Assembly (NCBI RefSeq): GCF_900113605.1
Contig: NZ_FOPY01000004.1
Coordinates: forward strand, 186,001-250,000
Direction of reading: 5' to 3'
DNA from: Modicisalibacter xianhensis
Lineage (GTDB): Bacteria > Pseudomonadota > Gammaproteobacteria > Pseudomonadales > Halomonadaceae
Length of the DNA stretch: 64,000 nt
Position numbers and translations under genes: made by a program. This document shows positions 1 through 64,000 of the stretch, piece by piece; the stretch's first letter is position 1; every line of letters starts with the position of its first letter. Under the pieces are notes generated by a model. It did not search any database, was not told the origin of the DNA, and saw nothing but the letters and a program-made list of their open reading frames with translations.

Positions 1-10
1 GCGGCCGGAC

Positions 11-3000
11 TCAGTCGGCGTTGATGGCCCGAAACGTGACCGAGCCACTCGACTGGCACTGATCAAGCAAGTTGCGCCAGCGCACCAGCACCGGTGCATC
101 GCTCTGTGACACCTCGCCGAGCAGCCGACGCAAGGCCTCCCGTGCATCCACGTCGCTAGGGTCGACGATATCCAGCCAGAGTTCGAGCGCATAGAGCTGG
201 TGATGGACGTTTTCGTGCTCGCGAGCCTGCTCCAAGGCCTGTTTGGCCAGCTTGCGAATCGCTTCTCGAGGGCGACCCAATTCGTGGTAAACCCTGGCAA
301 GCTGGACTGAAAGCTCCGGAACGTAGAGGGAATTGCGCTCGCGCGCCATCATCAGGCGTTGATCGAGATAATCTTCCGCCCGCAACAGTTCCCCGAGGAA
401 CAGACAGGCGTCCACATACCACAGTACGGGGCGCTGATACTGGTCGCGCCCAACCAGTTCGGCGAACTCCTCCAGCCCCGCCTCGATCATGGCCAGTCCC
501 GCCCGGTCGCCGGTCAGGGCCTTGTGCCACCCCAATGCGCACTGGGCCGTCATGTGCCAGAGATGCAGATCCGGCGTCTGAGTCAACTCGAAAACCCGCT
601 CCGCCCTGGCACCGGCCAGGTGTACATGCCCAAGCTGCCGGTACAGCGATGCCGCAAACATCAGGGACATGGCCAATGAGCCGGGATGATTGAAGCGTTC
701 TGCCAGCCGAATCGCAGCCTCGATCTGCACCTCGGCGTTGTGGTAATCGCCACGCAGGCATAATGCCCAGCCCTGATAGCAGGCCGCCGCCACCTGGGGA
801 TGATCGGAGAAAGGCAACCACTCCAGCATCATCGATTGGTTGAGGGGATCGATCTCCTGAAGGTGATCGTGAGCCTGGCGGATGCGCCCTGCCCAGTATT
901 CACAATGTGCCTGGGCATATTCTGCCAAACGACGGTAGCGGAGATCGGGCAATTGCTGGGCCAAGGCCGCCATGCGCGATGCCAATGAAAAGGCGTCGGC
1001 ATTGGCGTCACGCTGGCTGCAGCCCACCCAGAGCCCCCACTTGACCAGGAATCTCTGCTCGAGCTCGGTCTCTTCATCGGCGCAAGGCGAACACTCGATC
1101 AACTCGCGTGCCTTGACGAAACTTTCATGGGCGGTCGGCGAACCATGGCCCTCCAGCGCAAAGGCTGCCTGCCCCTTCACGGTCAGCAGGCTGATCTCGC
1201 GCTCCACCTGGTTTTCAACCTGGCGCAGGCTGGCCAGGCCGGCGTCGGCCATGCGCAGCGCCGTGCGGTTGGCACTGACCTTGAGCGCCTCTCGGGCTGC
1301 CAGCTCGAAGTAACGAGCACCACGCGCGAAGTGGCCACTACGCCGTAGATGCGCGGCAAAATCTCCAGGGTTGCGGCTGATCCACATCGGAAAGCGCTCC
1401 TCGATCAGCCCAACGACCTGCTGATGGATGCGCACCCGAACGTCCTTGGGGCAGGAAAGGTATGCCGCTTCCTGCAACAGCGGGTGGGTGAACTGATATT
1501 CGAATTCGCTGCCGGCGTCGCAATTCTCGATGATTTCCAGGCGTGACATTTGTTCCAGTGCCTGCCGGAGCCTAACTTCCTCGATGCCGCAGCACTCGCG
1601 GAGAAAATCGAGACGGAACTGACGACCGAGCACCGCTGCGGCATGGGCGACATGGCGGTCAGCATCGAGTTGGTCGATGCGGCTGGCCAGCAGCCCCAGC
1701 AGACCATGCGGCAACTCGTCGACCTGAACGCTACGGCCTTCCCGGCGGTCCATGTCCAGTCGCCGGCAGATTTCCTGCAGATAGAGCGGAACGCCATCGC
1801 AGCGCTCGATCAATTGACTACGCAGGCGTGGGCTAAGGTGCAAGCGGTAACGTCGTGCCAATTGCGACAGCAGTCGCGACGATTGGGTGGCATCGAGGCG
1901 ACCCAACGCGATCAACTGGTCCCAATGCAGCTTGACCGCTAGCGACTCGCGCCCGTGATAGCTGCTGACCAGCAGGAAGGGGCAATTGATGGGCAGGCGC
2001 GCCTGGAGACCGGACAGCACCTTCAGCGAGGGCTCGTCGATCCACTGCAGGTCGTCGACCATGAGCACCAGCGGCCTGTCCTTCGTGATCCGTTCGATCA
2101 GGCCGTGCAGCATGCGAACCACCAGGTCCACGGCCTCGCCATTCTGGGTCACTGCAATGTGTTCTTCGGGCGCCTCGAAACCCAGCGCCTGATGCAGCAG
2201 GCGGCAACGGACCTCATCTGCAAGCAGCGATGTCTCCCCTTGAGCCGCCAGCATGGCCTCCAACCGATCGCGGCTCAGCTCGCCCTGCCAGTGCCAGCGC
2301 AGTAGCGATCGGGCAACGCCATACGGCTCTTGCATCGACATGCGGGTGGTCGAGATCCAGCACAGCGCAGCATCCTGGCTCTGCTCCAGTTGGCGAAAGC
2401 CGACCATCAATGCCGACTTGCCCATGCCCGACGCGCCTTGCACCAGAACGCTCTGGCGCAGACCGATACCGGCCCGGGCCAAGGCGTCCCGCATCTTGCG
2501 CAGCGCGCTTTCGCGACCGACCAGAGCCGGCGGCAGCGCCCCGCGCGCCCCCTCGCCGCTTCCCAGCACCAGCGCGCGCAAGCGTATCTTGCCGTCGCTG
2601 GCCACGAGTCGCGACGCCAGGCGAGGCTGCAAATCCAGTGCAGGCGGCATGTGCTGGCTGGCCTCCTGTGAAATGACCAGCTCACTGCCCTCGGCCGCAC
2701 TCATCAACTCCAGAGAACGCTGCGTCACCTGCCCAAGCGGATCGATCAGCTGCCGCTCGGGCAGATAGACGACGCGACCGCTATGCAGTCCCGCCGTCAG
2801 GGTAAACCGGGGTGCCTCCTTGTCACCGCTCCACAGGCGCGCCGTTTCCTCCGGCAAGGCACGGCGGCAATGCTCGTAGAGCGCTACCAGCTCGGCCAGC
2901 TGGTGGGCCGGGCCATGGGTACCGAAGCAGGCCAGGCCCAGCCCCCCGGTTGCCCCGGGCAGCCAGAAGCCGCCCAGATGATGACATTGGCGCTCCAGCC

Positions 3001-3925
3001 AGCGCAGCAGCTCGATCTGCAGCGACAGGCAGGCCCGCACCTCACTGCGCTCCTCCCAGTCGCCATGCAGGCTCAGTCGGATCGCCATGACCGAGAGCTG
3101 GCGATGATCGATCTCCTCGTCGCACAGCGGCTGGCTATCCATGCTGAGCACACGCGAATAGGCGCCCTGCGGCGTGGTCGGCTGGGGCTCGACCGGCGTG
3201 TCCGACCAAAAGCGCGCGAGTTGAAGGATACCGGGATCGGGTTGCTGCCCCGACAGGGCGAGGAGTTGCAGATAAGCATTGTATTCTTCGTGGGCGGCGG
3301 CCGACTGACCCTGGTCGATCAGTTGCCTGATCAGCCGTTCATGGAACGGCGCATATCCGGAGAAACGACTGACCAATGTACGCAGCAAGCCATCGGGAAT
3401 GTCCGAGGTCGAGGTCACGACCTGCTCGGCATAGGCAATCACCCGCTGACGCCATTCCCCGCGAATTCTGACCAGCCAGCGCTGATACTCGGCACATTGG
3501 GTCAGTTGGAGTTCTTCCACCAGGTCGCCCCGGTAAAGCCCAAGCAGTCGCTCGAGCCGCTCGACATCGGGTGGCTCGGCCAGCAAGGCCTCGACCTGAT
3601 GCAGGTCGAACTGCCACTGTTCCGGCAACTGGAAAGCGATTGTCTGCCGGGAAACCGCCAACACGCGCTCGGCGTCGTCGCCTAGACTCTGGCGCAGGCA
3701 ATGCAGGGCATGGCGTAGATTGGTTCGCCCTGAGGACAACCCCTGGTCGGGCCACAGCAGTTCGGCCAGTGTGGCTCGATTCACCGGCTGGCCTTGCAGC
3801 AGCAGATGCACCAGCAGTGCCTTGACCTTGTCGTAGCTGAACTGGGTGAGCGTGTCGCCACCCAGGCTCAAGGAAAAATGACCGAACAGCGTTAACTGGG
3901 CATTTACGGAATCGGTCCGCATCAT
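11..3925 (-). CDS. BTAD / degenerate cyclase / AAA ATPase / TPR transcriptional regulator
   Basis: A very large regulator (1304 aa). Residues about 10-95 look like an OmpR/SARP-type winged helix (KALLVHLLLQGQPVNRATLAELLWP) and about 100-240 like the bacterial transcriptional activation domain (BTAD). Residues about 275-445 resemble a class III nucleotide cyclase domain, but the position that normally carries the metal-binding Asp reads LSVMAIRLSL, so catalysis is unlikely. An AAA/STAND-type ATPase follows, with Walker A GASGMGKS at 497-504 and a Walker B-like LVLMVDDLQWID. The C-terminal third is helical and TPR-like. Proteins of this architecture are usually signal-integrating activators. 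The ligand and targets cannot be read here. The nearest upstream gene, miaE, is 66 bp away on the same strand and functionally unrelated. The stop lies just inside the window edge. Confidence 0.85.
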   Translation of the reverse strand: MMRTDSVNAQLTLFGHFSLSLGGDTLTQFSYDKVKALLVHLLLQGQPVNRATLAELLWPDQGLSSGRTNLRHALHCLRQSLGDDAERVLAVSRQTIAFQLPEQWQFDLHQVEALLAEPPDVERLERLLGLYRGDLVEELQLTQCAEYQRWLVRIRGEWRQRVIAYAEQVVTSTSDIPDGLLRTLVSRFSGYAPFHERLIRQLIDQGQSAAAHEEYNAYLQLLALSGQQPDPGILQLARFWSDTPVEPQPTTPQGAYSRVLSMDSQPLCDEEIDHRQLSVMAIRLSLHGDWEERSEVRACLSLQIELLRWLERQCHHLGGFWLPGATGGLGLACFGTHGPAHQLAELVALYEHCRRALPEETARLWSGDKEAPRFTLTAGLHSGRVVYLPERQLIDPLGQVTQRSLELMSAAEGSELVISQEASQHMPPALDLQPRLASRLVASDGKIRLRALVLGSGEGARGALPPALVGRESALRKMRDALARAGIGLRQSVLVQGASGMGKSALMVGFRQLEQSQDAALCWISTTRMSMQEPYGVARSLLRWHWQGELSRDRLEAMLAAQGETSLLADEVRCRLLHQALGFEAPEEHIAVTQNGEAVDLVVRMLHGLIERITKDRPLVLMVDDLQWIDEPSLKVLSGLQARLPINCPFLLVSSYHGRESLAVKLHWDQLIALGRLDATQSSRLLSQLARRYRLHLSPRLRSQLIERCDGVPLYLQEICRRLDMDRREGRSVQVDELPHGLLGLLASRIDQLDADRHVAHAAAVLGRQFRLDFLRECCGIEEVRLRQALEQMSRLEIIENCDAGSEFEYQFTHPLLQEAAYLSCPKDVRVRIHQQVVGLIEERFPMWISRNPGDFAAHLRRSGHFARGARYFELAAREALKVSANRTALRMADAGLASLRQVENQVEREISLLTVKGQAAFALEGHGSPTAHESFVKARELIECSPCADEETELEQRFLVKWGLWVGCSQRDANADAFSLASRMAALAQQLPDLRYRRLAEYAQAHCEYWAGRIRQAHDHLQEIDPLNQSMMLEWLPFSDHPQVAAACYQGWALCLRGDYHNAEVQIEAAIRLAERFNHPGSLAMSLMFAASLYRQLGHVHLAGARAERVFELTQTPDLHLWHMTAQCALGWHKALTGDRAGLAMIEAGLEEFAELVGRDQYQRPVLWYVDACLFLGELLRAEDYLDQRLMMARERNSLYVPELSVQLARVYHELGRPREAIRKLAKQALEQAREHENVHHQLYALELWLDIVDPSDVDAREALRRLLGEVSQSDAPVLVRWRNLLDQCQSSGSVTFRAINAD

Positions 3926-3991
3926 TGTTTTCAGTTCCTGCGTTGTTCTGTCGACGACTGCAAGGCGTCTCCGCCCAGCCCCCTGCTTGCC

Positions 3992-4630
3992 TCAGGCTGC
4001 GGCGGGCAAGCCGCTGTGGAAACGGAAGACAGTATCTGGCGCCTCGATCAGATCACGCTCGCGAGCAGCGAAAAAGTCGATGCGCTCATCGATGGGTTCC
4101 GCAGCGAAATGTCGAGCCAACATTAAGTAATCTTCGTAATGACGCCCTTCCGACTTAACCAGAGTGCGGTAGAACTTGGCAAGCTCGTCATCGAGTCGCG
4201 GAATTAGCCGGGCGAAACGTTCGCAGCTGCGCGCTTCGATGAACGCCCCGACAATCAGGATATCAATGAGCCGGTCGGGATCGTCGCGACGCACATGGCT
4301 GCGCAACCCTTCGGCATAGCGCGATGCACTGATGTGGTGATAGGCAACGCCACGTGACTCCATCAACTTGACCACTTGCTCGAAATGTAGGAGCTCCTCA
4401 CGGGCCAGCTGGGACATTTTTGTCAACAATAACGGGCGATCGACATAGCGATACATCAGACTCATGGCAGTCGACGCCGCCTTCTTCTCGCACTGCGCAT
4501 GGTCGATCAGCAGCAATTCCTGATTGGCAAGGGCGGCATCACACCAAGCCTCGGGCGTGGCACAAAGCAGGAAATCGAGCAGTTCGGCAGGCAGCAGCGC
4601 CTCTACGGTATCGGGCATGGTCGTCATCAT
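3992..4630 (-). CDS. miaE: tRNA-(ms2io6A)-hydroxylase MiaE
   Basis: MiaE is a non-haem diiron monooxygenase that hydroxylates the isopentenyl group of ms2i6A37 in tRNAs reading U-starting codons. The 212-aa protein shows the ferritin-like helical pattern with spaced carboxylate/His ligands: AREELLHFEQV around residue 80 and VKSEGRHYEDYLMLA around residue 160, both E-x-x-H type. Three nearby ATG codons (4630, 4627, 4618) could start it. The first two overlap the stop of the upstream DUF1289 gene as ATGATGA, and no good Shine-Dalgarno precedes them, so translation is probably coupled. Family assignment is confident; the exact start is not. Confidence 0.92.
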   Translation of the reverse strand: MMTTMPDTVEALLPAELLDFLLCATPEAWCDAALANQELLLIDHAQCEKKAASTAMSLMYRYVDRPLLLTKMSQLAREELLHFEQVVKLMESRGVAYHHISASRYAEGLRSHVRRDDPDRLIDILIVGAFIEARSCERFARLIPRLDDELAKFYRTLVKSEGRHYEDYLMLARHFAAEPIDERIDFFAARERDLIEAPDTVFRFHSGLPAAA

Positions 4631-5076
4631 GTTGGTTGATCGAGTCGCTGTTCCTGGCTGCGCTGCTGCGCATGCTCCAGCAGGGCCAGGCTGATCGACT
4701 CATACAATTCATCGGCAGAAAGCGGCAAACCTTTACCGGCCGGTTGCAGGCCATAGCGAGACAGGTCGACGATTCGGGTCCGTCCGACACGCAACAGCTC
4801 GACCGCCCTGGAAAGGGGTGGCTGCCGGTCGCGAAAACGAATGCGATGACGGACGAGTTGCGACGCGAGCATGTCTTCATCGGTGACTCGCAGAAACTCG
4901 CCGGCAACCGCCTCGCGCAGGCGGTCCAGCTCGTCCATGCGCTGCCGTCTTTCCTGTTCGTCATAACCGAACCAGTCACGTATCTCAATGTCGCTGCGCT
5001 GGCACCCCCGGCAGGCAGTATCCCCCACCGTGGTGGAGCACAGCCCGACACAGGGCGAAGCGATACGTTGCGTCAT
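4627..5076 (-). CDS. DUF1289 domain-containing protein
   Basis: A 149-aa protein whose N-terminus carries the DUF1289 cysteine pattern: SPCVGLCSTT followed by ACRGCQRS (C9, C14, C22 and C25), probably a small metal-binding knuckle. Residues after about 50 are helical and charged, without a recognisable domain. Its stop overlaps the start of miaE by 4 nt, implying co-translation. The function of DUF1289 is unknown, and the pairing with a tRNA-modifying diiron enzyme is only suggestive. Upstream lies the shared acnB intergenic region. Confidence 0.8.
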   Translation of the reverse strand: MTQRIASPCVGLCSTTVGDTACRGCQRSDIEIRDWFGYDEQERRQRMDELDRLREAVAGEFLRVTDEDMLASQLVRHRIRFRDRQPPLSRAVELLRVGRTRIVDLSRYGLQPAGKGLPLSADELYESISLALLEHAQQRSQEQRLDQPT

Positions 5077-5203
5077 GGCAGTTCCTCTTTCGAGACGCCA
5101 TGGTAACGCGACAAATTCACATCAGCGATAGCGAAAACAGCGGATCTTGTCGTGACACTACATCGCGCCGACCAAAGTGCAACGCCGTACGGCCGGGGTC
5201 CGC

Positions 5204-5232
5204 TTAACATTGTCGACATTCTCGCGTAGAAT
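5204..5232 (+). promoter_or_regulatory. Predicted sigma-70 promoter of acnB
   Basis: TTAACA (5204-5209), a 17-bp spacer and TAGAAT (5227-5232) form a good sigma-70 match. It would start transcription near 5239, leaving a leader of about 110 nt before acnB. Read by eye only. Confidence 0.5.
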
Positions 5233-5351
5233 CGCCGCGATCTATCAGCGGTCGGGCCTGCCTGCCCCCGAGGCATTTCCTATCGACTCTTGTCGGTGCC
5301 CTTGCCTCCGGCCGCTCATGGAATCCGAAAAAATAGATGAGGATCCCCAAC

Positions 5352-7955
5352 GTGCTTGAAGCCTACCGTCAACATGTCGAGGAGCGCGCTGCCGAGGGCG
5401 TGCCGCCGAAGCCGCTTAATGCCGAGCAGACCGCCGCGCTGGTCGATCTCCTCAAGACCCCGCCGACGGGCGAGGAGCAGTTCCTCCTCGAGTTGATCAC
5501 CGATCGCGTCCCCCCCGGTGTCGATGAAGCCGCTTACGTGAAGGCCGGTTTCCTTACCGCCATCGCCAAGGGCGAGACCGAATCGCCGCTGATCGACAAG
5601 GTTCATGCGGTCAAGCTGTTGGGTACCATGCAGGGTGGCTACAACATCGCCACGCTGGTCGAGTTGCTCGACGACGAGAGCCTGGCCAAGGACGCCGGCG
5701 AACAGCTCAAGCACACCCTGCTGATGTTCGATGCCTTCCATGACGTCGCCGACCGTGCCAAGGCCGGCAATGCCGTGGCCAAGGATGTCCTGCAGTCCTG
5801 GGCAGATGCCGAGTGGTTCCTGGCCAAGCCCAAGCTGGAAGACAAGATCACCCTGAGCGTGTTCAAGGTTCCCGGCGAGACCAACACCGACGACCTGTCC
5901 CCGGCGCCTGACGCCTGGTCGCGCCCGGACATTCCGCTGCATGCCAATGCCATGCTCAAGAACGAGCGTGACGGCATCCAGCCTGAGGTGCCCGGCACCA
6001 AGGGACCGCTGGCTCAGATCGAGGACGTCAAGGCCAAGGGCTACCCGGTCGCCTATGTCGGCGACGTGGTCGGCACCGGTTCCTCGCGCAAGTCCGCCAC
6101 CAACTCCGTGCTGTGGTTCTTCGGTGACGACATTCCATTCGTGCCCAACAAGCGCGCCGGTGGCTTCTGCTTCGGCGGCAAGATCGCCCCGATCTTCTTC
6201 AACACCATGGAAGATGCCGGCGCCCTGCCCGTCGAGATGGACGTTTCCCAGATGGCCATGGGTGATGTCATCGACGTCTACCCCTACGAAGGCAAGGTGT
6301 GTCGCCATGGCACCGATGAAGTGCTGACCACCTTCGAACTCAAGACCCGCGTGATCCTCGACGAAGTGCGTGCCGGCGGCCGCATCCCGCTGATCATCGG
6401 CCGCGGCCTGACCGACAAGGCGCGCAGCGAACTCGGCCTGGGTCCGTCCGACGTGTTCAAGACGCCGGAGCAGCCGGCCGACAGCGGCAAGGGTTTCACC
6501 CTGGCCCAGAAGATGGTCGGCAAGGCCTGCGGCATGGACGGTGTGCGCCCCGGCATGTACTGCGAGCCGAAGATGACCACTGTCGGTTCCCAGGACACCA
6601 CCGGCCCGATGACCCGGGACGAACTGAAGGACCTCGCCTGCCTGGGCTTCCAGGCCGACCTGGTCATGCAGTCGTTCTGCCATACCAGCGCCTACCCCAA
6701 GCCGGTCGATGTGGAAACCCACCACACCCTGCCCGACTTCATCATGAACCGTGGCGGCGTATCGCTGCGTCCGGGCGACGGTATCATCCACTCGTGGCTG
6801 AACCGCATGCTGCTGCCTGACACCGTGGGCACCGGTGGCGACTCGCACACTCGTTTCCCAATGGGCATTTCGTTCCCGGCAGGTTCCGGCCTGGTGGCCT
6901 TTGCCGCCGCTACCGGCGTCATGCCGCTGGATATGCCGGAATCGGTCCTGGTGCGCTTCAAGGGCGAGCGCCAGCCCGGCATTACTCTGCGTGACCTGGT
7001 GCATGCGATCCCGCTGTACGCCATCAAGCAGGGGCTGCTGACCGTCGAGAAGTCCGGCAAGAAGAACGCCTTCTCCGGTCGCATCCTGGAAATCGAAGGT
7101 CTCGAGGAGCTCACCGTCGAGCAAGCCTTCGAGCTGTCCGACGCCTCTGCCGAGCGCAGTGCCGCGGGCTGCACCATCACCCTGTCCGAAGACAGCGTGA
7201 GCGAGTACCTGAAGTCGAACATCACACTGCTCAAATGGATGATCGCCAACGGCTACGGCGACGTGCGCACCCTCGAGCGCCGCATCCTGGCCATGGAAGA
7301 GTGGCTGGCCAACCCGAGCCTGATGCGCGCCGACCAGGACGCCGAATATGCCGAGGTCATCGAGATCGACCTCAGCGAGATCACCGAGCCCGTACTCTGT
7401 GCCCCCAACGACCCCGACGATGCCCGTCTGCTCTCCGATGTCGCCGGCGAGACCATCGACGAGGTGTTCATCGGTTCGTGCATGACCAACATCGGCCACT
7501 TCCGTGCCGCCGGCAAGCTGTTGGAAAAACAGCCGGCCGGTAGCCTGAAGACCCGCCTGTGGCTGGCACCGCCGACCAAGATGGACCAGCATCAGTTGAC
7601 CGAAGAAGGCTATTACGGCATTTATGGGCGTGCCGGGGCACGCATGGAAATGCCGGGCTGTTCGCTGTGCATGGGTAACCAGGCACGTGTCGCCCCCAAG
7701 TCCACCGTGGTTTCGACATCGACACGCAACTTCCCCAACCGCCTGGGCGACGGCGCCAACGTCTACCTGGCGTCCGCCGAGCTGGCTGCGGTGGCTGCCG
7801 TGGTCGGCCGCCTGCCGACGGTCGAGGAATACATGGGCTACATGGGCGAGTTCAATGCCATGGCCGGTGAAATCTACCGGTACATGAACTTCCACGAAAT
7901 CGAGGAGTACCAGAAGACCGCCTCGAACGTGATTCCTGTCGCCCAGGAAGCCTGA
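5352..7955 (+). CDS. acnB: Bifunctional aconitate hydratase 2 / 2-methylisocitrate dehydratase AcnB
   Basis: AcnB interconverts citrate and isocitrate in the TCA cycle and in many bacteria also hydrates 2-methyl-cis-aconitate. The sequence has the N-terminal HEAT-like domain, a swivel domain ([20 protein letters not shown]) and the iron-sulfur cysteines in GSCMTNIGH and GCSLCMGNQ. An ATG at 5337 is in frame but lacks a ribosome-binding site. GTG at 5352 has GAGGA about 8 nt upstream, gives the family N-terminus [16 protein letters not shown], and places the cysteines at 710, 770 and 773, matching E. coli numbering (710, 769, 772). I therefore use GTG, giving 867 aa. It is monocistronic, with its own promoter and terminator. 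Confidence 0.95.
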
Positions 7956-8018
7956 TTTCTTTGGTTCCGATGCTCGCAACATCGCTGGGGTGCTAGTCGC
8001 CCTAGAATCGAAGACCGA

Positions 8019-8047
8019 AGCGCCCCGCCCATGCGGGGCGCTTTTTT
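8019..8047 (+). terminator. Rho-independent terminator of acnB
   Basis: AGCGCCCCGC and GCGGGGCGCT form a 10-bp stem with loop CCAT, followed by a run of Ts (8042-8047). It lies 64 bp after the acnB stop. Confidence 0.85.
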
Positions 8048-8223
8048 ATACAAAAAACTACATTATGGTAACTTGGCATTCCTTGATATCGAACACTGTT
8101 CGCCTTAGATTTCTAGACGCAATCAAACGGTCGTTACATCGCGTGCAATGCGGCAGGACGTCGCCCCAGAACCTCTGCCGGCATCGCCTTAGCGCCATGC
8201 CGGTGATCACAAGGAGAACCACC

Positions 8224-8826
8224 GTGAAGCTCAAGTCCCTGTTTACCGTCACTCTGGCCTCTTCCGCCCTGTGCGTCGCTGCGTCGTCCGCCATGGCGGC
8301 CCCCAAAGGGGAAGGACTCTACCTCGGCGCTGGTACTGGCTTCAGTTCCTTGAAGAATGACAGTGACGAAGTCGATGACTTCATCGAGTCCGGCTCGGAG
8401 GACTTTGATATCGACGACGACGACAATTCCTTCAAGGGATTTGTCGGCTATGAGTACAATCCCTATTTTGCCACCGAGTTGTTCTACGCCGACCTGGGCA
8501 AGACCCGCCTGGAAGGCAACGATATCGCCAGCACCGACTTGGAGTCGGACGCCTACGGGCTGAGCGTGGTCGGCCAGTTACCGATTACCTCCTGGTTTAC
8601 TGCCTTTGCCAAGGCAGGGATCGCCAAGTGGGAAACCGATGTCGACGGCAATCTGGGCAATGCCGATCTTGACCTGGAAGATCAGGATGGCATCGACCCG
8701 GTCTACGGCGTCGGCGCCCAGCTGAACTTCAGTCCCCTCTTCGTGCGCGCCGAATACGAGCGTTACGATTTTGATAGCGACTACCAGATCGACAGCTTTA
8801 GCGCATCTGCCGGGTTCCGCTTCTAA
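8224..8826 (+). CDS. Outer-membrane beta-barrel porin-like protein (paralog 1)
   Basis: A 200-aa secreted protein with a clear signal peptide (MKLKSLFTVTLASSALCVAA, cleavage after AMA) and an OmpA/OmpW-like eight-stranded barrel pattern. It has alternating aromatic strands, GFVGYEYNPYFATELFYADLG, and a C-terminal Phe in SASAGFRF, the outer-membrane sorting signature. The start is GTG at 8224, with AAGGAG 7 nt upstream; the frame is open further 5' but lacks a signal peptide there. Residues about 42-66 are strikingly acidic (DDFIESGSEDFDIDDDDN), a possible cation-binding or halophilic surface loop. The next gene is a paralog of almost equal length. No specific substrate can be assigned. Confidence 0.85.
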   Translation: MKLKSLFTVTLASSALCVAASSAMAAPKGEGLYLGAGTGFSSLKNDSDEVDDFIESGSEDFDIDDDDNSFKGFVGYEYNPYFATELFYADLGKTRLEGNDIASTDLESDAYGLSVVGQLPITSWFTAFAKAGIAKWETDVDGNLGNADLDLEDQDGIDPVYGVGAQLNFSPLFVRAEYERYDFDSDYQIDSFSASAGFRF

Positions 8827-8869
8827 GCGGTAACTTCCAAGCGGTAAATAGTACAGACCTCTCGATAAA

Positions 8870-8903
8870 GGCTGCCCATCGAATCTGGTGAGCAGTCTTT
8901 TTT
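8870..8903 (+). terminator. Terminator-like hairpin after porin paralog 1
   Basis: GGCTGC (8870-8875) pairs with GCAGTC (8892-8897, one G-T pair), followed by six Ts. It lies 43 bp past the stop codon. Confidence 0.6.
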
Positions 8904-9086
8904 ACTTCTTGGACATGCAACAGAAGTTACCCCCCGTAACTCAGCCGCTCTTGTCGATTGCCGTTGTCCGGCTTACTTTTAAAGCACATCTGTTTTCCGC
9001 CTCATTCACAACGGCGTCGGGCATGCATGCTTTAGCGACTGGCGACCGTGATGATAAGGACTTGTCGCCTCACAGGGAGATTTCCC

Positions 9087-9692
9087 GTGCAGACTTGGAC
9101 ATTGCTCAGCCTCATCCTGAGCTCCGCCTTCCTTGGCCTGACCACCATGGCAGTGCCAGTCTCGGCAGACTCGAAGGACAACCTTTTCGTAGGTACCGGG
9201 GTCGGCACCCAAGGCAACAGTGGCCAAACCTCAATGGACGAAGCGCTTGCCTCTCGACCTGACCGGCCTGCCTTCAAGGACGACCAGAATGTTTTCAAGG
9301 GATTCGTAGGATACGATTTCACACCTTACTTTGCTGCCGAGATGTTTTACACTTATCTGGGCCGGATCCGCTTCGAGGATAGCGCTGGCGCCAGCAGCGA
9401 TTTCGAATCCAGTGCCTACGGCATGAGCGCTGTCGGCCAGATGGCACTTTCTCCTTGGCTAACGGCCTTCGCCAAGGCAGGACTCGCCCGCTGGGATAGC
9501 CGCCTCGAAGGCAATCTCGACGATGGCACTCGCTTCGAGCTCGAGGGCCATGAAGGTACCAACCCCGTCTATGGCATCGGGGCGCAACTCGATTTCTCCC
9601 CGTTTCTGCTACGCACCGAATACGAGTATTACGATGTCGACAGCGATTACCGTGTCGATACCTTCACGGCCTCGGCCGGCTTCCGTTTCTGA
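9087..9692 (+). CDS. Outer-membrane beta-barrel porin-like protein (paralog 2)
   Basis: A 201-aa paralog of the preceding gene. It shares the strand pattern [48 protein letters not shown] and the C-terminal TASAGFRF. The likely start is GTG at 9087, preceded by CAGGGAGA, giving the signal peptide [18 protein letters not shown] with cleavage near VSA-DS. An upstream ATG at 9048 would bury the signal sequence. The acidic stretch of paralog 1 is replaced by a neutral segment ([14 protein letters not shown]). A tandem duplication followed by loop divergence is the simplest reading. Each copy has its own terminator. Confidence 0.83.
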
Positions 9693-9750
9693 AGCCGCCG
9701 GCGCTTTCTCGAACGTTCTCGCGTAACTCTCTTTGTCGTTCTCCTACACG

Positions 9751-9773
9751 CCCTGCTGCCAACGCAGGGTTTT
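9751..9773 (+). terminator. Rho-independent terminator after porin paralog 2
   Basis: CCCTGC and GCAGGG form a 6-bp stem around TGCCAAC, followed by TTTTCTT. Confidence 0.65.
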
Positions 9774-9823
9774 CTTGTCGCAGTTGTATGGCACCATCGC
9801 CATGTTCACTCAGGAGACTCGAC

Positions 9824-10312
9824 ATGAACCATATCGTGACACCGGACATCTGCGACGCCCATCCCGACGTGCAGATCCTCGACCCCGTATTTGCCAACTT
9901 TGGTGGCGTGGAAGCCTTCTGCGGTCCTGTACGTACCGTCAAATGCTTCGAGGACAATTCCCGCGTAAAGGAGGCGGTCGCCGAACCCGGCGAGGGTGCC
10001 GTTCTGGTGGTCGATGGTGGTGGCTCGCTGCGCTGCGCCCTGCTGGGCGACATGCTGGCGGAAAAGGCCGCCGACAATGGCTGGGCTGGTGTCATCGTCT
10101 ATGGGTGCGTACGCGATGTCGATGTCCTGGCCGACACGGAGCTGGGCGTCCAGGCGTTGGGGGCCCACCCACGCCGTAGCGAGAAACACGGCGAGGGCCA
10201 GCGTGACATTACGGTCACTTTCGCAGGAGTGACGCTGCGTCCCGGACAGTGGCTCTATGCCGACAATAACGGCATCCTGGTCGCCGAAACTCGCTTGACC
10301 CTGGACGTCTAG
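9824..10312 (+). CDS. rraA: RraA family protein (RNase E inhibitor homolog / HMG aldolase fold)
   Basis: A 162-aa protein of the RraA/MenG-like family. In E. coli RraA binds RNase E and damps its activity; other members are 4-hydroxy-4-methyl-2-oxoglutarate or oxaloacetate-decarboxylating aldolases. Visible family motifs are [35 protein letters not shown] and [16 protein letters not shown], the last containing the G-x-x-R-D motif. Its length matches E. coli RraA (161 aa). The ATG at 9824 has AGGAG 8 nt upstream. A strong terminator follows directly. Whether this copy acts as RNase inhibitor or aldolase cannot be decided from sequence. Confidence 0.88.
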
Positions 10313-10315
10313 CAT

Positions 10316-10353
10316 ACAGGCCCGCTTGCCTTGGTAGCGACAAGCGGGCCTGT
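10316..10353 (+). terminator. Terminator hairpin of rraA
   Basis: A 13-bp perfect stem (ACAGGCCCGCTTG at 10316-10328 with CAAGCGGGCCTGT at 10341-10353) and a 12-nt loop, 4 bp after the stop. The T-tract is weak (TGGCACTTTTG). Confidence 0.7.
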
Positions 10354-10388
10354 TGGCACTTTTGCTAATTAAGTGCAACGCTGGGAGC

Positions 10389-12221
10389 ATGTCTGAAAAA
10401 AGCTCCTCTTCATTGACGTTGCACCGCCTGTTCGCCGATGTGATGGCGACACTGCATGACCATTGGCGCCCTCTGGTCGCCTATCACCTGTTCTTCACAC
10501 TGCTCGCTGCCACGTTGTTACTGCCGGCCTCGGCCAGTACTTTGGCAGCCTTGCTCAGACGTATCGGGCGACCGGTACTGACCAACGACCAGCTACTGGA
10601 CATCGTTCTCTCTCCGGCGGGACTGGTCTGGGCACTTGCCGTGGTTGCCTTTACCTTCCTGATCCTGTTTCTCCAGCAGGCCGGCATGCTGCTTATCACG
10701 GCTCACCCTGGCGGCAATCGTTACCGGATGGCACTCGACGTCTCCTGGGGCGTGGTCCAGCGTTTTCTGGCGCTATGCGTACTCACCTTGGTGAAGGTAG
10801 GTACGCAACTGTTGCTCGCCCTACCTTTCTTGCTGGTGCTGGTCTGGCTTCACGGGACCCTGCTGGGCCACTATGAAAGCTACTATGTTGTCCAGGCCAA
10901 GCCGCAGGAACTGTGGTGGTTTCTCACCCTTGCCGGCCTGCTGGTCATGCTCTGGCTGTGGTTGGCTTCACGGTTCTACCTGCGCTGGGCGCTGGCATTG
11001 CCGGTACTGATGCTCGAGAGCGTACCGGTCCGCCAGGCATTGGCTCGCAGCCATCAATTGACAAACGGTATCAAGGCCCGGCTGAGCGTCCCGGTTGCCA
11101 TCCCCCTCGTTGCGATCCTGCTGCTGCCAACGCTGATCACGGCACTGTTCGATACGCTCGTCACTCCACTACTGCAGTGGCTGCCAGAGCGCGTCGGCGT
11201 GCTGATTCCAGCCATGCTGCTCTACCTGACACTCTATGGCTTGCTCGCACTGGCGGGCACCTTCGTAGGACTGGCGTTCAACAGCATGCTGGTAGGCTGC
11301 CTCTACCTGCGCCTGGCCCACCGTCAGCCCAAGCCCCCATCCCCTCGCAAGGGCAGCCATCCCGGCTGGGTCGCCTGGGGCGCCGAAGCGCTGGTGCTGA
11401 TCTTCGCGCTCTATCAGGCATCATCGATACTCAACAGTTTCGAGATTCACGATCGTGTGCTTGTCACGGCCCATCGCGGCAGCTCGATGAAAGCCCCCGA
11501 AAATACCTTGGCAGCCATCGAGGAAGCCATCGCCGATGGAGCGGATTACGTAGAAATCGATGTGCGACTGACAGCCGACGGGACGGTCGTGCTTTCCCAC
11601 GATAACAGCTTGCGACGGCTGACCGGCCTGGACCGGGATATCGACGAAATGACCTTGGAAGAAGTCAAGGAGGTGGACGTCGGTAGCTGGTTCGGCGAGG
11701 TATTTGCCGGCCAGCCCATCCCGACGCTCGACGAGGTGCTACGCCTGACCCGTGACCGTATCAAGCTCTATATCGAACTCAAGCCGGCCCCAGGCGACAT
11801 GCAGTCGCTGGTGGCTGCAGTCATCGAGCGCTTGCCGGAAGCACGTCATGACGACGTGATCGTCGCCTCGCTTTCCCCACAGGTGATCCGCGAAGTCAAA
11901 CGGCAGGCCCCCCAACTGAGGACGACCCTGTTTGCACAGTTCGTGGTCCGGGGCGGCCTGGATACCAGCATCATCGATGCCCTGGGCTTGCGACACAACC
12001 GGGTGACACCGGAAAGCGCTGCAGTCGCGCATCGGTTGGGCTATCAGTTGCACGCCTGGACAGTGAACAGCCGTAGCGAAATGTCGCGAATGATCGACTT
12101 GGGTGTCGACAATATCATCACCGACCGCCCGGATGTCCTGGCCGAGGTACTGGCCGAACGAGACACGTTGAATGACGGGGAACTATTGCTAGTGAAGCTG
12201 CGCAACTGGCTCCATTCTTGA
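10389..12221 (+). CDS. Membrane-anchored glycerophosphodiester phosphodiesterase
   Basis: About 610 aa. The first 340 residues hold multiple hydrophobic membrane segments, including a glycerophosphoryl-diester-phosphodiesterase membrane domain. The C-terminal 250 residues are a GDPD TIM barrel beginning VTAHRGSSMKAPENTLAAI, with the catalytic HR and E-N-T pattern, then DYVEIDVRLTADGTVVLSHD and LYIELKP for the metal-binding acidic residues and His. The family hydrolyses glycerophosphodiesters to sn-glycerol-3-phosphate and an alcohol. The ATG at 10389 (MSEKSSSS) has GGGAG unusually close (1 nt); a TTG at 10353 lies inside the preceding terminator and was not used. It is probably monocistronic. 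Topology of the catalytic domain is not determined. Confidence 0.85.
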   Translation: MSEKSSSSLTLHRLFADVMATLHDHWRPLVAYHLFFTLLAATLLLPASASTLAALLRRIGRPVLTNDQLLDIVLSPAGLVWALAVVAFTFLILFLQQAGMLLITAHPGGNRYRMALDVSWGVVQRFLALCVLTLVKVGTQLLLALPFLLVLVWLHGTLLGHYESYYVVQAKPQELWWFLTLAGLLVMLWLWLASRFYLRWALALPVLMLESVPVRQALARSHQLTNGIKARLSVPVAIPLVAILLLPTLITALFDTLVTPLLQWLPERVGVLIPAMLLYLTLYGLLALAGTFVGLAFNSMLVGCLYLRLAHRQPKPPSPRKGSHPGWVAWGAEALVLIFALYQASSILNSFEIHDRVLVTAHRGSSMKAPENTLAAIEEAIADGADYVEIDVRLTADGTVVLSHDNSLRRLTGLDRDIDEMTLEEVKEVDVGSWFGEVFAGQPIPTLDEVLRLTRDRIKLYIELKPAPGDMQSLVAAVIERLPEARHDDVIVASLSPQVIREVKRQAPQLRTTLFAQFVVRGGLDTSIIDALGLRHNRVTPESAAVAHRLGYQLHAWTVNSRSEMSRMIDLGVDNIITDRPDVLAEVLAERDTLNDGELLLVKLRNWLHS

Positions 12222-12261
12222 GCCAGAGGTTGTGTTGACGGTTGGTGGTATTAACCCGCCC

Positions 12262-12296
12262 AAAAAACACGGCGCCCGGCTCGAGCCGGGCGCCGT
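12262..12296 (-). terminator. Rho-independent terminator of ppsA (possibly bidirectional)
   Basis: A GC-rich palindrome (ACGGCGCCCGGCTC at 12269-12282 paired with GAGCCGGGCGCCGT at 12283-12296) followed on the minus strand by GTGTTTTTT. It sits between the convergent phosphodiesterase and ppsA genes. Confidence 0.85.
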
Positions 12297-12319
12297 TGGC
12301 TGGGCCTACATGCTGTACG

Positions 12320-14692
12320 TTAGCCCAGCGTTTCCCCGGCCAGCATGAACCAGGTTTCAAGAACGGCATCGGGATTGAGCGAGACCGAATCGATCCCCTG
12401 CTCCATCAGCCATTTGGCGAGTTCGGGATGATCCGACGGCCCCTGGCCACAAATGCCGACGTACTTGCCCTGTGCCTTGCAGGCCTGGATAGCCATGGAC
12501 AGCAGCTTTTTGACGGCGGGATCACGCTCATCGAAGAGGTGAGCGATGATGCCGGAATCGCGATCCAGGCCCAGGGTCAGCTGGGTCAGGTCGTTGGACC
12601 CGATCGAGAAGCCATCGAAGTGTTCGAGGAACTCATCGGCCAGCAGCGCGTTGGACGGCAGCTCGCACATCATGATGATCTTGAGCCCATTGTCGCCGCT
12701 CTTGAGGCCGTTGGCATTGAGCAGCTTGACGACCTCCTTCCCTTCGGCCGGTGTCCGCACGAACGGCACCATGATCTCGATATTATCGAGCCCCATCTCG
12801 TCGCGAACGCGCTTGAGCGCCTTGCACTCCAATTCGAAGCAGGGACGGAAGGTGTCCGAGATGTAGCGAGACGCACCGCGGAAGCCAAGCATGGGATTTT
12901 CTTCGCCAGGCTCGTAGTTTTTGCCACCGATCAGGTTTTCATACTCGTTGGACTTGAAGTCCGACATGCGCACGATGACGCGCTTGGGATAAAACGCCGC
13001 CGCCAGGGTCGAGATGCCTTCGACCAGCTTGTCGACATAGAACGTGACCGGATCGGCATAGCCCGCCGTGCGCACGTCGATGATCTGCTGCAGGTCGGCA
13101 GGCAACTTGTCATATTCCATCAGTGCCTTGGGGTGCACACCGATCATGCGATTGATGATGAACTCCAGGCGTGCCAGCCCCACCCCGGCATTGGGCAACG
13201 AGGCGAAGTTGAAGGCGCGGTCCGGGTTACCAACGTTCATCATGATCTTGAACGGCAGATCCGGCATGCTGTCGACGCTGGTGGTGTTGCAGTCGTAATC
13301 GAGCAGGCCGTCGTAGACATGGCCGGTGTCGCCTTCGGAACATGACACGGTGACCTCGCGACCGTCCTCGAGCAGGTCAGTGGCGTCACCGCAGCCGACG
13401 ACGGCCGGAATCCCCAGCTCGCGGGCAATGATGGCTGCGTGGCAGGTACGTCCACCACGGTTGGTAACGATAGCCGAAGCACGCTTCATCACCGGCTCCC
13501 AGTCGGGGTCGGTCATGTCAGTGACCAGCACGTCGCCGTTCTGGATCTTGCTCATCTGCTCGGGCGTCTCGACCACCTTGACGGCTCCGCGCCCGATCCG
13601 CTGGCCGATGGCGCGGCCCGAAACCAGCAGGCGCCCCTTCTCCTTGAGCTGAAAACGCTCGAGCTTGCCGCCTTCCTGATTGGACACCACGGTCTCGGGG
13701 CGCGCCTGAACGATATACAGCTTGCCGTCATCGCCGTCGCGGGCCCACTCGATGTCCATCGGGCGACCATAATGCTGCTCGATGATCACCGCCTGGCGCG
13801 CCAGTGCCATGACGTCATCGTCGCTGATACAGAAGCGGGCGCGGTCAGCGATCGGGACATCGACAGTCTGGACCGACTTGCCGGCCGAGGCATCTTCGGT
13901 ATAAGTCATCTTGATCAGCTTGGAACCGAGCGTACGGCGCAACACGGCCGGCCGGCCGGCGGCCAGGGTCGGCTTGTGCACGTAGAACTCGTCGGGGTTG
14001 ACCGCCCCCTGCACGACAGTCTCGCCCAGCCCCCAGGAGCCGGTGATGAACACGGCATCACGGTAGCCGGATTCGGTATCGAGGGTGAACATGACCCCGG
14101 ACGCGCCGGTTTCCGAGCGCACCATCTTCTGGACGCCGGCCGACAGCGCTACCTGATCGTGGGCGAAGCCGCGATGCACACGATAGGAAATCGCGCGGTC
14201 ATTGAAGAGCGAGGCGAATACCTCATGGACGGCGCGCTTGACGTTATCGAAGCCTTCGATGTTGAGGAAGGTCTCCTGCTGGCCGGCAAACGAGGCATCG
14301 GGCAGGTCTTCTGCAGTTGCCGAGGAGCGCACCGCCACCTTCAGGTTGGCGTGTCGGGACTCGAGTTCGCGATAGGCATCGCTCAGCGCAGCCTCGAACT
14401 GCGGCGGCAAGGGGGTATCGATGACCCACTGGCGAACCTGGGCGCCGACCCGGGCCAGTTCGTCCGTGTCGTCCACATCAAGGCGCGACAGCGCTTCGTC
14501 GATGCGCTCCTTGAGCCCTTCATGGGCCAGGAATTCCCGGTAGGCAAATGCCGTGGTGGCAAAGCCGCCCGGGACGGTGACCCCGGCATCCGCCAGGTTG
14601 GAAATCATTTCACCCAGCGATGCATTCTTGCCGCCAACCCGCTCGACGTCATCCATGCCCAGGCGGTCGAACCATTCGATATAGTTTTCCAA
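12320..14692 (-). CDS. ppsA: Phosphoenolpyruvate synthase PpsA
   Basis: PpsA (pyruvate, water dikinase) converts pyruvate, ATP and water to PEP, AMP and phosphate, the gluconeogenic entry from C3 acids. The N-terminal ATP-grasp domain begins [12 protein letters not shown]. The swivelling phosphohistidine domain has [21 protein letters not shown], where the His is the phosphocarrier, and the C-terminal PEP/pyruvate barrel has [17 protein letters not shown] and [12 protein letters not shown]. No ATG fits. TTG at 14692 follows GGGAGG and yields [21 protein letters not shown], 790 aa, the family length. The regulator ppsR is divergent, 244 bp away. Confidence 0.95.
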
Positions 14693-14936
14693 GAGACCTC
14701 CCAATCCTTATGCGGTGCGCGCAGCGCGGCGCCAGTCTCGACTGGCTTCGAAAGATGTTACTCACCCTAACAATCGTTGCGCTTATTAGCCATTAGTCTA
14801 ATAGCGAAGTCACTGGAGTATTTTTACAACACTGGGCACTTTTCCCGAAGTTATGTAGTCGGCATGCGGTTGCCGCTCACGAAGCGACGCGGGACAATGT
14901 CGAGACGCATACGCCTCATCCACCAGGAGACACGGC

Positions 14937-15770
14937 ATGGCCCGCACCGCCTTTTTCATTTCCGACGGCACCGGCATCACCGCCGAGACCCTGGGACGCA
15001 GCCTGTTGGCGCAGTTCGAGAACAGCAATATCCAGATGATCACCAAGCCCTACATCGATTCCCGCGAGAAGGCGCAGAATCTGGCGGCCGTCATCGAAGC
15101 CACGGCGGTTCGCGACGGTGAGCGCCCTATCATCATCGATACCATCGTCGACCAGACGATTCGGGAAATCATCACGCGTGCGCCGGGCTTCAAGGTTGAT
15201 ATCTTCACCACCTTCCTCGCCCCGCTGGAGGAAGAACTGAATACCCACTCCAGCTATTCGGTAGGCCGCACCCACGCCATCGGCCAGGACGATGTCTACA
15301 TGCAGCGCATCGACTCGGTCCAGTTTGCGCTCGACAACGATGATGGAGCCCGGGTGCACCAGTACGACAAGGCGGACATCATCTTGGTTGGCGTATCACG
15401 TTGCGGCAAGACGCCCACCTCGCTCTATCTGGCGCTGCAGTTCGGCATCCGTGCCGCCAATTACCCCTTCACCGAGGACGATCTCGACGAGGACGGCATT
15501 CTCAAGATGCCCAAGGCGCTGGTGCCTTATCGTCACAAGTTGTTCGGACTGACCATCGATCCACGACGCCTGGCGGCAATCCGCACCGAGCGCCGTCCCA
15601 ATAGTCGCTACTGTTCGATCGACCAGTGCCTGCAGGAGATCCACCAGGCCGAATCGCTGTTCAAGCGCTTCCATATCCCTTACATCGACACCACACGCTT
15701 CTCCATCGAGGAAATCTCCACCCGCATGATCGCCGAGACCGGTCTGCAGCGGCGTATTCGCCCCCGATAA
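14937..15770 (+). CDS. ppsR: PEP synthetase regulatory protein PpsR (kinase/pyrophosphorylase)
   Basis: DUF299 family bifunctional enzyme that inactivates PpsA by ADP-dependent threonine phosphorylation and reactivates it by phosphate-dependent dephosphorylation. The 277-aa protein begins with the family signature [19 protein letters not shown] and has the P-loop [19 protein letters not shown] near residue 155. AGGAG lies 7 nt before the ATG. Its divergent placement from ppsA, its target, is a common arrangement and supports both calls. It ends 10 bp from the convergent MATE gene. Confidence 0.95.
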
Positions 15771-15780
15771 GCGGCGGTTG

Positions 15781-17178
15781 TCATACACCCAGCCGCTGGC
15801 GCAGCGCCGACCGTATCTGTCGCCATGCAATCACGGCCATGATCAGGTTGGCAGCGAGCATGCCCGCGAAGATGCCCATCGGCCCTGCCAGGTGACCACC
15901 CAGCCAGGCCAGCGGCACATACAGCACGAACAGGCGAATCACCGACAGCACCAGGGCCCGACGCGGCCGATGCAGGGCGTTGAACGAGGAGTTGGTCAGG
16001 ATCACAATGCCCTGCGCCCCCAGACCCAGCGGCACCAACCAGAGGAACGTACGCAGCACCTCGCCGACGTCAGGGGTCTGGGCATAGCTTTGCGTCAACC
16101 ACGGTGCCAGCCCCTGAAGTACACCCCAGATCAGCAACTGCCAGACCAGCACGAAGACGAAACATCCCAGGATTGCCCGCTTGACGCGCTCCGGCTGGTC
16201 GGCGCCCTGATTCTGGCTGATGAAAGGCGACAGCGTCATCGACAAGGCCAGCACGACGATCTGAGCAATGGCATCGATGCGCGTGCCCACCCCGAACGCC
16301 GCTACCGCGGCATGGCCATAATCGGCAACGATACGTGTCACCAGTGCCATGGCGACCGGCGTGAACACGCTAGTGATGGCCGCCGGCAGGGCAATCTTTC
16401 CCAATTCTCCCCAGGATGCCATCAGCGCCGGCAGGCTCAGTCCTTGCCAGTCGATCAACGCCCTGAGGTCACGCTGGGCGAAAAGGCCCAAGGTCATGAC
16501 GCCCCAGCTGATTACCGTGGCCAGCGCGGCCCCACTGACCCCCAGCCCGGATATGGGCCCCAGGCCAAAGATCAGCAACGGATCGAGCAGCGCATTGAGC
16601 AAGGCGGCCCCACCCATCATCAACCCGGGCACCAGCGTGTTGCCCTGGGCACGCAATACACTGTTGAGCACGCGCGGCGCAATCACGAACGCTGCACCGA
16701 AGTACCACACGCCCATGTAGTCATGGATGTGTGGCATCAACGTCGGATCGGCGCCCAGCGCCGTGAACAGGGGCGTCAGGGTCGCCAGACCCACCACGGT
16801 AACCGCGACACCCACCAGCAGCGATAGCAGAAAGGCATCCGTGGCCCGGCGGCGAACGGTATCCACCTCACCTCGGCCCAGCCGGCGCCCGACGACCGCC
16901 GAAGTACCGATGCCCAGGCCAATGGCCAGGCTGATCGCTGCAAAGGATACCGGGAACGTGAACGAGACGGCGGCCAGTTGCGTGGTTCCCAGGCGAGACA
17001 CGAACCAGGCATCGACGAGATTGAACAGCATCATCGCGACCATGCCGCCGATGACGGGTAATGATTTGCGAAACAGGGTAAGGGCAATCGGCCCCGTCAG
17101 CAGATCATTGACGGGGGCGTGGCGATCCATATGCGTGTCAGAGGCAAGGTGCGGGGCCGCGCGTTCGCTGGATGGCAT
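15781..17178 (-). CDS. MATE family efflux transporter
   Basis: A 465-aa membrane protein with about 12 hydrophobic segments in two similar halves, starting FRKSLPVIGGMVAMMLFNLVDAWFVSRLG, typical of MATE Na+- or H+-coupled drug/metabolite exporters. The ATG at 17178 is chosen because AGGAG lies 7 nt upstream. That AGGAG sits inside a 19-bp inverted repeat that ends right at the start codon (see findings). A second ATG at 17130 (MDRHAPVNDLL) has no ribosome-binding site but would escape the hairpin. The DJ-1 gene lies 61 bp upstream on the same strand. Substrate unknown. Confidence 0.87.
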   Translation of the reverse strand: MPSSERAAPHLASDTHMDRHAPVNDLLTGPIALTLFRKSLPVIGGMVAMMLFNLVDAWFVSRLGTTQLAAVSFTFPVSFAAISLAIGLGIGTSAVVGRRLGRGEVDTVRRRATDAFLLSLLVGVAVTVVGLATLTPLFTALGADPTLMPHIHDYMGVWYFGAAFVIAPRVLNSVLRAQGNTLVPGLMMGGAALLNALLDPLLIFGLGPISGLGVSGAALATVISWGVMTLGLFAQRDLRALIDWQGLSLPALMASWGELGKIALPAAITSVFTPVAMALVTRIVADYGHAAVAAFGVGTRIDAIAQIVVLALSMTLSPFISQNQGADQPERVKRAILGCFVFVLVWQLLIWGVLQGLAPWLTQSYAQTPDVGEVLRTFLWLVPLGLGAQGIVILTNSSFNALHRPRRALVLSVIRLFVLYVPLAWLGGHLAGPMGIFAGMLAANLIMAVIAWRQIRSALRQRLGV

Positions 17179-17236
17179 GCTTGGGCTCCTGGCTCGGGGA
17201 GGCCCATTGTGCCCAAGCCGAGCCGGGAGCCCAAGC
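17179..17236 (-). promoter_or_regulatory. 19-bp inverted repeat covering the MATE ribosome-binding site
   Basis: The arm at 17179-17197 is complementary to 17218-17236 over 19 bp with a single wobble, around a 20-nt loop. On the transcript the 3' arm contains the AGGAG of the MATE gene and ends at its ATG. It could be an attenuator, a translational switch or the 3' end of the DJ-1 transcript. There is no U-run. Confidence 0.6.
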
Positions 17237-17239
17237 GAA

Positions 17240-17824
17240 TCAGCAGTGACGCTCCGACGAGGCGACATCCACCAGCAGCCCTTCGGCGATACGCGCCTCG
17301 GTCTCCTCGTCGACCAGCAACCCCACCAGGTGCAAGGCAAATGCCATGGCAGTCGCCGGCCCCTGGCTGGTCACCATGCGACGGTCCTCGACCACGCAGC
17401 GCTGGCTGAGATGGCCACCGGCATCGGCGAGCGGTGCCTGGAAAGCGGGATAACCGGTCACGTCATGCCCACGCACCAGATCGTGCGCAGCCAGTACGAC
17501 CCCGGGGGCAGCACAGATCGCAGCAATCCAGCGCTGGGCCTCGCGCTGCTGGATCAGACGCTGCTTGAGCGTTTCGCTATCGCGCAGTCGGGACGCCCCG
17601 GGCATGCCACCAGGCAAGACGATGGCATCGAATTCCCGGGACTCTTCAATGGCGTCCAGCGTGACATCCGCCGTCAACAACGTGCCGCGCGCCAAGGTGA
17701 CGTCCACCTCGCGCATGACCGAGGCCACCAGGACGTCGACCTCGGCACGACGCAACACATCAATCACGGTGACCGTTTCGATATCCTCGCTGCCGTCGGC
17801 GACGGGCAAAAGTACCTTGGCCAT
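17240..17824 (-). CDS. DJ-1/PfpI family protein
   Basis: A 194-aa class I glutamine amidotransferase-like protein of the DJ-1/YajL/ThiJ group. It starts MAKVLLPVADGSEDIETVTVIDVLRRA, whose Glu after SED is the conserved acid, and has the nucleophile elbow IAAICAAPGVVLA with the reactive cysteine. Family members are stress-protective, chaperone-like or glyoxalase/deglycase-like; the last activity is debated. The length fits YajL. It lies upstream of the MATE gene on the same strand with a strong inverted repeat between them, so the two may share a transcript. Confidence 0.87.
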   Translation of the reverse strand: MAKVLLPVADGSEDIETVTVIDVLRRAEVDVLVASVMREVDVTLARGTLLTADVTLDAIEESREFDAIVLPGGMPGASRLRDSETLKQRLIQQREAQRWIAAICAAPGVVLAAHDLVRGHDVTGYPAFQAPLADAGGHLSQRCVVEDRRMVTSQGPATAMAFALHLVGLLVDEETEARIAEGLLVDVASSERHC

Positions 17825-17900
17825 ATCACCCCCAAGTATGCAATGGCTAACCCCTCAAAGCGTAGTCAAGAGTGTCACTGGCGTATGCATGGCGGCACGC

Positions 17901-18803
17901 TCATTCCGGCATATCGCTACGATACAGCCGCTGGATGCTGGAGAAATCCAGCCGACCGTTGCCTTGGGCCGCATGCAGCGCAAACAGGTTGCGTGCCTCC
18001 GACCCCATAGGGACTGCAGCCTTTGAATCCAGCGCCAGGTCCCAGGCCAGGCCGAGGTCCTTCATCATCAGATCGACCAGGAAACCGCCCTGGTAATCCT
18101 TGGAGGCCGGCGCGTTCTCCATTACTCCCGGCCACGGATTGTAAACATTTAATGCCCAGTTACCGCCGGAGCTCTGTTTCATGATCTCTGACAGCGTGGC
18201 CGGGTCGAGCCCGTTCCTGACGCCCAGCGCCAGGGCTTCCGCCGTACCGCTCATCAGGATGCCCAGCAGCATGTTGTTGCATATCTTGGCGACCTGTCCG
18301 GCCCCGGCCTCTCCGGCAAGAAAGATGTTCTTGCCCATGGCCTCGAGCACCGGACGCGCTTGCTGAAAGGCAGCCTCAGGCCCACCGACAATGAAGGTCA
18401 ATGTGCCGGCCTTGGCGCCGCCGACGCCACCGGAAACCGGCGCATCGAGAAACTCAATGCCGCGCTGCCGTGCCGCCTCGGCAACAATCCGGGCGTCCTC
18501 GGGCGCGATGGTGGATGCATCGATAATCAAGGGCTGGCCGTCGATCTGGTCAAGCAGCCCTGCCTGCCCTTCCCGACCAAGATAGAGCCCACGAACGTGA
18601 ACTCCGGCCGGTAGCATCGATACGATGACCTCGGCGCCATGGACAGCCTCCATGGCCGAACTCGCCGACCGCGCGCCCTCGGACTCGAGTTGACGCATGG
18701 AGGATTCGACGAGATCGAACACGGTCACATCATGCCCGGCCTTGACCAGGTTGATCGCCATGGGGGAGCCCATGTTCCCCAGGCCGATGAAAGCGATATG
18801 CAT
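17901..18803 (-). CDS. mmsB: 3-hydroxyisobutyrate dehydrogenase
   Basis: NAD-dependent oxidation of 3-hydroxyisobutyrate to methylmalonate semialdehyde in valine breakdown. The 300-aa protein begins MHIAFIGLGNMGSPMAINL (Rossmann GxGxxG), has the substrate motif DAPVSGGVGGAKAGTL and the catalytic lysine in GQVAKICNNMLLG. The frame is open 13 codons further upstream, but ATG at 18803 has AAGGAG 8 nt before it and gives the canonical N-terminus. It is last in a four-gene minus-strand operon, 35 bp after the hydrolase gene. No methylmalonate-semialdehyde dehydrogenase (mmsA) is present in the window. Confidence 0.93.
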   Translation of the reverse strand: MHIAFIGLGNMGSPMAINLVKAGHDVTVFDLVESSMRQLESEGARSASSAMEAVHGAEVIVSMLPAGVHVRGLYLGREGQAGLLDQIDGQPLIIDASTIAPEDARIVAEAARQRGIEFLDAPVSGGVGGAKAGTLTFIVGGPEAAFQQARPVLEAMGKNIFLAGEAGAGQVAKICNNMLLGILMSGTAEALALGVRNGLDPATLSEIMKQSSGGNWALNVYNPWPGVMENAPASKDYQGGFLVDLMMKDLGLAWDLALDSKAAVPMGSEARNLFALHAAQGNGRLDFSSIQRLYRSDMPE

Positions 18804-18838
18804 GTGAGCAGCTCCTTGTTGTTGTTGAATGACTGCGT

Positions 18839-19939
18839 TCAAAGGTCACGCAGCGGATGCGACTGTGCAGGCCACAACGGGGTAAAGAATGCGTCGATGT
18901 CCTCGTCGGGCACACTGGCCACGTCGGCATGACGCCAGCGCGGCGACTTGTCCTTGTCGATCAGCAAAGCGCGCACGCCTTCGGCGAGATCCCCTTGCCG
19001 ACAACATTGGACCGACAGGTTGAGTTCTTCACGAAACGCCTGCGCCAGGCTGCCATGCCGGTGCCGTTCCAGCATGCGCCAGGCAAGGTGCGCAGTGAGC
19101 GGGCATCCCGCCGCCAGGCGTTGACGATTGGCTGCCAGCCACTCGTCGGCCCGGTTGTCGCCGACGATGCGTTTGACGGCCTCGGTGGCGCTGGCAGCGT
19201 CGACCAGTGACTGAATGGCATCGAGGTGCAGCATCACCTGCCCCTGCGGGGCCCGCGCACGCTCCTCGTAGTCGTGCAGCACCATTCGCACGGTGGCCTC
19301 GGGTGCGTCGAACGAGGCCCTGGCCAACGCCTTCATGACCTCATTGCGGTATTCATGGGGAATCAACCGATCGGCCAGACCCAGGTCGATGGCGTCGCGG
19401 GCGTTGAGCTGAGCCCCGGTCAAGGCCAGATAGGGACCGACTCCGGTAGGCATGCGATTGAGAAACCAACTGGCACCGATATCCGGATACAAGCCAATAG
19501 TGATCTCGGGCATGGCGATGCGCGTGGTTTCGGTCGCGACCCGGTGGCCGCCACCAGCCATCAGGCCCAGGCCGCCACCCATGACGATACCGTTGCCCCA
19601 GATGATCAGCGGCTTGGGATAAGTGTGCAGGGTATAATCCAGGCGATACTCGGCAGTGAAATAACGCGCGGGGAAGTCGTCATCGCCCGACGCACCGGTG
19701 ATCGCACGGTAGAGCCCGACGACATCCCCACCGGCACAGAATGCCTTGTCACCGGCACCCTCTAGCCACACGACAACGATCTCGGGATCCGCGGCCCAGT
19801 CGGCCAGCTTGTCGCTCAGCAGGTCGATCATTTCCAACGACAAGGCATTGAGTGACCTGGGAGCATTCAACGTGGCCACGCCGATGCGCCGTTCATCATT
19901 GGTGGCAAGCGTCTCAAACTTGATGGGCAATTCGGCCAT
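18839..19939 (-). CDS. 3-hydroxyisobutyryl-CoA hydrolase (crotonase fold)
   Basis: A 366-aa enoyl-CoA hydratase/isomerase superfamily protein of the ECH_2 subgroup, longer than ordinary crotonases. Motifs are GDKAFCAGGDVVGLY (CoA-binding oxyanion loop), IIWGNGIVMGGGLGLMAGGGHRVATE and MPEITIGLYPDIGASWFLNRMP, whose Glu and Asp match the hydrolase. It releases 3-hydroxyisobutyrate for MmsB. Start at 19939 has AGGGGG 8 nt upstream and lies 2 nt after the stop of the upstream enoyl-CoA hydratase, so coupling is likely. Confidence 0.92.
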   Translation of the reverse strand: MAELPIKFETLATNDERRIGVATLNAPRSLNALSLEMIDLLSDKLADWAADPEIVVVWLEGAGDKAFCAGGDVVGLYRAITGASGDDDFPARYFTAEYRLDYTLHTYPKPLIIWGNGIVMGGGLGLMAGGGHRVATETTRIAMPEITIGLYPDIGASWFLNRMPTGVGPYLALTGAQLNARDAIDLGLADRLIPHEYRNEVMKALARASFDAPEATVRMVLHDYEERARAPQGQVMLHLDAIQSLVDAASATEAVKRIVGDNRADEWLAANRQRLAAGCPLTAHLAWRMLERHRHGSLAQAFREELNLSVQCCRQGDLAEGVRALLIDKDKSPRWRHADVASVPDEDIDAFFTPLWPAQSHPLRDL

Positions 19940-19941
19940 GC

Positions 19942-20730
19942 TCAGCGCCCCCTGTCGACCGGCGTCCATTGCGGTTCGCGCTTCTCAAGGAAGGCATTGA
20001 CGCCCTCGCGCTGGTTGGGATCATCGAACAGATCGACGAACAGCTCGCGCTCGAGACGGAAACCGTCCGACATGCCCCGCTCCCGGCCGCTCATGATCAG
20101 TGTCTTGCAGTGCTCGAGGGCCGCCGGACTCTGGCGGGCAACCCCCTCGGCCAAGGCCATGGCACGCTCCAGCGCCTTGCCGGTATCGACGACCTCCTCG
20201 ACAAGCCCGATGCGCTCGGCCGTGTCGGCATCAACCTGCTCTCCGCACAGGATCATGCGCTTGGCCCAGCCCTCGCCCACCAGGCGAGTAAGATGCTGGG
20301 TACCGCAACCGCACGGCAACAGGCCGACTCGCGCCTCGGGTAAGGCCAGCCTGGCCTGACGTTCGACAATACGCACATCGCAGGCCAGCGCGCATTCCAG
20401 GCCACCACCCATGGCATAGCCATTGATCGCCGCAATACTAACGCCCCGATAGTTGGCCAGGCGCTCGAAGGCATGGCCAAAACGCACCGCCATGGTAGCT
20501 GCCATGCCCTTGTCGCCATCGGCAAACGTCTTGAGGTCTGCGCCTGCCGAGAAGAACTTGTCCCCGTCGCCGGTAATCACGAGGGCCGTGATGTCGGCAT
20601 CCGCTTCCAACGCTTCGACCAGGGCTTCCAGTTCAATCAGCGAATCGTGTGTCCAGGTATTGGCAGGCGGATTGCTGATCGTCACGAGGGCGATATGCCT
20701 GTCCTTCTCCAGCTTCAGGGTGCGGCTCAT
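19942..20730 (-). CDS. Enoyl-CoA hydratase (valine pathway)
   Basis: A 262-aa crotonase. It has ITGDGDKFFSAGADLKTFADGD (oxyanion loop) and INGYAMGGGLECALACDVRIVERQA followed by LPEARVGLLPCGCGTQHL, the catalytic Glu region. In this operon the expected step is hydration of methacrylyl-CoA to 3-hydroxyisobutyryl-CoA, though crotonases are often broad. AAGGAG precedes the ATG by 7 nt. It lies between the acyl-CoA dehydrogenase (35 bp upstream) and the hydrolase (2 bp downstream). Confidence 0.9.
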   Translation of the reverse strand: MSRTLKLEKDRHIALVTISNPPANTWTHDSLIELEALVEALEADADITALVITGDGDKFFSAGADLKTFADGDKGMAATMAVRFGHAFERLANYRGVSIAAINGYAMGGGLECALACDVRIVERQARLALPEARVGLLPCGCGTQHLTRLVGEGWAKRMILCGEQVDADTAERIGLVEEVVDTGKALERAMALAEGVARQSPAALEHCKTLIMSGRERGMSDGFRLERELFVDLFDDPNQREGVNAFLEKREPQWTPVDRGR

Positions 20731-20765
20731 CGTTTGACTCCTTGCCTTCGGGTACCATTGACTCG

Positions 20766-21935
20766 TTATTGTTGCAGGGCTTCGACCACGCCATCGTCGA
20801 ACAGGCGACGCGAGGCGATCAGGCGCATGATCTCGTTGGTGCCCTCCAGAATCTGGTGAACGCGTGTGTCGCGAACCAGACGCTCAAGGGGGTACTCCTT
20901 GATGTAGCCATATCCCCCGTACAGTTGCAGCGCCTCGTTGCAGACATGGAAACCGATATCGGTCGCCAGCCGCTTGGCCATGGCGCAATGCGCCGGCGCC
21001 TGGGGATCGTTCCGGTCGAGACGCCACGCAGCATGACGCACCATCAACCGTGCACTGACCAACTCCGTGGCCATATCGGCAAACTTGAACTGCAATGCCT
21101 GGAACGAGGCCAGCGTCTTGCCGAATTGCTTACGTTCGTGAAGATAGTCGCGCGCCAGTTCCAGCGCATGTTGCGCTGCACCCAGCGAGCAACTGGCAAT
21201 ATTGAGGCGGCCACCGTCGAGCCCCTTCATGGCGAGCTTGAACCCTTCGCCCTCTTCACCCAGGCGATGTCCGGCCGGAACACGGACATCATCGAAGCTG
21301 ACCAGCCGCGTAGGCTGGCTTTTCCAGCCCATCTTGTCCTCGTTCTTGCCATACTCGATACCGGCGCTGTCGGCCGGCACGAGGAAAGTCGATATGCCAC
21401 CGGCCCCGGAGTCCGGTGCACCGGTACGCGCCATCACCACCAGCACATCGGTGGACCCGGCACCGGAAATGAACATCTTGCTACCGGTAATGACGTAGTC
21501 GTCACCATCACGAACGGCACGGGTACGCAGGCTGGCGGCATCCGAACCGGCACCCGGCTCGGTCAGGCAATAGGAGGCCAGGCGCTCACCACTGATCAGC
21601 GAGGGCAGCCAGGCATCGCGCAGCGCTTCGCTTCCCCAACGGGCGATCATCCAACTGGCCATGTTATGGATGGTGAGATAGGCCGTGGTCGACACGCAGC
21701 CCTGTGCGAGCTGTTCGAAGATCAGCGAAGCATCCAGGCGCGACAAGCCCAGGCCGCCGTGCGCTTCATCGAGGTAGATTGCCAGGAATCCCGCCTCCCC
21801 GGCCCGCTTGATGACGTCGACGGGAAAATGCGACGTCGCATCCCATCCAGCCGCATGAGGGGCCAGCTCGGCCCGGGCGAAATCGGCTGCGGCCTGCTGT
21901 AGTGCGCGCTGATCGTCACTGAGAGCGAAATCCAT
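20766..21935 (-). CDS. Acyl-CoA dehydrogenase (probable isobutyryl-CoA dehydrogenase)
   Basis: A 389-aa FAD-dependent acyl-CoA dehydrogenase. It begins MDFALSDDQRALQQAAADFARAELAP and has the signatures CLTEPGAGSDAASL and QLYGGYGYIKEYPLERLVRDTRVHQILEGTNEIMR, the latter with the catalytic Glu. The preceding 19 codons of open frame lack family similarity, and GAGGA lies 7 nt before the ATG at 21935. As first gene of a valine operon it most likely oxidises isobutyryl-CoA to methacrylyl-CoA. The operon is divergent from a MerR regulator and shares a 194-bp control region with it. Confidence 0.92.
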   Translation of the reverse strand: MDFALSDDQRALQQAAADFARAELAPHAAGWDATSHFPVDVIKRAGEAGFLAIYLDEAHGGLGLSRLDASLIFEQLAQGCVSTTAYLTIHNMASWMIARWGSEALRDAWLPSLISGERLASYCLTEPGAGSDAASLRTRAVRDGDDYVITGSKMFISGAGSTDVLVVMARTGAPDSGAGGISTFLVPADSAGIEYGKNEDKMGWKSQPTRLVSFDDVRVPAGHRLGEEGEGFKLAMKGLDGGRLNIASCSLGAAQHALELARDYLHERKQFGKTLASFQALQFKFADMATELVSARLMVRHAAWRLDRNDPQAPAHCAMAKRLATDIGFHVCNEALQLYGGYGYIKEYPLERLVRDTRVHQILEGTNEIMRLIASRRLFDDGVVEALQQ

Positions 21936-22042
21936 CACTGCGTCCTCACGATATGCCTGACGTGACGGTCGGCATCCATCGTGCCAACCCATCGTTCAAC
22001 CTAGCATTTGCTCGGCTGCAAGGAAGCTATCGCTTGGTCTAC

Positions 22043-22058
22043 TTTACGTTAACGTAAA
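22043..22058. promoter_or_regulatory. Palindromic operator, probably for the LiuR-like regulator
   Basis: TTTACGTTAACGTAAA is a perfect 16-bp palindrome centred in the region between the valine operon and the divergent MerR-family gene. MerR regulators bind such dyads inside promoters, and my memory of LiuR sites (ACGT-containing palindromes) agrees. The binding itself is inferred. Confidence 0.75.
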
Positions 22059-22129
22059 CCTGATCTAGCCTAGGCACACGGGACGCTGAACGCCTGGTTC
22101 CATGCGTCCAGGACAGTGAGGAAAGCACC

Positions 22130-22579
22130 ATGCCAGACGCCCCCCAGCCCGTCGCCGAAGCTCCCCAGGAGGGCGCACGCTCGCGACGGACCTACACGAT
22201 CGGCGAGCTCGCCAAGCTCTTCGAAGTCACTCCGCGAACGATCCGATTCTATGAACAGGAAGGACTGCTGGAACCAGAGCGTCGTGGCCAGACACGCATC
22301 TACCATGACAAGGACCGCGTGCGGCTCAAGCTGACGCTACGCGGCAAGCGCCTGGGGTTTTCGCTGGCGGAAATACGTGAAGTCATCCAGCTTTACGACC
22401 ATGCGCCCGATGGGGACGAACGCCAGTTGCGCCGCATGCTCGATATCCTGGCCGACAAGCGCGCCGCCATGCAGCAGCAACTGGAAGATATCCGCATTCT
22501 TCAGCACGAACTGGATGACGTCGAGTCCCGCTGCCAAGCCTCCCTGCAGGCCCTGACCCGCCAACGCGCCAAGGGCTGA
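22130..22579 (+). CDS. liuR: MerR family regulator, LiuR-like
   Basis: A 149-aa MerR protein. The DNA-binding region [41 protein letters not shown] (residues about 21-62) is followed by the second helix-turn and a coiled coil, without metal-binding cysteines in the usual MerR/CueR positions. This fits the LiuR group controlling branched-chain amino acid catabolism, as does its place next to a valine operon and an acyl-CoA synthetase. GAGGA is 8 nt upstream. The 16-bp palindrome in the shared promoter is its probable operator, and autoregulation is likely. Confidence 0.85.
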
Positions 22580-22626
22580 TGGCAATACCAACGGCAACGC
22601 TTTCACAACAACAAGCAGGATGTTCC

Positions 22627-24339
22627 ATGATACGCCACGCCACAACGACAACGGCTCCGCTGCACCGTCTCGACAGCTATGTCAGCGGCATCAGTGAATT
22701 GCCTCTCAAGGGGCAGACCATTGGTGACTGCTTCGACGCCACGGTCGCCAACCATGCCGACCGCGACGCTCTGATCAGCCGGCACCAGAATCAGCGCTAC
22801 ACCTGGCGCCAATTGCAGGAAGTGGTCGACCGCACCGCGCGCGCCCTGCTCGCCATTGGCGTGACCAAGGGGGAGCGCGTCGGCATCTGGTCACCCAACT
22901 GTGCGGAATGGACCATTACCCAGTTTGCCACCGCCAAGATCGGCGCCGTGCTGGTCAATATCAATCCAAGTTACCGCACGCATGAACTCGAATACGCCCT
23001 TCGTCAATCGGGCACCTCAACATTAGTGCTTCAGGGCGCCTTCAAGAGTTCCAATTACGTCGACATGCTTGCCGAACTGGTGCCGGAAATCGACTCTGCC
23101 ACACCGGAAAGCCTGGCCAGCGCACGGTTGCCGGCGCTCCAGCGCGTCATCTGCCTGGATGCCGAACGCGCCCGTCCGGCCATGCTGACCTGGAGGAGCC
23201 TGCAAGCCCATGCCGAGGCTATCGATGCCGCCCAGCTGGCCGAGTTGCAAGCCACCCTGCAGTTCGATGAGCCCATCAACATCCAGTACACCTCGGGCAC
23301 GACTGGCGCCCCCAAAGGGGCGACGCTGTCCCATCACAACATTCTCAATAATGGTTTCTTCGTCGCCGAACGCATCGGCCTGACCTGCGAGGATCGCATG
23401 GTGATCCCGGTGCCGCTCTACCACTGCTTCGGCATGGTGATGGGCAACCTGGGTTGCATGACCCATGGCGCCGCGATGATCTATCCGGGCGACGGTTTCG
23501 ATGCCTTGGCGACGTTACGTGCCGTCAGCGAGGAACGTGCCACGGCGCTGTACGGCGTTCCCACCATGTTTATCGCCGAACTGGAACATCCCGATTTCGA
23601 GCAGTTCGACCTTGGCTCGCTGCGTACCGGGATCATGGCGGGCTCGATCTGCCCCATCGAAGTGATGCGCCAGGTCATCGACAAGATGCACATGCGCGAG
23701 GTCAGTATCTGCTACGGCATGACAGAGACCAGCCCGGTCAGCCTGCAGACGCAGACCGACGCGCCCCTGGACAAGCGGGTAACGACGGTAGGCACCATCC
23801 ATCCGCATACCGAGGTCAAGCTGGTCGACCCGAGCTCCGGCGCGGTCGTGCCGCGTGGCGAGAAAGGCGAGCTGTGTACTCGCGGCTACAGCGTGATGCT
23901 CGGTTACTGGAACAATCCCGAAGCCACCGACAAGGCCATCGACAGTGGCGGCTGGATGCATACCGGCGACCTGGCCACCATGGATGAGGAAGGCTATGTA
24001 GCCATTGTCGGACGCATCAAGGATATGATCATCCGCGGCGGCGAGAACATCTACCCGCGCGAGATCGAGGACTTTCTCTACACCCATCCCGCCATTTCCG
24101 ACGTGCAGGTCATTGGCGTGCCCGACGAGAAGTACGGCGAGGAGGTCATGGCCTGGGTCAAGCTGGTCGAGGGCGAAAGCCTGGATGAGGAAGGCCTGCG
24201 TGCGTTCTGCCAGGGCCAGATCGCTCATTACAAGGTGCCGCGTTACGTGAAGTTCGTCGACGCCTTTCCGATGACCGTGACCGGCAAGATCCAGAAATAC
24301 AAGATGCGCGAGGAAGCGACCCACGAGTTGGGCCTGTAA
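22627..24339 (+). CDS. AMP-forming acyl-CoA synthetase
   Basis: A 570-aa ANL-superfamily ligase activating a carboxylic acid to its CoA thioester via an acyl-AMP. Motifs: [18 protein letters not shown] (A3 P-loop), [46 protein letters not shown] and the C-terminal lysine in [14 protein letters not shown]. An in-frame ATG at 22579 overlaps the liuR stop, but ATG at 22627 has AGGA 6 nt upstream and better matches family N-termini. It lies 47 bp after the MerR gene and is probably co-transcribed. The substrate is likely a short, branched or medium-chain fatty acid, inferred from context only. Confidence 0.9.
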
Positions 24340-24356
24340 ACTCGCGATGAGGCGCA

Positions 24357-24386
24357 GCTGTGTCAGGCATGACAGTCTGGCACAGC
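24357..24386. terminator. Terminator-like hairpin between convergent genes
   Basis: GCTGTGTCAG (24357-24366) pairs with CTGGCACAGC (24377-24386) with one wobble. It lies between the convergent acyl-CoA synthetase and MTIP genes. There is no T-run. Confidence 0.45.
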
Positions 24387-24396
24387 CACGTGACAA

Positions 24397-25125
24397 TCAA
24401 TCCAGCATCGCCTCGATTACTCGCTGGATGCGTCCAATGCCCGCCGCAATCACCGCCTCGATATCGGCCAGGTTGACTTCACCCTCGGCCACACCGGCGG
24501 CAGGATTGACCACCAGCGCCAGGCAGGCGTAATCGATCGCCAACTCGCGAGCCAGTGAGGCTTCGGGCATGCCGGTCATCCCCACCATGCGGCAACCATC
24601 CATGGCCATACGGGCAATCTCCGCCGCCGTTTCCAGGCGAGGCCCTTGGGTACAACCATAGACACCACCATCTTCCAGCGCTTCACTGGCTTTCTTACCC
24701 GCATTGAGCAGTTCGGCCCGCAACGACGCCGTGTAAGGCCAGGAAAAATCGATATGCTTGAGCGGCTTGAAACGCCCATCGAAATAGGTGCATTCGCGCC
24801 CGACCGTGTAATCGATCACTTGATCGGGCACCACCAGTCGCCCCGGGGCGAGCGACGGATCAATGCCACCCACGACATTGACCCCGACGGCGCGCGTCGC
24901 GCCGGCCTGTTTCAATGCCCACAGGTTGGCGCGGTAATTGATGCGGTGTGGCGGCAGCTTGTGCGGATGGCCATGGCGAGCCAGGAACAGGATGTCACGG
25001 CCATGAAGCGTGCCATGCACCACACCGGCCGATGCCGCGCCTAGCGGCGTTTCCGCCGAGTGCCGCTTGATCACGTCCAGCCCAGCCATGGTCGTCAGCC
25101 CAGTCCCGCCGATGATTGCCAGCAT
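24397..25125 (-). CDS. S-methyl-5'-thioinosine phosphorylase
   Basis: A 242-aa PNP/MTAP-family phosphorylase: IIGGTGLT at the N-terminus, FLARHGHPHKLPPHRINYRAN, TQGPRLETAAEI and VGMTGMPEASLARELAIDYACLALVVNPAAG. This is the profile of the P. aeruginosa MTIP group (PA3004), which cleaves methylthioinosine to hypoxanthine and methylthioribose-1-phosphate rather than using methylthioadenosine. Its neighbour encodes hypoxanthine phosphoribosyltransferase, the next enzyme for hypoxanthine, which supports the assignment. MTA phosphorylase or general PNP activity remains possible. Confidence 0.85.
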   Translation of the reverse strand: MLAIIGGTGLTTMAGLDVIKRHSAETPLGAASAGVVHGTLHGRDILFLARHGHPHKLPPHRINYRANLWALKQAGATRAVGVNVVGGIDPSLAPGRLVVPDQVIDYTVGRECTYFDGRFKPLKHIDFSWPYTASLRAELLNAGKKASEALEDGGVYGCTQGPRLETAAEIARMAMDGCRMVGMTGMPEASLARELAIDYACLALVVNPAAGVAEGEVNLADIEAVIAAGIGRIQRVIEAMLD

Positions 25126-25168
25126 GCCCTCTCACTTCCATCGCGACAAAGAAAGACTCAGCCCGCGA

Positions 25169-25747
25169 TCACATGCCCTTGGGGGCAAAAATCCCGGGCG
25201 CATTGCGCCAGTAACCCTTGTAGTCCATGCCGAAGCCAAACACGTAGCGATCCTCGACTTCGAGACTGCAGTAATCCGCCTTGAGATCGGGGCTGGCCTT
25301 GCGATCGTGACGCTTGTCGACCAGCACTGCAGTCGAGATGCTGGCAGCCCCCGCTTCCTTACAATAGTCGAGGATGGCTGACAGCGTCGCGCCTTCATCG
25401 AGGATATCGTCGACGATGACCACGTGGCGCCCTGCCATGGGGACTTCCGGCGAGACACGCCAGAACAGCTCACCGCCTCGGGTGGCCCCGCGATAACGGG
25501 TGGCATGCAGGTAATCGACTTCCAGGGGAAAGCCAAGGCGTGTCAGCAGGTGACCGGTGGTAATCAGGCCACCGTTCATTACGCAATAGAATACCGGCAG
25601 CTTGTCACCGAGGTTTTCGGTGATCTGTTCGGCCATGCGATCCAGGGCGCGCTCGACCTCGGCCTGGGAGATCAGGCAGTCGGCGTTTTCCATGATCTCA
25701 CGCATGGTGGCTAGCGATTCGTGATAGGCAGGGTCAAGCTTGGGCAT
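25169..25747 (-). CDS. hpt: Hypoxanthine(-guanine) phosphoribosyltransferase
   Basis: A 192-aa purine PRTase. It has the PRPP-binding loop HVVIVDDILDEGATLSAILD, the flexible loop region DYLHATRYRGATRGGELFW and the C-terminal YVFGFGMDYKGYWRNAPGIFA. It salvages hypoxanthine (and probably guanine) to IMP/GMP. The start is ATG at 25747 with AGGA upstream; the frame is open far beyond it but the extension is unrelated. It lies 43 bp upstream of the MTIP gene on the same strand, so hypoxanthine from MTIP could be used directly. Confidence 0.92.
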   Translation of the reverse strand: MPKLDPAYHESLATMREIMENADCLISQAEVERALDRMAEQITENLGDKLPVFYCVMNGGLITTGHLLTRLGFPLEVDYLHATRYRGATRGGELFWRVSPEVPMAGRHVVIVDDILDEGATLSAILDYCKEAGAASISTAVLVDKRHDRKASPDLKADYCSLEVEDRYVFGFGMDYKGYWRNAPGIFAPKGM

Positions 25748-25862
25748 TGGAATCCTGATACTTTCAATGTCTGTCGGATCACATGCCGCCACGCCGGGCT
25801 GTTGGCGCGACGACCGATACGTTGAGTTGTGCGGTGATGAGTGAAGTGCAGCCCGGCTGCCG

Positions 25863-26879
25863 TTATACAGTACCCGCCAGCGCCTCCAGCCGGGCATGGA
25901 TACGCCGCCAGCGACTGAGCGCCGGCAAGGTGTCGAGTCCCGGCCTTGCCCGACCGTAACGCAGCTTGGCCTGGCGTTTCGACGCCCGTCCCTGGCAGGA
26001 CTCGACAACAGCCAGCGCAGCCTCGCGATCGTTGCATACCAGCACCATGTCGCACCCGGCATTCAGCGCCGCCTGGGCTCGGGCGTCAGGCCCGCCGGCG
26101 ACATGCGCGCCCGCCATGGACAGGTCGTCCGAGAAGATGGCGCCCTTGAAGCCCAGCTCTTCACGCAGCATGCCGAGCCAACTGGGCGAAAAGCCTGCCG
26201 GGCGTTCATCGAACGCCTTGTAAATGACATGTGCCGGCATGATGCCATCAAGACGGCTGGCCAACTGGGCGAACGGTACCAGATCGTGCGCACGCAACGT
26301 CTGCAGAGGACGCTCGTCGACGGGTAGTTCATGGTGCGAATCGGCCATGACCCCGCCATGGCCCGGGAAATGCTTGCCGACGGCGACCATGCCTGCCTCG
26401 TGCAAGCCATCGATGAAGGCCCCCGCCAGGGCGGTGACGGCCTGGGGGTCACTGGCAAAGCTGCGATCGCCGATCACCTTGGACTGACCGACGTCGACAT
26501 CCAGTACCGGCGCGAAGGTCAGATCCAGCCCACAGGCGGCCATTTCCATTCCCAACAGCCATCCCGCATCGTGACATAGCTGCAGGCAGTCCTGAGGCGC
26601 TTCGCCATAGGCACTGCCCAGCTTGCCCATCGACGGCAGACGGGTTACCCCATCCTTCAAGCGCTGGACACGCCCCCCTTCCTGATCGATCCCCAGCAAC
26701 AGGTCCGGCCGGATTCGGCGAATCGAAGCACACAGCTCACTTACCTGACCGGCATCGACGATATTGCGGGCAAACAGAATCACCCCACCGACTTCCGGAC
26801 GCGCCAGTAACTTGCGCTCCGCACGGGTCAGTGCAGTACCTTCGAGATCCAGCATTACCGGTCCGAGCGGTTGGGTCAT
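25863..26879 (-). CDS. nagZ: Beta-N-acetylhexosaminidase NagZ
   Basis: Glycoside hydrolase family 3 cytosolic enzyme of peptidoglycan recycling. It removes GlcNAc from GlcNAc-anhydromuropeptides, and its products can signal AmpC induction in related bacteria. The 338-aa protein shows GVILFARN, the substrate loop GIDQEGGRVQRLKDGVTRLP, KHFPGHGGVMADSHHELPVD with the family KHFPGHG motif and general-acid His, and IFSDDLSMAGA with the nucleophile Asp. AAGGA lies 8 nt before the ATG. Its position between hpt and psrA resembles Pseudomonas. Confidence 0.94.
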   Translation of the reverse strand: MTQPLGPVMLDLEGTALTRAERKLLARPEVGGVILFARNIVDAGQVSELCASIRRIRPDLLLGIDQEGGRVQRLKDGVTRLPSMGKLGSAYGEAPQDCLQLCHDAGWLLGMEMAACGLDLTFAPVLDVDVGQSKVIGDRSFASDPQAVTALAGAFIDGLHEAGMVAVGKHFPGHGGVMADSHHELPVDERPLQTLRAHDLVPFAQLASRLDGIMPAHVIYKAFDERPAGFSPSWLGMLREELGFKGAIFSDDLSMAGAHVAGGPDARAQAALNAGCDMVLVCNDREAALAVVESCQGRASKRQAKLRYGRARPGLDTLPALSRWRRIHARLEALAGTV

Positions 26880-27050
26880 GATCGGGTTCCTTGGCCTTGA
26901 AGGGGGCCGATTCTAGACCAATGGACGAGGGGACGACAGACGGAATTCATGAATTCGTCTCCCGCGAGCCCTCATGCAACTCTCGGGAGCGCCGCTCCAG
27001 CATTGCAATCAACTATAGTTCATCACCCGTCAGCGCTCTGCCCCGCGAGG

Positions 27051-27707
27051 TCAGGAAACCGTTTTTGCCGGTTCCGGCAAGGGCGCGTTCATGCCGGCAA
27101 CGACCACGGGCCTCAAGCGACGGATGAGATCACGCACACTGACATGCTCGCCGTAATCCTTCTCGGCAATGTCACGCAACGCATCGAGTCCCGACAGGGT
27201 AAAGATGACAGTGCCGAGCATGAAATGCAGACGCCAGAAACGCTCGGCATCCGGCAGGTCCGGTGTGGCCCGGCGTACAAGCTCGGCAAAGCGAGTGAAC
27301 ACACTGCCATAATGCGCCTGGATGAAACGGCGCAAATGCCCCTGCGCCTGGGTATAGGCCAGCCCCAAAAGGCGCATGAAGACCTTGAGGCTGTTACGCT
27401 CGGCCGGCACCTCGAGTACCGTGCGTGCCATGCTCTCGAGCAGCACTTCCAGGGGAATGGGACGATCGACGTACTCGCTCTCGAGCTCGTCCAGTGCCGT
27501 GTGGAAACGCTCGGTAAAGGGATCGAGATAACGTGCAAAGACAGCCTGGATCAACGCCTTCTTTGAACCGAAGTGATAGTTGACCGCAGCCAGGTTGACC
27601 TTGGCCTTGCTGGTAATATTGCGGAGGGACGTTTCCGCGAACCCGCGTTCAGCAAACAGCACCTCCGCAGTATCGAGAATACGCGTCACGGTATCGGTCT
27701 GGGCCAT
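27051..27707 (-). CDS. psrA: TetR family regulator PsrA
   Basis: A 218-aa TetR protein: RILDTAEVLFAERGFAETSLRNITSKAKVNLAAVNYHFGSKKALIQAVF is the helix-turn-helix (residues about 9-57), followed by a ligand domain matching the PsrA group. In Pseudomonas PsrA is a fatty-acid-responsive regulator that represses its own gene and beta-oxidation genes. The synteny with nagZ and lexA supports the call. GAGG lies 6 nt upstream. A TAAAC-N4-GTTTA dyad 17-30 bp upstream of the ATG fits the PsrA half-sites (AAAC...GTTT) and suggests autorepression. Confidence 0.88.
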   Translation of the reverse strand: MAQTDTVTRILDTAEVLFAERGFAETSLRNITSKAKVNLAAVNYHFGSKKALIQAVFARYLDPFTERFHTALDELESEYVDRPIPLEVLLESMARTVLEVPAERNSLKVFMRLLGLAYTQAQGHLRRFIQAHYGSVFTRFAELVRRATPDLPDAERFWRLHFMLGTVIFTLSGLDALRDIAEKDYGEHVSVRDLIRRLRPVVVAGMNAPLPEPAKTVS

Positions 27708-27723
27708 GCAGTGCCTCTGATTA

Positions 27724-27737
27724 TAAACGGCTGTTTA
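27724..27737. promoter_or_regulatory. Candidate PsrA operator
   Basis: TAAACGGCTGTTTA is a dyad of AAAC/GTTT half-sites spaced by 4 bp, overlapping a TATAAT-like element (minus strand, 27720-27725) just upstream of psrA. Confidence 0.6.
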
Positions 27738-27817
27738 AAACATAGCTGAAATATTACGCAAGTTGCGCGGACACGACAAACAGTTCGATTCAAACGCAAG
27801 CGAGCCTGCGGCTGCGT

Positions 27818-27845
27818 TTGCATGAAACCGATTACTGGATACAAT
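27818..27845 (+). promoter_or_regulatory. Predicted lexA promoter
   Basis: TTGCAT, a 16-bp spacer and TACAAT. The -10 element lies inside the first SOS box, as expected for an autorepressed lexA. Confidence 0.6.
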
Positions 27846-27850
27846 GCCAG
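27835..27850. promoter_or_regulatory. SOS box 1 (LexA operator)
   Basis: CTGGATACAATGCCAG fits CTG-N10-CAG exactly and overlaps the -10 of lexA. Confidence 0.75.
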
Positions 27851-27851
27851 G

Positions 27852-27867
27852 CTGTATACTTGAACAA
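27852..27867. promoter_or_regulatory. SOS box 2 (LexA operator)
   Basis: CTGTATACTTGAACAA fits CTG-N10-CAg with one mismatch and the typical TATA core. It starts 2 bp after box 1. Tandem boxes also precede lexA in E. coli. Confidence 0.65.
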
Positions 27868-27910
27868 CGCCACGACTGTTTTTCCTATCGAGCGCAACCG
27901 CGGAGGCACC

Positions 27911-28567
27911 ATGACTCGTCCCCTCACCCCGCGCCAGCAGAATGTCTATGACTTCATCGTCAAGACCATGAACGAGCTGGGCTACCCTCCGACCCGCGCC
28001 GAGATTGCCCGCGCCCTGGGCTTCCGCTCCCCCAATGCCGCCGAGGAGCATCTTCGTGCGTTGAGCAAGAAAGGCGTGATTCGCATGATTCCCGGTACCT
28101 CGCGCGGAATTCGCCTGCCCTCGCAGGAACTCGAAGAGACCACTGGCACAAGCGCTGGCGAACCCCACAATGGGCTGCCCATCATCGGCGAGGTCGCTGC
28201 CGGTAGCCCTATCCTGGCCGCAGCGCATATCGACCGATACTGCCCCCTGGCGCCGGACTATTTCACACCTCGTGCCGACTATCTGCTGCGGGTTCGCGGG
28301 TTGTCGATGCGCGACATCGGGATTCTGGAAGGCGACTTGCTCGCGGTACATCGCACCAATCGAGTCCGTGACGGCCAGATCGTGGTGGCACGACTTGACG
28401 ATGAAGTCACGGTGAAGCGTTTCCGGCGCGATGGGCATACTGTCTGGCTACTCCCCGAAAACGAGGAGTTCACACCCATCGAGATTGACCTTCGCCAGCA
28501 GGAACTCGAGATCGAAGGCGTCGGGGTCGGCGTCATTCGAGGCGGCAACGGGCAATCCCTGCACTAA
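27911..28567 (+). CDS. lexA: SOS repressor LexA
   Basis: A 218-aa repressor/self-cleaving protease. The winged helix is at residues 1-65 ([15 protein letters not shown]...[15 protein letters not shown]). The autocleavage bond is Ala97-Gly98 in EVAAGSP, and the catalytic dyad is Ser132 (RGLSMRD) and Lys169 (EVTVKRF). ATG at 27911 is chosen from the canonical N-terminus and an upstream GGAGG; the frame is open another 31 codons. Two tandem SOS boxes lie 45-76 bp upstream. dinB follows 13 bp downstream, forming an SOS-induced operon; psrA is divergent. Confidence 0.97.
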
Positions 28568-28580
28568 GTCAGCGAGCCGC

Positions 28581-29636
28581 ATGCGCAAGATCCTGCATGC
28601 CGATTGCGACTGCTTCTACGCAGCCGTGGAAATGCGTGACGATCCACGGCTGCGCGACGTTCCACTCGCCATCGGTGGCAGCGCCGAGCGGCGGGGCGTG
28701 GTTGCCACCTGCAATTACCCGGCGCGCCGTTATGGCATACGCTCCGCCATGCCCACGGCCCATGCACTACGTCTCTGCCCCGGACTCACGGTTCTCCCCC
28801 CCGACTTTCCCCGTTATCGCGCCGTCTCGGAGCAGATCCAGGCGATATTCCATGAATTGACGCCGCTGGTCGAGCCGCTATCTCTCGACGAGGCCTTTCT
28901 CGATGTCAGCGGCGTGACACGTTTCAAGGGTAGCGCGACATGGATGGCCCGCTGGATCAAGCAGGAAGCCATCAGACGTACGGGAATCACCGTCTCGGTG
29001 GGCGTGGCACCCAGCAAGTTTCTCGCCAAGATCGCCAGCGACTGGGACAAGCCGGATGGGCTGCATGTCATTACGCCCGAGGAGGTCGACACCTTCGTTG
29101 CCTCGCTGCCAGTCAACAGGCTGCATGGCGTCGGGCCGGCCAATGCCGCCAAGCTCGAGGCCATGAATATCAGGACCTGCACGGACCTGCGGCAATGGCC
29201 ACTCGACAAGCTGCTGGAGCGGTTCGGCAAGTTCGGCCATCGCCTCTACGGCTTGGCCCGAGGTATCGACGAACGCCCGGTCAAGGTCGAACGCGAGCGC
29301 AAGTCGGTCAGCGCCGAGAACACTTTCCATCAGGACCTACCCGACCTGGACGCCTGTCGCGCCGCCCTTCCGGCACTCATCGCAAGGCTCGACGAGCGCC
29401 TCGACCGTCATGGTCGCCCTCGTGTCAGAGGGCTGTTCGTCAAGGTCCGTTTCAACGACTTCACGTTGACGACACTCGAATATGCCGGTTGGCAACCGGA
29501 CCCTGCACGGTTTCTGCTGCTGCTCGAAGAGGCCTGGGCCCGGGGCGCACGCCCGGTGCGCCTGCTCGGAGTCGGAGTGCGCCTGGCCACGCCAGACAGT
29601 ACGCGACAACTGGAGCTGTTCGGCGAGTCGAACTGA
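28581..29636 (+). CDS. dinB: DNA polymerase IV
   Basis: Y-family translesion polymerase, 351 aa. Metal-binding motifs are [13 protein letters not shown] at the N-terminus and [13 protein letters not shown] near residue 100. [22 protein letters not shown] and the HhH region [16 protein letters not shown] follow, and the C-terminus ends with a beta-clamp-binding-type QLELFGES. The start gives [13 protein letters not shown] with only a weak ribosome-binding site, 13 nt after lexA, consistent with co-transcription and SOS control. In Pseudomonas sulA occupies the place after lexA. Confidence 0.94.
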
Positions 29637-29650
29637 CCCGCTCGCCGAGG

Positions 29651-30322
29651 TTACTTGGTGTCGATATAACGGTGGCTATCGAAGGTCAGCACCCAATGCG
29701 GATGATAGACCAGCAAGAGACTCAGCAGCATGCCGGTAATGAAGGCTTCCGACGGCATGAGTAGTGGCAGGAAGAGCGCGTAGTCATGAACCAGGCGTAG
29801 CACCTCGGGGTTCGTCGCGCCGAGCAGGACCAGGCCCACGGCGCACAGGCCGCTGGCCAGCGTGGCCAGTGCGGCTCCGAAGAAGCCGCAGACGAAAAGA
29901 TACACGAACAGATTGTCAGGTAGGCGTCGATCCACCAGCCGCCAGATCCCCACCGTGACCAGGGCCGGCACCACACCGGTAACCAGAAGATTGACCCCGA
30001 GGAGTGGCCAGGCCACCTTGCCCAGCACGATCATCGCCACGTTCACCAGGCCATTGGCCAGCAGGGCCAATGGCGCGGTAAAGACCAGCGTCAACAAGAC
30101 GGTCAGCATCAGGTGCAAGCTCAGCCAGTCGACGGCTTGGGCGCGAAGCTGCCAGAGCAAGGCGACGCACAGCGTGGCGCCGAGCAAGCGATGCTGCAGG
30201 GGATGGTCCGTTTCCAGCCGTCGCCAGGGGAACAACCACCAGGCTCGCCCCACGATACCCAGACTAAGCGCAGCGCAGGCGATCAACACCCATGACTCGA
30301 GCACCACGGAAGCAAAGGACAT
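29651..30322 (-). CDS. Energy-coupling-factor permease-like membrane protein (COG3235-type)
   Basis: A 223-aa protein with about six transmembrane helices, starting MSFASVVLESWVLIACAALS. The pattern HLMLTVLLTLVFTAPLALLANGLVN and the ending GMLLSLLLVYHPHWVLTFD resemble predicted ECF/CbiM-like membrane proteins found without an obvious ATPase partner. No ECF ATPase or substrate gene is adjacent: dinB is convergent on one side and purU upstream on the other. The start has only a weak ribosome-binding site. Function and substrate are unknown. Confidence 0.7.
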   Translation of the reverse strand: MSFASVVLESWVLIACAALSLGIVGRAWWLFPWRRLETDHPLQHRLLGATLCVALLWQLRAQAVDWLSLHLMLTVLLTLVFTAPLALLANGLVNVAMIVLGKVAWPLLGVNLLVTGVVPALVTVGIWRLVDRRLPDNLFVYLFVCGFFGAALATLASGLCAVGLVLLGATNPEVLRLVHDYALFLPLLMPSEAFITGMLLSLLLVYHPHWVLTFDSHRYIDTK

Positions 30323-30371
30323 AGCGATACTCGCTTGGCATCCGGTACGGCACAGCTTGGCATAGGTCCGG

Positions 30372-31226
30372 TCAGGCGAACACTACCGTCTTGTTGCCAT
30401 GGATCAGGACCCGATCCTGGAGATGCCAACGCAGTCCTCGCGCCAGCACGGCCTTTTCAACGTCGCGGCCGAAACGCACCAGATCGTCCGGGGTATGGCA
30501 ATGGGAGACGCGATGGATATCCTGCTCGATGATCGGCCCGGCATCGAGTTCCTCGGTCACATAGTGACAAGTGGCCCCGATCAGCTTGACGCCCCGCTCG
30601 TAGGCCTGGTGATAAGGCCTCGCCCCAGCGAACGATGGCAAGAAACTGTGATGAATGTTGATGATCCGCCCAGCATAACGCTCGCATAGTCGCGGCGGCA
30701 GGATCTGCATGTAGCGTGCCAACACCACGCAATCTGCTTCAGCCTCGTCGACGAGACGCTCCACCTCGGCAAAGTCCGTTTCCTTGTCGTCCACCCTGAC
30801 CGGCACGTGCTGAAAGGGAATACCATGCCAATCCGCAAGTGGCTTGAGATCCTCGTGGTTGGAAACGATCAGGGGAATCTCGCAATCCAACTCCCCTGCC
30901 TTCCAGCGATACAAAAGATCCACCAGGCAATGCGACGCCTTGGAAACCATCAGCACGACACGCTTGCGACGCGATGCATCATGCAGCGCCCAATCCATCT
31001 CGAAGCGCTGGGCAATGGGCCGGAATGCCTGCCTCAGTACCTCTGCACGCGACGCATCGGTATCCATTTGAATTTCATAACGCATGAAGAAACGTCCGGT
31101 GGCCAGGTCCGAGTGTTGGTTGGCCTCAGTGATGGACCCGCCCTGACTGGCAATGAAGCCGGACACCTGGGCCACGATACCTAGGCGATCGGGACAGGAA
31201 ACGACCAGACGAAAAAGATGCGACAT
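30372..31226 (-). CDS. purU: Formyltetrahydrofolate deformylase PurU
   Basis: Hydrolyses 10-formyl-THF to formate and THF, balancing one-carbon pools and supplying formate to PurT. The 284-aa protein has an N-terminal ACT domain (LVVSCPDRLGIVAQVSGFIASQGGSITEANQHSD). A formyltransferase domain follows with VLMVSKASHCLVDLLYRW, INIHHSFLPSFAGARPYHQAYERGVKLIGATCHYVTEELDAGPIIEQD, which contains the catalytic His and Asp. Start at 31226 gives MSHLFRLVVSCPDR; the 12 codons before it lack similarity. Monocistronic by appearance. Confidence 0.95.
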   Translation of the reverse strand: MSHLFRLVVSCPDRLGIVAQVSGFIASQGGSITEANQHSDLATGRFFMRYEIQMDTDASRAEVLRQAFRPIAQRFEMDWALHDASRRKRVVLMVSKASHCLVDLLYRWKAGELDCEIPLIVSNHEDLKPLADWHGIPFQHVPVRVDDKETDFAEVERLVDEAEADCVVLARYMQILPPRLCERYAGRIINIHHSFLPSFAGARPYHQAYERGVKLIGATCHYVTEELDAGPIIEQDIHRVSHCHTPDDLVRFGRDVEKAVLARGLRWHLQDRVLIHGNKTVVFA

Positions 31227-31325
31227 GTTGATCCGCTCGGACTTTGTAGAGGATGAAAACACAAGCGTGCTGCACCAGCACAGGCCGGCTATTGTAGCGA
31301 ATTCAGAGACTTTCGGTAACGCGCA

Positions 31326-31355
31326 TTGTGACGATTGCCTACGATCACGTATATT
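31326..31355 (+). promoter_or_regulatory. Predicted promoter of the RNase J-like gene
   Basis: TTGTGA, an 18-bp spacer and TATATT (31350-31355) would give a very short leader of about 20 nt. Confidence 0.4.
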
Positions 31356-31382
31356 GAGCGATTACATGTCCATACCCTGCCG

Positions 31383-33059
31383 ATGATGTCACAACCACGC
31401 GTACAGCTTCGTCCACGCCGCCGCCCGCCGTTGCACTTCCTGCCACTGGGAGGGTGTGGCGAGATTGGCATGAATCTGACTCTATACGGCTACGACAGGG
31501 ACTGGCTCGTCGTGGACTGCGGCATGATGATTCGCCAGGACCTGCCTGACAGCCCTCTGCAGGTCCCCAACATCGAAGAACTGCCACGGTTGGGCATCAC
31601 GCCGCGGGCAGTGGTGATCACGCACGGTCACGAAGACCACATTGGCGCCCTGGCCTGGCTGTGGCCCCAGTGGCAATGCGATATCTACGCCACGCCTCTC
31701 GCTGCCGGGCTGTTACGCGCCAAGTTCGACGAGCGCGGCCTGGCCACGGATAGTATCCGCATCGTCGAGCCTGGCGAGGCCATGGAGTGTGGCGCCTTCT
31801 TGATACGCTACCTGCCGTTGACTCACTCGATTCCGGAAAGCTGTGCCTTGCTGTTGAACACCCCTGCGCATCGCGTGCTGCACACCGGGGACTGGAAGCT
31901 CGATCCCGAGCCACTGATCGGCGCGCCAGTCGATGAAGAGCTGTTCCGATCGCTTGCGCCGATCGACCTGGTGGTGGGTGATTCGACCAATGCTCCCCTG
32001 CCGGGCAAGTCGCGCAGCGAAGGCGAAGTGGCCCGCGCACTGCTGCGCACCCTGAGCGACTGTCGCGGGCGAGTCGTCGTCACCTGCTTCGCCAGTAACC
32101 TGGCCCGCGTGCTTGCCCTGGGCAAGGCGGCCATGCAGTGCGGCCGTCGCGTCAGCCTGATGGGGCGCTCCATGGAGCGCATGGTGCGGATTGCCAGAGG
32201 CCTTGGCTACCTGGATGACTTTCCTCCCCTGGTACCCGTCAGCGATCTTGGCTACCTTCCGGCCGATGAGGTACTGGTGATCGCGACCGGCAGCCAGGGC
32301 GAACCGAGAGCGGCACTTTCCCGACTCGCTCAGGGGCGCCATGCCGATTTCGAATTACAGGCTGGCGATACGGTGATATTTTCCGCCAAGGCCATCCCGG
32401 GCAACGAGCGGCATATCGAACGGCTTCACCATGCACTACGTCAGCGGGACGTGCGCATCCTGGAAGAAACGCACCACCCGGAACTGCACGCGTCGGGTCA
32501 TCCTGCACAGGACGAACTGAACCGCTTCTACGACTGGATCAGGCCGCGCTATCTGCTACCCGTTCATGGTGAACAACGCCACCAGCTTGCCCACCGGGAA
32601 CTGGCAGAGGCACGTGGAATAACCGCCCCGCTGTCACCGTCCAATGGCGAGCTTATCCGCTTCGATGAAACGGGGCTTTGTGTCGAAGCCCGGTATGTCC
32701 AGAGACCTCGCATCGTCAGTCAAGATAGTGTCCGTGCATTGGAGGGCCTGGCTGCACCCAAGGGGGAACACCGCGAACGTCATGGCGATCTGTTCCTGTG
32801 GCTCGCCGTCACGCCAGCAGAAACGGGATGGGCACGCATCGGACGCCTTATCGTTGATTCCAGGGCCAGTTCAGCGCTGGACGAAACCAGTCTTTCCGAT
32901 TGGCTGGACGATACGCTTTCCCAGGTAACCGCGGAGACCCTGGCGCAATTGCGTGTCCAGTTACAGCCTAGATTGATGCAGTGGCTTTCTGACCATCTTC
33001 GCCATTTACCGGCAGTGCACCTGCAATTGTCTGCCGCCGAAGTCGACTCCCTTCCCTGA
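31383..33059 (+). CDS. Ribonuclease J-type beta-CASP metallo-beta-lactamase
   Basis: A 558-aa protein. The metallo-beta-lactamase core reads FLPLGGCGEIGMNL and ITHGHEDHIGAL (His81, His83, Asp85, His86), with HTGDWKLDPEP and GDSTNA further on. The beta-CASP part includes VVVTCFASNLARV, VIATGSQGEPRAALSRLA and YLLPVHGEQRHQLAHRELAEARGI. These are RNase J hallmarks (endonuclease and 5'-3' exonuclease acting on RNA), and the length equals that of RNase J1/J2. RNase J is typical of Firmicutes and alphaproteobacteria, whereas gammaproteobacteria normally rely on RNase E. Two adjacent ATGs (31383, 31386) are possible starts, with no evident Shine-Dalgarno and a short leader. Confidence 0.88.
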   Translation: MMSQPRVQLRPRRRPPLHFLPLGGCGEIGMNLTLYGYDRDWLVVDCGMMIRQDLPDSPLQVPNIEELPRLGITPRAVVITHGHEDHIGALAWLWPQWQCDIYATPLAAGLLRAKFDERGLATDSIRIVEPGEAMECGAFLIRYLPLTHSIPESCALLLNTPAHRVLHTGDWKLDPEPLIGAPVDEELFRSLAPIDLVVGDSTNAPLPGKSRSEGEVARALLRTLSDCRGRVVVTCFASNLARVLALGKAAMQCGRRVSLMGRSMERMVRIARGLGYLDDFPPLVPVSDLGYLPADEVLVIATGSQGEPRAALSRLAQGRHADFELQAGDTVIFSAKAIPGNERHIERLHHALRQRDVRILEETHHPELHASGHPAQDELNRFYDWIRPRYLLPVHGEQRHQLAHRELAEARGITAPLSPSNGELIRFDETGLCVEARYVQRPRIVSQDSVRALEGLAAPKGEHRERHGDLFLWLAVTPAETGWARIGRLIVDSRASSALDETSLSDWLDDTLSQVTAETLAQLRVQLQPRLMQWLSDHLRHLPAVHLQLSAAEVDSLP

Positions 33060-33081
33060 CTTGTAGTCCGGGGAATGCCAC

Positions 33082-33108
33082 AAAGAAAAACGGCGCCTGG
33101 CGCCGTTT
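33082..33108 (-). terminator. Terminator between the RNase J-like gene and the H-NS-like gene
   Basis: AACGGCGCC pairs with GGCGCCGTT in a near-palindrome. On the minus strand it is followed by TTTTTCTTTG, so it mainly serves the H-NS-like gene, but it is also suitably placed for the plus-strand gene. Confidence 0.65.
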
Positions 33109-33186
33109 CCCTGCGGGACGATAACTGTCGCTTCATGTCTCCCGAATCACGCTTGCTTTAACCCAGCCGGGACGCACATCGCGAAG

Positions 33187-33474
33187 CTAGGCTTCCTTTT
33201 TCTTGGGTGGGCGACCACGACGGCGTTTGGGCTGCTCGCCGACAAGATCGTCAAGGGACAGGCCGGCATCGTTGATCGCTTCTCGAATTTCTGCCAGCTT
33301 GCGTGCCTTGTCGCTTTCCTCAGCCTGGCGCCGACTCTCCTCTTCCTGCTTCTGCTCGATAACTTCGCTAATGACCTCGGACAATTTATGCAGCTGTTCC
33401 ATACTCAGCTGGCGGGCAGCCGCACGAGCGACATTCTTGTTTCGGGCAATTCTTTCCAAAGACTCGGTAGACAT
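33187..33474 (-). CDS. Short H-NS-like nucleoid protein with C-terminal AT-hook
   Basis: A 95-aa, highly charged protein. Residues 1-75 are helical and coiled-coil-like, with the H-NS-type N-terminal feel (RNKNVARAAARQLSMEQLHKLSEVISEVIEQ). The C-terminus ends KRRRGRPPKKKEA (83-95), a textbook AT-hook core GRP flanked by basic residues. The usual H-NS C-terminal fold (Y-x-D-x-x-G-x-x-x-x-W-x-G-x-G) is absent. A strong GGAGGA precedes the ATG. The promoter and terminator indicate a monocistronic, well-expressed gene. A role in nucleoid organisation or xenogeneic silencing is inferred. Confidence 0.75.
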   Translation of the reverse strand: MSTESLERIARNKNVARAAARQLSMEQLHKLSEVISEVIEQKQEEESRRQAEESDKARKLAEIREAINDAGLSLDDLVGEQPKRRRGRPPKKKEA

Positions 33475-33528
33475 GATCTCCTCCGTACTGAAGGTCTAGT
33501 TATCTTTTTATCGCCTGTTTATCGTAAA

Positions 33529-33556
33529 AGTATATGCTCGAAGGGTTAGTTGGCAA
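33529..33556 (-). promoter_or_regulatory. Predicted promoter of the H-NS-like gene
   Basis: On the minus strand TTGCCA, a 16-bp spacer and TATACT lie about 55 bp upstream of the ATG, in a locally AT-rich stretch. Confidence 0.5.
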
Positions 33557-33564
33557 GTCGCGAC

Positions 33565-33592
33565 AAAAAATAACCCGCTACGGGTAGCGGGC
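33565..33592 (-). terminator. Rho-independent terminator of the molybdenum-cofactor operon
   Basis: CCCGCTAC pairs with GTAGCGGG. Read on the minus strand it is followed by TTATTTTTTG. It lies 61 bp after the moaA stop. Confidence 0.8.
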
Positions 33593-33652
33593 TGGAAAGA
33601 CTAAGTTTTTATAGCTCGAGAGAGCGATAACTCTCGCCTGATAATTTACCGC

Positions 33653-34642
33653 TCATCCGCCCGTCATATTCATGAATCTTACGACTTGGACATCGCCGTC
33701 CGTCGTAAAATGGTGTTTTTCCGGCTTGAGTCCCATGGCCCCGATGATGCGCGACTTGAGCGCCTCGATATCTCCGGGGTAGCGGCGCAGAACCTCCCTG
33801 AGATCCACGGAATGCTCGTTGCCCAGACACAGCAATAGCCGACCTTCAACCGTGACCCTCACACGATTGCAGGTCGAGCAGAAATTGTGACTGTGCGGAG
33901 AGATGAACCCAACGCGGGTTTCACTGTCCGGCATGCGGAAATAGCGTGACGGCCCCAGCGTGGTTTCAGTGGTGGGCAGCAGTTGGTACCGGGACTCGAT
34001 GACCGATTGCACGTCATCACTCGAGCAATAGGTCTCGTCGCGAGAGTGGTCGGAAACGTCACCCAGCGGCATTTCCTCAATGAAACTGATATCCACCCCC
34101 TCGTGGCGGGCAAAGTCCACCAGCGGCAGAATTTCGTCGTCATTCCTGCCCTTGAGAATGACTGCATTCAGCTTGATACGCTCGAAGCCCGCCTCCTTTG
34201 CAGCGTGAATACCCTCGATGACCTTGTGCAGCTTTCCCGTGCGGGTCAGTTTCCTGAAACGCGCCTCATCGAGGGAGTCGATGCTGATATTGAGGCGCTG
34301 CAATCCTCCCTGACGGAGCCGACGGGCATGCTTGCCGAGTCCGGCACCGTTGGTGGTCATCGCGAAGTCCCTGAGCCCTTCCAGGCGACCGATATCATCC
34401 ACCAGATCCTCGATGCCACGCCTGACCAGAGGCTCGCCGCCGGTCAGGCGAATCTTCTCGACCCCAAGTTCGGTAAAGGCCCTCGCGACCAGCGCCAGTT
34501 CTTCCAACGTCAGCACCTGCTCACGGGGCAGGAATGTCATGTCTTCGCTCATGCAGTAGACACAGCGAAAATCACAACGATCGGTGACCGAAATCCTCAC
34601 ATAGCGCACGACACGCTGAAAATTGTCGACCAGTTGCGTCAT
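33653..34642 (-). CDS. moaA: GTP 3',8-cyclase MoaA
   Basis: Radical SAM enzyme that starts molybdopterin synthesis by cyclising GTP. The 329-aa protein has the N-terminal cluster motif [10 protein letters not shown] (CxxxCxxC), [17 protein letters not shown] and the C-terminal cluster [21 protein letters not shown]. It ends in Thr-Gly-Gly, the conserved tail needed for activity in MoaA proteins. Its start overlaps the moaE stop by 4 nt. It is the last gene of the operon, followed by a terminator. Confidence 0.97.
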
Positions 34643-35091
34643 GTCGCCTCCCAGCGTTTTGCATCCTCGATATCCGTATCGCGTTCAGCCACCCAGTATT
34701 GGCCACTGACGGTATGTTCCTTTTTCCAGAACGGAGCGCGTGTCTTGAGATAGTCCATGATGAAATCGCAGGCCTCGAAGGCATGCCGTCGGTGGGCACT
34801 GGCCACGGCGACCATGACAATCGGATCGCCGGGTTCGAGCCGCCCAACGCGGTGGATCAGCCGCACGCCCTGCAGGCTCCAGCGCCCTTCGGCCTCGCTC
34901 ACGATATCCTGCAATGCACGCTCGGTCATGCCCGGGTAATGCTCCAGCGTCAGGGCATGGACATCGGGCTTTTCGTTGAAGTCGCGTACCAGTCCCGTGA
35001 AACACACCACGGCACCGATATCGGTGCGCTCCTGTGTCAGCGCCTGCTGCTCGGTACCGACATCGAATGGCGCTGTCTGGACACTGATCAT
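34639..35091 (-). CDS. moaE: Molybdopterin synthase catalytic subunit MoaE
   Basis: The 150-aa large subunit of molybdopterin synthase, which transfers sulfur from MoaD thiocarboxylate to cPMP. Motifs: [78 protein letters not shown], with the catalytic lysines. GGAGG lies 6 nt before the ATG. The gene sits 2 nt after the MoaC-MoaD fusion, its sulfur-donor partner, and overlaps moaA. Confidence 0.96.
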
Positions 35092-35093
35092 GC

Positions 35094-35960
35094 TTATCCT
35101 CCGGTTACCGGCGGAAAGAAGGCCACTTCGTCGCCGTCGGTCAGCGACATGTCATCGGCACTCATTACCTGATTCACTGCACATAGCACGCGTCGTTCGC
35201 CCAGCAGTGAAAAGCGTTCGTCATATGCCTCAAGCGCCTGCTTGAGCCCGGCGACAGTAGGCGATGTCAGGGACTCGAAAGGAATATCGACATCGCTGAT
35301 GCCCAGGCGTTCACGCAGTTCCGCCAGAAACTTGACCTGAATGCATGGCTGTTCGTTGCGAGGCGCAATGCTGATATGCCCTTCTGGTGATTCTCCGGTG
35401 ATCATGGGCATCTCATGATGCGTAGCGGCGCCAACGGGGGGCTCCATGGGCGAGGCTGCCGCTTGCGTCGACTCGAGATCAGTGACCCTACCACGCCGGT
35501 AGTCACCCGACTTGCCCCCCGTCTTGGCGAGCAGGCAGATCCCATCGATACGCATGTCCTTGTCGACGGCCTTGCACATGTCGTACAGCGTCAGACAGGC
35601 AACCGATACGGCGGTGAGCGCTTCCATCTCCACACCGGTTCGCCCCGTCAGACGGCAGGTCGCCGTAACATCGACACAGGCATTGGGCGTGTCGAGTTCG
35701 AAGCCGACTTCCACCTTGCTGAGGGCCAGGGCGTGACACAGCGGAATCAGCTCGTGGGTTCTCTTGGCAGCCTGGATGGCGGCGATGCGTGCCGTCGCCA
35801 ATACGTCGCCCTTGGGCAGGCCACCTTCGGCAAGCAATGCCAAGGTGTCAGGGCGCATATGGATCCGACCGCAAGCAGTTGCCTCGCGGCGAGTTTCGGC
35901 CTTGTCGCCGACATCGACCATGTGGGCTTCGCCACGCGAATTGAGATGGGTCAGGCTCAT
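35094..35960 (-). CDS. Fused cyclic pyranopterin monophosphate synthase MoaC and sulfur carrier MoaD
   Basis: One 288-aa frame encodes two Moco enzymes. Residues 1-158 are MoaC ([86 protein letters not shown]), with the conserved catalytic Lys50 and Lys130. Residues about 206-288 are MoaD ([49 protein letters not shown]). The C-terminal Gly-Gly needed for adenylation and thiocarboxylation remains free. A 45-residue Pro/Ser/Ala/Glu-rich linker joins them. I found no stop or frameshift between the parts, and separate moaC and moaD genes are absent from the operon, so the fusion should be functional. Confidence 0.93.
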
Positions 35961-35961
35961 G

Positions 35962-37215
35962 TCAGCTCTCGAATGGTTGAATCGTTACGGTCTCGCCCGG
36001 CGCAACCGCGCTCCTGGACGGGTCAATTTCGATCAGGCAATTGGCAGCCACCATGGATGTCAGCATGCCCGAGCCCTGCTGTCCGGTGCTGCGTACATGC
36101 AAGCGGCCCCGGTCGTCGCCGACGTAGATACCGCGCAGATAATCCGTGCGTCCCTCTCGGCTGGACAATGCCTCATCGGCGATGGCCTTGAGGCGCAGTT
36201 GTCGCCAGTTCGTCTCTCCCTGCAAGGCACGCAGCCATGGCTGGACAAATTGAAGAAAGGCCACCATGGCGGCAACCGGGTTGCCTGGCAGTCCAAAGAA
36301 AGGCACGGTGCGCTCGCCCAGCAAGCCGAACGCCAGGGGCTTGCCGGGCCGCATGGCAATACGCCAGAAGCATAACCGCCCACTGCTACGGAGCGCATGC
36401 CGAACCCAGTCCGCCTGCCCCACCGACACACCACCACTGGTCAGCACCATATCGGCTTCGCCAGCAGCCAAGGCCAGCGCCTGCTCGACACTCCCCGGCT
36501 CGTCGGCCAGTATTCCCAGATCCTGCACCTCGCAACCCAGTGTGGCCAGAAGCCCCAGCAATGAGAAACGGTTGGCGTCGTAAATGCCATCCCGGGGCAA
36601 GGGCTGGCCTGGCGCCGTGACTTCGTTACCAGTGGAGAAGAGCGCGACTTTCGGCCGTCGATGCACCTCAGCGTCTGTATGTCCCAGTGAGGCCAGCAAG
36701 CCGAGGTGTTGCGACTTGAGACGCGTCCCGGCCTGTATCGCCGTTGCGCCCTGGGCGATGTCTTCCCCCGCATGGCGGACGTTCTGCCCTCGCCTTACCG
36801 CCTGGGGACGTGGGATCGCGACCCAGGGGCTCCCGCCATCACCGCCAAACTCGAGCTGTTCCTGCATGATGACCGTGTCCGTCCCGGCAGGCAGTGGCGC
36901 CCCAGTCGTGATACGCACGGCGTGACCGTCGGCGACCAGGCCATCGTGACGGCAGCCGGCCAGGGACTCACCAACGATGTCGAAGCGCGACCGCTCAGGC
37001 CCAGACCAGGCCAGGGCAACGCCATCCAGCGCGGCATTAGTGTTCTGCGGCACGTCGATCGGCGATCGAATATCGGTTGCCAACACACGCCCCAGCAACG
37101 AGGCCAAGGGCAGGCGTTCGCTAGCCATGGGAGAAGGAAACAGCTTGCGCAGTGCCGCGGCCGCTTCATCGACACCGAGCAGACGCTCATCATGATCGAA
37201 GCAGGAAGCATCCAT
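35962..37215 (-). CDS. moeA: Molybdopterin molybdenumtransferase MoeA
   Basis: Inserts molybdate into adenylylated molybdopterin. The 417-aa protein shows [74 protein letters not shown] (MoCF-binding domain), [15 protein letters not shown] and [27 protein letters not shown] lies 7 nt before the ATG. Its start overlaps the mobB stop as TAATG, and its stop lies 1 nt from moaCD, indicating tight coupling in the operon. Confidence 0.96.
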
Positions 37216-37781
37216 TAACCGACCTCCCCGCGAGGCTGCCGGGATTGTTGCCAGCGTGCCGGCCAGGCAGCCACATGATCGACCAGCGAGGCAATGTCAT
37301 TGAGTTCCAGCGCTACCACACCGCTCGGCAATGCCACCGGCTGGTCGCTGGCGACAGCATGTATCCAAGGATCGTCATGGGCCAATAATGGCTTGCCCAG
37401 CACCGGTCGATGCAGTTCGAGCTTGGGTAGAGGCCACTGCTTGAAGCCTTCGATAAGCACCAGTTCGGGGCGTTGCGGGCGAACCTGATCGATGAGCATG
37501 GGCAACTGCGGCTCCTGCTCGCCAGGGGTTTCCATCATCAGTGCAAAACGTTCCCTGGATGCCACCAGAATCGGACTGGCGCCGGCTTCGCGCAGCCGGT
37601 AGCTGTCCTTGCCCGGCTGATCGATGTCAAAGCTGTGGTGTGCATGCTTGATCACCGCGACGCGCAGGCCTCGCTGTGCCAGCTCAGGCAACAGTCTTGC
37701 GAGCAGGGTCGTCTTCCCCGTTCCGCTCCAGGCGGCAATGCCCAGTAGCGGTAACGATTCGTTGGCAAGGTCGAGTGTCAT
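37215..37781 (-). CDS. mobB: Molybdopterin-guanine dinucleotide biosynthesis protein MobB
   Basis: A 188-aa GTP-binding adapter that aids MobA in forming MGD cofactor. It has the P-loop LLGIAAWSGTGKTTLLARLLPEL, then VAVIKHAHHSFDIDQPGKDSYRLREAGA and LVLIEGFKQWPLPKLELHR, all MobB landmarks. Several in-frame ATGs exist upstream (37823, 37841), and the frame stays open much further. I chose 37781 because it is nearest the conserved start of the P-loop domain and has an AGG 5 nt upstream; none has a strong ribosome-binding site. It overlaps moeA by 1 nt. Confidence 0.9.
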   Translation of the reverse strand: MTLDLANESLPLLGIAAWSGTGKTTLLARLLPELAQRGLRVAVIKHAHHSFDIDQPGKDSYRLREAGASPILVASRERFALMMETPGEQEPQLPMLIDQVRPQRPELVLIEGFKQWPLPKLELHRPVLGKPLLAHDDPWIHAVASDQPVALPSGVVALELNDIASLVDHVAAWPARWQQSRQPRGEVG

Positions 37782-37878
37782 GGGGGCCTGGTGCTGGTTC
37801 GCGGAAACGTCGTTATATGTCATGTAGCGTAACGTGATCATGGCATGACTGCGAAGGAACAGGAGCGACAGACTGTCC

Positions 37879-38475
37879 TCAAAGGTGCTCCTCATTGTAC
37901 CGGCGCGCCAGAACCGCACTGTCATCGGGTGTATTGAGATTAGCAAACGCCTCGGGGCAGTCACTGAAGTCGACCGTGCATAGCGCGTGACGCGCATACC
38001 AGCGCTGGACCTTGCGCTCGCCGTCAGATAGAGCCTCTCCGAGATCGCCAGCCAGGCAGCGCCGCATGAGCGCGACCACCGGATGTGCACGTTCGCCGTC
38101 ATGGGCCATGGCAATATCATTCCCGGCGATGCCGGACAACATGCGCGGAATCAGGTCGGCAGGCAGCGCCGGGCTATCGCATGGCACGACCAGCACCCAA
38201 GGTGTCGATGCGGCACACAGCCCACTCCATATTCCCATGAGCGGGCCCTGATACCCCTCTTCGCGATCGGTCACCACTTCGGCCCCCAGTTCACGATACG
38301 CTGCCAGGGATCGATTGGCGCTGATCAGGACCTGACTCACCTGTTGCTGGTAACGTCTCAGGACATGCTCGATCAAGGGCCGTCCGGCCAACGACAGCCA
38401 TCCCTTGTCTACGCCGCCCATGCGTCGACCTTGTCCTCCCGCCAGAATCAACAGCGAGACGTGTTCGCGATCCAT
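37879..38475 (-). CDS. mobA: Molybdenum cofactor guanylyltransferase MobA
   Basis: Transfers GMP from GTP to Mo-molybdopterin to form the MGD cofactor of DMSO-reductase-family enzymes. The 198-aa nucleotidyltransferase begins LLILAGGQGRRMGGVDKGWLSLAGRPLIEHVL and has YQGPLMGIWSGLCAASTPWVLVVPCDSPALP with the metal-binding Asp. AAGG lies 6 nt before the ATG. It is the first gene of the Moco operon, with about 100 bp to mobB. Confidence 0.95.
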   Translation of the reverse strand: MDREHVSLLILAGGQGRRMGGVDKGWLSLAGRPLIEHVLRRYQQQVSQVLISANRSLAAYRELGAEVVTDREEGYQGPLMGIWSGLCAASTPWVLVVPCDSPALPADLIPRMLSGIAGNDIAMAHDGERAHPVVALMRRCLAGDLGEALSDGERKVQRWYARHALCTVDFSDCPEAFANLNTPDDSAVLARRYNEEHL

Positions 38476-38716
38476 GAATTCCCTTGATTGTTGACTACTC
38501 AGACAAAATAACGAAAACGTGTCGTGGCATCACCCACCGCAACGCATCGGCAATGTGCCTGTCGATAAAGACTGCATCTCGATCAGACCAATGGTATATA
38601 GCCTAACGCAGTCAATCAGCGGGCTCATTGATTGGACGCAAGCCGTGGAGGCGGCATTTTTCGCCTGGGGAGGAACGCGTTATCATGCCGTCAAGTATGT
38701 TCAACAAGGGAAAGAA

Positions 38717-39298
38717 ATGAGTGGATTCGATGTCGGGGCACGGCTAAAGCAACTGCGTCAGAAACGAGGGCTGTCCCAGCGTGAACTGGCCAAGCGTGCT
38801 GGTGTCACCAACAGTACGATATCACTGATCGAACAGAACAGTGTCAGCCCATCCGTCAGCTCGTTGAAGAAGATACTGGACGCCCTGCCCGTCTCGATCA
38901 GTGAATTCTTTGCCGGCGAGGAATTCACCCAGGAAAAGGTCTTCTATCGCGCCAGCGAATTGACCGAGATCGGCGATGGCAAGCTGTCCTGGCGCCTGGT
39001 CGGTGCTCGCCGACCCAATCGCAGCATGTCGATCATCCACGAGTATTATCCCCCGGGCGCCGATACCGGCGAAGACATGCTCGAGCACGAAGGCGAAGAA
39101 GGCGGCGTGGTTGTGTCGGGCACCATCGAACTATCCGTCAATGGCGAGGCGCAATTGCTGACTGCCGGGGACGCCTACTATTTCGACTCACGGCTTCCGC
39201 ATCGCTTTCGCAACGTCAGCGACAGTGACTGCGTCATCGTCAGCGCCAATAACCCTCCCAGTTTCTCCGAAGGAGGAACGGAAAAGCATCACCACTAG
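38717..39298 (+). CDS. XRE-cupin transcriptional regulator (PuuR-like)
   Basis: A 193-aa regulator. The helix-turn-helix lies at residues 6-60 (GARLKQLRQKRGLSQRELAKRAGVTNSTISLIEQ), and a C-terminal cupin follows (HEGEEGGVVVSGTIELSVNGEAQLLTAGDAYYFDSRLPHRFRNV). It ends in a short His-rich tail. The family includes PuuR, repressor of putrescine catabolism, and other polyamine/amino-acid regulators. No putrescine genes lie nearby, so the ligand is unknown. ATG at 38717 follows AAGGG; the frame is open 66 codons upstream, but that stretch is intergenic in character. Confidence 0.87.
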   Translation: MSGFDVGARLKQLRQKRGLSQRELAKRAGVTNSTISLIEQNSVSPSVSSLKKILDALPVSISEFFAGEEFTQEKVFYRASELTEIGDGKLSWRLVGARRPNRSMSIIHEYYPPGADTGEDMLEHEGEEGGVVVSGTIELSVNGEAQLLTAGDAYYFDSRLPHRFRNVSDSDCVIVSANNPPSFSEGGTEKHHH

Positions 39299-39302
39299 AG
39301 CG

Positions 39303-39334
39303 CGGGGGAAAGCGAACGTTCGCGCTTTCCCCCG
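39303..39334. terminator. Long hairpin between convergent genes
   Basis: CGGGGGAAAGCG and CGCTTTCCCCCG form a perfect 12-bp stem with an 8-nt loop, between the cupin regulator and uraA. There is no U-tract on either strand, so termination is inferred from position. Confidence 0.6.
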
Positions 39335-39340
39335 ATGAGC

Positions 39341-40588
39341 TCAGTGCTCGGTGTCCTTGGCCGGCGGCAACACCAGGTTCAGTACGATACCTACCAACGC
39401 CGCCAGGCTGACGCCCTGCAGCACGAACTGGCCGCCGCCAACCTGCATGCCTCCGATACCGAAGACCAGGATCAGCGAAACGACCACCAGGTTGCGCGGC
39501 ACGGTGAGTGCCTGCCCCGCCCTGACCAGGGTATTCATGCCCACTACGGCAATCGAGCCGAACAACAAGGTCATGATGCCCCCCATGACCGGAGCGGGAA
39601 TCGTCTGTAGCAATGCGCCAAGCTTGGCCACGAACGCCAGGATGATCGCGACGAAGGCAGCAACGATCATGATCCGCGGATTGAAATTGCGCGTCAGCGT
39701 CACCGCCCCGGTCACCTCGGAGTATGTGGTGTTGGGTGGGCCTCCGAACAGCGCAGCCACCGACGTCGCCAAGCCGTCGCCCAACAGGGTGCGGTGCAGC
39801 CCCGGCTTTTCAAGATAGTTCTTGCGGGTCACCGAGCCGATGGCAATCATGTCGCCGATGTGCTCCACCGCCGGTGCAATCGCCACCGGAATCATGAACA
39901 GGATGGCCGACAGATGGAACGTCGGTGCCACGAAGTTCGGCAACTCGAGCCAGCCGGCGTCCCTCACCGGCGTCATATCGACCACGCCCATGGCCAGGCC
40001 GAGTGAATATCCGACCAGAATGCCTCCCATGATCGGCACGAGACGCAGCAGGCCTCGTCCGAATACGGCCAGGATCAACGTGACAAGCAAACTGAGCATC
40101 GACAGCGTGATCGCCTGACCGTAGCTGATGGTGTCGCTGGTCGCCCCGGTCGCCATGTTCACGGCCACCGGCGCCAGTGCCAGGCCGATCACCATGATCA
40201 CCGGGCCGACCACGACCGGCGGTAACAGGCGATGCAACCAGGCAGTCCCCTTTAGCCGCACGACTTGGGAAATCGCCACGTAGACCAGGCCCGCAGCGAA
40301 CAGCCCCCCCAATGTGGCCGGGATGCCGAAATTGGCGACCGAGCCCTGGATCGGCGCAATGAAGGCAAACGACGAAGCCAGGAACACCGGCACGCTCTGC
40401 CGCGTGACGGCATGAAACACCAGTGTCCCCGCTCCGGCGGTAAACAGCGCCACACTGGGATCGAGCCCGGTGAGCAGGGGTACCAGCACCAGCGCACCAA
40501 AGGCGACGAAGAGCATCTGCGCCCCGGTCAGCAAGGTACGTGGCAGGGACTCGGCCGGCATGGGGGCGGCCGATGAATTATCGGTCAT
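39341..40588 (-). CDS. uraA: Uracil-xanthine permease (NCS2 family)
   Basis: A 415-aa NCS2 transporter with about 14 hydrophobic segments. It contains GASFAFIAP-type [12 protein letters not shown], the [23 protein letters not shown] segment with the substrate-binding Glu, and [25 protein letters not shown], typical of UraA/nucleobase:cation symport. The start at 40588 has GGAG 8 nt upstream; the frame's 10 extra codons upstream were not used. Its subfamily resembles uracil transporters. upp lies about 8 kb away, not in the same operon. Confidence 0.9.
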
Positions 40589-40724
40589 GAGAGAGACTCC
40601 AGAGATTTCATCGGGCAATTCGCAACGCGCGGCATTCTACCAGCCCCGGGACGGGTTGGGTTCCACGTCGTACCATGATCATCCAACGTTGCCGGTCGCC
40701 TCCGCCTCTCGGAGAGTCAACGCA

Positions 40725-42365
40725 TCAGGCCTTCTCGTCCAGGCTGTCCGGAATCAGCGAGCCGGTCGAGGCCAGGTACTCGTCCAGCCGCGCCTGGGCC
40801 TGGTCGCCAAACAAGAGTTGGCAGGCTTCGCGCAATCCCGGCGAGGCCCGGATGACCTCCTCGCGTACCACCAGGGATATTTTCGAGCGCCGACGGAGAA
40901 AGTCCTCCAGTCGGGTGACCATCTCGTGTCGCCGAGCCAGTTTCAGTTCACCACGTAAGTATTCCGTTCCCTCGATTAATACCTCCCCCTGGCGCGGATC
41001 CTGTCGAATGTCCTCGAGAACTTCCATGGCCTGGGCGCCATAGCGCCGCCACAGACGCTGGCTCAGGGGCTCCGAGGCCGACTCGGCGGTCATATCGTCG
41101 AGATGCATCAGGCGCGCCTGGTGCAGGAAAGCATCGCGTACGGCGCGGTCAGGCTCGCCATACCAGCGATACGAGGGATAGGCGAGTTCCACGCCAAGCC
41201 GGCGCACCTCGGCGGCGACCTCCTCGCCCACGTTCAGGCAGTCCGTCAGCTTGCCGCCAAAGATGCTGAGGTGCCGGGCCTGCCTGTCGACATCGATGGC
41301 ATGCTTGCGCGACAACTTGAGGAAGTCCCGCTTCTCTCCGCCACTGGGCTTGACGGCCAGCGGCCTGACGCCGCAGCGGATCGAGATGATGTCGGACACC
41401 GTGAGCGGCCTGTCCAGCGCCAGCCGCGAGTTGATGTTCTCCAGTACGAAACGGATGTCATCATCGGTCGCCACGACCTCTGGTCGCTCCACTCGGGTGT
41501 CGGTGGTGCCGATGCAGGTTCGCGCGCCCATGGGGATGACAAAGAATAGCCGTCCATCATCCGCAAAGAAGGCCAGCACCCGGCGACTGCCGGTCAGGCG
41601 TGGCACGATCAGGTGAATGCCCTTGGAAAAGACATGGCGATGGGCAGTCCGTTGTCCCGATAGCGTATTGTGCTCGTCGACCCAGGGCCCGCTGGCATTG
41701 ATCAGCACGCGGGCGCGAATGTCGAACCTCGTATCGGCCTCACGATCATGCGCCGTGACGACCCAGCCTCCCTGCTCGTGCCGCGCTCCCACCGACTCGA
41801 CGTAGTTGGCGGCTACCGTGCCGAAATCCAGCGCATTGCGCACGAAATTGAAGACGAAACGCGCATCGTTGTCATGCAGATAAGCATCGGAATACTCGAA
41901 TCCGCCAGTGGCACGACGAATGTCGATGATCGATTCGCGGGCCTTGATGGCACGCGTGCTCAGGAAGTGGGGACGTTGGGTGAAACCGTTCCCCATCAAC
42001 CAGTAAAGCCAGGCCCCCGCCCAAGGATAAAGTGGGTGATACCGAAAACCCTCATGAATGGTGGTCAGAAAGCGGATTTCCTGCACCGTGGAGGGGTAGC
42101 TCCTGATCAAGTGATTGCGGCTCTTGCATAGCTTGCGCACTAGCGCAAAATCCCCGCTCTCCATGTACTTGATGCCGCCCCAGACCAGATTCGAGGAGTG
42201 CATGCTGGTGCTGCTGGCAAAGTCTCCGCGGTCGATCAGGGCCACCCTGGCGCCCTTGCCGCTCAGCGCTGCGGCCGCCGAGGCCCCATTGATACCTGCC
42301 CCGACCACGAGGACATCGAAGACCTCGCCGGTAAGCTTCTTGATGTTGTTCTCTCGCAGTTGCAT
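40725..42365 (-). CDS. glpD: Aerobic glycerol-3-phosphate dehydrogenase
   Basis: A 546-aa FAD-dependent membrane-associated enzyme oxidising sn-glycerol-3-phosphate to DHAP and passing electrons to quinone. The N-terminal dinucleotide motif is DVLVVGAGINGASAAAALSGKGARVALIDRGDF, with NLVWGGIKYMESGDFALV and PMGARTCIGTTDTRVE further on. AAAGGG lies 6 nt before the ATG. It is the last gene of the glp operon, separated from glpV by 143 bp holding a perfect 14-bp hairpin, which may set its expression apart. No glpK or glpR is in the window. Confidence 0.95.
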   Translation of the reverse strand: MQLRENNIKKLTGEVFDVLVVGAGINGASAAAALSGKGARVALIDRGDFASSTSMHSSNLVWGGIKYMESGDFALVRKLCKSRNHLIRSYPSTVQEIRFLTTIHEGFRYHPLYPWAGAWLYWLMGNGFTQRPHFLSTRAIKARESIIDIRRATGGFEYSDAYLHDNDARFVFNFVRNALDFGTVAANYVESVGARHEQGGWVVTAHDREADTRFDIRARVLINASGPWVDEHNTLSGQRTAHRHVFSKGIHLIVPRLTGSRRVLAFFADDGRLFFVIPMGARTCIGTTDTRVERPEVVATDDDIRFVLENINSRLALDRPLTVSDIISIRCGVRPLAVKPSGGEKRDFLKLSRKHAIDVDRQARHLSIFGGKLTDCLNVGEEVAAEVRRLGVELAYPSYRWYGEPDRAVRDAFLHQARLMHLDDMTAESASEPLSQRLWRRYGAQAMEVLEDIRQDPRQGEVLIEGTEYLRGELKLARRHEMVTRLEDFLRRRSKISLVVREEVIRASPGLREACQLLFGDQAQARLDEYLASTGSLIPDSLDEKA

Positions 42366-42387
42366 CTTGAACCCTTTCTGAAGGCAA

Positions 42388-42420
42388 AGAGCCCCGCTCG
42401 GTCATGCCGAGCGGGGCTCT
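42388..42420 (-). terminator. Intercistronic hairpin between glpV and glpD
   Basis: AGAGCCCCGCTCGG and CCGAGCGGGGCTCT make a perfect 14-bp stem with a 5-nt loop. On the minus strand only TTTGCC follows, so it may act as a partial terminator or an mRNA-stabilising element. It ends 22 bp before the glpD start. Confidence 0.65.
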
Positions 42421-42508
42421 CAGTCCCGTTCAGGCAACCGTTCACACGTTACCGTTCGCCCCGCCTTTCCTTGCCTGGTTCGGCGGAACACGATGCTTTC
42501 TCACGGGT

Positions 42509-44248
42509 TCAGCGTGTACCGGCAGCCATCCACTGCTTCATCAACTCGTCGTAGGGCACCGTGGTTCCCTGAGGCATCTCGTTGTCCAGCTTGGCTTTCG
42601 GGGCTCCCGGCTGGGACAGCCAATACTCGGGATCGCGCTCTTCGTTGAGATTGGGTGCATAAGTTTCGAAGACCTTGGCCCGGGCCAGACGCGCCATGAT
42701 GCTATCCAGGTCGCCCGCCAGGTTGTCGAGCGCCTCCTGGGGAGAGATGTCGCCACTCACTGCCGGAGACAGGTTCTGCCACCATAGCGGTGCCATGCGT
42801 GGATAATCCGGCACGTTGGTACTCGACGGTGTCCACTGGGACTCGTTGGGACTGCGATAGAATTCGACCAGGCCGCCAAGCTTGGGTGCCATTTCGGTCA
42901 TCTGGTCGGAGAAGACATCGGATTTACGGATCGGCGTGAGACCGGCCATCAGTTTTTCGAGCGATACGCTCTTGGACACGGTGAACTGAGCGAAAAGCCA
43001 GGCTGCCGTGCGCCGGTCTTCGGGCGTGGAGTCGAAGAAGGTCCAGGCCCCCACGTCCTGATAGCCGACCTTCATGCCCTCTTCCCAGTAAGGACCGGTC
43101 GGCGATGGCGCCATGCGCCACTTGGGTGTGCCGTCTTCCTCGGTCACCGGCAGCCCCGGATCGGTCATGTCGGCAGTAAATGCGGTGTACCAGAAGATCT
43201 GCTGGGCGACATTGCCCTGTGCCGGGACCGGTCCGGCCTCGCCAAAAGTCATCCCGCTGGCCTCGGGTGGTGCATATTTCTTCAGCCAGTCGACCATCTT
43301 GGTCACGGCAAAGATCGAGGCCGGCGAGTTGGTGGCACCGCCTCGACTCACACTGGCCCCCACCGGCTGGCTCTGCTCGTTGACGCGAATCCCCCAGTCA
43401 TCGACGGGATTGCCGAATGGCACTCCCGGGCTACCCATGCCGGCCATCGACAGCCAGGAATCGTGAAAACGCCACCCCAGCGAGGGATCGCGGCGGCCGT
43501 AGTCCATGTGTCCATAAACCTTGGTGCCATCGATTTCACCGACATGTTCCGTAAAGAACTCCGCAATGTCCTGGTATGCCGTCCAGTTGGTGGGTACGCC
43601 CAGGTCATAGCCATAGATATCACGGAACTGCTTCTGTAGATCCTCGCGCTGGAACCAGTCGTACCGGAACCAGTAAAGGTTGGCGAACTGCTGGTCGGGC
43701 AATTGATAGAGATTGCCGTCCGGGCCGGTGCCGTACTGAATACCGATGAAGTCATCCAGGTCCAGACTCGGCAGCGTGTAGTCCGCCCATTCGTTCTTCA
43801 TGGCCTCGGAGAGATTGACGGTGCTGCCGTAGCGAATATGCGTTCCTATGGAGTCCGTATCATTGATGTAGCCATCGTAGATGTTGCGCCCGGACTGCAT
43901 CTGCGTCTGCATGTTGTTGACCACATCACCCTCGCCGATGATGTTGTGCGTCACGTTGATGCCGGTCAGTTCACTAAATGCTTCGGCGAGCACATCGCGC
44001 TCATAGATATGCGTGGTCAGCCCTTCGGCAACCGTATTGATATCCATGCCGCGGAAAGGTTCGGCCGCCTTGGCGAACCATAACAATTCCTCGATTTGCT
44101 GTTCGCGTGTCAGCGTCGAATCCTGGAAATGCTCGTCTATCAAACGCTCGGCGATGGCACGGGCATCATGGTTGTCGGCGTGCAACGTCCCACTGGCCAG
44201 CATGACACCGGCAGCGAGCAGAGAGAGTCGTATTCTTGTCGATTTCAT
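42509..44248 (-). CDS. glpV: Glycerol ABC transporter substrate-binding protein
   Basis: A 579-aa periplasmic extracytoplasmic binding protein with a signal peptide (MKSTRIRLSLLAAGVMLASG, cleavage near LHA-DN). The long size and its place with GlpS/T/P/Q/U and glpD match the glycerol importer described in Rhizobium leguminosarum. It shows the cluster-1 carbohydrate-binding fold cues FSELTGINVTHNIIGEGDVV and a Trp/Tyr-rich cleft region. ATG at 44248 has GAGG 5 nt upstream. Substrate assignment rests on the operon rather than on residues I can check. Confidence 0.88.
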   Translation of the reverse strand: MKSTRIRLSLLAAGVMLASGTLHADNHDARAIAERLIDEHFQDSTLTREQQIEELLWFAKAAEPFRGMDINTVAEGLTTHIYERDVLAEAFSELTGINVTHNIIGEGDVVNNMQTQMQSGRNIYDGYINDTDSIGTHIRYGSTVNLSEAMKNEWADYTLPSLDLDDFIGIQYGTGPDGNLYQLPDQQFANLYWFRYDWFQREDLQKQFRDIYGYDLGVPTNWTAYQDIAEFFTEHVGEIDGTKVYGHMDYGRRDPSLGWRFHDSWLSMAGMGSPGVPFGNPVDDWGIRVNEQSQPVGASVSRGGATNSPASIFAVTKMVDWLKKYAPPEASGMTFGEAGPVPAQGNVAQQIFWYTAFTADMTDPGLPVTEEDGTPKWRMAPSPTGPYWEEGMKVGYQDVGAWTFFDSTPEDRRTAAWLFAQFTVSKSVSLEKLMAGLTPIRKSDVFSDQMTEMAPKLGGLVEFYRSPNESQWTPSSTNVPDYPRMAPLWWQNLSPAVSGDISPQEALDNLAGDLDSIMARLARAKVFETYAPNLNEERDPEYWLSQPGAPKAKLDNEMPQGTTVPYDELMKQWMAAGTR

Positions 44249-44303
44249 AATGACCTCTTCGTTTGTGGTAGTTCGTCCATGAACCAGCAGTTCCATGTCG
44301 TTG

Positions 44304-44576
44304 TCAGCCCCAGCGCAACAGCACCAGAATCCAGAGAATGGACAACCCCAGGGCTATCCAGATACTCAGTGGCGTAAACCCCACCACCAGCAGATGGATG
44401 TAGGCGGCGGAAAGCAGCCCGATGAAGAGCCGATCCCCCCGTGTAGTCGCAAGCGGCAGAAAGCCCCTGCGCTCGATGGTCGGTGAGGCAATCTCCCAGG
44501 CCGTCATGCCGACCAGCATGGCTGCGATGACAGAAAAGAAGATCGCGGTAGGTGTGGTCCAGACCATCCATTCCAT
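44304..44576 (-). CDS. glpU: Small membrane protein of the glycerol transporter operon (DUF2160)
   Basis: A 90-aa protein with three hydrophobic segments, starting MEWMVWTTPTAIFFSVIAAMLVGMTAWEIASPTIERRGFLP. This is the DUF2160 family found between the permease and binding-protein genes of GlpSTPQUV operons. GGAG lies 7 nt before the ATG, 11 nt after glpQ ends. Its biochemical role is unknown; an accessory subunit of the importer is plausible. Confidence 0.82.
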   Translation of the reverse strand: MEWMVWTTPTAIFFSVIAAMLVGMTAWEIASPTIERRGFLPLATTRGDRLFIGLLSAAYIHLLVVGFTPLSIWIALGLSILWILVLLRWG

Positions 44577-44587
44577 AGCGTGACTCC

Positions 44588-45481
44588 TCAGGTCCGTCCC
44601 AGGGCAAAACCCTTGGCAATGTGATTGCGCACGAAGTAAACGACGACGATACCCGGCAGAATGGTCAGTGCACCTGCGGCGGCCAGCGTTCCCCAGTCGA
44701 TGCCGGATGCACCCTTGGTCTGGGTCATGACCGAGGCAATCGGCTGCGCATTTGTCGCGGTCAGTGTGCTTGCCAGGAGCAATTCGACCCAGGAGAACAT
44801 GAACAGGAAAAACAGCGTGACACCAATACCTGAGCTGATCATGGGAATGAAAATCTTCACGAAGAAGCGCGGAAAGCTGTAGCCGTCGATGAATGCCGTC
44901 TCGTCGATTTCCTTGGGCACGGAGCTCATGAACCCTTCGAGGATCCACACCGCCAGTGGGATATTGAACAGACAGTGCGCCAGCGCCACGGCAATATGGG
45001 TATCGAACAGGCCCACCGTGTAATACAGCTGGAAGTACGGCAGCAGGAAAACCGCAGGCGGTGCCATCAGGTTGGTCAGCAACCAGAAGAACAGGTGCTT
45101 GTCGCCGATGAACTGGTAACGGCTGAAGGCATAGGCTGCCGGCAGTGCCACAAGGATGCTGATGACCATGTTCATCAGCACGTAGGCAATGGAGTTCAGG
45201 TATCCCATGTACCAGCTTGGGCTGGTGAATATCTTCACGTAATGCTCCGTCGTGAAGCTCTCCGGCCACAATGTGAGTCCACCGAGTATCTCGTTATTGG
45301 ACTGGAAGGACATGTTGAGCAGCCAATAGATGGGCAGGAGCACGAACACGATGTAGGCCGCCATCAGGCCTCGGCGCCGCCACTGCGCCAGGGCCGAACG
45401 CGATTTGCGACGCCGTCGGGCAGCCGCTTGTGCCGCGTGCTTGCGTACGGCGTCGGGGGTACTGACCAGCGAGTCGGTCAT
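44588..45481 (-). CDS. glpQ: Glycerol ABC transporter permease (MalG-like)
   Basis: A 297-aa inner-membrane permease with six predicted helices and a basic N-terminal tail (AAQAAARRRRKSRS). The EAA-type loop is FMSSVPKEIDETAFIDGYSFPRFFVKIFIPM, which contacts an ATPase. Start at 45481 has GAGG 6 nt upstream and is 1 nt from the glpP stop. It pairs with GlpP to form the membrane channel. The name follows the GlpSTPQUV importer and is not the phosphodiesterase GlpQ of E. coli. Confidence 0.88.
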   Translation of the reverse strand: MTDSLVSTPDAVRKHAAQAAARRRRKSRSALAQWRRRGLMAAYIVFVLLPIYWLLNMSFQSNNEILGGLTLWPESFTTEHYVKIFTSPSWYMGYLNSIAYVLMNMVISILVALPAAYAFSRYQFIGDKHLFFWLLTNLMAPPAVFLLPYFQLYYTVGLFDTHIAVALAHCLFNIPLAVWILEGFMSSVPKEIDETAFIDGYSFPRFFVKIFIPMISSGIGVTLFFLFMFSWVELLLASTLTATNAQPIASVMTQTKGASGIDWGTLAAAGALTILPGIVVVYFVRNHIAKGFALGRT

Positions 45482-45482
45482 C

Positions 45483-46364
45483 TCAGGCCTCCTCATTCTT
45501 CTTGTCTTTTTGCATGTTCATGATCGCCGTGTAGAAGACCCAACTGACGAGCAGAATGATCAGGAAGTAGATCAGGGAAAAGGCTGCCGATGGGCCCAGG
45601 TCCTGCTGACCGATGGCCATGGTGGTCAACGACTGGCTGAGGAAGGTCGTTGAACTCCCCGGCCCGCCCCCTGTCAGCACGAAGGGCTCGGCATAGATCA
45701 TGAAGGAGTGCATGAATCGCAACAGCACGCCGATGACCAGGACATTGGTCAACTTGGGCAGCTGGATATAGCGGAACACGGCCCACCGGGATGCCCGATC
45801 AATGCGTGCTGCCTGGTAGTAGGCATCCGGAATCGAGCGCAGGCCACTGAAGCAGAGCAAAGCGATGAGCGGCGTCCAGTGCCATACATCCATCAGGATG
45901 ATGGTTGCCCAGGCATCCACGGGATTCGCCGTGATGTTGTAACCGTACCCGAGTTCACGCAGGCTCCAGCCCATGAGCCCGATGTCACCGCGGGTGAATA
46001 TCTGCCAGATACTTCCCACCACGTTCCAGGGAATCAGCAGCGGCATGGTAACCAGGATCAGCACGGCCGAGGCCTGCCATCCCCGCTTGGGCATGATCAG
46101 GGCAATGCCAATTCCCAGCGGCACCTCGATGGCCAGTACCGTGAGCGAGAAGGCGAACTGGCGCAGCAACGCAGCCTGCAACGCCGGATCATTGAGCATT
46201 TCCTTGAACCACTCGGTGCCCGTGAAGAAACGTGTATTGGCATCGAAGACATCCTGTACCGAGTAGTTGACCACGGTCATCAACGGGATGATGGCAGAGA
46301 AGGCCACCAACAGCAGCATCGGCAGGATCAACCACCAGGCACGGTTGTTCTGAATCTTGTTCAT
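45483..46364 (-). CDS. glpP: Glycerol ABC transporter permease (MalF-like)
   Basis: A 293-aa permease with six helices beginning AWWLILPMLLLVAFSAIIPLMTVV. The coupling loop is LRSIPDAYYQAARIDRASRWAVFRYIQLP. ATG at 46364 overlaps the glpT stop by 4 nt, with GGAG 8 nt upstream. It forms a heterodimer with the downstream permease, and EAA loops of both are intact. Confidence 0.88.
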   Translation of the reverse strand: MNKIQNNRAWWLILPMLLLVAFSAIIPLMTVVNYSVQDVFDANTRFFTGTEWFKEMLNDPALQAALLRQFAFSLTVLAIEVPLGIGIALIMPKRGWQASAVLILVTMPLLIPWNVVGSIWQIFTRGDIGLMGWSLRELGYGYNITANPVDAWATIILMDVWHWTPLIALLCFSGLRSIPDAYYQAARIDRASRWAVFRYIQLPKLTNVLVIGVLLRFMHSFMIYAEPFVLTGGGPGSSTTFLSQSLTTMAIGQQDLGPSAAFSLIYFLIILLVSWVFYTAIMNMQKDKKNEEA

Positions 46365-47458
46365 GAAGCAATCTCCACGCGGAACTCATCGACATACAGA
46401 CCGATCCACTTGCCAGGGAAGCGCAGATAGGCCTTGCCGCTGGGCGTCGGCTGTTCTTCCTCGATGCGCGCCTTGAGCGTGGTATCGCCGAGCCTGAGAT
46501 AGAGAATGGAGTAGGTTCCCAAATCCTGGGCATGGATGATGTCTGCCACCATGCTGCCCTCGACGTGGGCGTCGTGGACCTCGATGAATTCGGGGCGAAT
46601 GCCCAGCTTGACGTTCGTCGAGCGGATCTCACCCAGCGCATCGGCAAACTCCCGGCCGACAGCCAGCTCCGTCGTGCCTGACACGACGTGTCCATCGCGC
46701 AGCGAGACCTCGAGGAAGTTCATGCCGGGGCTACCGATGAAGTAGCCGACAAAGGTGTGGTTCGGTGCCTCGAAGAGTTCGCGTGGCGTTCCGAACTGAA
46801 CGACCTGGCCCTCATACATCACCGCGATCTTGTCAGCGAAGGTAGAGGCCTCCAGCTGATCATGAGTTACGTAGACCATTGTGATCTCGAAGCGCTGGTG
46901 GATTTCCTTGAGCTTGCGCCGTAGCTTCCACTTGAGGTGGGGATCGATCACCGTAAGCGGTTCGTCGAAGAGAATCGCGGACACGTCGTCACGCACCAGC
47001 CCGCGCCCCATGGACACTTTCTGCTTTTCATCGGCCGTCAGGTTCTTGGCCTTGCGCTTCAACTGCGAGGTCAATTCCAGCGCATCGGCGACTTCCATGA
47101 CTCGTTCATGAACCCGGTCTTCGGGTGTCTTCACGTTGCGCAGGGGGAAAGCCAGGTTGTCATAGACGGTCATGGTGTCGTAGACGACCGGAAACTGGAA
47201 AACCTGCGCAATGTTGCGCAACTCGGGAGGCAGCGCATTGACACGTTCACCATCGAACAGGACATCGCCACTGGAGGGTTCCAGCAATCCTGAAATGATG
47301 TTGAGCAGGGTCGACTTGCCACAGCCCGAGGGGCCAAGCAGTGCATAGGCGCCCCCCTGCTGCCAGACATGATTCATCTCGCGGATGGCATAGTCTCCCG
47401 GTGACTCCGGGTTGGACAGGTAGCTGTGAGCCAACGATTTCAAAGCAATCTCAGCCAT
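46361..47458 (-). CDS. glpT: Glycerol ABC transporter ATPase with degenerate signature motif
   Basis: A 365-aa ABC ATPase. Walker A is canonical (GPSGCGKST, 42-50), as are Walker B (ILFDE, 162-166) and the switch histidine (VTHDQ, His199). The signature reads LTADEKQKV (140-148) where LSGGQ is expected. The C-terminal OB-like regulatory domain follows (IGSPGMNFLEV, LGIRPEFIEV). Start at 47458 has GGAGG 8 nt upstream; a 41-codon extension further upstream was rejected. It is 1 nt from the glpS stop. With GlpS it should form a heterodimer with one good and one poor ATP site (see findings). Confidence 0.9.
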   Translation of the reverse strand: MAEIALKSLAHSYLSNPESPGDYAIREMNHVWQQGGAYALLGPSGCGKSTLLNIISGLLEPSSGDVLFDGERVNALPPELRNIAQVFQFPVVYDTMTVYDNLAFPLRNVKTPEDRVHERVMEVADALELTSQLKRKAKNLTADEKQKVSMGRGLVRDDVSAILFDEPLTVIDPHLKWKLRRKLKEIHQRFEITMVYVTHDQLEASTFADKIAVMYEGQVVQFGTPRELFEAPNHTFVGYFIGSPGMNFLEVSLRDGHVVSGTTELAVGREFADALGEIRSTNVKLGIRPEFIEVHDAHVEGSMVADIIHAQDLGTYSILYLRLGDTTLKARIEEEQPTPSGKAYLRFPGKWIGLYVDEFRVEIAS

Positions 47459-47459
47459 C

Positions 47460-48548
47460 TCACAGGCCTCCCAGATGAGTCGGAATGTGCACCACGGCAC
47501 CCTGTCGATCGAAGGCGTAGATCCGGTGTGTCGGAAAGTAGAGAGTGACCGGTGCCCCGCCATTGAAGCCATGCACGCCACCCAGGTGCACCGACAGATG
47601 AAACAGGTCGTTGTGTGCGTGCAGGAAGGTCTCTGAACCGCTGATTTCCGCCATGTCGACGATCATCGGCACCTCGATATCGTCACCGGCACGCGGCGTC
47701 AGGGAGATATGCGATGCGCGAACACCGAAACGGTAATCACCGGGCGGTAGTGAACGCAGGTCCTCGTTCACCGGGAAATGCAACCGATTGTCGAAAGTCA
47801 CCTCGGTGCCGGAGATGGTGCCGTGCAGGATGTTGATCGGTGGCTCGGAAAACATTTCGGCCGTCTGGATATCGCGCGGACGATGGTAGACATCCTCGGT
47901 ACGGCCATACTGCAGCAGGCGCCCTTCATGAAGAACGGCAGTATTGCCTCCCAGCGCCAAGGCCTCGGCCGGTTCGGTCGTCGCATAGACGGCAATACAG
48001 CGACGTTCGCTGAATACCGAGCGCAGCTCCTCGCGAAATTCCTCACGAAGCTTGTAATCCAGGTTGACCAACGGCTCGTCGAAGAGAACGATATCCGCAT
48101 CCTTCACCAACGCTCGCCCCATCGCGGTGCGTTGCTGCTGGCCACCGGACAGTTCCAGGGGCAAGCGGTTTAGAAAGGGGTCGATATGCAGCATTTCGGC
48201 GATGCTGCGAACGCGACGATCGATCTCGCCACGACTGACCTTGGCCAGTTTCAGAGGTGACGCAATGTTGTCGTAGACGGTAAGACCCGGGTAATTAATG
48301 AACTGCTGATAGACCATGGAGACGTTGCGCTTGCGAACCGGAACGCCAGTGACATCCTGGCCATTCATCAGCACCCGCCCTCGTGTCGGGGTATCGAGAC
48401 CAGCCATGAGGCGCATGAGCGATGTCTTGCCCGCCAGCGTGCGCCCCAGAAGAACATTGAACGAGCCGGGTTCCAGCTCGAGGTCGATGCCCTCGATGTG
48501 GGTTTCTCCGCCAACCACACGCTCGAGGTTTTCAAGAATCAAAGACAT
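47460..48548 (-). CDS. glpS: Glycerol ABC transporter ATPase with altered Walker A and H-loop
   Basis: A 362-aa ABC ATPase with canonical signature LSGGQQQRTAMGRALV (133-148) and Walker B (IVLFDEP, 153-159). Walker A reads GRTLAGKT (35-42) with Leu38 in place of Gly, and the H-loop reads ATTEPAEA (189-196) with Thr191 where His is expected. The C-terminal regulatory domain is present (FGVRASHISL). It is the first gene of the glycerol operon; the ribosome-binding site before ATG 48548 is weak. The defects complement those of GlpT. Confidence 0.9.
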   Translation of the reverse strand: MSLILENLERVVGGETHIEGIDLELEPGSFNVLLGRTLAGKTSLMRLMAGLDTPTRGRVLMNGQDVTGVPVRKRNVSMVYQQFINYPGLTVYDNIASPLKLAKVSRGEIDRRVRSIAEMLHIDPFLNRLPLELSGGQQQRTAMGRALVKDADIVLFDEPLVNLDYKLREEFREELRSVFSERRCIAVYATTEPAEALALGGNTAVLHEGRLLQYGRTEDVYHRPRDIQTAEMFSEPPINILHGTISGTEVTFDNRLHFPVNEDLRSLPPGDYRFGVRASHISLTPRAGDDIEVPMIVDMAEISGSETFLHAHNDLFHLSVHLGGVHGFNGGAPVTLYFPTHRIYAFDRQGAVVHIPTHLGGL

Positions 48549-48893
48549 ACTGTGCTCGGTTGTTCGTTGTTATCGAGTATTCGTAAGCGGCTAGTTTGAA
48601 CACTAGTCGAGATTCGAATACAAACACAAATGTCCACAACCGAAAAAAACCAGCAGCGCGTTAAAAATGCGTCAGAAGCGCATTTAATTTACTGTTTTAA
48701 AAAGATTAAAATTGGACATTAAACTTTTGACCAAGACGATCGAAAAAGCTGGCGGGAAAGCAAAAGCTTATGTCATGTTCGGTATTGGTCGATTCCGAAC
48801 ATCAGCAGAATAGACAACGAAAAGAAGGGAAGGTCGACGTAAGGACCGAACGGGGCCCGGCTGGCCGACGAGCGGCTAGCCGGGCCGTGGCCC
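48549..48893. other. 345-bp control region upstream of the glp operon and downstream of upp
   Basis: No gene seen. It holds AT-rich DNA (48640-48730) and several inverted repeats. CTAGT-N6-ACTAG is at 48591-48606 and ATTCGAAT at 48612-48619. A GlpR-like ATGTTCGG-N12-CCGAACAT lies at 48775-48802, and TGTTCGTTGTTATCGAG at 48561-48577 resembles a GlpR operator with extra bases. The glpS promoter must be here, but no single -35/-10 pair stands out. Confidence 0.5.
48854..48886 (-). terminator. Terminator-like hairpin of upp
   Basis: GGCCCGGCT (48854-48862) pairs with AGCCGGGCC (48878-48886), 8 bp after the upp stop. The tract beyond is not clearly T-rich. Confidence 0.5.
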
Positions 48894-49523
48894 TCAGCGA
48901 GTCCCGAAAATCTTGTCTCCGGCATCCCCGAGGCCCGGCACGATATACCCCTTCTCGTCGAGCCGCTCGTCAATGGCAGCGGTATAAATCTCCACGTCGG
49001 GGTGTGCTTCCTGCACCCGGCGGATGCCTTCCGGCGCAGCGACCAGCACGATGACCTTCATCAGCGGACAGCCACGGTCCTTGAGCATGTCCAGCGTGGC
49101 GACCATCGATCCGCCCGTTGCCAGCATCGGGTCGATGACGATGGCCAGGCGCTCCTCGATGTCGTTCGCGAACTTCTCGAAGTAAGGCACCGGCTCGAGC
49201 GTTTCCTCGTTGCGATACAGCCCAACCACACTAATGCGGGCACTGGGAATCAGGTCGGTCACTCCTTCGAGCATCCCCAGACCGGCCCGCAGGATCGGCA
49301 CTATGGTCACCTTCTTGCCCTTGAGGTGCTCCACTTGGATAGGCTGACCATTCCAGCCCGGAATGGTCACCGACTCCACTTCAAGGTCCTGAGTCGCTTC
49401 ATAGGTCAACAGCTTGGCGACTTCGCCAGCCAGTTCACGAAAGCTCTTGGTACTGATATCGGCGGTGCGCATCAGGCCCAGCTTATGCTTGACCAGCGGA
49501 TGATCGATGGCGTGTACGCTCAT
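48894..49523 (-). CDS. upp: Uracil phosphoribosyltransferase
   Basis: Salvages uracil to UMP with PRPP. The 209-aa protein has [74 protein letters not shown] (PRPP loop) and the C-terminal [16 protein letters not shown] uracil-binding region. The start at 49523 has AGGGG 7 nt upstream; a 20-codon extension is unlikely. It is separated by 110 bp from ung upstream, and a hairpin follows its stop. Confidence 0.96.
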
Positions 49524-49633
49524 GGCGAGACCCCTTGAAGGCGGTGAAAGGAGGGACGGGCTAGGCCCGAAAATCGCGCGCAATTCTATCGCGACCTGCC
49601 CGCCGGGTTAAGGGCCAATCTCGGCCAGGCCCA

Positions 49634-50320
49634 TCATGCCGGGACGGACGGCAATTGCCAGTCGATCGGACCCCGCCCTTTTGCTTCGAGAAAGTCGTTG
49701 GCACGAGAAAAGTGGCGCTGCCCGAAGAACCCTCGATGGGCGGACAACGGTGAGGGGTGAGGTGCGTGGAGCACCAGATGCCGCTCACGATCCACGAACG
49801 AGGCCTTTTTCTGGGCATAGCTGCCCCATAACAGAAACACCACATTCCTGCAGTGTTCATTGATGGACTGGATGGCCCGGTCGGTAAACGTTTCCCACCC
49901 CCGGTTGCGATGCGCACCGGCGTTGCCCTGCTCGACGGTCAGTACGCTGTTGAGCAGCAGCACCCCCTGTCTCGCCCAGCTCTCAAGAAAACCGTGGTCG
50001 ACCGAAGTGAAGCCGACATCCTGCACCAACTCCTTGTAGATGTTCTGCAACGAGGGGGGTGCAGGCACACCCGGGCGAACCGAAAAGCACAGCCCATGGG
50101 CCTGGCCCGGACCGTGATAGGGGTCCTGGCCGAGAATCACGACCCGAACCTGGTCCAGCGGCGTCAGCTCGAAAGCCCGGAACCAGTTCGAGGAGTGCGG
50201 ATAAATGACCTTGCGTGCCTGCTTTTCCGCCGCCAGGAAGTCTCGCAGCGAGTGCATGTAGGGCGCCTCGAACTCGGCACCCAGAAAACGATCCCAGCTT
50301 TCGGGTAGCGGCGATACCAT
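49634..50320 (-). CDS. ung: Uracil-DNA glycosylase
   Basis: Family 1 UDG removing uracil from DNA for base-excision repair. The 228-aa protein has the catalytic motif [22 protein letters not shown], with the water-activating Asp, and the DNA-intercalation loop [17 protein letters not shown] with the catalytic His. Start at 50320 has AAGGA 6 nt upstream. It lies 14 bp after gpt ends on the same strand, so it may belong to the base-salvage transcript. Confidence 0.96.
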
Positions 50321-50334
50321 GGTGCGTCCTTAGC

Positions 50335-50823
50335 CTAGCTATCCTGACCGCGCATCTGATCCACCAAGGGTTCGACATAGGCAATCCCCATGTCCCAGGG
50401 GAACTGGATCCAGCAGCCCTGGGCCACTTCGGTAAGGTACTGGTCGACCAGCGGCTTACCCTCCGGCTTGGCATAGACGGTCACGAAATGTGCCTTGGGC
50501 AACATGTCACGAACGGCACGCGCCGTCTTGCCGGTATCGACGAGATCATCCACCAGTAGCCAGCCATCACCGTCATGATCGACGCCTTTCATGACATCCA
50601 GGCCGCCCTGTTCCATGTGGTCATAGCTCTTGATGCAGACCGTATCGATCAGCCGCACGTTCAGTTCGCGGGCGATCAGTGCCGCAGGGATCAGACCTCC
50701 ACGAGTGATGGCCACGATACCCTTGAAATCGCGCTCGACGAGCTGATGGCACAGGGCTCGCACATCGCGATGCAGTTGATCCCAGGAGACGGTGAAGTGC
50801 TGGTGGTAACGATTGGCGCTCAT
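50335..50823 (-). CDS. gpt: Xanthine(-guanine) phosphoribosyltransferase
   Basis: A 162-aa type I PRTase resembling E. coli Gpt: [62 protein letters not shown] (PRPP loop) and [16 protein letters not shown]. It converts xanthine and guanine to XMP/GMP. ATG at 50823 has AGGGA 9 nt upstream; ten in-frame codons before it were excluded. It lies 26 bp downstream of apt. Confidence 0.92.
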
Positions 50824-50849
50824 GGACGATTTCCCTGGTGTGTTACGAC

Positions 50850-51398
50850 TCAATCGTCGTCTTCCGAGAAGGAGCAGACCGCAAATACGCTATGCCCTTC
50901 TTCGCGAATTTTCTGCGACCCCCCAAGTTCGGGAAGGTCGATGATCGAGGCCGTCTCGACGACCAGACCGCCGCTGCGCTGGATCAACTTGGCGGCAGCC
51001 AGCATGGTCCCGCCAGTGGCAATCAGGTCGTCCATCACCAGAATGCGGTCGCCCTCGCGGAATGCATCGGAATGCAACTCCACAGTCGCCTCGCCGTACT
51101 CCAGCGTGTAGGTCTCGCTGATGGTCCTGAACGGCAGCTTGCCCTTCTTGCGCACCGGCACGAAGCTGCATCCCAGTTCATAGGCAACCGGGGCACCGAT
51201 GATGAATCCACGCGCATCGATGGCGGCAATCGCATCGAGATTCATGTCCTGATAACGATGCACGAAACTGTCGATCAGCTTGCGAAAAGCCGACCGGTTC
51301 TGCAGCACAGGTGTAATATCTCGGAAATTGACGCCCGGCTGAGGCCAGTCGGGCACGGTACGTATCACGGACTTGATGTAGTCGCCGTAGATGCTCAT
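50850..51398 (-). CDS. apt: Adenine phosphoribosyltransferase
   Basis: A 182-aa enzyme making AMP from adenine and [58 protein letters not shown] and [22 protein letters not shown] (PRPP loop). GAGGA lies 5 nt before the ATG. It follows the NCS2 permease by 8 bp, suggesting uptake coupled to trapping of adenine. Confidence 0.96.
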
Positions 51399-51406
51399 GG
51401 ATTTCC

Positions 51407-52711
51407 TCAGTCAAGGAACAGGTATTTCAAGGCAAACAGAATCGCCAGTACGGTGACGGCCGGGCTGAGCTCCCTGAAGCGCCCGGACAGCGCCTTGATG
51501 GCGGCGTAGCTGATGAAGCCCAACGCGATGCCATTGGCGATCGAGTAGGTCAGCGGCATGGACAACGCAGCTACCAGCACCGGCGCGGCCTCGGTCACGT
51601 CGTCCCAGTCGGCGCGCGCCAGGCTGCCACACATCAGCACTGCGACGTAGAGCAGCGCACCAGCCGTCGCATAGACAGGAATCGACCCTGCCAAGGGGGC
51701 GAAGAACAGGCTGATCAGGAACAATCCGGCGACCACGACTGCCGTCAGCCCCGTGCGGCCTCCAGACGTGATGCCTGAAGCACTTTCAATATAGCTGGTC
51801 GTCGACGAGGTCCCCAGCAACGCCCCGGTCATGGTTGCCGTGCTGTCGGCCATCAGCGCCTTGTTCAGGCGGGGCAGCTTGCCATCCTTGTCGAGCAGGC
51901 CGCCACGCTGTGCCACACCGACAAGCGTGCCGGCCGTATCGAAGAGATCGACGAACAGGAACGCGAACACCACGCTGATCATGCTGATGTCCAGTGCCCC
52001 GGCGATATCGAGCTGCAGGAAGACCGGGCCCATCGAGGGCGGCATCGACACGACACCACCGAACTCACTATGGCCAAGCAGGATGGAGATGACCGTCACT
52101 CCGAGGATGCCGATCATTACCGCGCCCATCACACGCAGATGTGCCAGCGCGGCAATGACGAAGAACCCGCCCAGGGTATATAACGCAGCCGGCTGAGCGA
52201 TATCGCCGATCGTCAGAAGCGTCGCGGGATGATCGACGACGATACCGGCATTCTGCAGGGCAATGATCGCCAGGAACAGGCCGATCCCGGCCGCAATGCC
52301 CAGGCGCAAAGAGATGGGAATGGAGTTGATGATCCACTCTCGAATACGGAAGATGCTCAGCAACAGGAAGATCACGCCTGACAGGAACACGGCACCGAGT
52401 GCGGCCTGCCAAGTATAGCCCATGCCCAGCACCACGCCGAAGGTGAAGAAGGCATTGAGACCCATGCCAGGCGCCAGCGCAATCGGGTAATTGGCCAGCA
52501 GCCCCATGATAAGACATCCGATGGCCGCTGCCAGGCAGGTTGCGACGAATACGGCGCCCTGGTCCATGCCGGCCTGCGCCAGCACGCTCGGATTGACGAA
52601 GATGATGTACGCCATCGTCAGGAACGTGGTGAGTCCCGCGACGATTTCGGTGCGGATCGAGGTCTGGTGTTCTTCCAGCTTGAAGAAGCTGTTCAGTTGT
52701 CGTTTTAGCAT
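51407..52711 (-). CDS. NCS2 purine permease (adenine/hypoxanthine/guanine type)
   Basis: A 434-aa transporter of the AzgA-like NCS2 branch. It begins [37 protein letters not shown] and contains [45 protein letters not shown] and [26 protein letters not shown], all typical of proton-linked adenine, guanine or hypoxanthine importers. Coupling to apt (8 bp downstream) favours adenine among its substrates. The ribosome-binding site is weak. Confidence 0.9.
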
Positions 52712-52886
52712 TTAGGGGCCTGCGTACCTGGAACGGAATCCTTGGGAAGCGGGAAAAGCCGCACATGGTACCCAATGGCCTAACGATACGCGAGAGACAC
52801 TGAGTACCGGCGGCCTTGGCTCGTCGGTCATGAGCAAGCTTACTGCCACAAGCCGCAGCGCATCCCAACGCAAGTTGACGACGCGG

Positions 52887-53507
52887 TCAACGCACTGGAT
52901 CGTTGCGGCTGGCCAGGACACGCTCGACGGTCTCGACAATGGCCTGCGTTTGAGGATCGATCTCGATGTTGACCCGATCGCCAGGGGCACGATCGCTCAG
53001 GGTGGTTCGCGCCAGGGTCTCGGGGATCAGGTTGACGCTGAAGCGTGCCCCACGGACATCGCCGATGGTCAGGCTGATACCATCGACCCCGACATAGCCC
53101 TTCTCGAAGAGAAAGCGTGCATACTCGGCGGGCAGTTCGAACCACAAGCGACGGTTGTCAGGAGCCTCGTCGATTTCGACCAGTTCGGCCATGCAAATGA
53201 CATGGCCGGACATGGCATGTCCACCAATCTCATCCCCGAAGCGTGCAGCCCGCTCGATATTGACCCGATCACCGACCTTGAGGCCGCCCAGGTTGGTCAG
53301 GCGCAGCGTTTCACGCATCAGGTCGAAACTGACCCGCTCGCCCTCGATGCGCGTCACGGTAAGGCAGCACCCGTTGTGGGCCACCGATGCCCCGATCTCG
53401 AGCCCCTTACGCATGACATCGTCCATGTCGAGCACATGGGTGCGAAACTCGTTTCTTTCCTCGACCGACACCAGTTCGGCCGTACCCTGCACGATTCCGG
53501 TAAACAT
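52887..53507 (-). CDS. ribE: Riboflavin synthase alpha chain
   Basis: Dismutates two 6,7-dimethyl-8-ribityllumazines to riboflavin. The 206-aa protein starts [18 protein letters not shown] and shows the internal duplication of two lumazine-binding barrels ([33 protein letters not shown] and [32 protein letters not shown]). GGGAG precedes the ATG by 4 nt; the longer open frame upstream is not family-like. It stands alone here, divergent from the metNIQ promoter region, with 175 bp of unassigned sequence between its stop and the NCS2 permease start. Confidence 0.95.
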
Positions 53508-53674
53508 CACGCTCCCCCTTGCTGAGGTCGCCAGTCTAGCCAAGAGGCAGAAGGATCGTCCACGCTTTGGTGAGTGGGCGGCACGCCCAACAGGATAAAG
53601 CTCCGAAAACACGCCGTATTACAAAAATAATTTCTATATATAAGCGGCAAACATTCGCACATATTCCAGGGCGA

Positions 53675-53703
53675 TTGACACGTTTCATCTTACTCCCTAG
53701 AAT
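53675..53703 (+). promoter_or_regulatory. Sigma-70 promoter of metNIQ
   Basis: TTGACA, exactly 17 bp, then TAGAAT: a near-consensus promoter. It would initiate near 53710, just before the riboswitch. Confidence 0.8.
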
Positions 53704-53720
53704 CCAGCGCACATCATTCA

Positions 53721-53790
53721 GGCGCCGATTTGTACCCGGATTGCGGGCGCCTCCGGAGCCTTGTGTTCCGGAAAGTGCAGCTAAAAGGGT
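53721..53790 (+). ncRNA. SAM-II (SAM-alpha) riboswitch upstream of metNIQ
   Basis: P1 is GGCGC (53721-53725) paired with GCGCC (53747-53751). Loop 1 has the conserved GATTTG-ACCC and ATTGC, and the 3' strand has GCAGCTAAAAGGGT (53777-53790). ACCC (53734-53737) can pair with GGGT (53787-53790), and TGC with GCA, giving the H-type pseudoknot of SAM-II. An extra hairpin, CCGGA (53753-53757) with TCCGG (53767-53771), is inserted before the 3' strand. Matching is from my memory of the SAM-II consensus. SAM-II aptamers bind S-adenosylmethionine and turn methionine genes off, which fits metNIQ. Confidence 0.85.
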
Positions 53791-53805
53791 GTGTCCAGCG
53801 TTGAT

Positions 53806-53834
53806 GGCCACCCACCAGGGTGGCCTTTTTTTTT
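53806..53834 (+). terminator. Intrinsic terminator of the SAM-II attenuator
   Basis: GGCCACCC and GGGTGGCC form a perfect 8-bp stem with loop ACCA, followed by nine Ts. It lies 15 nt after the aptamer and 134 bp before metN, so it is an attenuator rather than a gene-end terminator. Confidence 0.88.
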
Positions 53835-53967
53835 GCGAGTCCGCTACCCTCCTGCTGTTCGAGCATCATCCCGCCCGCATATGCCGATACGTCCTGCCCT
53901 CTTCCCGGCGGGCCGGTGGGACAGTATCGCCACTAGCGTACGTTGGCGCCGCGTTTCGACCAGGACC

Positions 53968-55011
53968 ATGATCACACTCGAGAACGTCTCCAAAACCTAT
54001 GGCAGCGGCCCACAGGCGGTCCATGCCCTCAAACCGACCGACCTGCACGTGGCGCAAGGAGAGATCTATGGCGTCATCGGCCTGTCCGGTGCCGGCAAAT
54101 CGACGCTGATTCGCTGCGTCAACCTGCTCGAGCGCCCCACTACCGGTCGTGTTGTCGTCGATGGCCAGGAACTCACTTCGCTCGGGCGCCAGGCGCTCAA
54201 TCACGCGCGCCATCGTATCGGCATGATCTTCCAGCACTTCAACCTGCTGTCGTCGCGTACGGTCTTCGATAATGTCGCCCTGCCCCTGGAACTGATGGGC
54301 GTAGCCAAGCGCGAGATACGCGAACGTGTTCAGCCCCTGCTGGACCTGACCGGGCTGAGCGACAAGCATGACAAGTACCCGGCCGAGTTATCCGGTGGCC
54401 AGAAGCAGCGCGTAGCCATTGCCCGCGCCCTGGCCAGCCGACCCAAGGTACTGCTGTGCGACGAAGCGACCTCGGCCCTCGATCCGCAGACCACGCAGTC
54501 GATTCTCGACCTGCTGAAGGACATCAACCGCAAGCTTGGGCTGACCATCCTGCTGATCACGCACGAAATGGAAGTGGTCAAGTCGATCTGCCACAAGGTC
54601 GGCCTGATCTCCGCTGGCAAGCTGGTCGAGGAAGCCGATGTCGGCGACTTCTTCACCTCGCCGAGCACGCGCCTGGGACGTGAGTTCCTCAATGCCTTTC
54701 TGGAACTCGATCCGCCACAGGCGTTGATCGACCGCATGGAAGCCAAGCCCGGCCCGCAGACTCACCCTGTGGTACGCCTGGCATTTACCGGCGATGCCGT
54801 ATCCACACCGCTGATTTCCCGCCTCGCTCGCGACTGCAATGTCGATGTCAGCATCCTCGAAGCCAAGGTCGAGTCGATCCAGGACCGTACCCTGGGGCTG
54901 ATGATCGCCGAGTTGATCGGCCCTCAGGAGAAGACCCAGCAGGCACTCGCCTACCTCAAGTCACACGATTTGCAAGTGGAGGTGCTCGGTCATGTCCGGC
55001 GCAATGCTTGA
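53968..55011 (+). CDS. metN: Methionine ABC transporter ATP-binding protein MetN
   Basis: A 347-aa ATPase of the D/L-methionine importer. It has Walker A GLSGAGKST, the signature LSGGQKQRVAIARAL, Walker B VLLCDEATSALDP and the H-loop LITHEM. The C-terminal NIL domain (VRLAFTGDAVSTPLISRLARDCNVDVSILEAK to the end) senses methionine and causes trans-inhibition. ATG at 53968 begins MITLENVSKTYG; AGGA is rather close (2 nt). It is preceded by a promoter, a SAM-II aptamer and a terminator and overlaps metI by 20 nt. Confidence 0.95.
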   Translation: MITLENVSKTYGSGPQAVHALKPTDLHVAQGEIYGVIGLSGAGKSTLIRCVNLLERPTTGRVVVDGQELTSLGRQALNHARHRIGMIFQHFNLLSSRTVFDNVALPLELMGVAKREIRERVQPLLDLTGLSDKHDKYPAELSGGQKQRVAIARALASRPKVLLCDEATSALDPQTTQSILDLLKDINRKLGLTILLITHEMEVVKSICHKVGLISAGKLVEEADVGDFFTSPSTRLGREFLNAFLELDPPQALIDRMEAKPGPQTHPVVRLAFTGDAVSTPLISRLARDCNVDVSILEAKVESIQDRTLGLMIAELIGPQEKTQQALAYLKSHDLQVEVLGHVRRNA

Positions 55012-55645
55012 ACTGATACTGATGGCCACCCTCGACACCCTCTACATGGTGGGTATCTCGGGCCTCGTCGCCGCTGCCCTGGGCGTACCGCTGGGCGTTC
55101 TGCTCTACGTGACTCGACCCGGGCAGATACTGGCCCGCCCCGCCCTGAACGGGATTCTCGGCATCGTCACAAATATCGGTCGCTCGATTCCGTTCATCAT
55201 TCTGATGGTCGCCATCATTCCCTTTACCCGGCTGGTCGTCGGCAGCTCGATCGGCACCAACGCCGCCATCGTACCGCTGACCATTGCGGCGATTCCCTTC
55301 GTGGCACGCCTGGTCGAAGGCGCTCTCAACGAAGTCTCGCCCGGCCTGATCGAGGCAGCACAATCCATGGGAGCCACCCCCTACCAGATCATCACCAAGG
55401 TGCTGCTGCCCGAAGCGCGCGGCGGCATCATTACTGGATTGACGATCACCGTGGTCACGCTGGTCAGCTATTCGGCCATGGCCGGTGCCGTTGGCGGCGG
55501 TGGCCTGGGCGATCTGGGCATCCGCTATGGTTATAACCGCTTCAACCCCGTGGTGATGCTGATCACGGTCGCCATCCTGGTCGTCATGGTGCAAGGCTTC
55601 CAGAGTCTCGGCGACACCCTGGTACGCAAGGCGGACCACAAATAG
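54992..55645 (+). CDS. metI: Methionine ABC transporter permease MetI
   Basis: A 217-aa permease with five to six helices. It begins MSGAMLELILMATLDTLYMVGISGLVAAALGVPLGVLLY and has the coupling loop LVEGALNEVSPGLIEAAQSMGATPYQIITKVLLPEA and YSAMAGAVGGGGLGDLGIRYGY. GGAGG lies 9 nt before the ATG, inside the end of metN, with a 20-nt overlap. Confidence 0.95.
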   Translation: MSGAMLELILMATLDTLYMVGISGLVAAALGVPLGVLLYVTRPGQILARPALNGILGIVTNIGRSIPFIILMVAIIPFTRLVVGSSIGTNAAIVPLTIAAIPFVARLVEGALNEVSPGLIEAAQSMGATPYQIITKVLLPEARGGIITGLTITVVTLVSYSAMAGAVGGGGLGDLGIRYGYNRFNPVVMLITVAILVVMVQGFQSLGDTLVRKADHK

Positions 55646-55721
55646 CCCGTTACGACTTGAAACACCGGCCGGCCGCCATCATGAAGGCAGGCTATCGCCA
55701 TCACCTGCAAGGAGATATCGA

Positions 55722-56552
55722 ATGACACCGACCCTGTCGCACCGTTTCAGCCCCGTCCGCCTGCTGGGCGCGGCAGCCCTGCTCGGCAGCGCCCTGCTCG
55801 CCGGCTGCGGCGGTAACGACGATGCCGAATCGTCCTCGATCAAGGTCGGCACCGTGGCCGGTCCCGAAACCGAGGTCATGCAGGTCGCCAAGCAACTGGC
55901 CAAGGAAAACTACGACCTGGATGTCGAGATCGTGGAGTTCACCGACTACGTCTCGCCCAACGCCGCACTGGCTGATGGTAGCCTGGATGCCAATGCCTAT
56001 CAGCACGAGCCCTACATGCGCAGCATGGTCGAGGACCGCGGCTACGATTTCGCCATTGCCGGGCGCACCTTCGTCTACCCGATCGGTGCCTATTCCGAGA
56101 AATACGACAGCATCGATGCCCTGCCCGACGGCGCCACCATCGCGCTGCCCAACGATCCGTCCAATGAGGGCCGTGCACTGATCCTGATGCACAACGAAGG
56201 CCTGATCGAGCTCAAGGACCCGACCAACCTCGAGGCCACGCCGATCGACATTGCCAAGAACCCGCACAACTTCGAGTTCCGCGAGATCGAGGCCGCCCAG
56301 TTGCCACGCGTGCTGCCTGACGTCGACATGGCATTCATCAATAACACCTTTGCCCAGCCGGCCGGCCTGAGCCTGGACGACGCATTGATCCGTGAAGGGC
56401 CTGAATCGCCCTACGTGAATCTGATCGTGGTACGCGAGGGTGACGAGGACCGCGAGGCGATCCAGCAACTCGTCGACGCCTACCAGAGCGAGGAAGTCGC
56501 TGCCAAGGCACAGGAACTGTTCAAGGGCGCGGCCGTACCGGGCTGGGAGTAA
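55722..56552 (+). CDS. metQ: Methionine ABC transporter substrate-binding lipoprotein MetQ
   Basis: A 276-aa NlpA-family lipoprotein. The signal ends in the lipobox LLAGC (Cys29), followed by a Gly/Asp-rich tether. The binding domain shows IKVGTVAGPETEVMQVAKQLAKENYDLDVEIVEFTDYVSPNAALADGSLDANAYQHEPYM and YPIGAYSEKYDSIDALPDGATIALPNDPSNEGRAL, which are family motifs. AAGGAG lies 7 nt before the ATG. It is the third gene of metNIQ, followed by a terminator. Confidence 0.95.
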   Translation: MTPTLSHRFSPVRLLGAAALLGSALLAGCGGNDDAESSSIKVGTVAGPETEVMQVAKQLAKENYDLDVEIVEFTDYVSPNAALADGSLDANAYQHEPYMRSMVEDRGYDFAIAGRTFVYPIGAYSEKYDSIDALPDGATIALPNDPSNEGRALILMHNEGLIELKDPTNLEATPIDIAKNPHNFEFREIEAAQLPRVLPDVDMAFINNTFAQPAGLSLDDALIREGPESPYVNLIVVREGDEDREAIQQLVDAYQSEEVAAKAQELFKGAAVPGWE

Positions 56553-56580
56553 TCCCGTCCAGGCAAACGCCACACGTCGA

Positions 56581-56605
56581 GGCCAGCCGCTGTGCTGGCC
56601 TTTTT
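56581..56605 (+). terminator. Rho-independent terminator after metQ
   Basis: GGCCAGC and GCTGGCC form a 7-bp stem around CGCTGT, followed by TTTTT. It is 28 bp after metQ. Confidence 0.8.
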
Positions 56606-56632
56606 CATGCTTTGTGACTCGAGGACATGGCC

Positions 56633-57103
56633 ATGACCGATTATGCCTTGTTGACCCGCCAACTTGATGCCCTGCTAGATACCCGCGACTGGCTGACCAA
56701 TGCTGCCCAGACCTGCGCGTTCCTCATGCAGGAACTCGACGACCTGAACTGGGCCGGCTTCTATCTGTACCGCCAGCCCGAAACCCTGGTACTCGGCCCG
56801 TTCCAGGGCAAGCCGGCCTGCAATCCCATTCCTTTCAGCAAGGGTGTCTGCGGAGCTGCAGCTCGCTCACGTCAGACTCAGCGCGTCGAGGACGTACATG
56901 CCGTGGCCGACCACATCGCTTGCGATACCGCGTCACGCTCGGAACTGGTCGTCCCTATCATGGTCGACGATAGCGTCTGGGGTGTGCTCGATCTGGACAG
57001 CCCACGCCTGGCCCGCTTCAGCGAAGCGGACAGGCAAGGCATCGAGCGGTTGGTCGAGGTCTTCATCAAGGCCAGCGAACTTTCTCCACTGGCCGACGGA
57101 TAA
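56633..57103 (+). CDS. Free methionine-(R)-sulfoxide reductase (GAF domain, YebR/fRMsr)
   Basis: A 156-aa single GAF domain. WAGFYLYRQPETLVLGPFQGKPACNPIPFSKGVCG and VEDVHAVADHIACDTASRSELVVPI carry the three conserved cysteines, Cys63, Cys73 and Cys97, of the fRMsr family. These enzymes reduce free L-methionine-(R)-sulfoxide with thioredoxin. The second ATG (56633) is preferred because GAGGA lies 7 nt before it. Lying just after metNIQ it suggests import and repair of oxidised methionine, although a terminator separates them. Confidence 0.9.
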   Translation: MTDYALLTRQLDALLDTRDWLTNAAQTCAFLMQELDDLNWAGFYLYRQPETLVLGPFQGKPACNPIPFSKGVCGAAARSRQTQRVEDVHAVADHIACDTASRSELVVPIMVDDSVWGVLDLDSPRLARFSEADRQGIERLVEVFIKASELSPLADG

Positions 57104-57112
57104 GCGACCTGA

Positions 57113-57145
57113 AACGAAAATGCCCCGAGGAAAAACCTCGGGGCA
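57113..57145 (-). terminator. Terminator of the tRNA-Val pair
   Basis: TGCCCCGAGG and CCTCGGGGCA form a 10-bp stem with loop AAAAA; on the minus strand it is followed by TTTTCGTTTC. It lies just after the 3' end of the tRNA genes and also faces the reductase gene. Confidence 0.7.
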
Positions 57146-57151
57146 TGAATC

Positions 57152-57228
57152 TGGTAGGACCAAGCGGATTTGAACCGCTGACCTCCACGATGTCAACGTG
57201 GCGCTCTAACCAACTGAGCTATGGTCCT
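57152..57228 (-). tRNA. tRNA-Val (GAC)
   Basis: A 77-nt tRNA read on the minus strand. The acceptor stem is AGGACCA/TGGTCCT with discriminator A and an encoded CCA, the T-loop is GGTTCAAATCC, and the anticodon loop TTGACAT is flanked by CCACG/CGTGG, giving anticodon GAC. It is the second of two almost identical copies in transcription order. Confidence 0.95.
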
Positions 57229-57245
57229 GCAATGTGACGACCTGC

Positions 57246-57322
57246 TGGTAGGACCGAGCGGATTTGAACCGCTGACCTCCACGATGTCAACGTGGCGCTC
57301 TAACCAACTGAGCTACGGTCCT
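57246..57322 (-). tRNA. tRNA-Val (GAC)
   Basis: A near-identical copy of the neighbouring tRNA. The only differences I see are a G-C pair instead of A-U at the base of the acceptor stem (AGGACCG/CGGTCCT). The CCA end is encoded. The two genes are 17 bp apart and probably co-transcribed. Confidence 0.95.
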
Positions 57323-57557
57323 TCAGGCGCTTTCCGCGATCACCTCGCGGCAACGGATGCGTATTCTACGCAATTTCTTGCAGATTGCAAGCTTGCGCAC
57401 GAAAAAACGTGGATGATCAAGCAAGTGAGCCGCCTCCTCGTTACTCGATGGCAACGGAGAGATGCTTGAACGTAAAACGAATGGCACCATGAACAAGAAT
57501 ATGGCGACACACTGGACAGTGTCGTCTCGTTTCGCCTTGGCCAGGAGGCACATTGCA

Positions 57558-58628
57558 ATGCTCGATATCGGACTGGGCATCATCGCCGCAGGACTACTGA
57601 TCGCGACACTCGTCCCCTTCCTCCACATTCGCTACTGGTGGGTCCGCGGTTTCGATTTCCCTCGCCTGCAACTCGCGTCGCTGGCCGTGATCGTTGGCGC
57701 CGCCCACTGGTTCTGGGGCACGGCCGACTGGCGCTGGTGGTCGATCGCTGCCTGCATAGCGGTAGCCGTCATCCAGGCGGCGCACATTCTGCCCTGGACT
57801 CCGCTGTGGCCCAAGCCGGTAAGGACAGCGACCAGCAACCGGGAGATGCGTTACCTTACGCTGATGGTATCCAATGTGCTGACCCCCAACCGCAACGCCC
57901 AGGGCCTGCTCGAACAGATTCATGAGCACCAGCCGGAGGTCGTGCTGACGCTGGAATCCGACGAGTGGTGGGGTGAGCAGCTCGAAGCCTCACTCGGTGA
58001 AGAATGGCCACATAGCGTACGCATCCCTCTCGATAACCTCTACGGCATGCATCTCTACTCCCGGATTCCGCTAGAAGAGACCGAGGTCAAGTGGTTGATC
58101 CAGAGCGATATTCCATCGATCCACACCTGGCTGCGGATGCCCTGCGGTGCCCGGATTCGTTTTCACGCCTTGCATCCTCGCCCTCCTGCCCCCAGCGAGA
58201 GCGAGCAATCGCTATGGCGCGACGCCGAGCTGCTTCTGGTCGGCAAGGGAATCCACCGTCATGAACAGCCCACACTACTGGCAGGCGATCTCAATGATGT
58301 CGCCTGGTCACGTACTACGCGGCGTTTCTGCCGGGTTAGCGGCATGCTCGATCCACGTCGAGGCCGGGGCATGTTCAGCACCTTCCACGCCAGCTACCCA
58401 TTGATACGCTGGCCGCTGGATCACATCTTCATCAGCGAACACTTCACTCTGGTCAACATGCAGCGCCTGAAAGCCTTCGGCTCGGATCACTTTCCAATCA
58501 TTGCCACGTTGTGCTATCGCCCGGCACGCGCCGACGAGAACGAGACGCCCGAGGCCGACCGCCAAGAACGCCGGGAAGCTGCAGAGACGATCGACAAGGC
58601 GCGCAAGGAAGGCGATGGCGAGGCCTGA
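57558..58628 (+). CDS. Membrane-anchored endonuclease/exonuclease/phosphatase (EEP) family protein
   Basis: A 356-aa protein with three hydrophobic segments at the N-terminus (MLDIGLGIIAAGLLIATLVPFLH...) and a C-terminal EEP domain (VSNVLTPNRNAQGLLEQI, VVLTLESDEWW, TLLAGDLNDVAWSRTTRRF, FGSDHFPIIATL), with the Asp-Asn-His metal/catalytic set. The frame is open from 57462, but AGGAGG lies 9 nt before ATG 57558, which also starts the first membrane helix. Phosphodiesterase or nuclease activity is likely; the substrate is unknown. Confidence 0.83.
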   Translation: MLDIGLGIIAAGLLIATLVPFLHIRYWWVRGFDFPRLQLASLAVIVGAAHWFWGTADWRWWSIAACIAVAVIQAAHILPWTPLWPKPVRTATSNREMRYLTLMVSNVLTPNRNAQGLLEQIHEHQPEVVLTLESDEWWGEQLEASLGEEWPHSVRIPLDNLYGMHLYSRIPLEETEVKWLIQSDIPSIHTWLRMPCGARIRFHALHPRPPAPSESEQSLWRDAELLLVGKGIHRHEQPTLLAGDLNDVAWSRTTRRFCRVSGMLDPRRGRGMFSTFHASYPLIRWPLDHIFISEHFTLVNMQRLKAFGSDHFPIIATLCYRPARADENETPEADRQERREAAETIDKARKEGDGEA

Positions 58629-58653
58629 GCCCCGCCATCGACAGGAGGGAGAA

Positions 58654-60033
58654 CTACTCGGGAATGCCTCCCCGGGTGAGCTGGGCCGGATCTAGCAGGC
58701 GTTCGAGCTCTTCCCGGCTGAGGTCGGTTTCCTCTTCGGCTACATCCACGATTGGCCGCCCGGCCTGGTAGGCTTTCTTGGCAACGGCTGCCGCCGCATT
58801 GTAACCGATGACCGAATTCAGGGCCGTGACCAGGATCGGATTGCGCGACAGCGGCGCGTCGATATTGTCGCGGCGCACCTTGAAGGTGGCGATGGCGCGA
58901 TCGGCCAGCAAGCGACTGGTATTGGTCAGCAGCGTGATCGAGGTCAGTAGATTGTTGGCAACCAGCGGCAACATCACGTTGAGCTGGAAATTGCCGCTCT
59001 GCCCAGCCACGGTCACGGCACTGTCGAGCCCGATGACCTGCGCGGCAACCTGGGCGGCCGACTCTGGAATCACTGGGTTGACCTTGCCGGGCATGATCGA
59101 ACTCCCCGGTTGCAAGGCTTCAAGCTCGATCTCGCCCAGGCCGGCCAGCGGCCCCGAGTTCATCCAGCGCAGGTCATTGCTGATCTTCATCACGGCGCAG
59201 GCATAGGTGCGCAAATGGCCGGACAATTCGACGGCGGCGTCCTGAGAGCCCAGGCTGGCAAAGAAACTGTCGTTGGGCCGCAGTTCGAGCCCGGTCTGGG
59301 TCGCCAGCGCCCTGGCCATGCGTTCGGCGAATTCGGGATGCGCGTTGATGCCGGTACCGACCGCCGTCCCCCCCTGCGCCAGCCGCCCCAGGCGCTGCTG
59401 CCCGTCCTTCAGGCGCTCGATGGCCTGACCCACCTGGCTCGACCAGGCCCCTAGCTCCTGGCTCATGCGCACCGGCATGGCATCCATCAGGTGGGTGCGT
59501 CCGGTCTTGACGACGTCGTCGAGTTCGCCGGCCTTGCGCTCGATGGTCGCCTTCAGATATTCCATGGCCGGCAGCAGGCGCTCCTTGACCTCCAATGCAG
59601 CGGCTAGATGAATGGCAGTGGGAATCACGTCGTTGCTCGACTGCCCCATGTTGACGTGATCGTTGGGACCGACTTCCGCCCCCTCCTGCGATGCCAGGTG
59701 CGCGATCACCTCGTTGACATTCATGTTGCTGGACGTCCCCGAGCCGGTCTGAAACACATCGATGGGAAACTGGTCGACATGCTGCCCATCCACCAGTTGT
59801 CGAGCGGCATCGACGATGGCCGTTGCCCGTGCGTCGTCCAGCAGTCCAAGATCGCGGTTGACCTCGGCAGCCGCCAGCTTGATACGGGCAATGGCTCGGA
59901 TGAAGGCTGCCGGCATCGGCTGCCCGCTGACCGGAAAATTATTGACGGCACGCTGGGTCTGGGCCCCGTAAAGCGCCTTGGCGGGGACTTCCAGTTCACC
60001 CATGCTGTCGCGTTCGATTCGTGTGTCGCTCAT
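58654..60033 (-). CDS. fumC: Class II fumarate hydratase FumC
   Basis: Oxygen-stable, iron-free fumarase of the TCA cycle. The 459-aa protein has RIERDSMGELEVPAKALYGAQTQRAVNNFP, FQTGSGTSSNMNVNEVIA, TGRTHLMDAMPVRMSQE and the signature GSSIMPGKVNPVIPE with the catalytic Ser. GGAG lies 6 nt before the ATG. It stands alone, convergent with the EEP-family gene (26 bp between stops). Stress- or iron-limitation regulation is typical of fumC but cannot be read here. Confidence 0.96.
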   Translation of the reverse strand: MSDTRIERDSMGELEVPAKALYGAQTQRAVNNFPVSGQPMPAAFIRAIARIKLAAAEVNRDLGLLDDARATAIVDAARQLVDGQHVDQFPIDVFQTGSGTSSNMNVNEVIAHLASQEGAEVGPNDHVNMGQSSNDVIPTAIHLAAALEVKERLLPAMEYLKATIERKAGELDDVVKTGRTHLMDAMPVRMSQELGAWSSQVGQAIERLKDGQQRLGRLAQGGTAVGTGINAHPEFAERMARALATQTGLELRPNDSFFASLGSQDAAVELSGHLRTYACAVMKISNDLRWMNSGPLAGLGEIELEALQPGSSIMPGKVNPVIPESAAQVAAQVIGLDSAVTVAGQSGNFQLNVMLPLVANNLLTSITLLTNTSRLLADRAIATFKVRRDNIDAPLSRNPILVTALNSVIGYNAAAAVAKKAYQAGRPIVDVAEEETDLSREELERLLDPAQLTRGGIPE

Positions 60034-60241
60034 AGCACTCTCCTATCCTTCATGATCAGCGGTTGGCCGAGGAGAACTGCGTAACCCCCAGCATCGTCAC
60101 CCTCTTGTTTCGCGACGCCGCTTGCAAGCGGGCCCAACGCATCGCAACCATAGCGTTGGCTTATCGGTTGCCGTTTCGACCAGTCTTTGTAGACTGCTTC
60201 AGAAGATAGCCCCCGTGCCACAAGCCACAAGGAAACGTGTC

Positions 60242-60775
60242 ATGAAACGATGGATTTCCGTTGCCCTGATTGGCAGCTTGCTTGCCGGATGCCAATTCAT
60301 CGGCACCGATCGAGGCGATACCGCCCCGCCTGAAATCGAGGACCTCGGCGCGCCGGCCCCCGGTGTTCCCGAGCGTGCCGAACGCCAGGTAGCCTTTCCC
60401 GAAGGTGAATACGCCAAGTTAGAAAAAAATGGCAACGCGGTGCTCACCGGTCAACTTTTCGTCACGACGCCGTCGGGCCAGACGGTCTATGGCGCGAACG
60501 AAACCGTCTCGGTAGCGCCGGCAACGACTTATACGGCCGAGGCCGCCGAAGCCGCACTGGCCGGCAAGGTACTGGAAAAACAGGACCCCCGCGCCCAGGA
60601 ATACACGCATTACGCCAAGACCGACGATCGAGGTTACTTCAAGGTGACGGGGTTACCCTCGGGCGTCTTCTACGTTGGCGGCCGGGTCAGTGTTCCCGGA
60701 GGCAAGCGCTATGTCATTATCGACCAGGTCCGCCTGAGCTCGGGAGAGACGGCCAAGATTACTCTCGATCGCTGA
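60242..60775 (+). CDS. Hypothetical lipoprotein with carboxypeptidase-regulatory-like domain
   Basis: A 177-aa lipoprotein: MKRWISVALIGSLLAGCQF with lipobox LAGC (Cys17) and a Pro/Ala/Glu-rich tether. The C-terminal part shows a beta-sandwich pattern (DDRGYFKVTGLPSGVFYVGGRVSVPGGKRYVIIDQVRLSSGETAKITL), like a carboxypeptidase-regulatory or Ig-type fold. AAGGA lies 8 nt before the ATG. Function unknown. Its 3' end overlaps the convergent hydrolase gene by 17 nt. Confidence 0.75.
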   Translation: MKRWISVALIGSLLAGCQFIGTDRGDTAPPEIEDLGAPAPGVPERAERQVAFPEGEYAKLEKNGNAVLTGQLFVTTPSGQTVYGANETVSVAPATTYTAEAAEAALAGKVLEKQDPRAQEYTHYAKTDDRGYFKVTGLPSGVFYVGGRVSVPGGKRYVIIDQVRLSSGETAKITLDR

Positions 60776-61733
60776 CGCGATCATGGCTTGTCACCGCCTC
60801 AGCCACATGGCGAACCAACTCGGCACAAGCCTCGGGGCGCGTGATAGGAAGCATGTGTCCCTCGCCAGGGAGTCGCTTCAGTGCAGTCACGGAGACGATC
60901 CCCGCCAGCGATATGCCGTGCCGTTCGGGGTCCAGCAAATTGTCTGCTTCACCGACAAGCACCCCGATCGGCATGTTCAATTCCGAATAGCGCTCGAACA
61001 TGGCCGGCATCGGATCGTTGAGCTGGCTCAACTCGAGACTCAATGTCGAAAAGGACGCCGGACGCAACCCCAGCAAGGCGCCTCCACGATGGGCAAAATC
61101 TCTTGGTGGGGTCTGCGGGGCGAATATGCGACGTAAGGTACGTCGCGCGGACAAGATTGACAGCGGTATGCCAAAGGTCGAGGCCACGGCCTTGCGTAGC
61201 CATGCCGAACGAATGGCGATCATGCGAAACGCACCGGGAATGGGCTGCACCCGAATGAGAGGCGCCAGCAATACCAGTCCACCGACGAGCTCGGGATAGT
61301 CGAGCGCGATACGCAAGGCCAATGCGCCCCCCAGGGAATGACCCACCAGCAGTGGGCGCTCCAGCCGCTCCTCCCGAATAAGCTCCGCAATGCAACGGGC
61401 CTGGAACGCCAGATCCGCGGTTTCCTCATTTCGCCACGCCGAATACCCCATACCGGGACGATCCACCGCCAAGACACGGAAACCCTCGAGTCGCTCGACC
61501 AGCGCGTAGGTAAAATGATTGAGCTGTCCGCCCAAGCCATGGAGCAAGATCACGGGCGTCCCTTCGCCCTGCTCGACGACATGCAGGCGCACGGAAGGCA
61601 AGTCGACATACCGGCCCTGCGCAGGTACCTCCCCCTCTACCCGACGCGCAACCCATCGGGTCAGCCCCCACGACACCAGCGCCAGGAGCATTAAAATGAC
61701 GACGAAAAGCCCAATGACATCGAATAAAGGCAT
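60759..61733 (-). CDS. Membrane-anchored alpha/beta hydrolase
   Basis: A 324-aa protein with one N-terminal membrane helix (LFDVIGLFVVILMLLALVSWGLTRW) and an alpha/beta-hydrolase domain. The oxyanion HGLGG is preceded by VILL, the nucleophile is in VGHSLGGALAL, the acid is in the VGEADNLLDPE region, and the His is in LPGEGHMLP. The ATG at 61733 has AAGG 7 nt upstream, whereas the ATG at 61757 has none. Esterase or lipase activity is likely but the substrate is unknown. It overlaps the convergent lipoprotein gene. Confidence 0.85.
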   Translation of the reverse strand: MPLFDVIGLFVVILMLLALVSWGLTRWVARRVEGEVPAQGRYVDLPSVRLHVVEQGEGTPVILLHGLGGQLNHFTYALVERLEGFRVLAVDRPGMGYSAWRNEETADLAFQARCIAELIREERLERPLLVGHSLGGALALRIALDYPELVGGLVLLAPLIRVQPIPGAFRMIAIRSAWLRKAVASTFGIPLSILSARRTLRRIFAPQTPPRDFAHRGGALLGLRPASFSTLSLELSQLNDPMPAMFERYSELNMPIGVLVGEADNLLDPERHGISLAGIVSVTALKRLPGEGHMLPITRPEACAELVRHVAEAVTSHDRVSDRE

Positions 61734-61802
61734 GACGTACCCTTCGGGTGCAAACATGAGTTAACGAAACATCAGCATAGCCGGCGAGAAGAATCGAGGA
61801 TC

Positions 61803-62180
61803 ATGGCTTGGGACAGTTACAAGAGCGCGCCTCCCCGAGGCACCCGTCTGCTGGAATCACACCAATTGGAGGTTGACGGCGTCCACAGCCTCTCCGTGAC
61901 AAGCGACAATGGCACGTTTCCCGTCCTGCTGGTTAAGGCTCGGGAAGGCATTCACGCCTACGTCAATGCTTGCCCTCATCAATACCTGCCGCTGGATCAA
62001 CGCAGCGAGAACATTCTCAGCAGTGACGGTGAACTGATTCGTTGCTCCAATCATGACGCCGCGTTTCGTGTCAGTGACGGCGAAGGCGTAGAGGGCCTGG
62101 GGCTCGGCGATTGCCTTGATGCCATTCCGGTGCATGTCGACGATCAAGGCTGGATCGTGATCGGTGAAGCCAGCCCCTAG
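61803..62180 (+). CDS. Rieske [2Fe-2S] protein
   Basis: A 125-aa single Rieske domain: VNACPHQYLPLD and LIRCSNHDAAFRVSDG give the CxH...CxxH ligand set. There is no membrane anchor or signal peptide, so it is a soluble ferredoxin-like electron carrier. Small Rieske proteins often serve oxygenases, but no oxygenase lies in the same operon (hmgA is downstream and needs none). GAGGA is very close to the ATG. It is convergent with the carbonic-anhydrase-like gene. Confidence 0.85.
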   Translation: MAWDSYKSAPPRGTRLLESHQLEVDGVHSLSVTSDNGTFPVLLVKAREGIHAYVNACPHQYLPLDQRSENILSSDGELIRCSNHDAAFRVSDGEGVEGLGLGDCLDAIPVHVDDQGWIVIGEASP

Positions 62181-62192
62181 CTGGTACAGGAG

Positions 62193-62220
62193 CCGTGCCC
62201 TCCTTCAGCGAAGGGCACGG
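62193..62220. terminator. Hairpin between convergent genes
   Basis: CCGTGCCC and GGGCACGG form an 8-bp stem with a 12-nt loop, between the Rieske and carbonic-anhydrase-like genes. Confidence 0.55.
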
Positions 62221-62225
62221 GGCAC

Positions 62226-62750
62226 TCAATCGATACGCTCGAGTGTCGTTTTGTGCAGCGCGCCGCGAGCGACATAGCCTTGCGCATTCTGCTTCAACTT
62301 TTCGATAGCCTCAGGCGTCAGTTCCCGCACGACCTTAGCTGGCGCGCCCAGTATCAATGAGTTGTCAGGGTAATGCTTGCCCTCCGTGACCACGGCCCCC
62401 GCCCCGACCAGGCAATGCTTGCCGATGACGGCTCCATTCAGTATGACCGCCTGAATGCCGATCAAGGAACCATCGCCGATCGTGCAGCCGTGCAGCATGG
62501 CTTGATGCCCAATGGTCACGCCAGCGCCGATGATCAGTGGAAATCCCGGGTCGGTGTGCAGCACGGCCCCATCCTGAACGTTGCTCCCCTCGCCCACCTC
62601 GATGGGCTCGTTGTCTGCGCGCAGCACAGCCTGGTACCAGACGCTTGCCTGGCGCTTCAGCGTTACCTTGCCAATCACCGTCGCCGATTCCGCCACATAG
62701 GTTTCCTCGCCGATGGTGGGTGCCTGCTCATCCAGCTTGTAGATCGCCAT
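62226..62750 (-). CDS. Gamma-carbonic-anhydrase-like (YrdA/CaiE) hexapeptide protein
   Basis: A 174-aa left-handed beta-helix protein. Hexapeptide repeats run through ATVIGKVTLKRQASVWYQAVLRADNEPIEVGEGSNVQDGAVLHTDPGFPLIIGAGVTIGHQAMLHGCTIGDGSLIG. Three histidines (VLHTD, IGHQAMLHG) match the zinc ligands of gamma carbonic anhydrases, but activity varies among YrdA-like members. ATG at 62750 has AGG 4-5 nt upstream; six codons of open frame before it were excluded. Monocistronic. Confidence 0.88.
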   Translation of the reverse strand: MAIYKLDEQAPTIGEETYVAESATVIGKVTLKRQASVWYQAVLRADNEPIEVGEGSNVQDGAVLHTDPGFPLIIGAGVTIGHQAMLHGCTIGDGSLIGIQAVILNGAVIGKHCLVGAGAVVTEGKHYPDNSLILGAPAKVVRELTPEAIEKLKQNAQGYVARGALHKTTLERID

Positions 62751-62845
62751 TATCCCTGCCTTTTGCAATGCCGTGAATCTCCCTTCTTACCTTATCGTGA
62801 GTGTGTCACGACATACGGCTTTGGCCGGATAGCCCCGCCAATCGC

Positions 62846-62874
62846 TTGACGCCCTCGGCGGCGACACCTAGCAT
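62846..62874 (+). promoter_or_regulatory. Predicted promoter of hmgA
   Basis: TTGACG, a 17-bp spacer and TAGCAT, about 70-95 bp upstream of hmgA, with an operator-like palindrome just downstream. Confidence 0.6.
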
Positions 62875-62882
62875 GCGCATAT

Positions 62883-62898
62883 AGTTTCATTTGAAACT
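62883..62898. promoter_or_regulatory. Palindromic operator candidate of hmgA
   Basis: AGTTTCATTTGAAACT is a 16-bp dyad (two 7-bp arms, 2-bp centre) beginning 8 bp after the -10 element, in a position typical for repression. Confidence 0.6.
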
Positions 62899-62942
62899 TA
62901 ATACAGGCCAGTCAAGCTTCGCCTGCGATCCGAGGAATAACC

Positions 62943-64000
62943 ATGAACAACAACACTCAGGAATACCTGTGCGGTTTCCGCAATCACCACGCCACGGAAG
63001 CCCTGCCCGGCGCGCTTCCGGAAGGCCAGAACTCGCCCCAGCGCTGCCCCTACGGACTGTATGCCGAGCAGGTGACCGGCTCGGCCTTCACCGCGCCGCG
63101 TAGCCATAACCTGCGCAGCTGGCTCTACCGCATACGTCCCTCGGTGGCGCAAAGTGCGTACCGGCCCCTGCCCGCCGGGCTACTGGCCACGGCCCCCCCG
63201 CGCGAGCCGGCTGCCGACCCTAACCAGATGCGCTGGGATCCGCGCCCGCTGCCCGAGGCCCCCACCGATTTCATCGACGGGTTGTTGACGATCGCCGTCA
63301 ATGGCGATGCCGCCGCACAGACCGGCTGTGGCGTGCATATCTACGCCTTCAACCGCGACATGCACGAGCGCTTTTTTTACGACGCCGATGGCGAGTTGCT
63401 GATCGTGCCGCAGCAGGGCGCCATCACGCTGCGCACCGAGTTGGGAACCCTGAAAGTAGTTTCAGGTGAAATTTCCGTCATTCCGCGCGGCATCAAGTTT
63501 CAGGTCCACCTCGGTGAGAATACCGACGCCGCCCGCGGCTATGTCTGTGAAAACTACGGCAGCCCCTTCGAGCTACCCGGCCTGGGGCCGATCGGGGCCA
63601 ATGGCCTGGCCAACCCGCGCGACTTTCTGACCCCGGTGGCCGATTACGAGGACCTAACCGGCGAGTTCGAGCTCATCGCCAAGTTCTCGGGCCGGCTCTG
63701 GACCACCCGACTGGACCACTCGCCACTGGACGTGGTGGCCTGGCACGGCAACTACGCGCCTTACAAGTACGACCTGGCCCGTTTCAACACCATCAACACG
63801 GTCAGCTTCGATCACCCCGACCCCTCGATCTTCACCGTGCTGACCTCGGCGTCCGACACACCGGGCATGGCCAACATCGACTTCGTGATCTTTCCGCCAC
63901 GCTGGATGGTGGCCGAAGAGACCTTCCGTCCGCCTTACTTCCATCGAAACCTGATGAGCGAGTTCATGGGCCTGATCCATGGCGAATACGACGCTAAGGC
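62943..64000 (+). CDS. hmgA: Homogentisate 1,2-dioxygenase (partial, cut by window end)
   Basis: The first about 352 residues of HmgA, which opens the ring of homogentisate in tyrosine/phenylalanine catabolism. The sequence starts [33 protein letters not shown], has [11 protein letters not shown] and reaches [16 protein letters not shown]. His334 and Glu340 there match two of the three iron ligands (human His335 and Glu341), and the third lies beyond the window. GAGGA is 6 nt before the ATG. A promoter and an AGTTTCA-TGAAACT dyad lie upstream. No stop is reached. Confidence 0.95.

Follow-up and report, generated by a model that had tools for sequence, protein, structure and literature searches.

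Upstream of the methionine transporter operon metNIQ, the 64,000-nt stretch of Modicisalibacter xianhensis DNA analyzed here (hereafter the window) carries an element that, judged by sequence comparison, belongs to a known riboswitch class in a structural form that is new, and that is shared by most of the Halomonadaceae searched. It combines a SAM-II core with a P3-like hairpin in L3 and probably functions as a SAM-II-class, SAM-sensing riboswitch that acts as a transcriptional OFF switch for metNIQ. We call it a variant rather than a canonical member of SAM-II because the window copy falls below the Rfam cut-off and carries a covarying hairpin in L3, where SAM-II is described as having no P3. 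Less expected is that SAM-II elements appear to be common and poorly annotated in Gammaproteobacteria as GTDB defines them, with the betaproteobacteria included.

The locus runs from 53675 to 56552 on the plus strand in the order promoter, SAM-II-type aptamer, intrinsic terminator with nine Ts and metNIQ, with every feature named by the sequence-only reading where that reading had placed it. The sigma-70-type promoter (TTGACA-17 nt-TAGAAT, 53675-53703) matches 11 of 12 consensus positions; the 801-base region contains one promoter-like site as against a mean of 0.3 in shuffled sequences, and the position of the promoter predicts a transcription start a few bases 5' of P1. P1 is formed by GGCGCC at 53721-53726 and GGCGCC at 53746-53751. 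They enclose GATTTG (53727-53732), which we take to be the third-strand segment of the triplex in the SAM-II crystal structure, ACCC (53734-53737), the 5' strand of the putative pseudoknot P2b, whose partner is GGGT at 53787-53790, and TTGC (53741-53744), presumably the 5' strand of the ligand-site part of P2. The hairpin that had been noticed within the aptamer is indeed present at 53752-53772, with arms TCCGGA/TCCGGA at 53752-53757 and 53767-53772; it begins directly after the end of P1 at 53751 and is followed by AA (53773-53774). Further downstream, GCAGCTAAAAGGGT (53777-53790) includes GCTAAAAGGGT (53780-53790), the 3' strand of P2 and the pseudoknot, which we assume to be the SAM-site segment; taken together, the conserved core segments presumably correspond to the SAM-contacting parts of the crystal structure. 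The terminator (53806-53834, -16.8 kcal/mol) consists of an 8-bp stem, GGCCACCC-ACCA-GGGTGGCC (53806-53825), and the T run at 53826-53834. Shuffled sequences give 0.5 terminator-like sites in a region of that size, so the terminator is convincing because it is conserved and not because of the scan. The downstream genes metN (ABC transporter ATPase, 53968-55011), metI (permease, 54992-55645) and metQ (substrate-binding lipoprotein of the MetQ/NlpA type, 55722-56552) were assigned with NCBIfam. MetI (PRK10782.1, 250.8 bits, cut-off 212) and MetQ (TIGR00363, 292 bits, cut-off 228.85) score above their cut-offs and MetN just below its own (TIGR02314, 486.3 bits, cut-off 499.7, 13 bits under).

This arrangement is not due to chance, since its 126-nt stretch has matches with E-values of 1e-20 or below in 19 further genomes of the family; over these 126 nt the two nearest relatives share 97-98% identity with the window. 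When 58 genomes (the window's own and 57 relatives) were searched at the DNA level, loci L006-L035 were obtained; in all 29 loci from L006 to L034 the core is present and a metN-like ABC ATPase gene follows, and L035 is a match to the terminator only. Across the 24 sequences of alignment A1, 96.5% of P1 cells are paired and two of its six pairs show compensatory changes, and GATTTG, TTGCG, GCTAAA, GGG and the AA that follows the hairpin never vary; the window copy retains every invariant position. Divergent copies fetched later read GATTTA (L214, L220 and L226) or GCTAAT (L216 and L219). For the inserted hairpin, 85.5% of cells are paired and all six scored pairs show two-sided changes; none of 500 shuffles matched the 36 two-sided cells of the whole structure in these 24 sequences. 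The pseudoknot pairing CCC/GGG is intact in 24/24, with one U-G change and no two-sided change within Halomonadaceae; 32 of 1000 permutations reached the observed mean over 156 pairs, as did 672 of 2000 in a crude version with one pair for each of 52 tail types, figures that speak neither for nor against the pairing. At this level of comparison, P1, the inserted hairpin, the conserved core and the order of promoter, aptamer, terminator and metN can be taken as demonstrated; the feature in the window is real and the interpretation of its core well supported.

The same picture emerges from a larger set of 63 distinct Halomonadaceae metN elements, chosen by a recognizable core with the metN Walker motif downstream, with duplicates removed and truncated copies excluded, such as L229 and L238, which have lost their 3' half. 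A sigma-70-like promoter lies about 13-18 nt 5' of P1 in 61 of them and a T run follows the element in 52. L3 is at least 24 nt long in 56, all of which fold to -5 kcal/mol or better, and in 38 of these 56 the hairpin beats 95% of mononucleotide shuffles. Model R1, built from 24 of the loci L006-L034 with the window included, matches 215 of 250 family genomes at E <= 0.1 (a few of the matches being marginal); the 35 genomes in which no R1 match was found include one of the window's own genus (G010). MetJ was absent from all 58 genomes of the DNA search, and the E. coli control was positive.

Within the family, some copies have taken other courses. Five loci from the window's genus (L030-L033 in G004, G012, G008 and G006, and L028 in G013) keep promoter, core and hairpin and have lost the intrinsic terminator. 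Stop counts per frame gave no support for a leader ORF overlapping the metN start in L030-L033, and a Rho-dependent platform at these four loci is only an idea. A decay series is formed by L229 and L238, without the 3' half of the aptamer, and L218, without the terminator. The series, which also takes in L224 and L228/L233, further includes a case in which a TetR gene separates metN from the element, and a copy with an L3 swollen to about 165 nt. A different architecture was found in some Halomonadaceae (genus g20, Halomonas urmiana), in which a short-loop SAM-II element with terminator is followed by a SAM-V-like aptamer (L114, L227, L230, L231, L232, L235-L237 and L239). These tandems precede ORFs, three of which (86, 217 and 280 aa) were tested and have no Pfam or NCBIfam match; others lie near AzlC or TauD-type genes.

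Searching the whole window with Rfam at gathering thresholds returned two tRNAs and no riboswitch. The tRNA genes are near-identical and in tandem on the minus strand (57155-57228 and 57249-57322; 72.8 and 72.9 bits), with the anticodon GAC (valine) as read by eye. At relaxed thresholds the leader matches SAM_alpha (RF00521) with 17.8 bits against a cut-off of 36, over P1 and its loop only; the E-value is 0.095 on 361 bases and 0.27 over the whole genome, so that this match proves nothing alone. The best match in the leader is ctRNA_p42d over the terminator (E 0.017), which outranks SAM_alpha; it was rejected along with Phe_leader, isrD, suhB and istR, all of them below their family cut-offs and lying mainly or partly over the terminator. 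SAM_V and RF01726 gave no match in the leader at E <= 5, and a search of 20 relatives with RF01726 was equally negative at E <= 3. Hairpin-less relatives before metN behave differently from the window copy: on the full RF00521 model L026 reaches 47.8 bits and L024, from Phytohalomonas tamaricis, 36.9 bits, both above the cut-off, and L034 and L027 score 27.8 and 25.4 bits. None of 20 hairpin-bearing relatives reaches 36 bits, and only one of them, L028, is matched at E <= 3 (21.4 bits). Because two of the four hairpin-less relatives pass, the low score of the window copy is likely due to the inserted hairpin and not to a different core. The covariance test proposed for the SAM-II assignment thus came out below threshold for the window itself and above it for two relatives, and with these the core of the sequence-only reading is upheld, namely a SAM-II attenuator placed before metNIQ in a gammaproteobacterium. 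Model R2 was made from 24 short-L3 sequences, the window copy not among them; its best match in the window's genome is the site described here (E 2.1e-6 over positions 4-35 of the 58-position model), the next match having an E-value of 0.09.

The layout suggests how such a switch could operate. Transcription would start just 5' of P1. Plentiful SAM would stabilize the pseudoknot, in which GGGU (53787-53790) is held against ACCC (53734-53737); CACCC (53809-53813) would then be free, the terminator would form and transcription would stop before metN. Under SAM shortage the pseudoknot would open and GGGUG would pair with CACCC as an antiterminator, and the transporter would be made. We infer SAM as the ligand, the direction of the switch and the antiterminator; the OFF-switch reading follows from the general behavior of SAM-II together with the mutually exclusive arrangement, in which GGGUG (53787-53791) can take part either in the pseudoknot or in the pairing with CACCC, itself in the 5' arm of the terminator.

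The antiterminator had been proposed as a pairing of 5 bp. It can be extended by CCA (53795-53797) with UGG (53805-53807) to give a candidate hairpin at 53787-53813, which alone folds to -10.6 kcal/mol; a version with inner UGUC/GAUG is weaker (-6.1 kcal/mol in the window). In L024 and L026 the UGUC version, there UGUC/GACA, gives the best fold, which is weak evidence because the changes are one-sided. For a nascent RNA ending at 53817 the minimum-energy fold consists of P1, the inserted hairpin and the antiterminator. Five nascent lengths, from 53813 onward, were tested, and at the other four a long-range alternative is preferred, which is also the minimum for the whole leader. All 12 linker variants checked fold with the outer arms paired, L214 with fewer pairs. 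When the terminator arms of Halomonadaceae loci were exchanged for arms from other families, 91 of 182 swapped arms paired as well as the locus's own, and with loci collected into 55 aptamer-tail groups the own terminator 5' arm was no better than the others (27/55 above the mean, p = 0.26). An ungrouped test gave 100 of 141 above the mean, but here arms were swapped within near-identical sequences. When families of the order were tested singly, a choice made once the overall test had failed, specific pairing was seen in f27 (metK) and f9, where 0 of 160 swaps were as good, as against 52 of 92 in f8, 12 of 26 in f37 and 21 of 50 in f39. The proposed pairing can therefore be lengthened but is no stronger in the family than pairing with swapped arms, and we regard the GGGUG/CACCC antiterminator as plausible but weakly supported.

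This outcome bears on the possibility that the aptamer is of the SAM-II class and a different antiterminator is at work, the linker UGUCCAGCGUUGAUGG pairing elsewhere (for example with the 5' strand of P1) or binding a factor. The failure of the swap test for Halomonadaceae is in line with it, as is the strong conservation of the linker, which is non-coding (the distance from GGGTG to metN modulo 3 is 20/16/16 in 52 terminator-type loci); moreover, the minimum fold of the whole leader, and that of most nascent lengths, places GUC and GCGUUGA against the 5' P1 region. However, this long-range fold would not antiterminate, because it leaves the terminator formed, and both the minimum fold at 53817 and the pairing of the outer arms in all 12 linker variants speak for GGGUG/CACCC. 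We consider a different antiterminator unlikely, if by no means far-fetched.

Three further explanations concern the aptamer itself. A SAM-II core could sense another metabolite such as SAH, its pocket being altered by the hairpin or the context, and close aptamer variants with a changed ligand are indeed known in another SAM class (PMC10853860, in the text available); here the core segments are unchanged, the hairpin lies outside them in L3 and the target is methionine uptake, which makes a changed ligand quite improbable. The element might also be vestigial, with a real promoter and terminator around an aptamer that no longer regulates, as the decayed relatives L229, L238, L218 and L028 could suggest. 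We hold this to be very improbable for the window copy, which has kept all the positions invariant in A1, has nearest relatives almost identical to it and shares a core retained across genera. Finally, a leader-peptide or protein-binding attenuator could merely resemble SAM-II, and a GTG frame is open from 53791 into metN. The frame through GTG and linker is not conserved across species (62 loci chosen by GGG tail and metN start), for which reason the leader-peptide reading was dropped, and Rfam's own threshold admits two hairpin-less relatives to SAM-II; a mere resemblance of this kind is hardly credible. The reading that we prefer is accordingly still that of a SAM-sensing OFF switch.

Related elements extend well beyond the family. 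In the window's order, R1 matches 66 of 293 genomes at E <= 0.1, many of them weakly. The 22 order loci outside the family (L071-L092) include ten before metN, seven before metK, two before metZ/metY-type genes and one before metA, the genes being assigned by eye and MetK, MetA and one metZ/metY-type protein checked by profile; one locus (L076) lies directly before its gene with no terminator. SAM-II before metN occurs also in an Endozoicomonas-type family (L198, from an Endozoicomonas), in a third family of the order and in Thalassospira, and a locus of the metK type is found in Marinomonas ushuaiensis (L194). With these cases in other families and the spread of R1 among Halomonadaceae, the view that transporter control by SAM-II is an isolated oddity in a gammaproteobacterium does not hold. 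At the remaining two of the 22 order loci a SAM-I/IV riboswitch follows SAM-II by about 110 nt (L071:977-1079 and L073:1612-1719; 62.9 and 58.0 bits, cut-off 41.1). Scanning named genomes for the sequence pattern gave at least 118 loci, of which 110 have the full core and eight were left out for want of CTAAA within 95 nt. By clustering, the 110 listed loci comprise 39 before metX, 22 before metY/metZ, 13 before metN, five before metH, three before aspartokinase/homoserine dehydrogenase genes and two each before metK and metA, so that 86 in all precede methionine or SAM genes; MetX was checked on one representative, MetN, MetK and MetA on loci of the present analysis, and MetH and homoserine dehydrogenase by eye. 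L3 exceeds 20 nt in 18 of the 110, 11 of which are from outside Halomonadaceae, mostly betaproteobacterial, and have longer hairpins.

At the level of the class, the short-loop model R2 matches 182 of 369 genomes at E <= 0.001, with rough E-values. Twenty hits, evenly spaced over the best-scoring listed part of these matches (the weakest lie outside this specificity check), comprise 17 before metZ/metY, two before metK and one SAM-II/SAM-V-like tandem, i.e. 19 of 20 belong to methionine or SAM genes. All 20 match RF00521 and only five reach its cut-off; all of 20 order-level loci match and four reach it, one at exactly 36, and six of 20 mixed named loci do so. Just downstream of SAM-II-controlled metK, on the same strand, two loci carry SAH riboswitches (L242:1424-1499 on the plus strand and L243:326-411 on the minus strand; 49.4 and 60.1 bits, cut-off 37). 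The Burkholderia sRNA family RF02424 (Bp2_287) matches the strand opposite the SAM-II leader at 10 of the 20 class loci (L240-L259) and at three of the 20 order loci (L071, L073 and L080), always below its own cut-off; what is filed there as an sRNA may be a SAM-II leader in reverse complement.

Rfam annotation thus misses 20 of 20 hairpin-bearing copies and 15 of 20 sampled plain copies from the window's class, and for these bacteria the published maps of methionine regulation are therefore probably incomplete. The elements offer a concrete candidate for the control of methionine uptake and SAM synthesis in bacteria without MetJ. As a tentative proposal, to which we give slightly less than an even chance, the Halomonadaceae element would be a structural bridge between SAM-II and SAM-V whose functional P3 tunes folding or ligand affinity for termination, and undercounted short-loop relatives would make SAM-II a common regulator of methionine and SAM genes in MetJ-less gammaproteobacterial lineages and not a mainly alphaproteobacterial one. 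Our search of the literature for SAM-II in Halomonas, for metN and for P3 in SAM-II, with most subscription papers outside its scope, found no paper on the window element.

The following published accounts are each cited for the portions of text that were available. Corbino 2005 (PMC1273637) lists a few cases outside alphaproteobacteria, including Coxiella, Bordetella and Bacteroides, Barrick and Breaker 2007 (PMC2258182) describe gammaproteobacterial SAM-II as sporadic and possibly transferred, and Leyn 2014 (PMC4239095) found SAM_alpha only in Rhizobiales and Rhodobacterales. The last study also describes, in the text available, a betaproteobacterial metXZ element with six conserved regions, a pseudoknot and a terminator before metX/metZ, as a new RNA element and not as SAM-II. 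Because SAM-II-core elements sit before metX in betaproteobacteria in our scan, the metXZ element is probably SAM-II, a comparison made by description and position only. For S. meliloti metZ, termination by SAM-II has been both predicted and investigated (PMC9373788), and tandems of SAM-II with SAM-V and with SAM-I-IV have been described, the latter with seven published examples (PMC9481103), both as given in the available parts of these papers.

With SAM-II as described in the accessible text for RF00521 (Corbino 2005, PMC1273637), the window element shares P1, GATTTG, TTGC, GCTAAA and a predicted pseudoknot, as well as a promoter just 5' of P1, a terminator after the aptamer and a methionine-related target; it differs in the L3 hairpin, the transporter operon as target and the score below the Rfam cut-off. 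A long-loop variant of SAM-II has been published (RF01726; Weinberg 2010, PMC2864571), listed in the available text from Bacteroidetes and marine samples, with which we compared the element by name and by covariance search. The hairpin resembles a feature of SAM-V, in which, according to the part of PMC6061858 available, a P3 stem-loop follows the P1 3' strand and is itself followed by adenines located in the minor groove of P1; the paper states as well that SAM-II has no P3 helix. Both SAM-V and the window element have a stem-loop directly after the P1 3' strand followed by conserved adenines, and a covarying hairpin at the P3 site of a SAM-II core would join the two classes. SAM-V is, however, described there as translational, with a P3 of 3 bp in the solved structure; in the window element the hairpin is longer, a terminator is present and the core is that of SAM-II, and in place of a ribosome-binding site within the pseudoknot, as in SAM-V, 177 nt and the terminator separate its GGGT from the start of metN.
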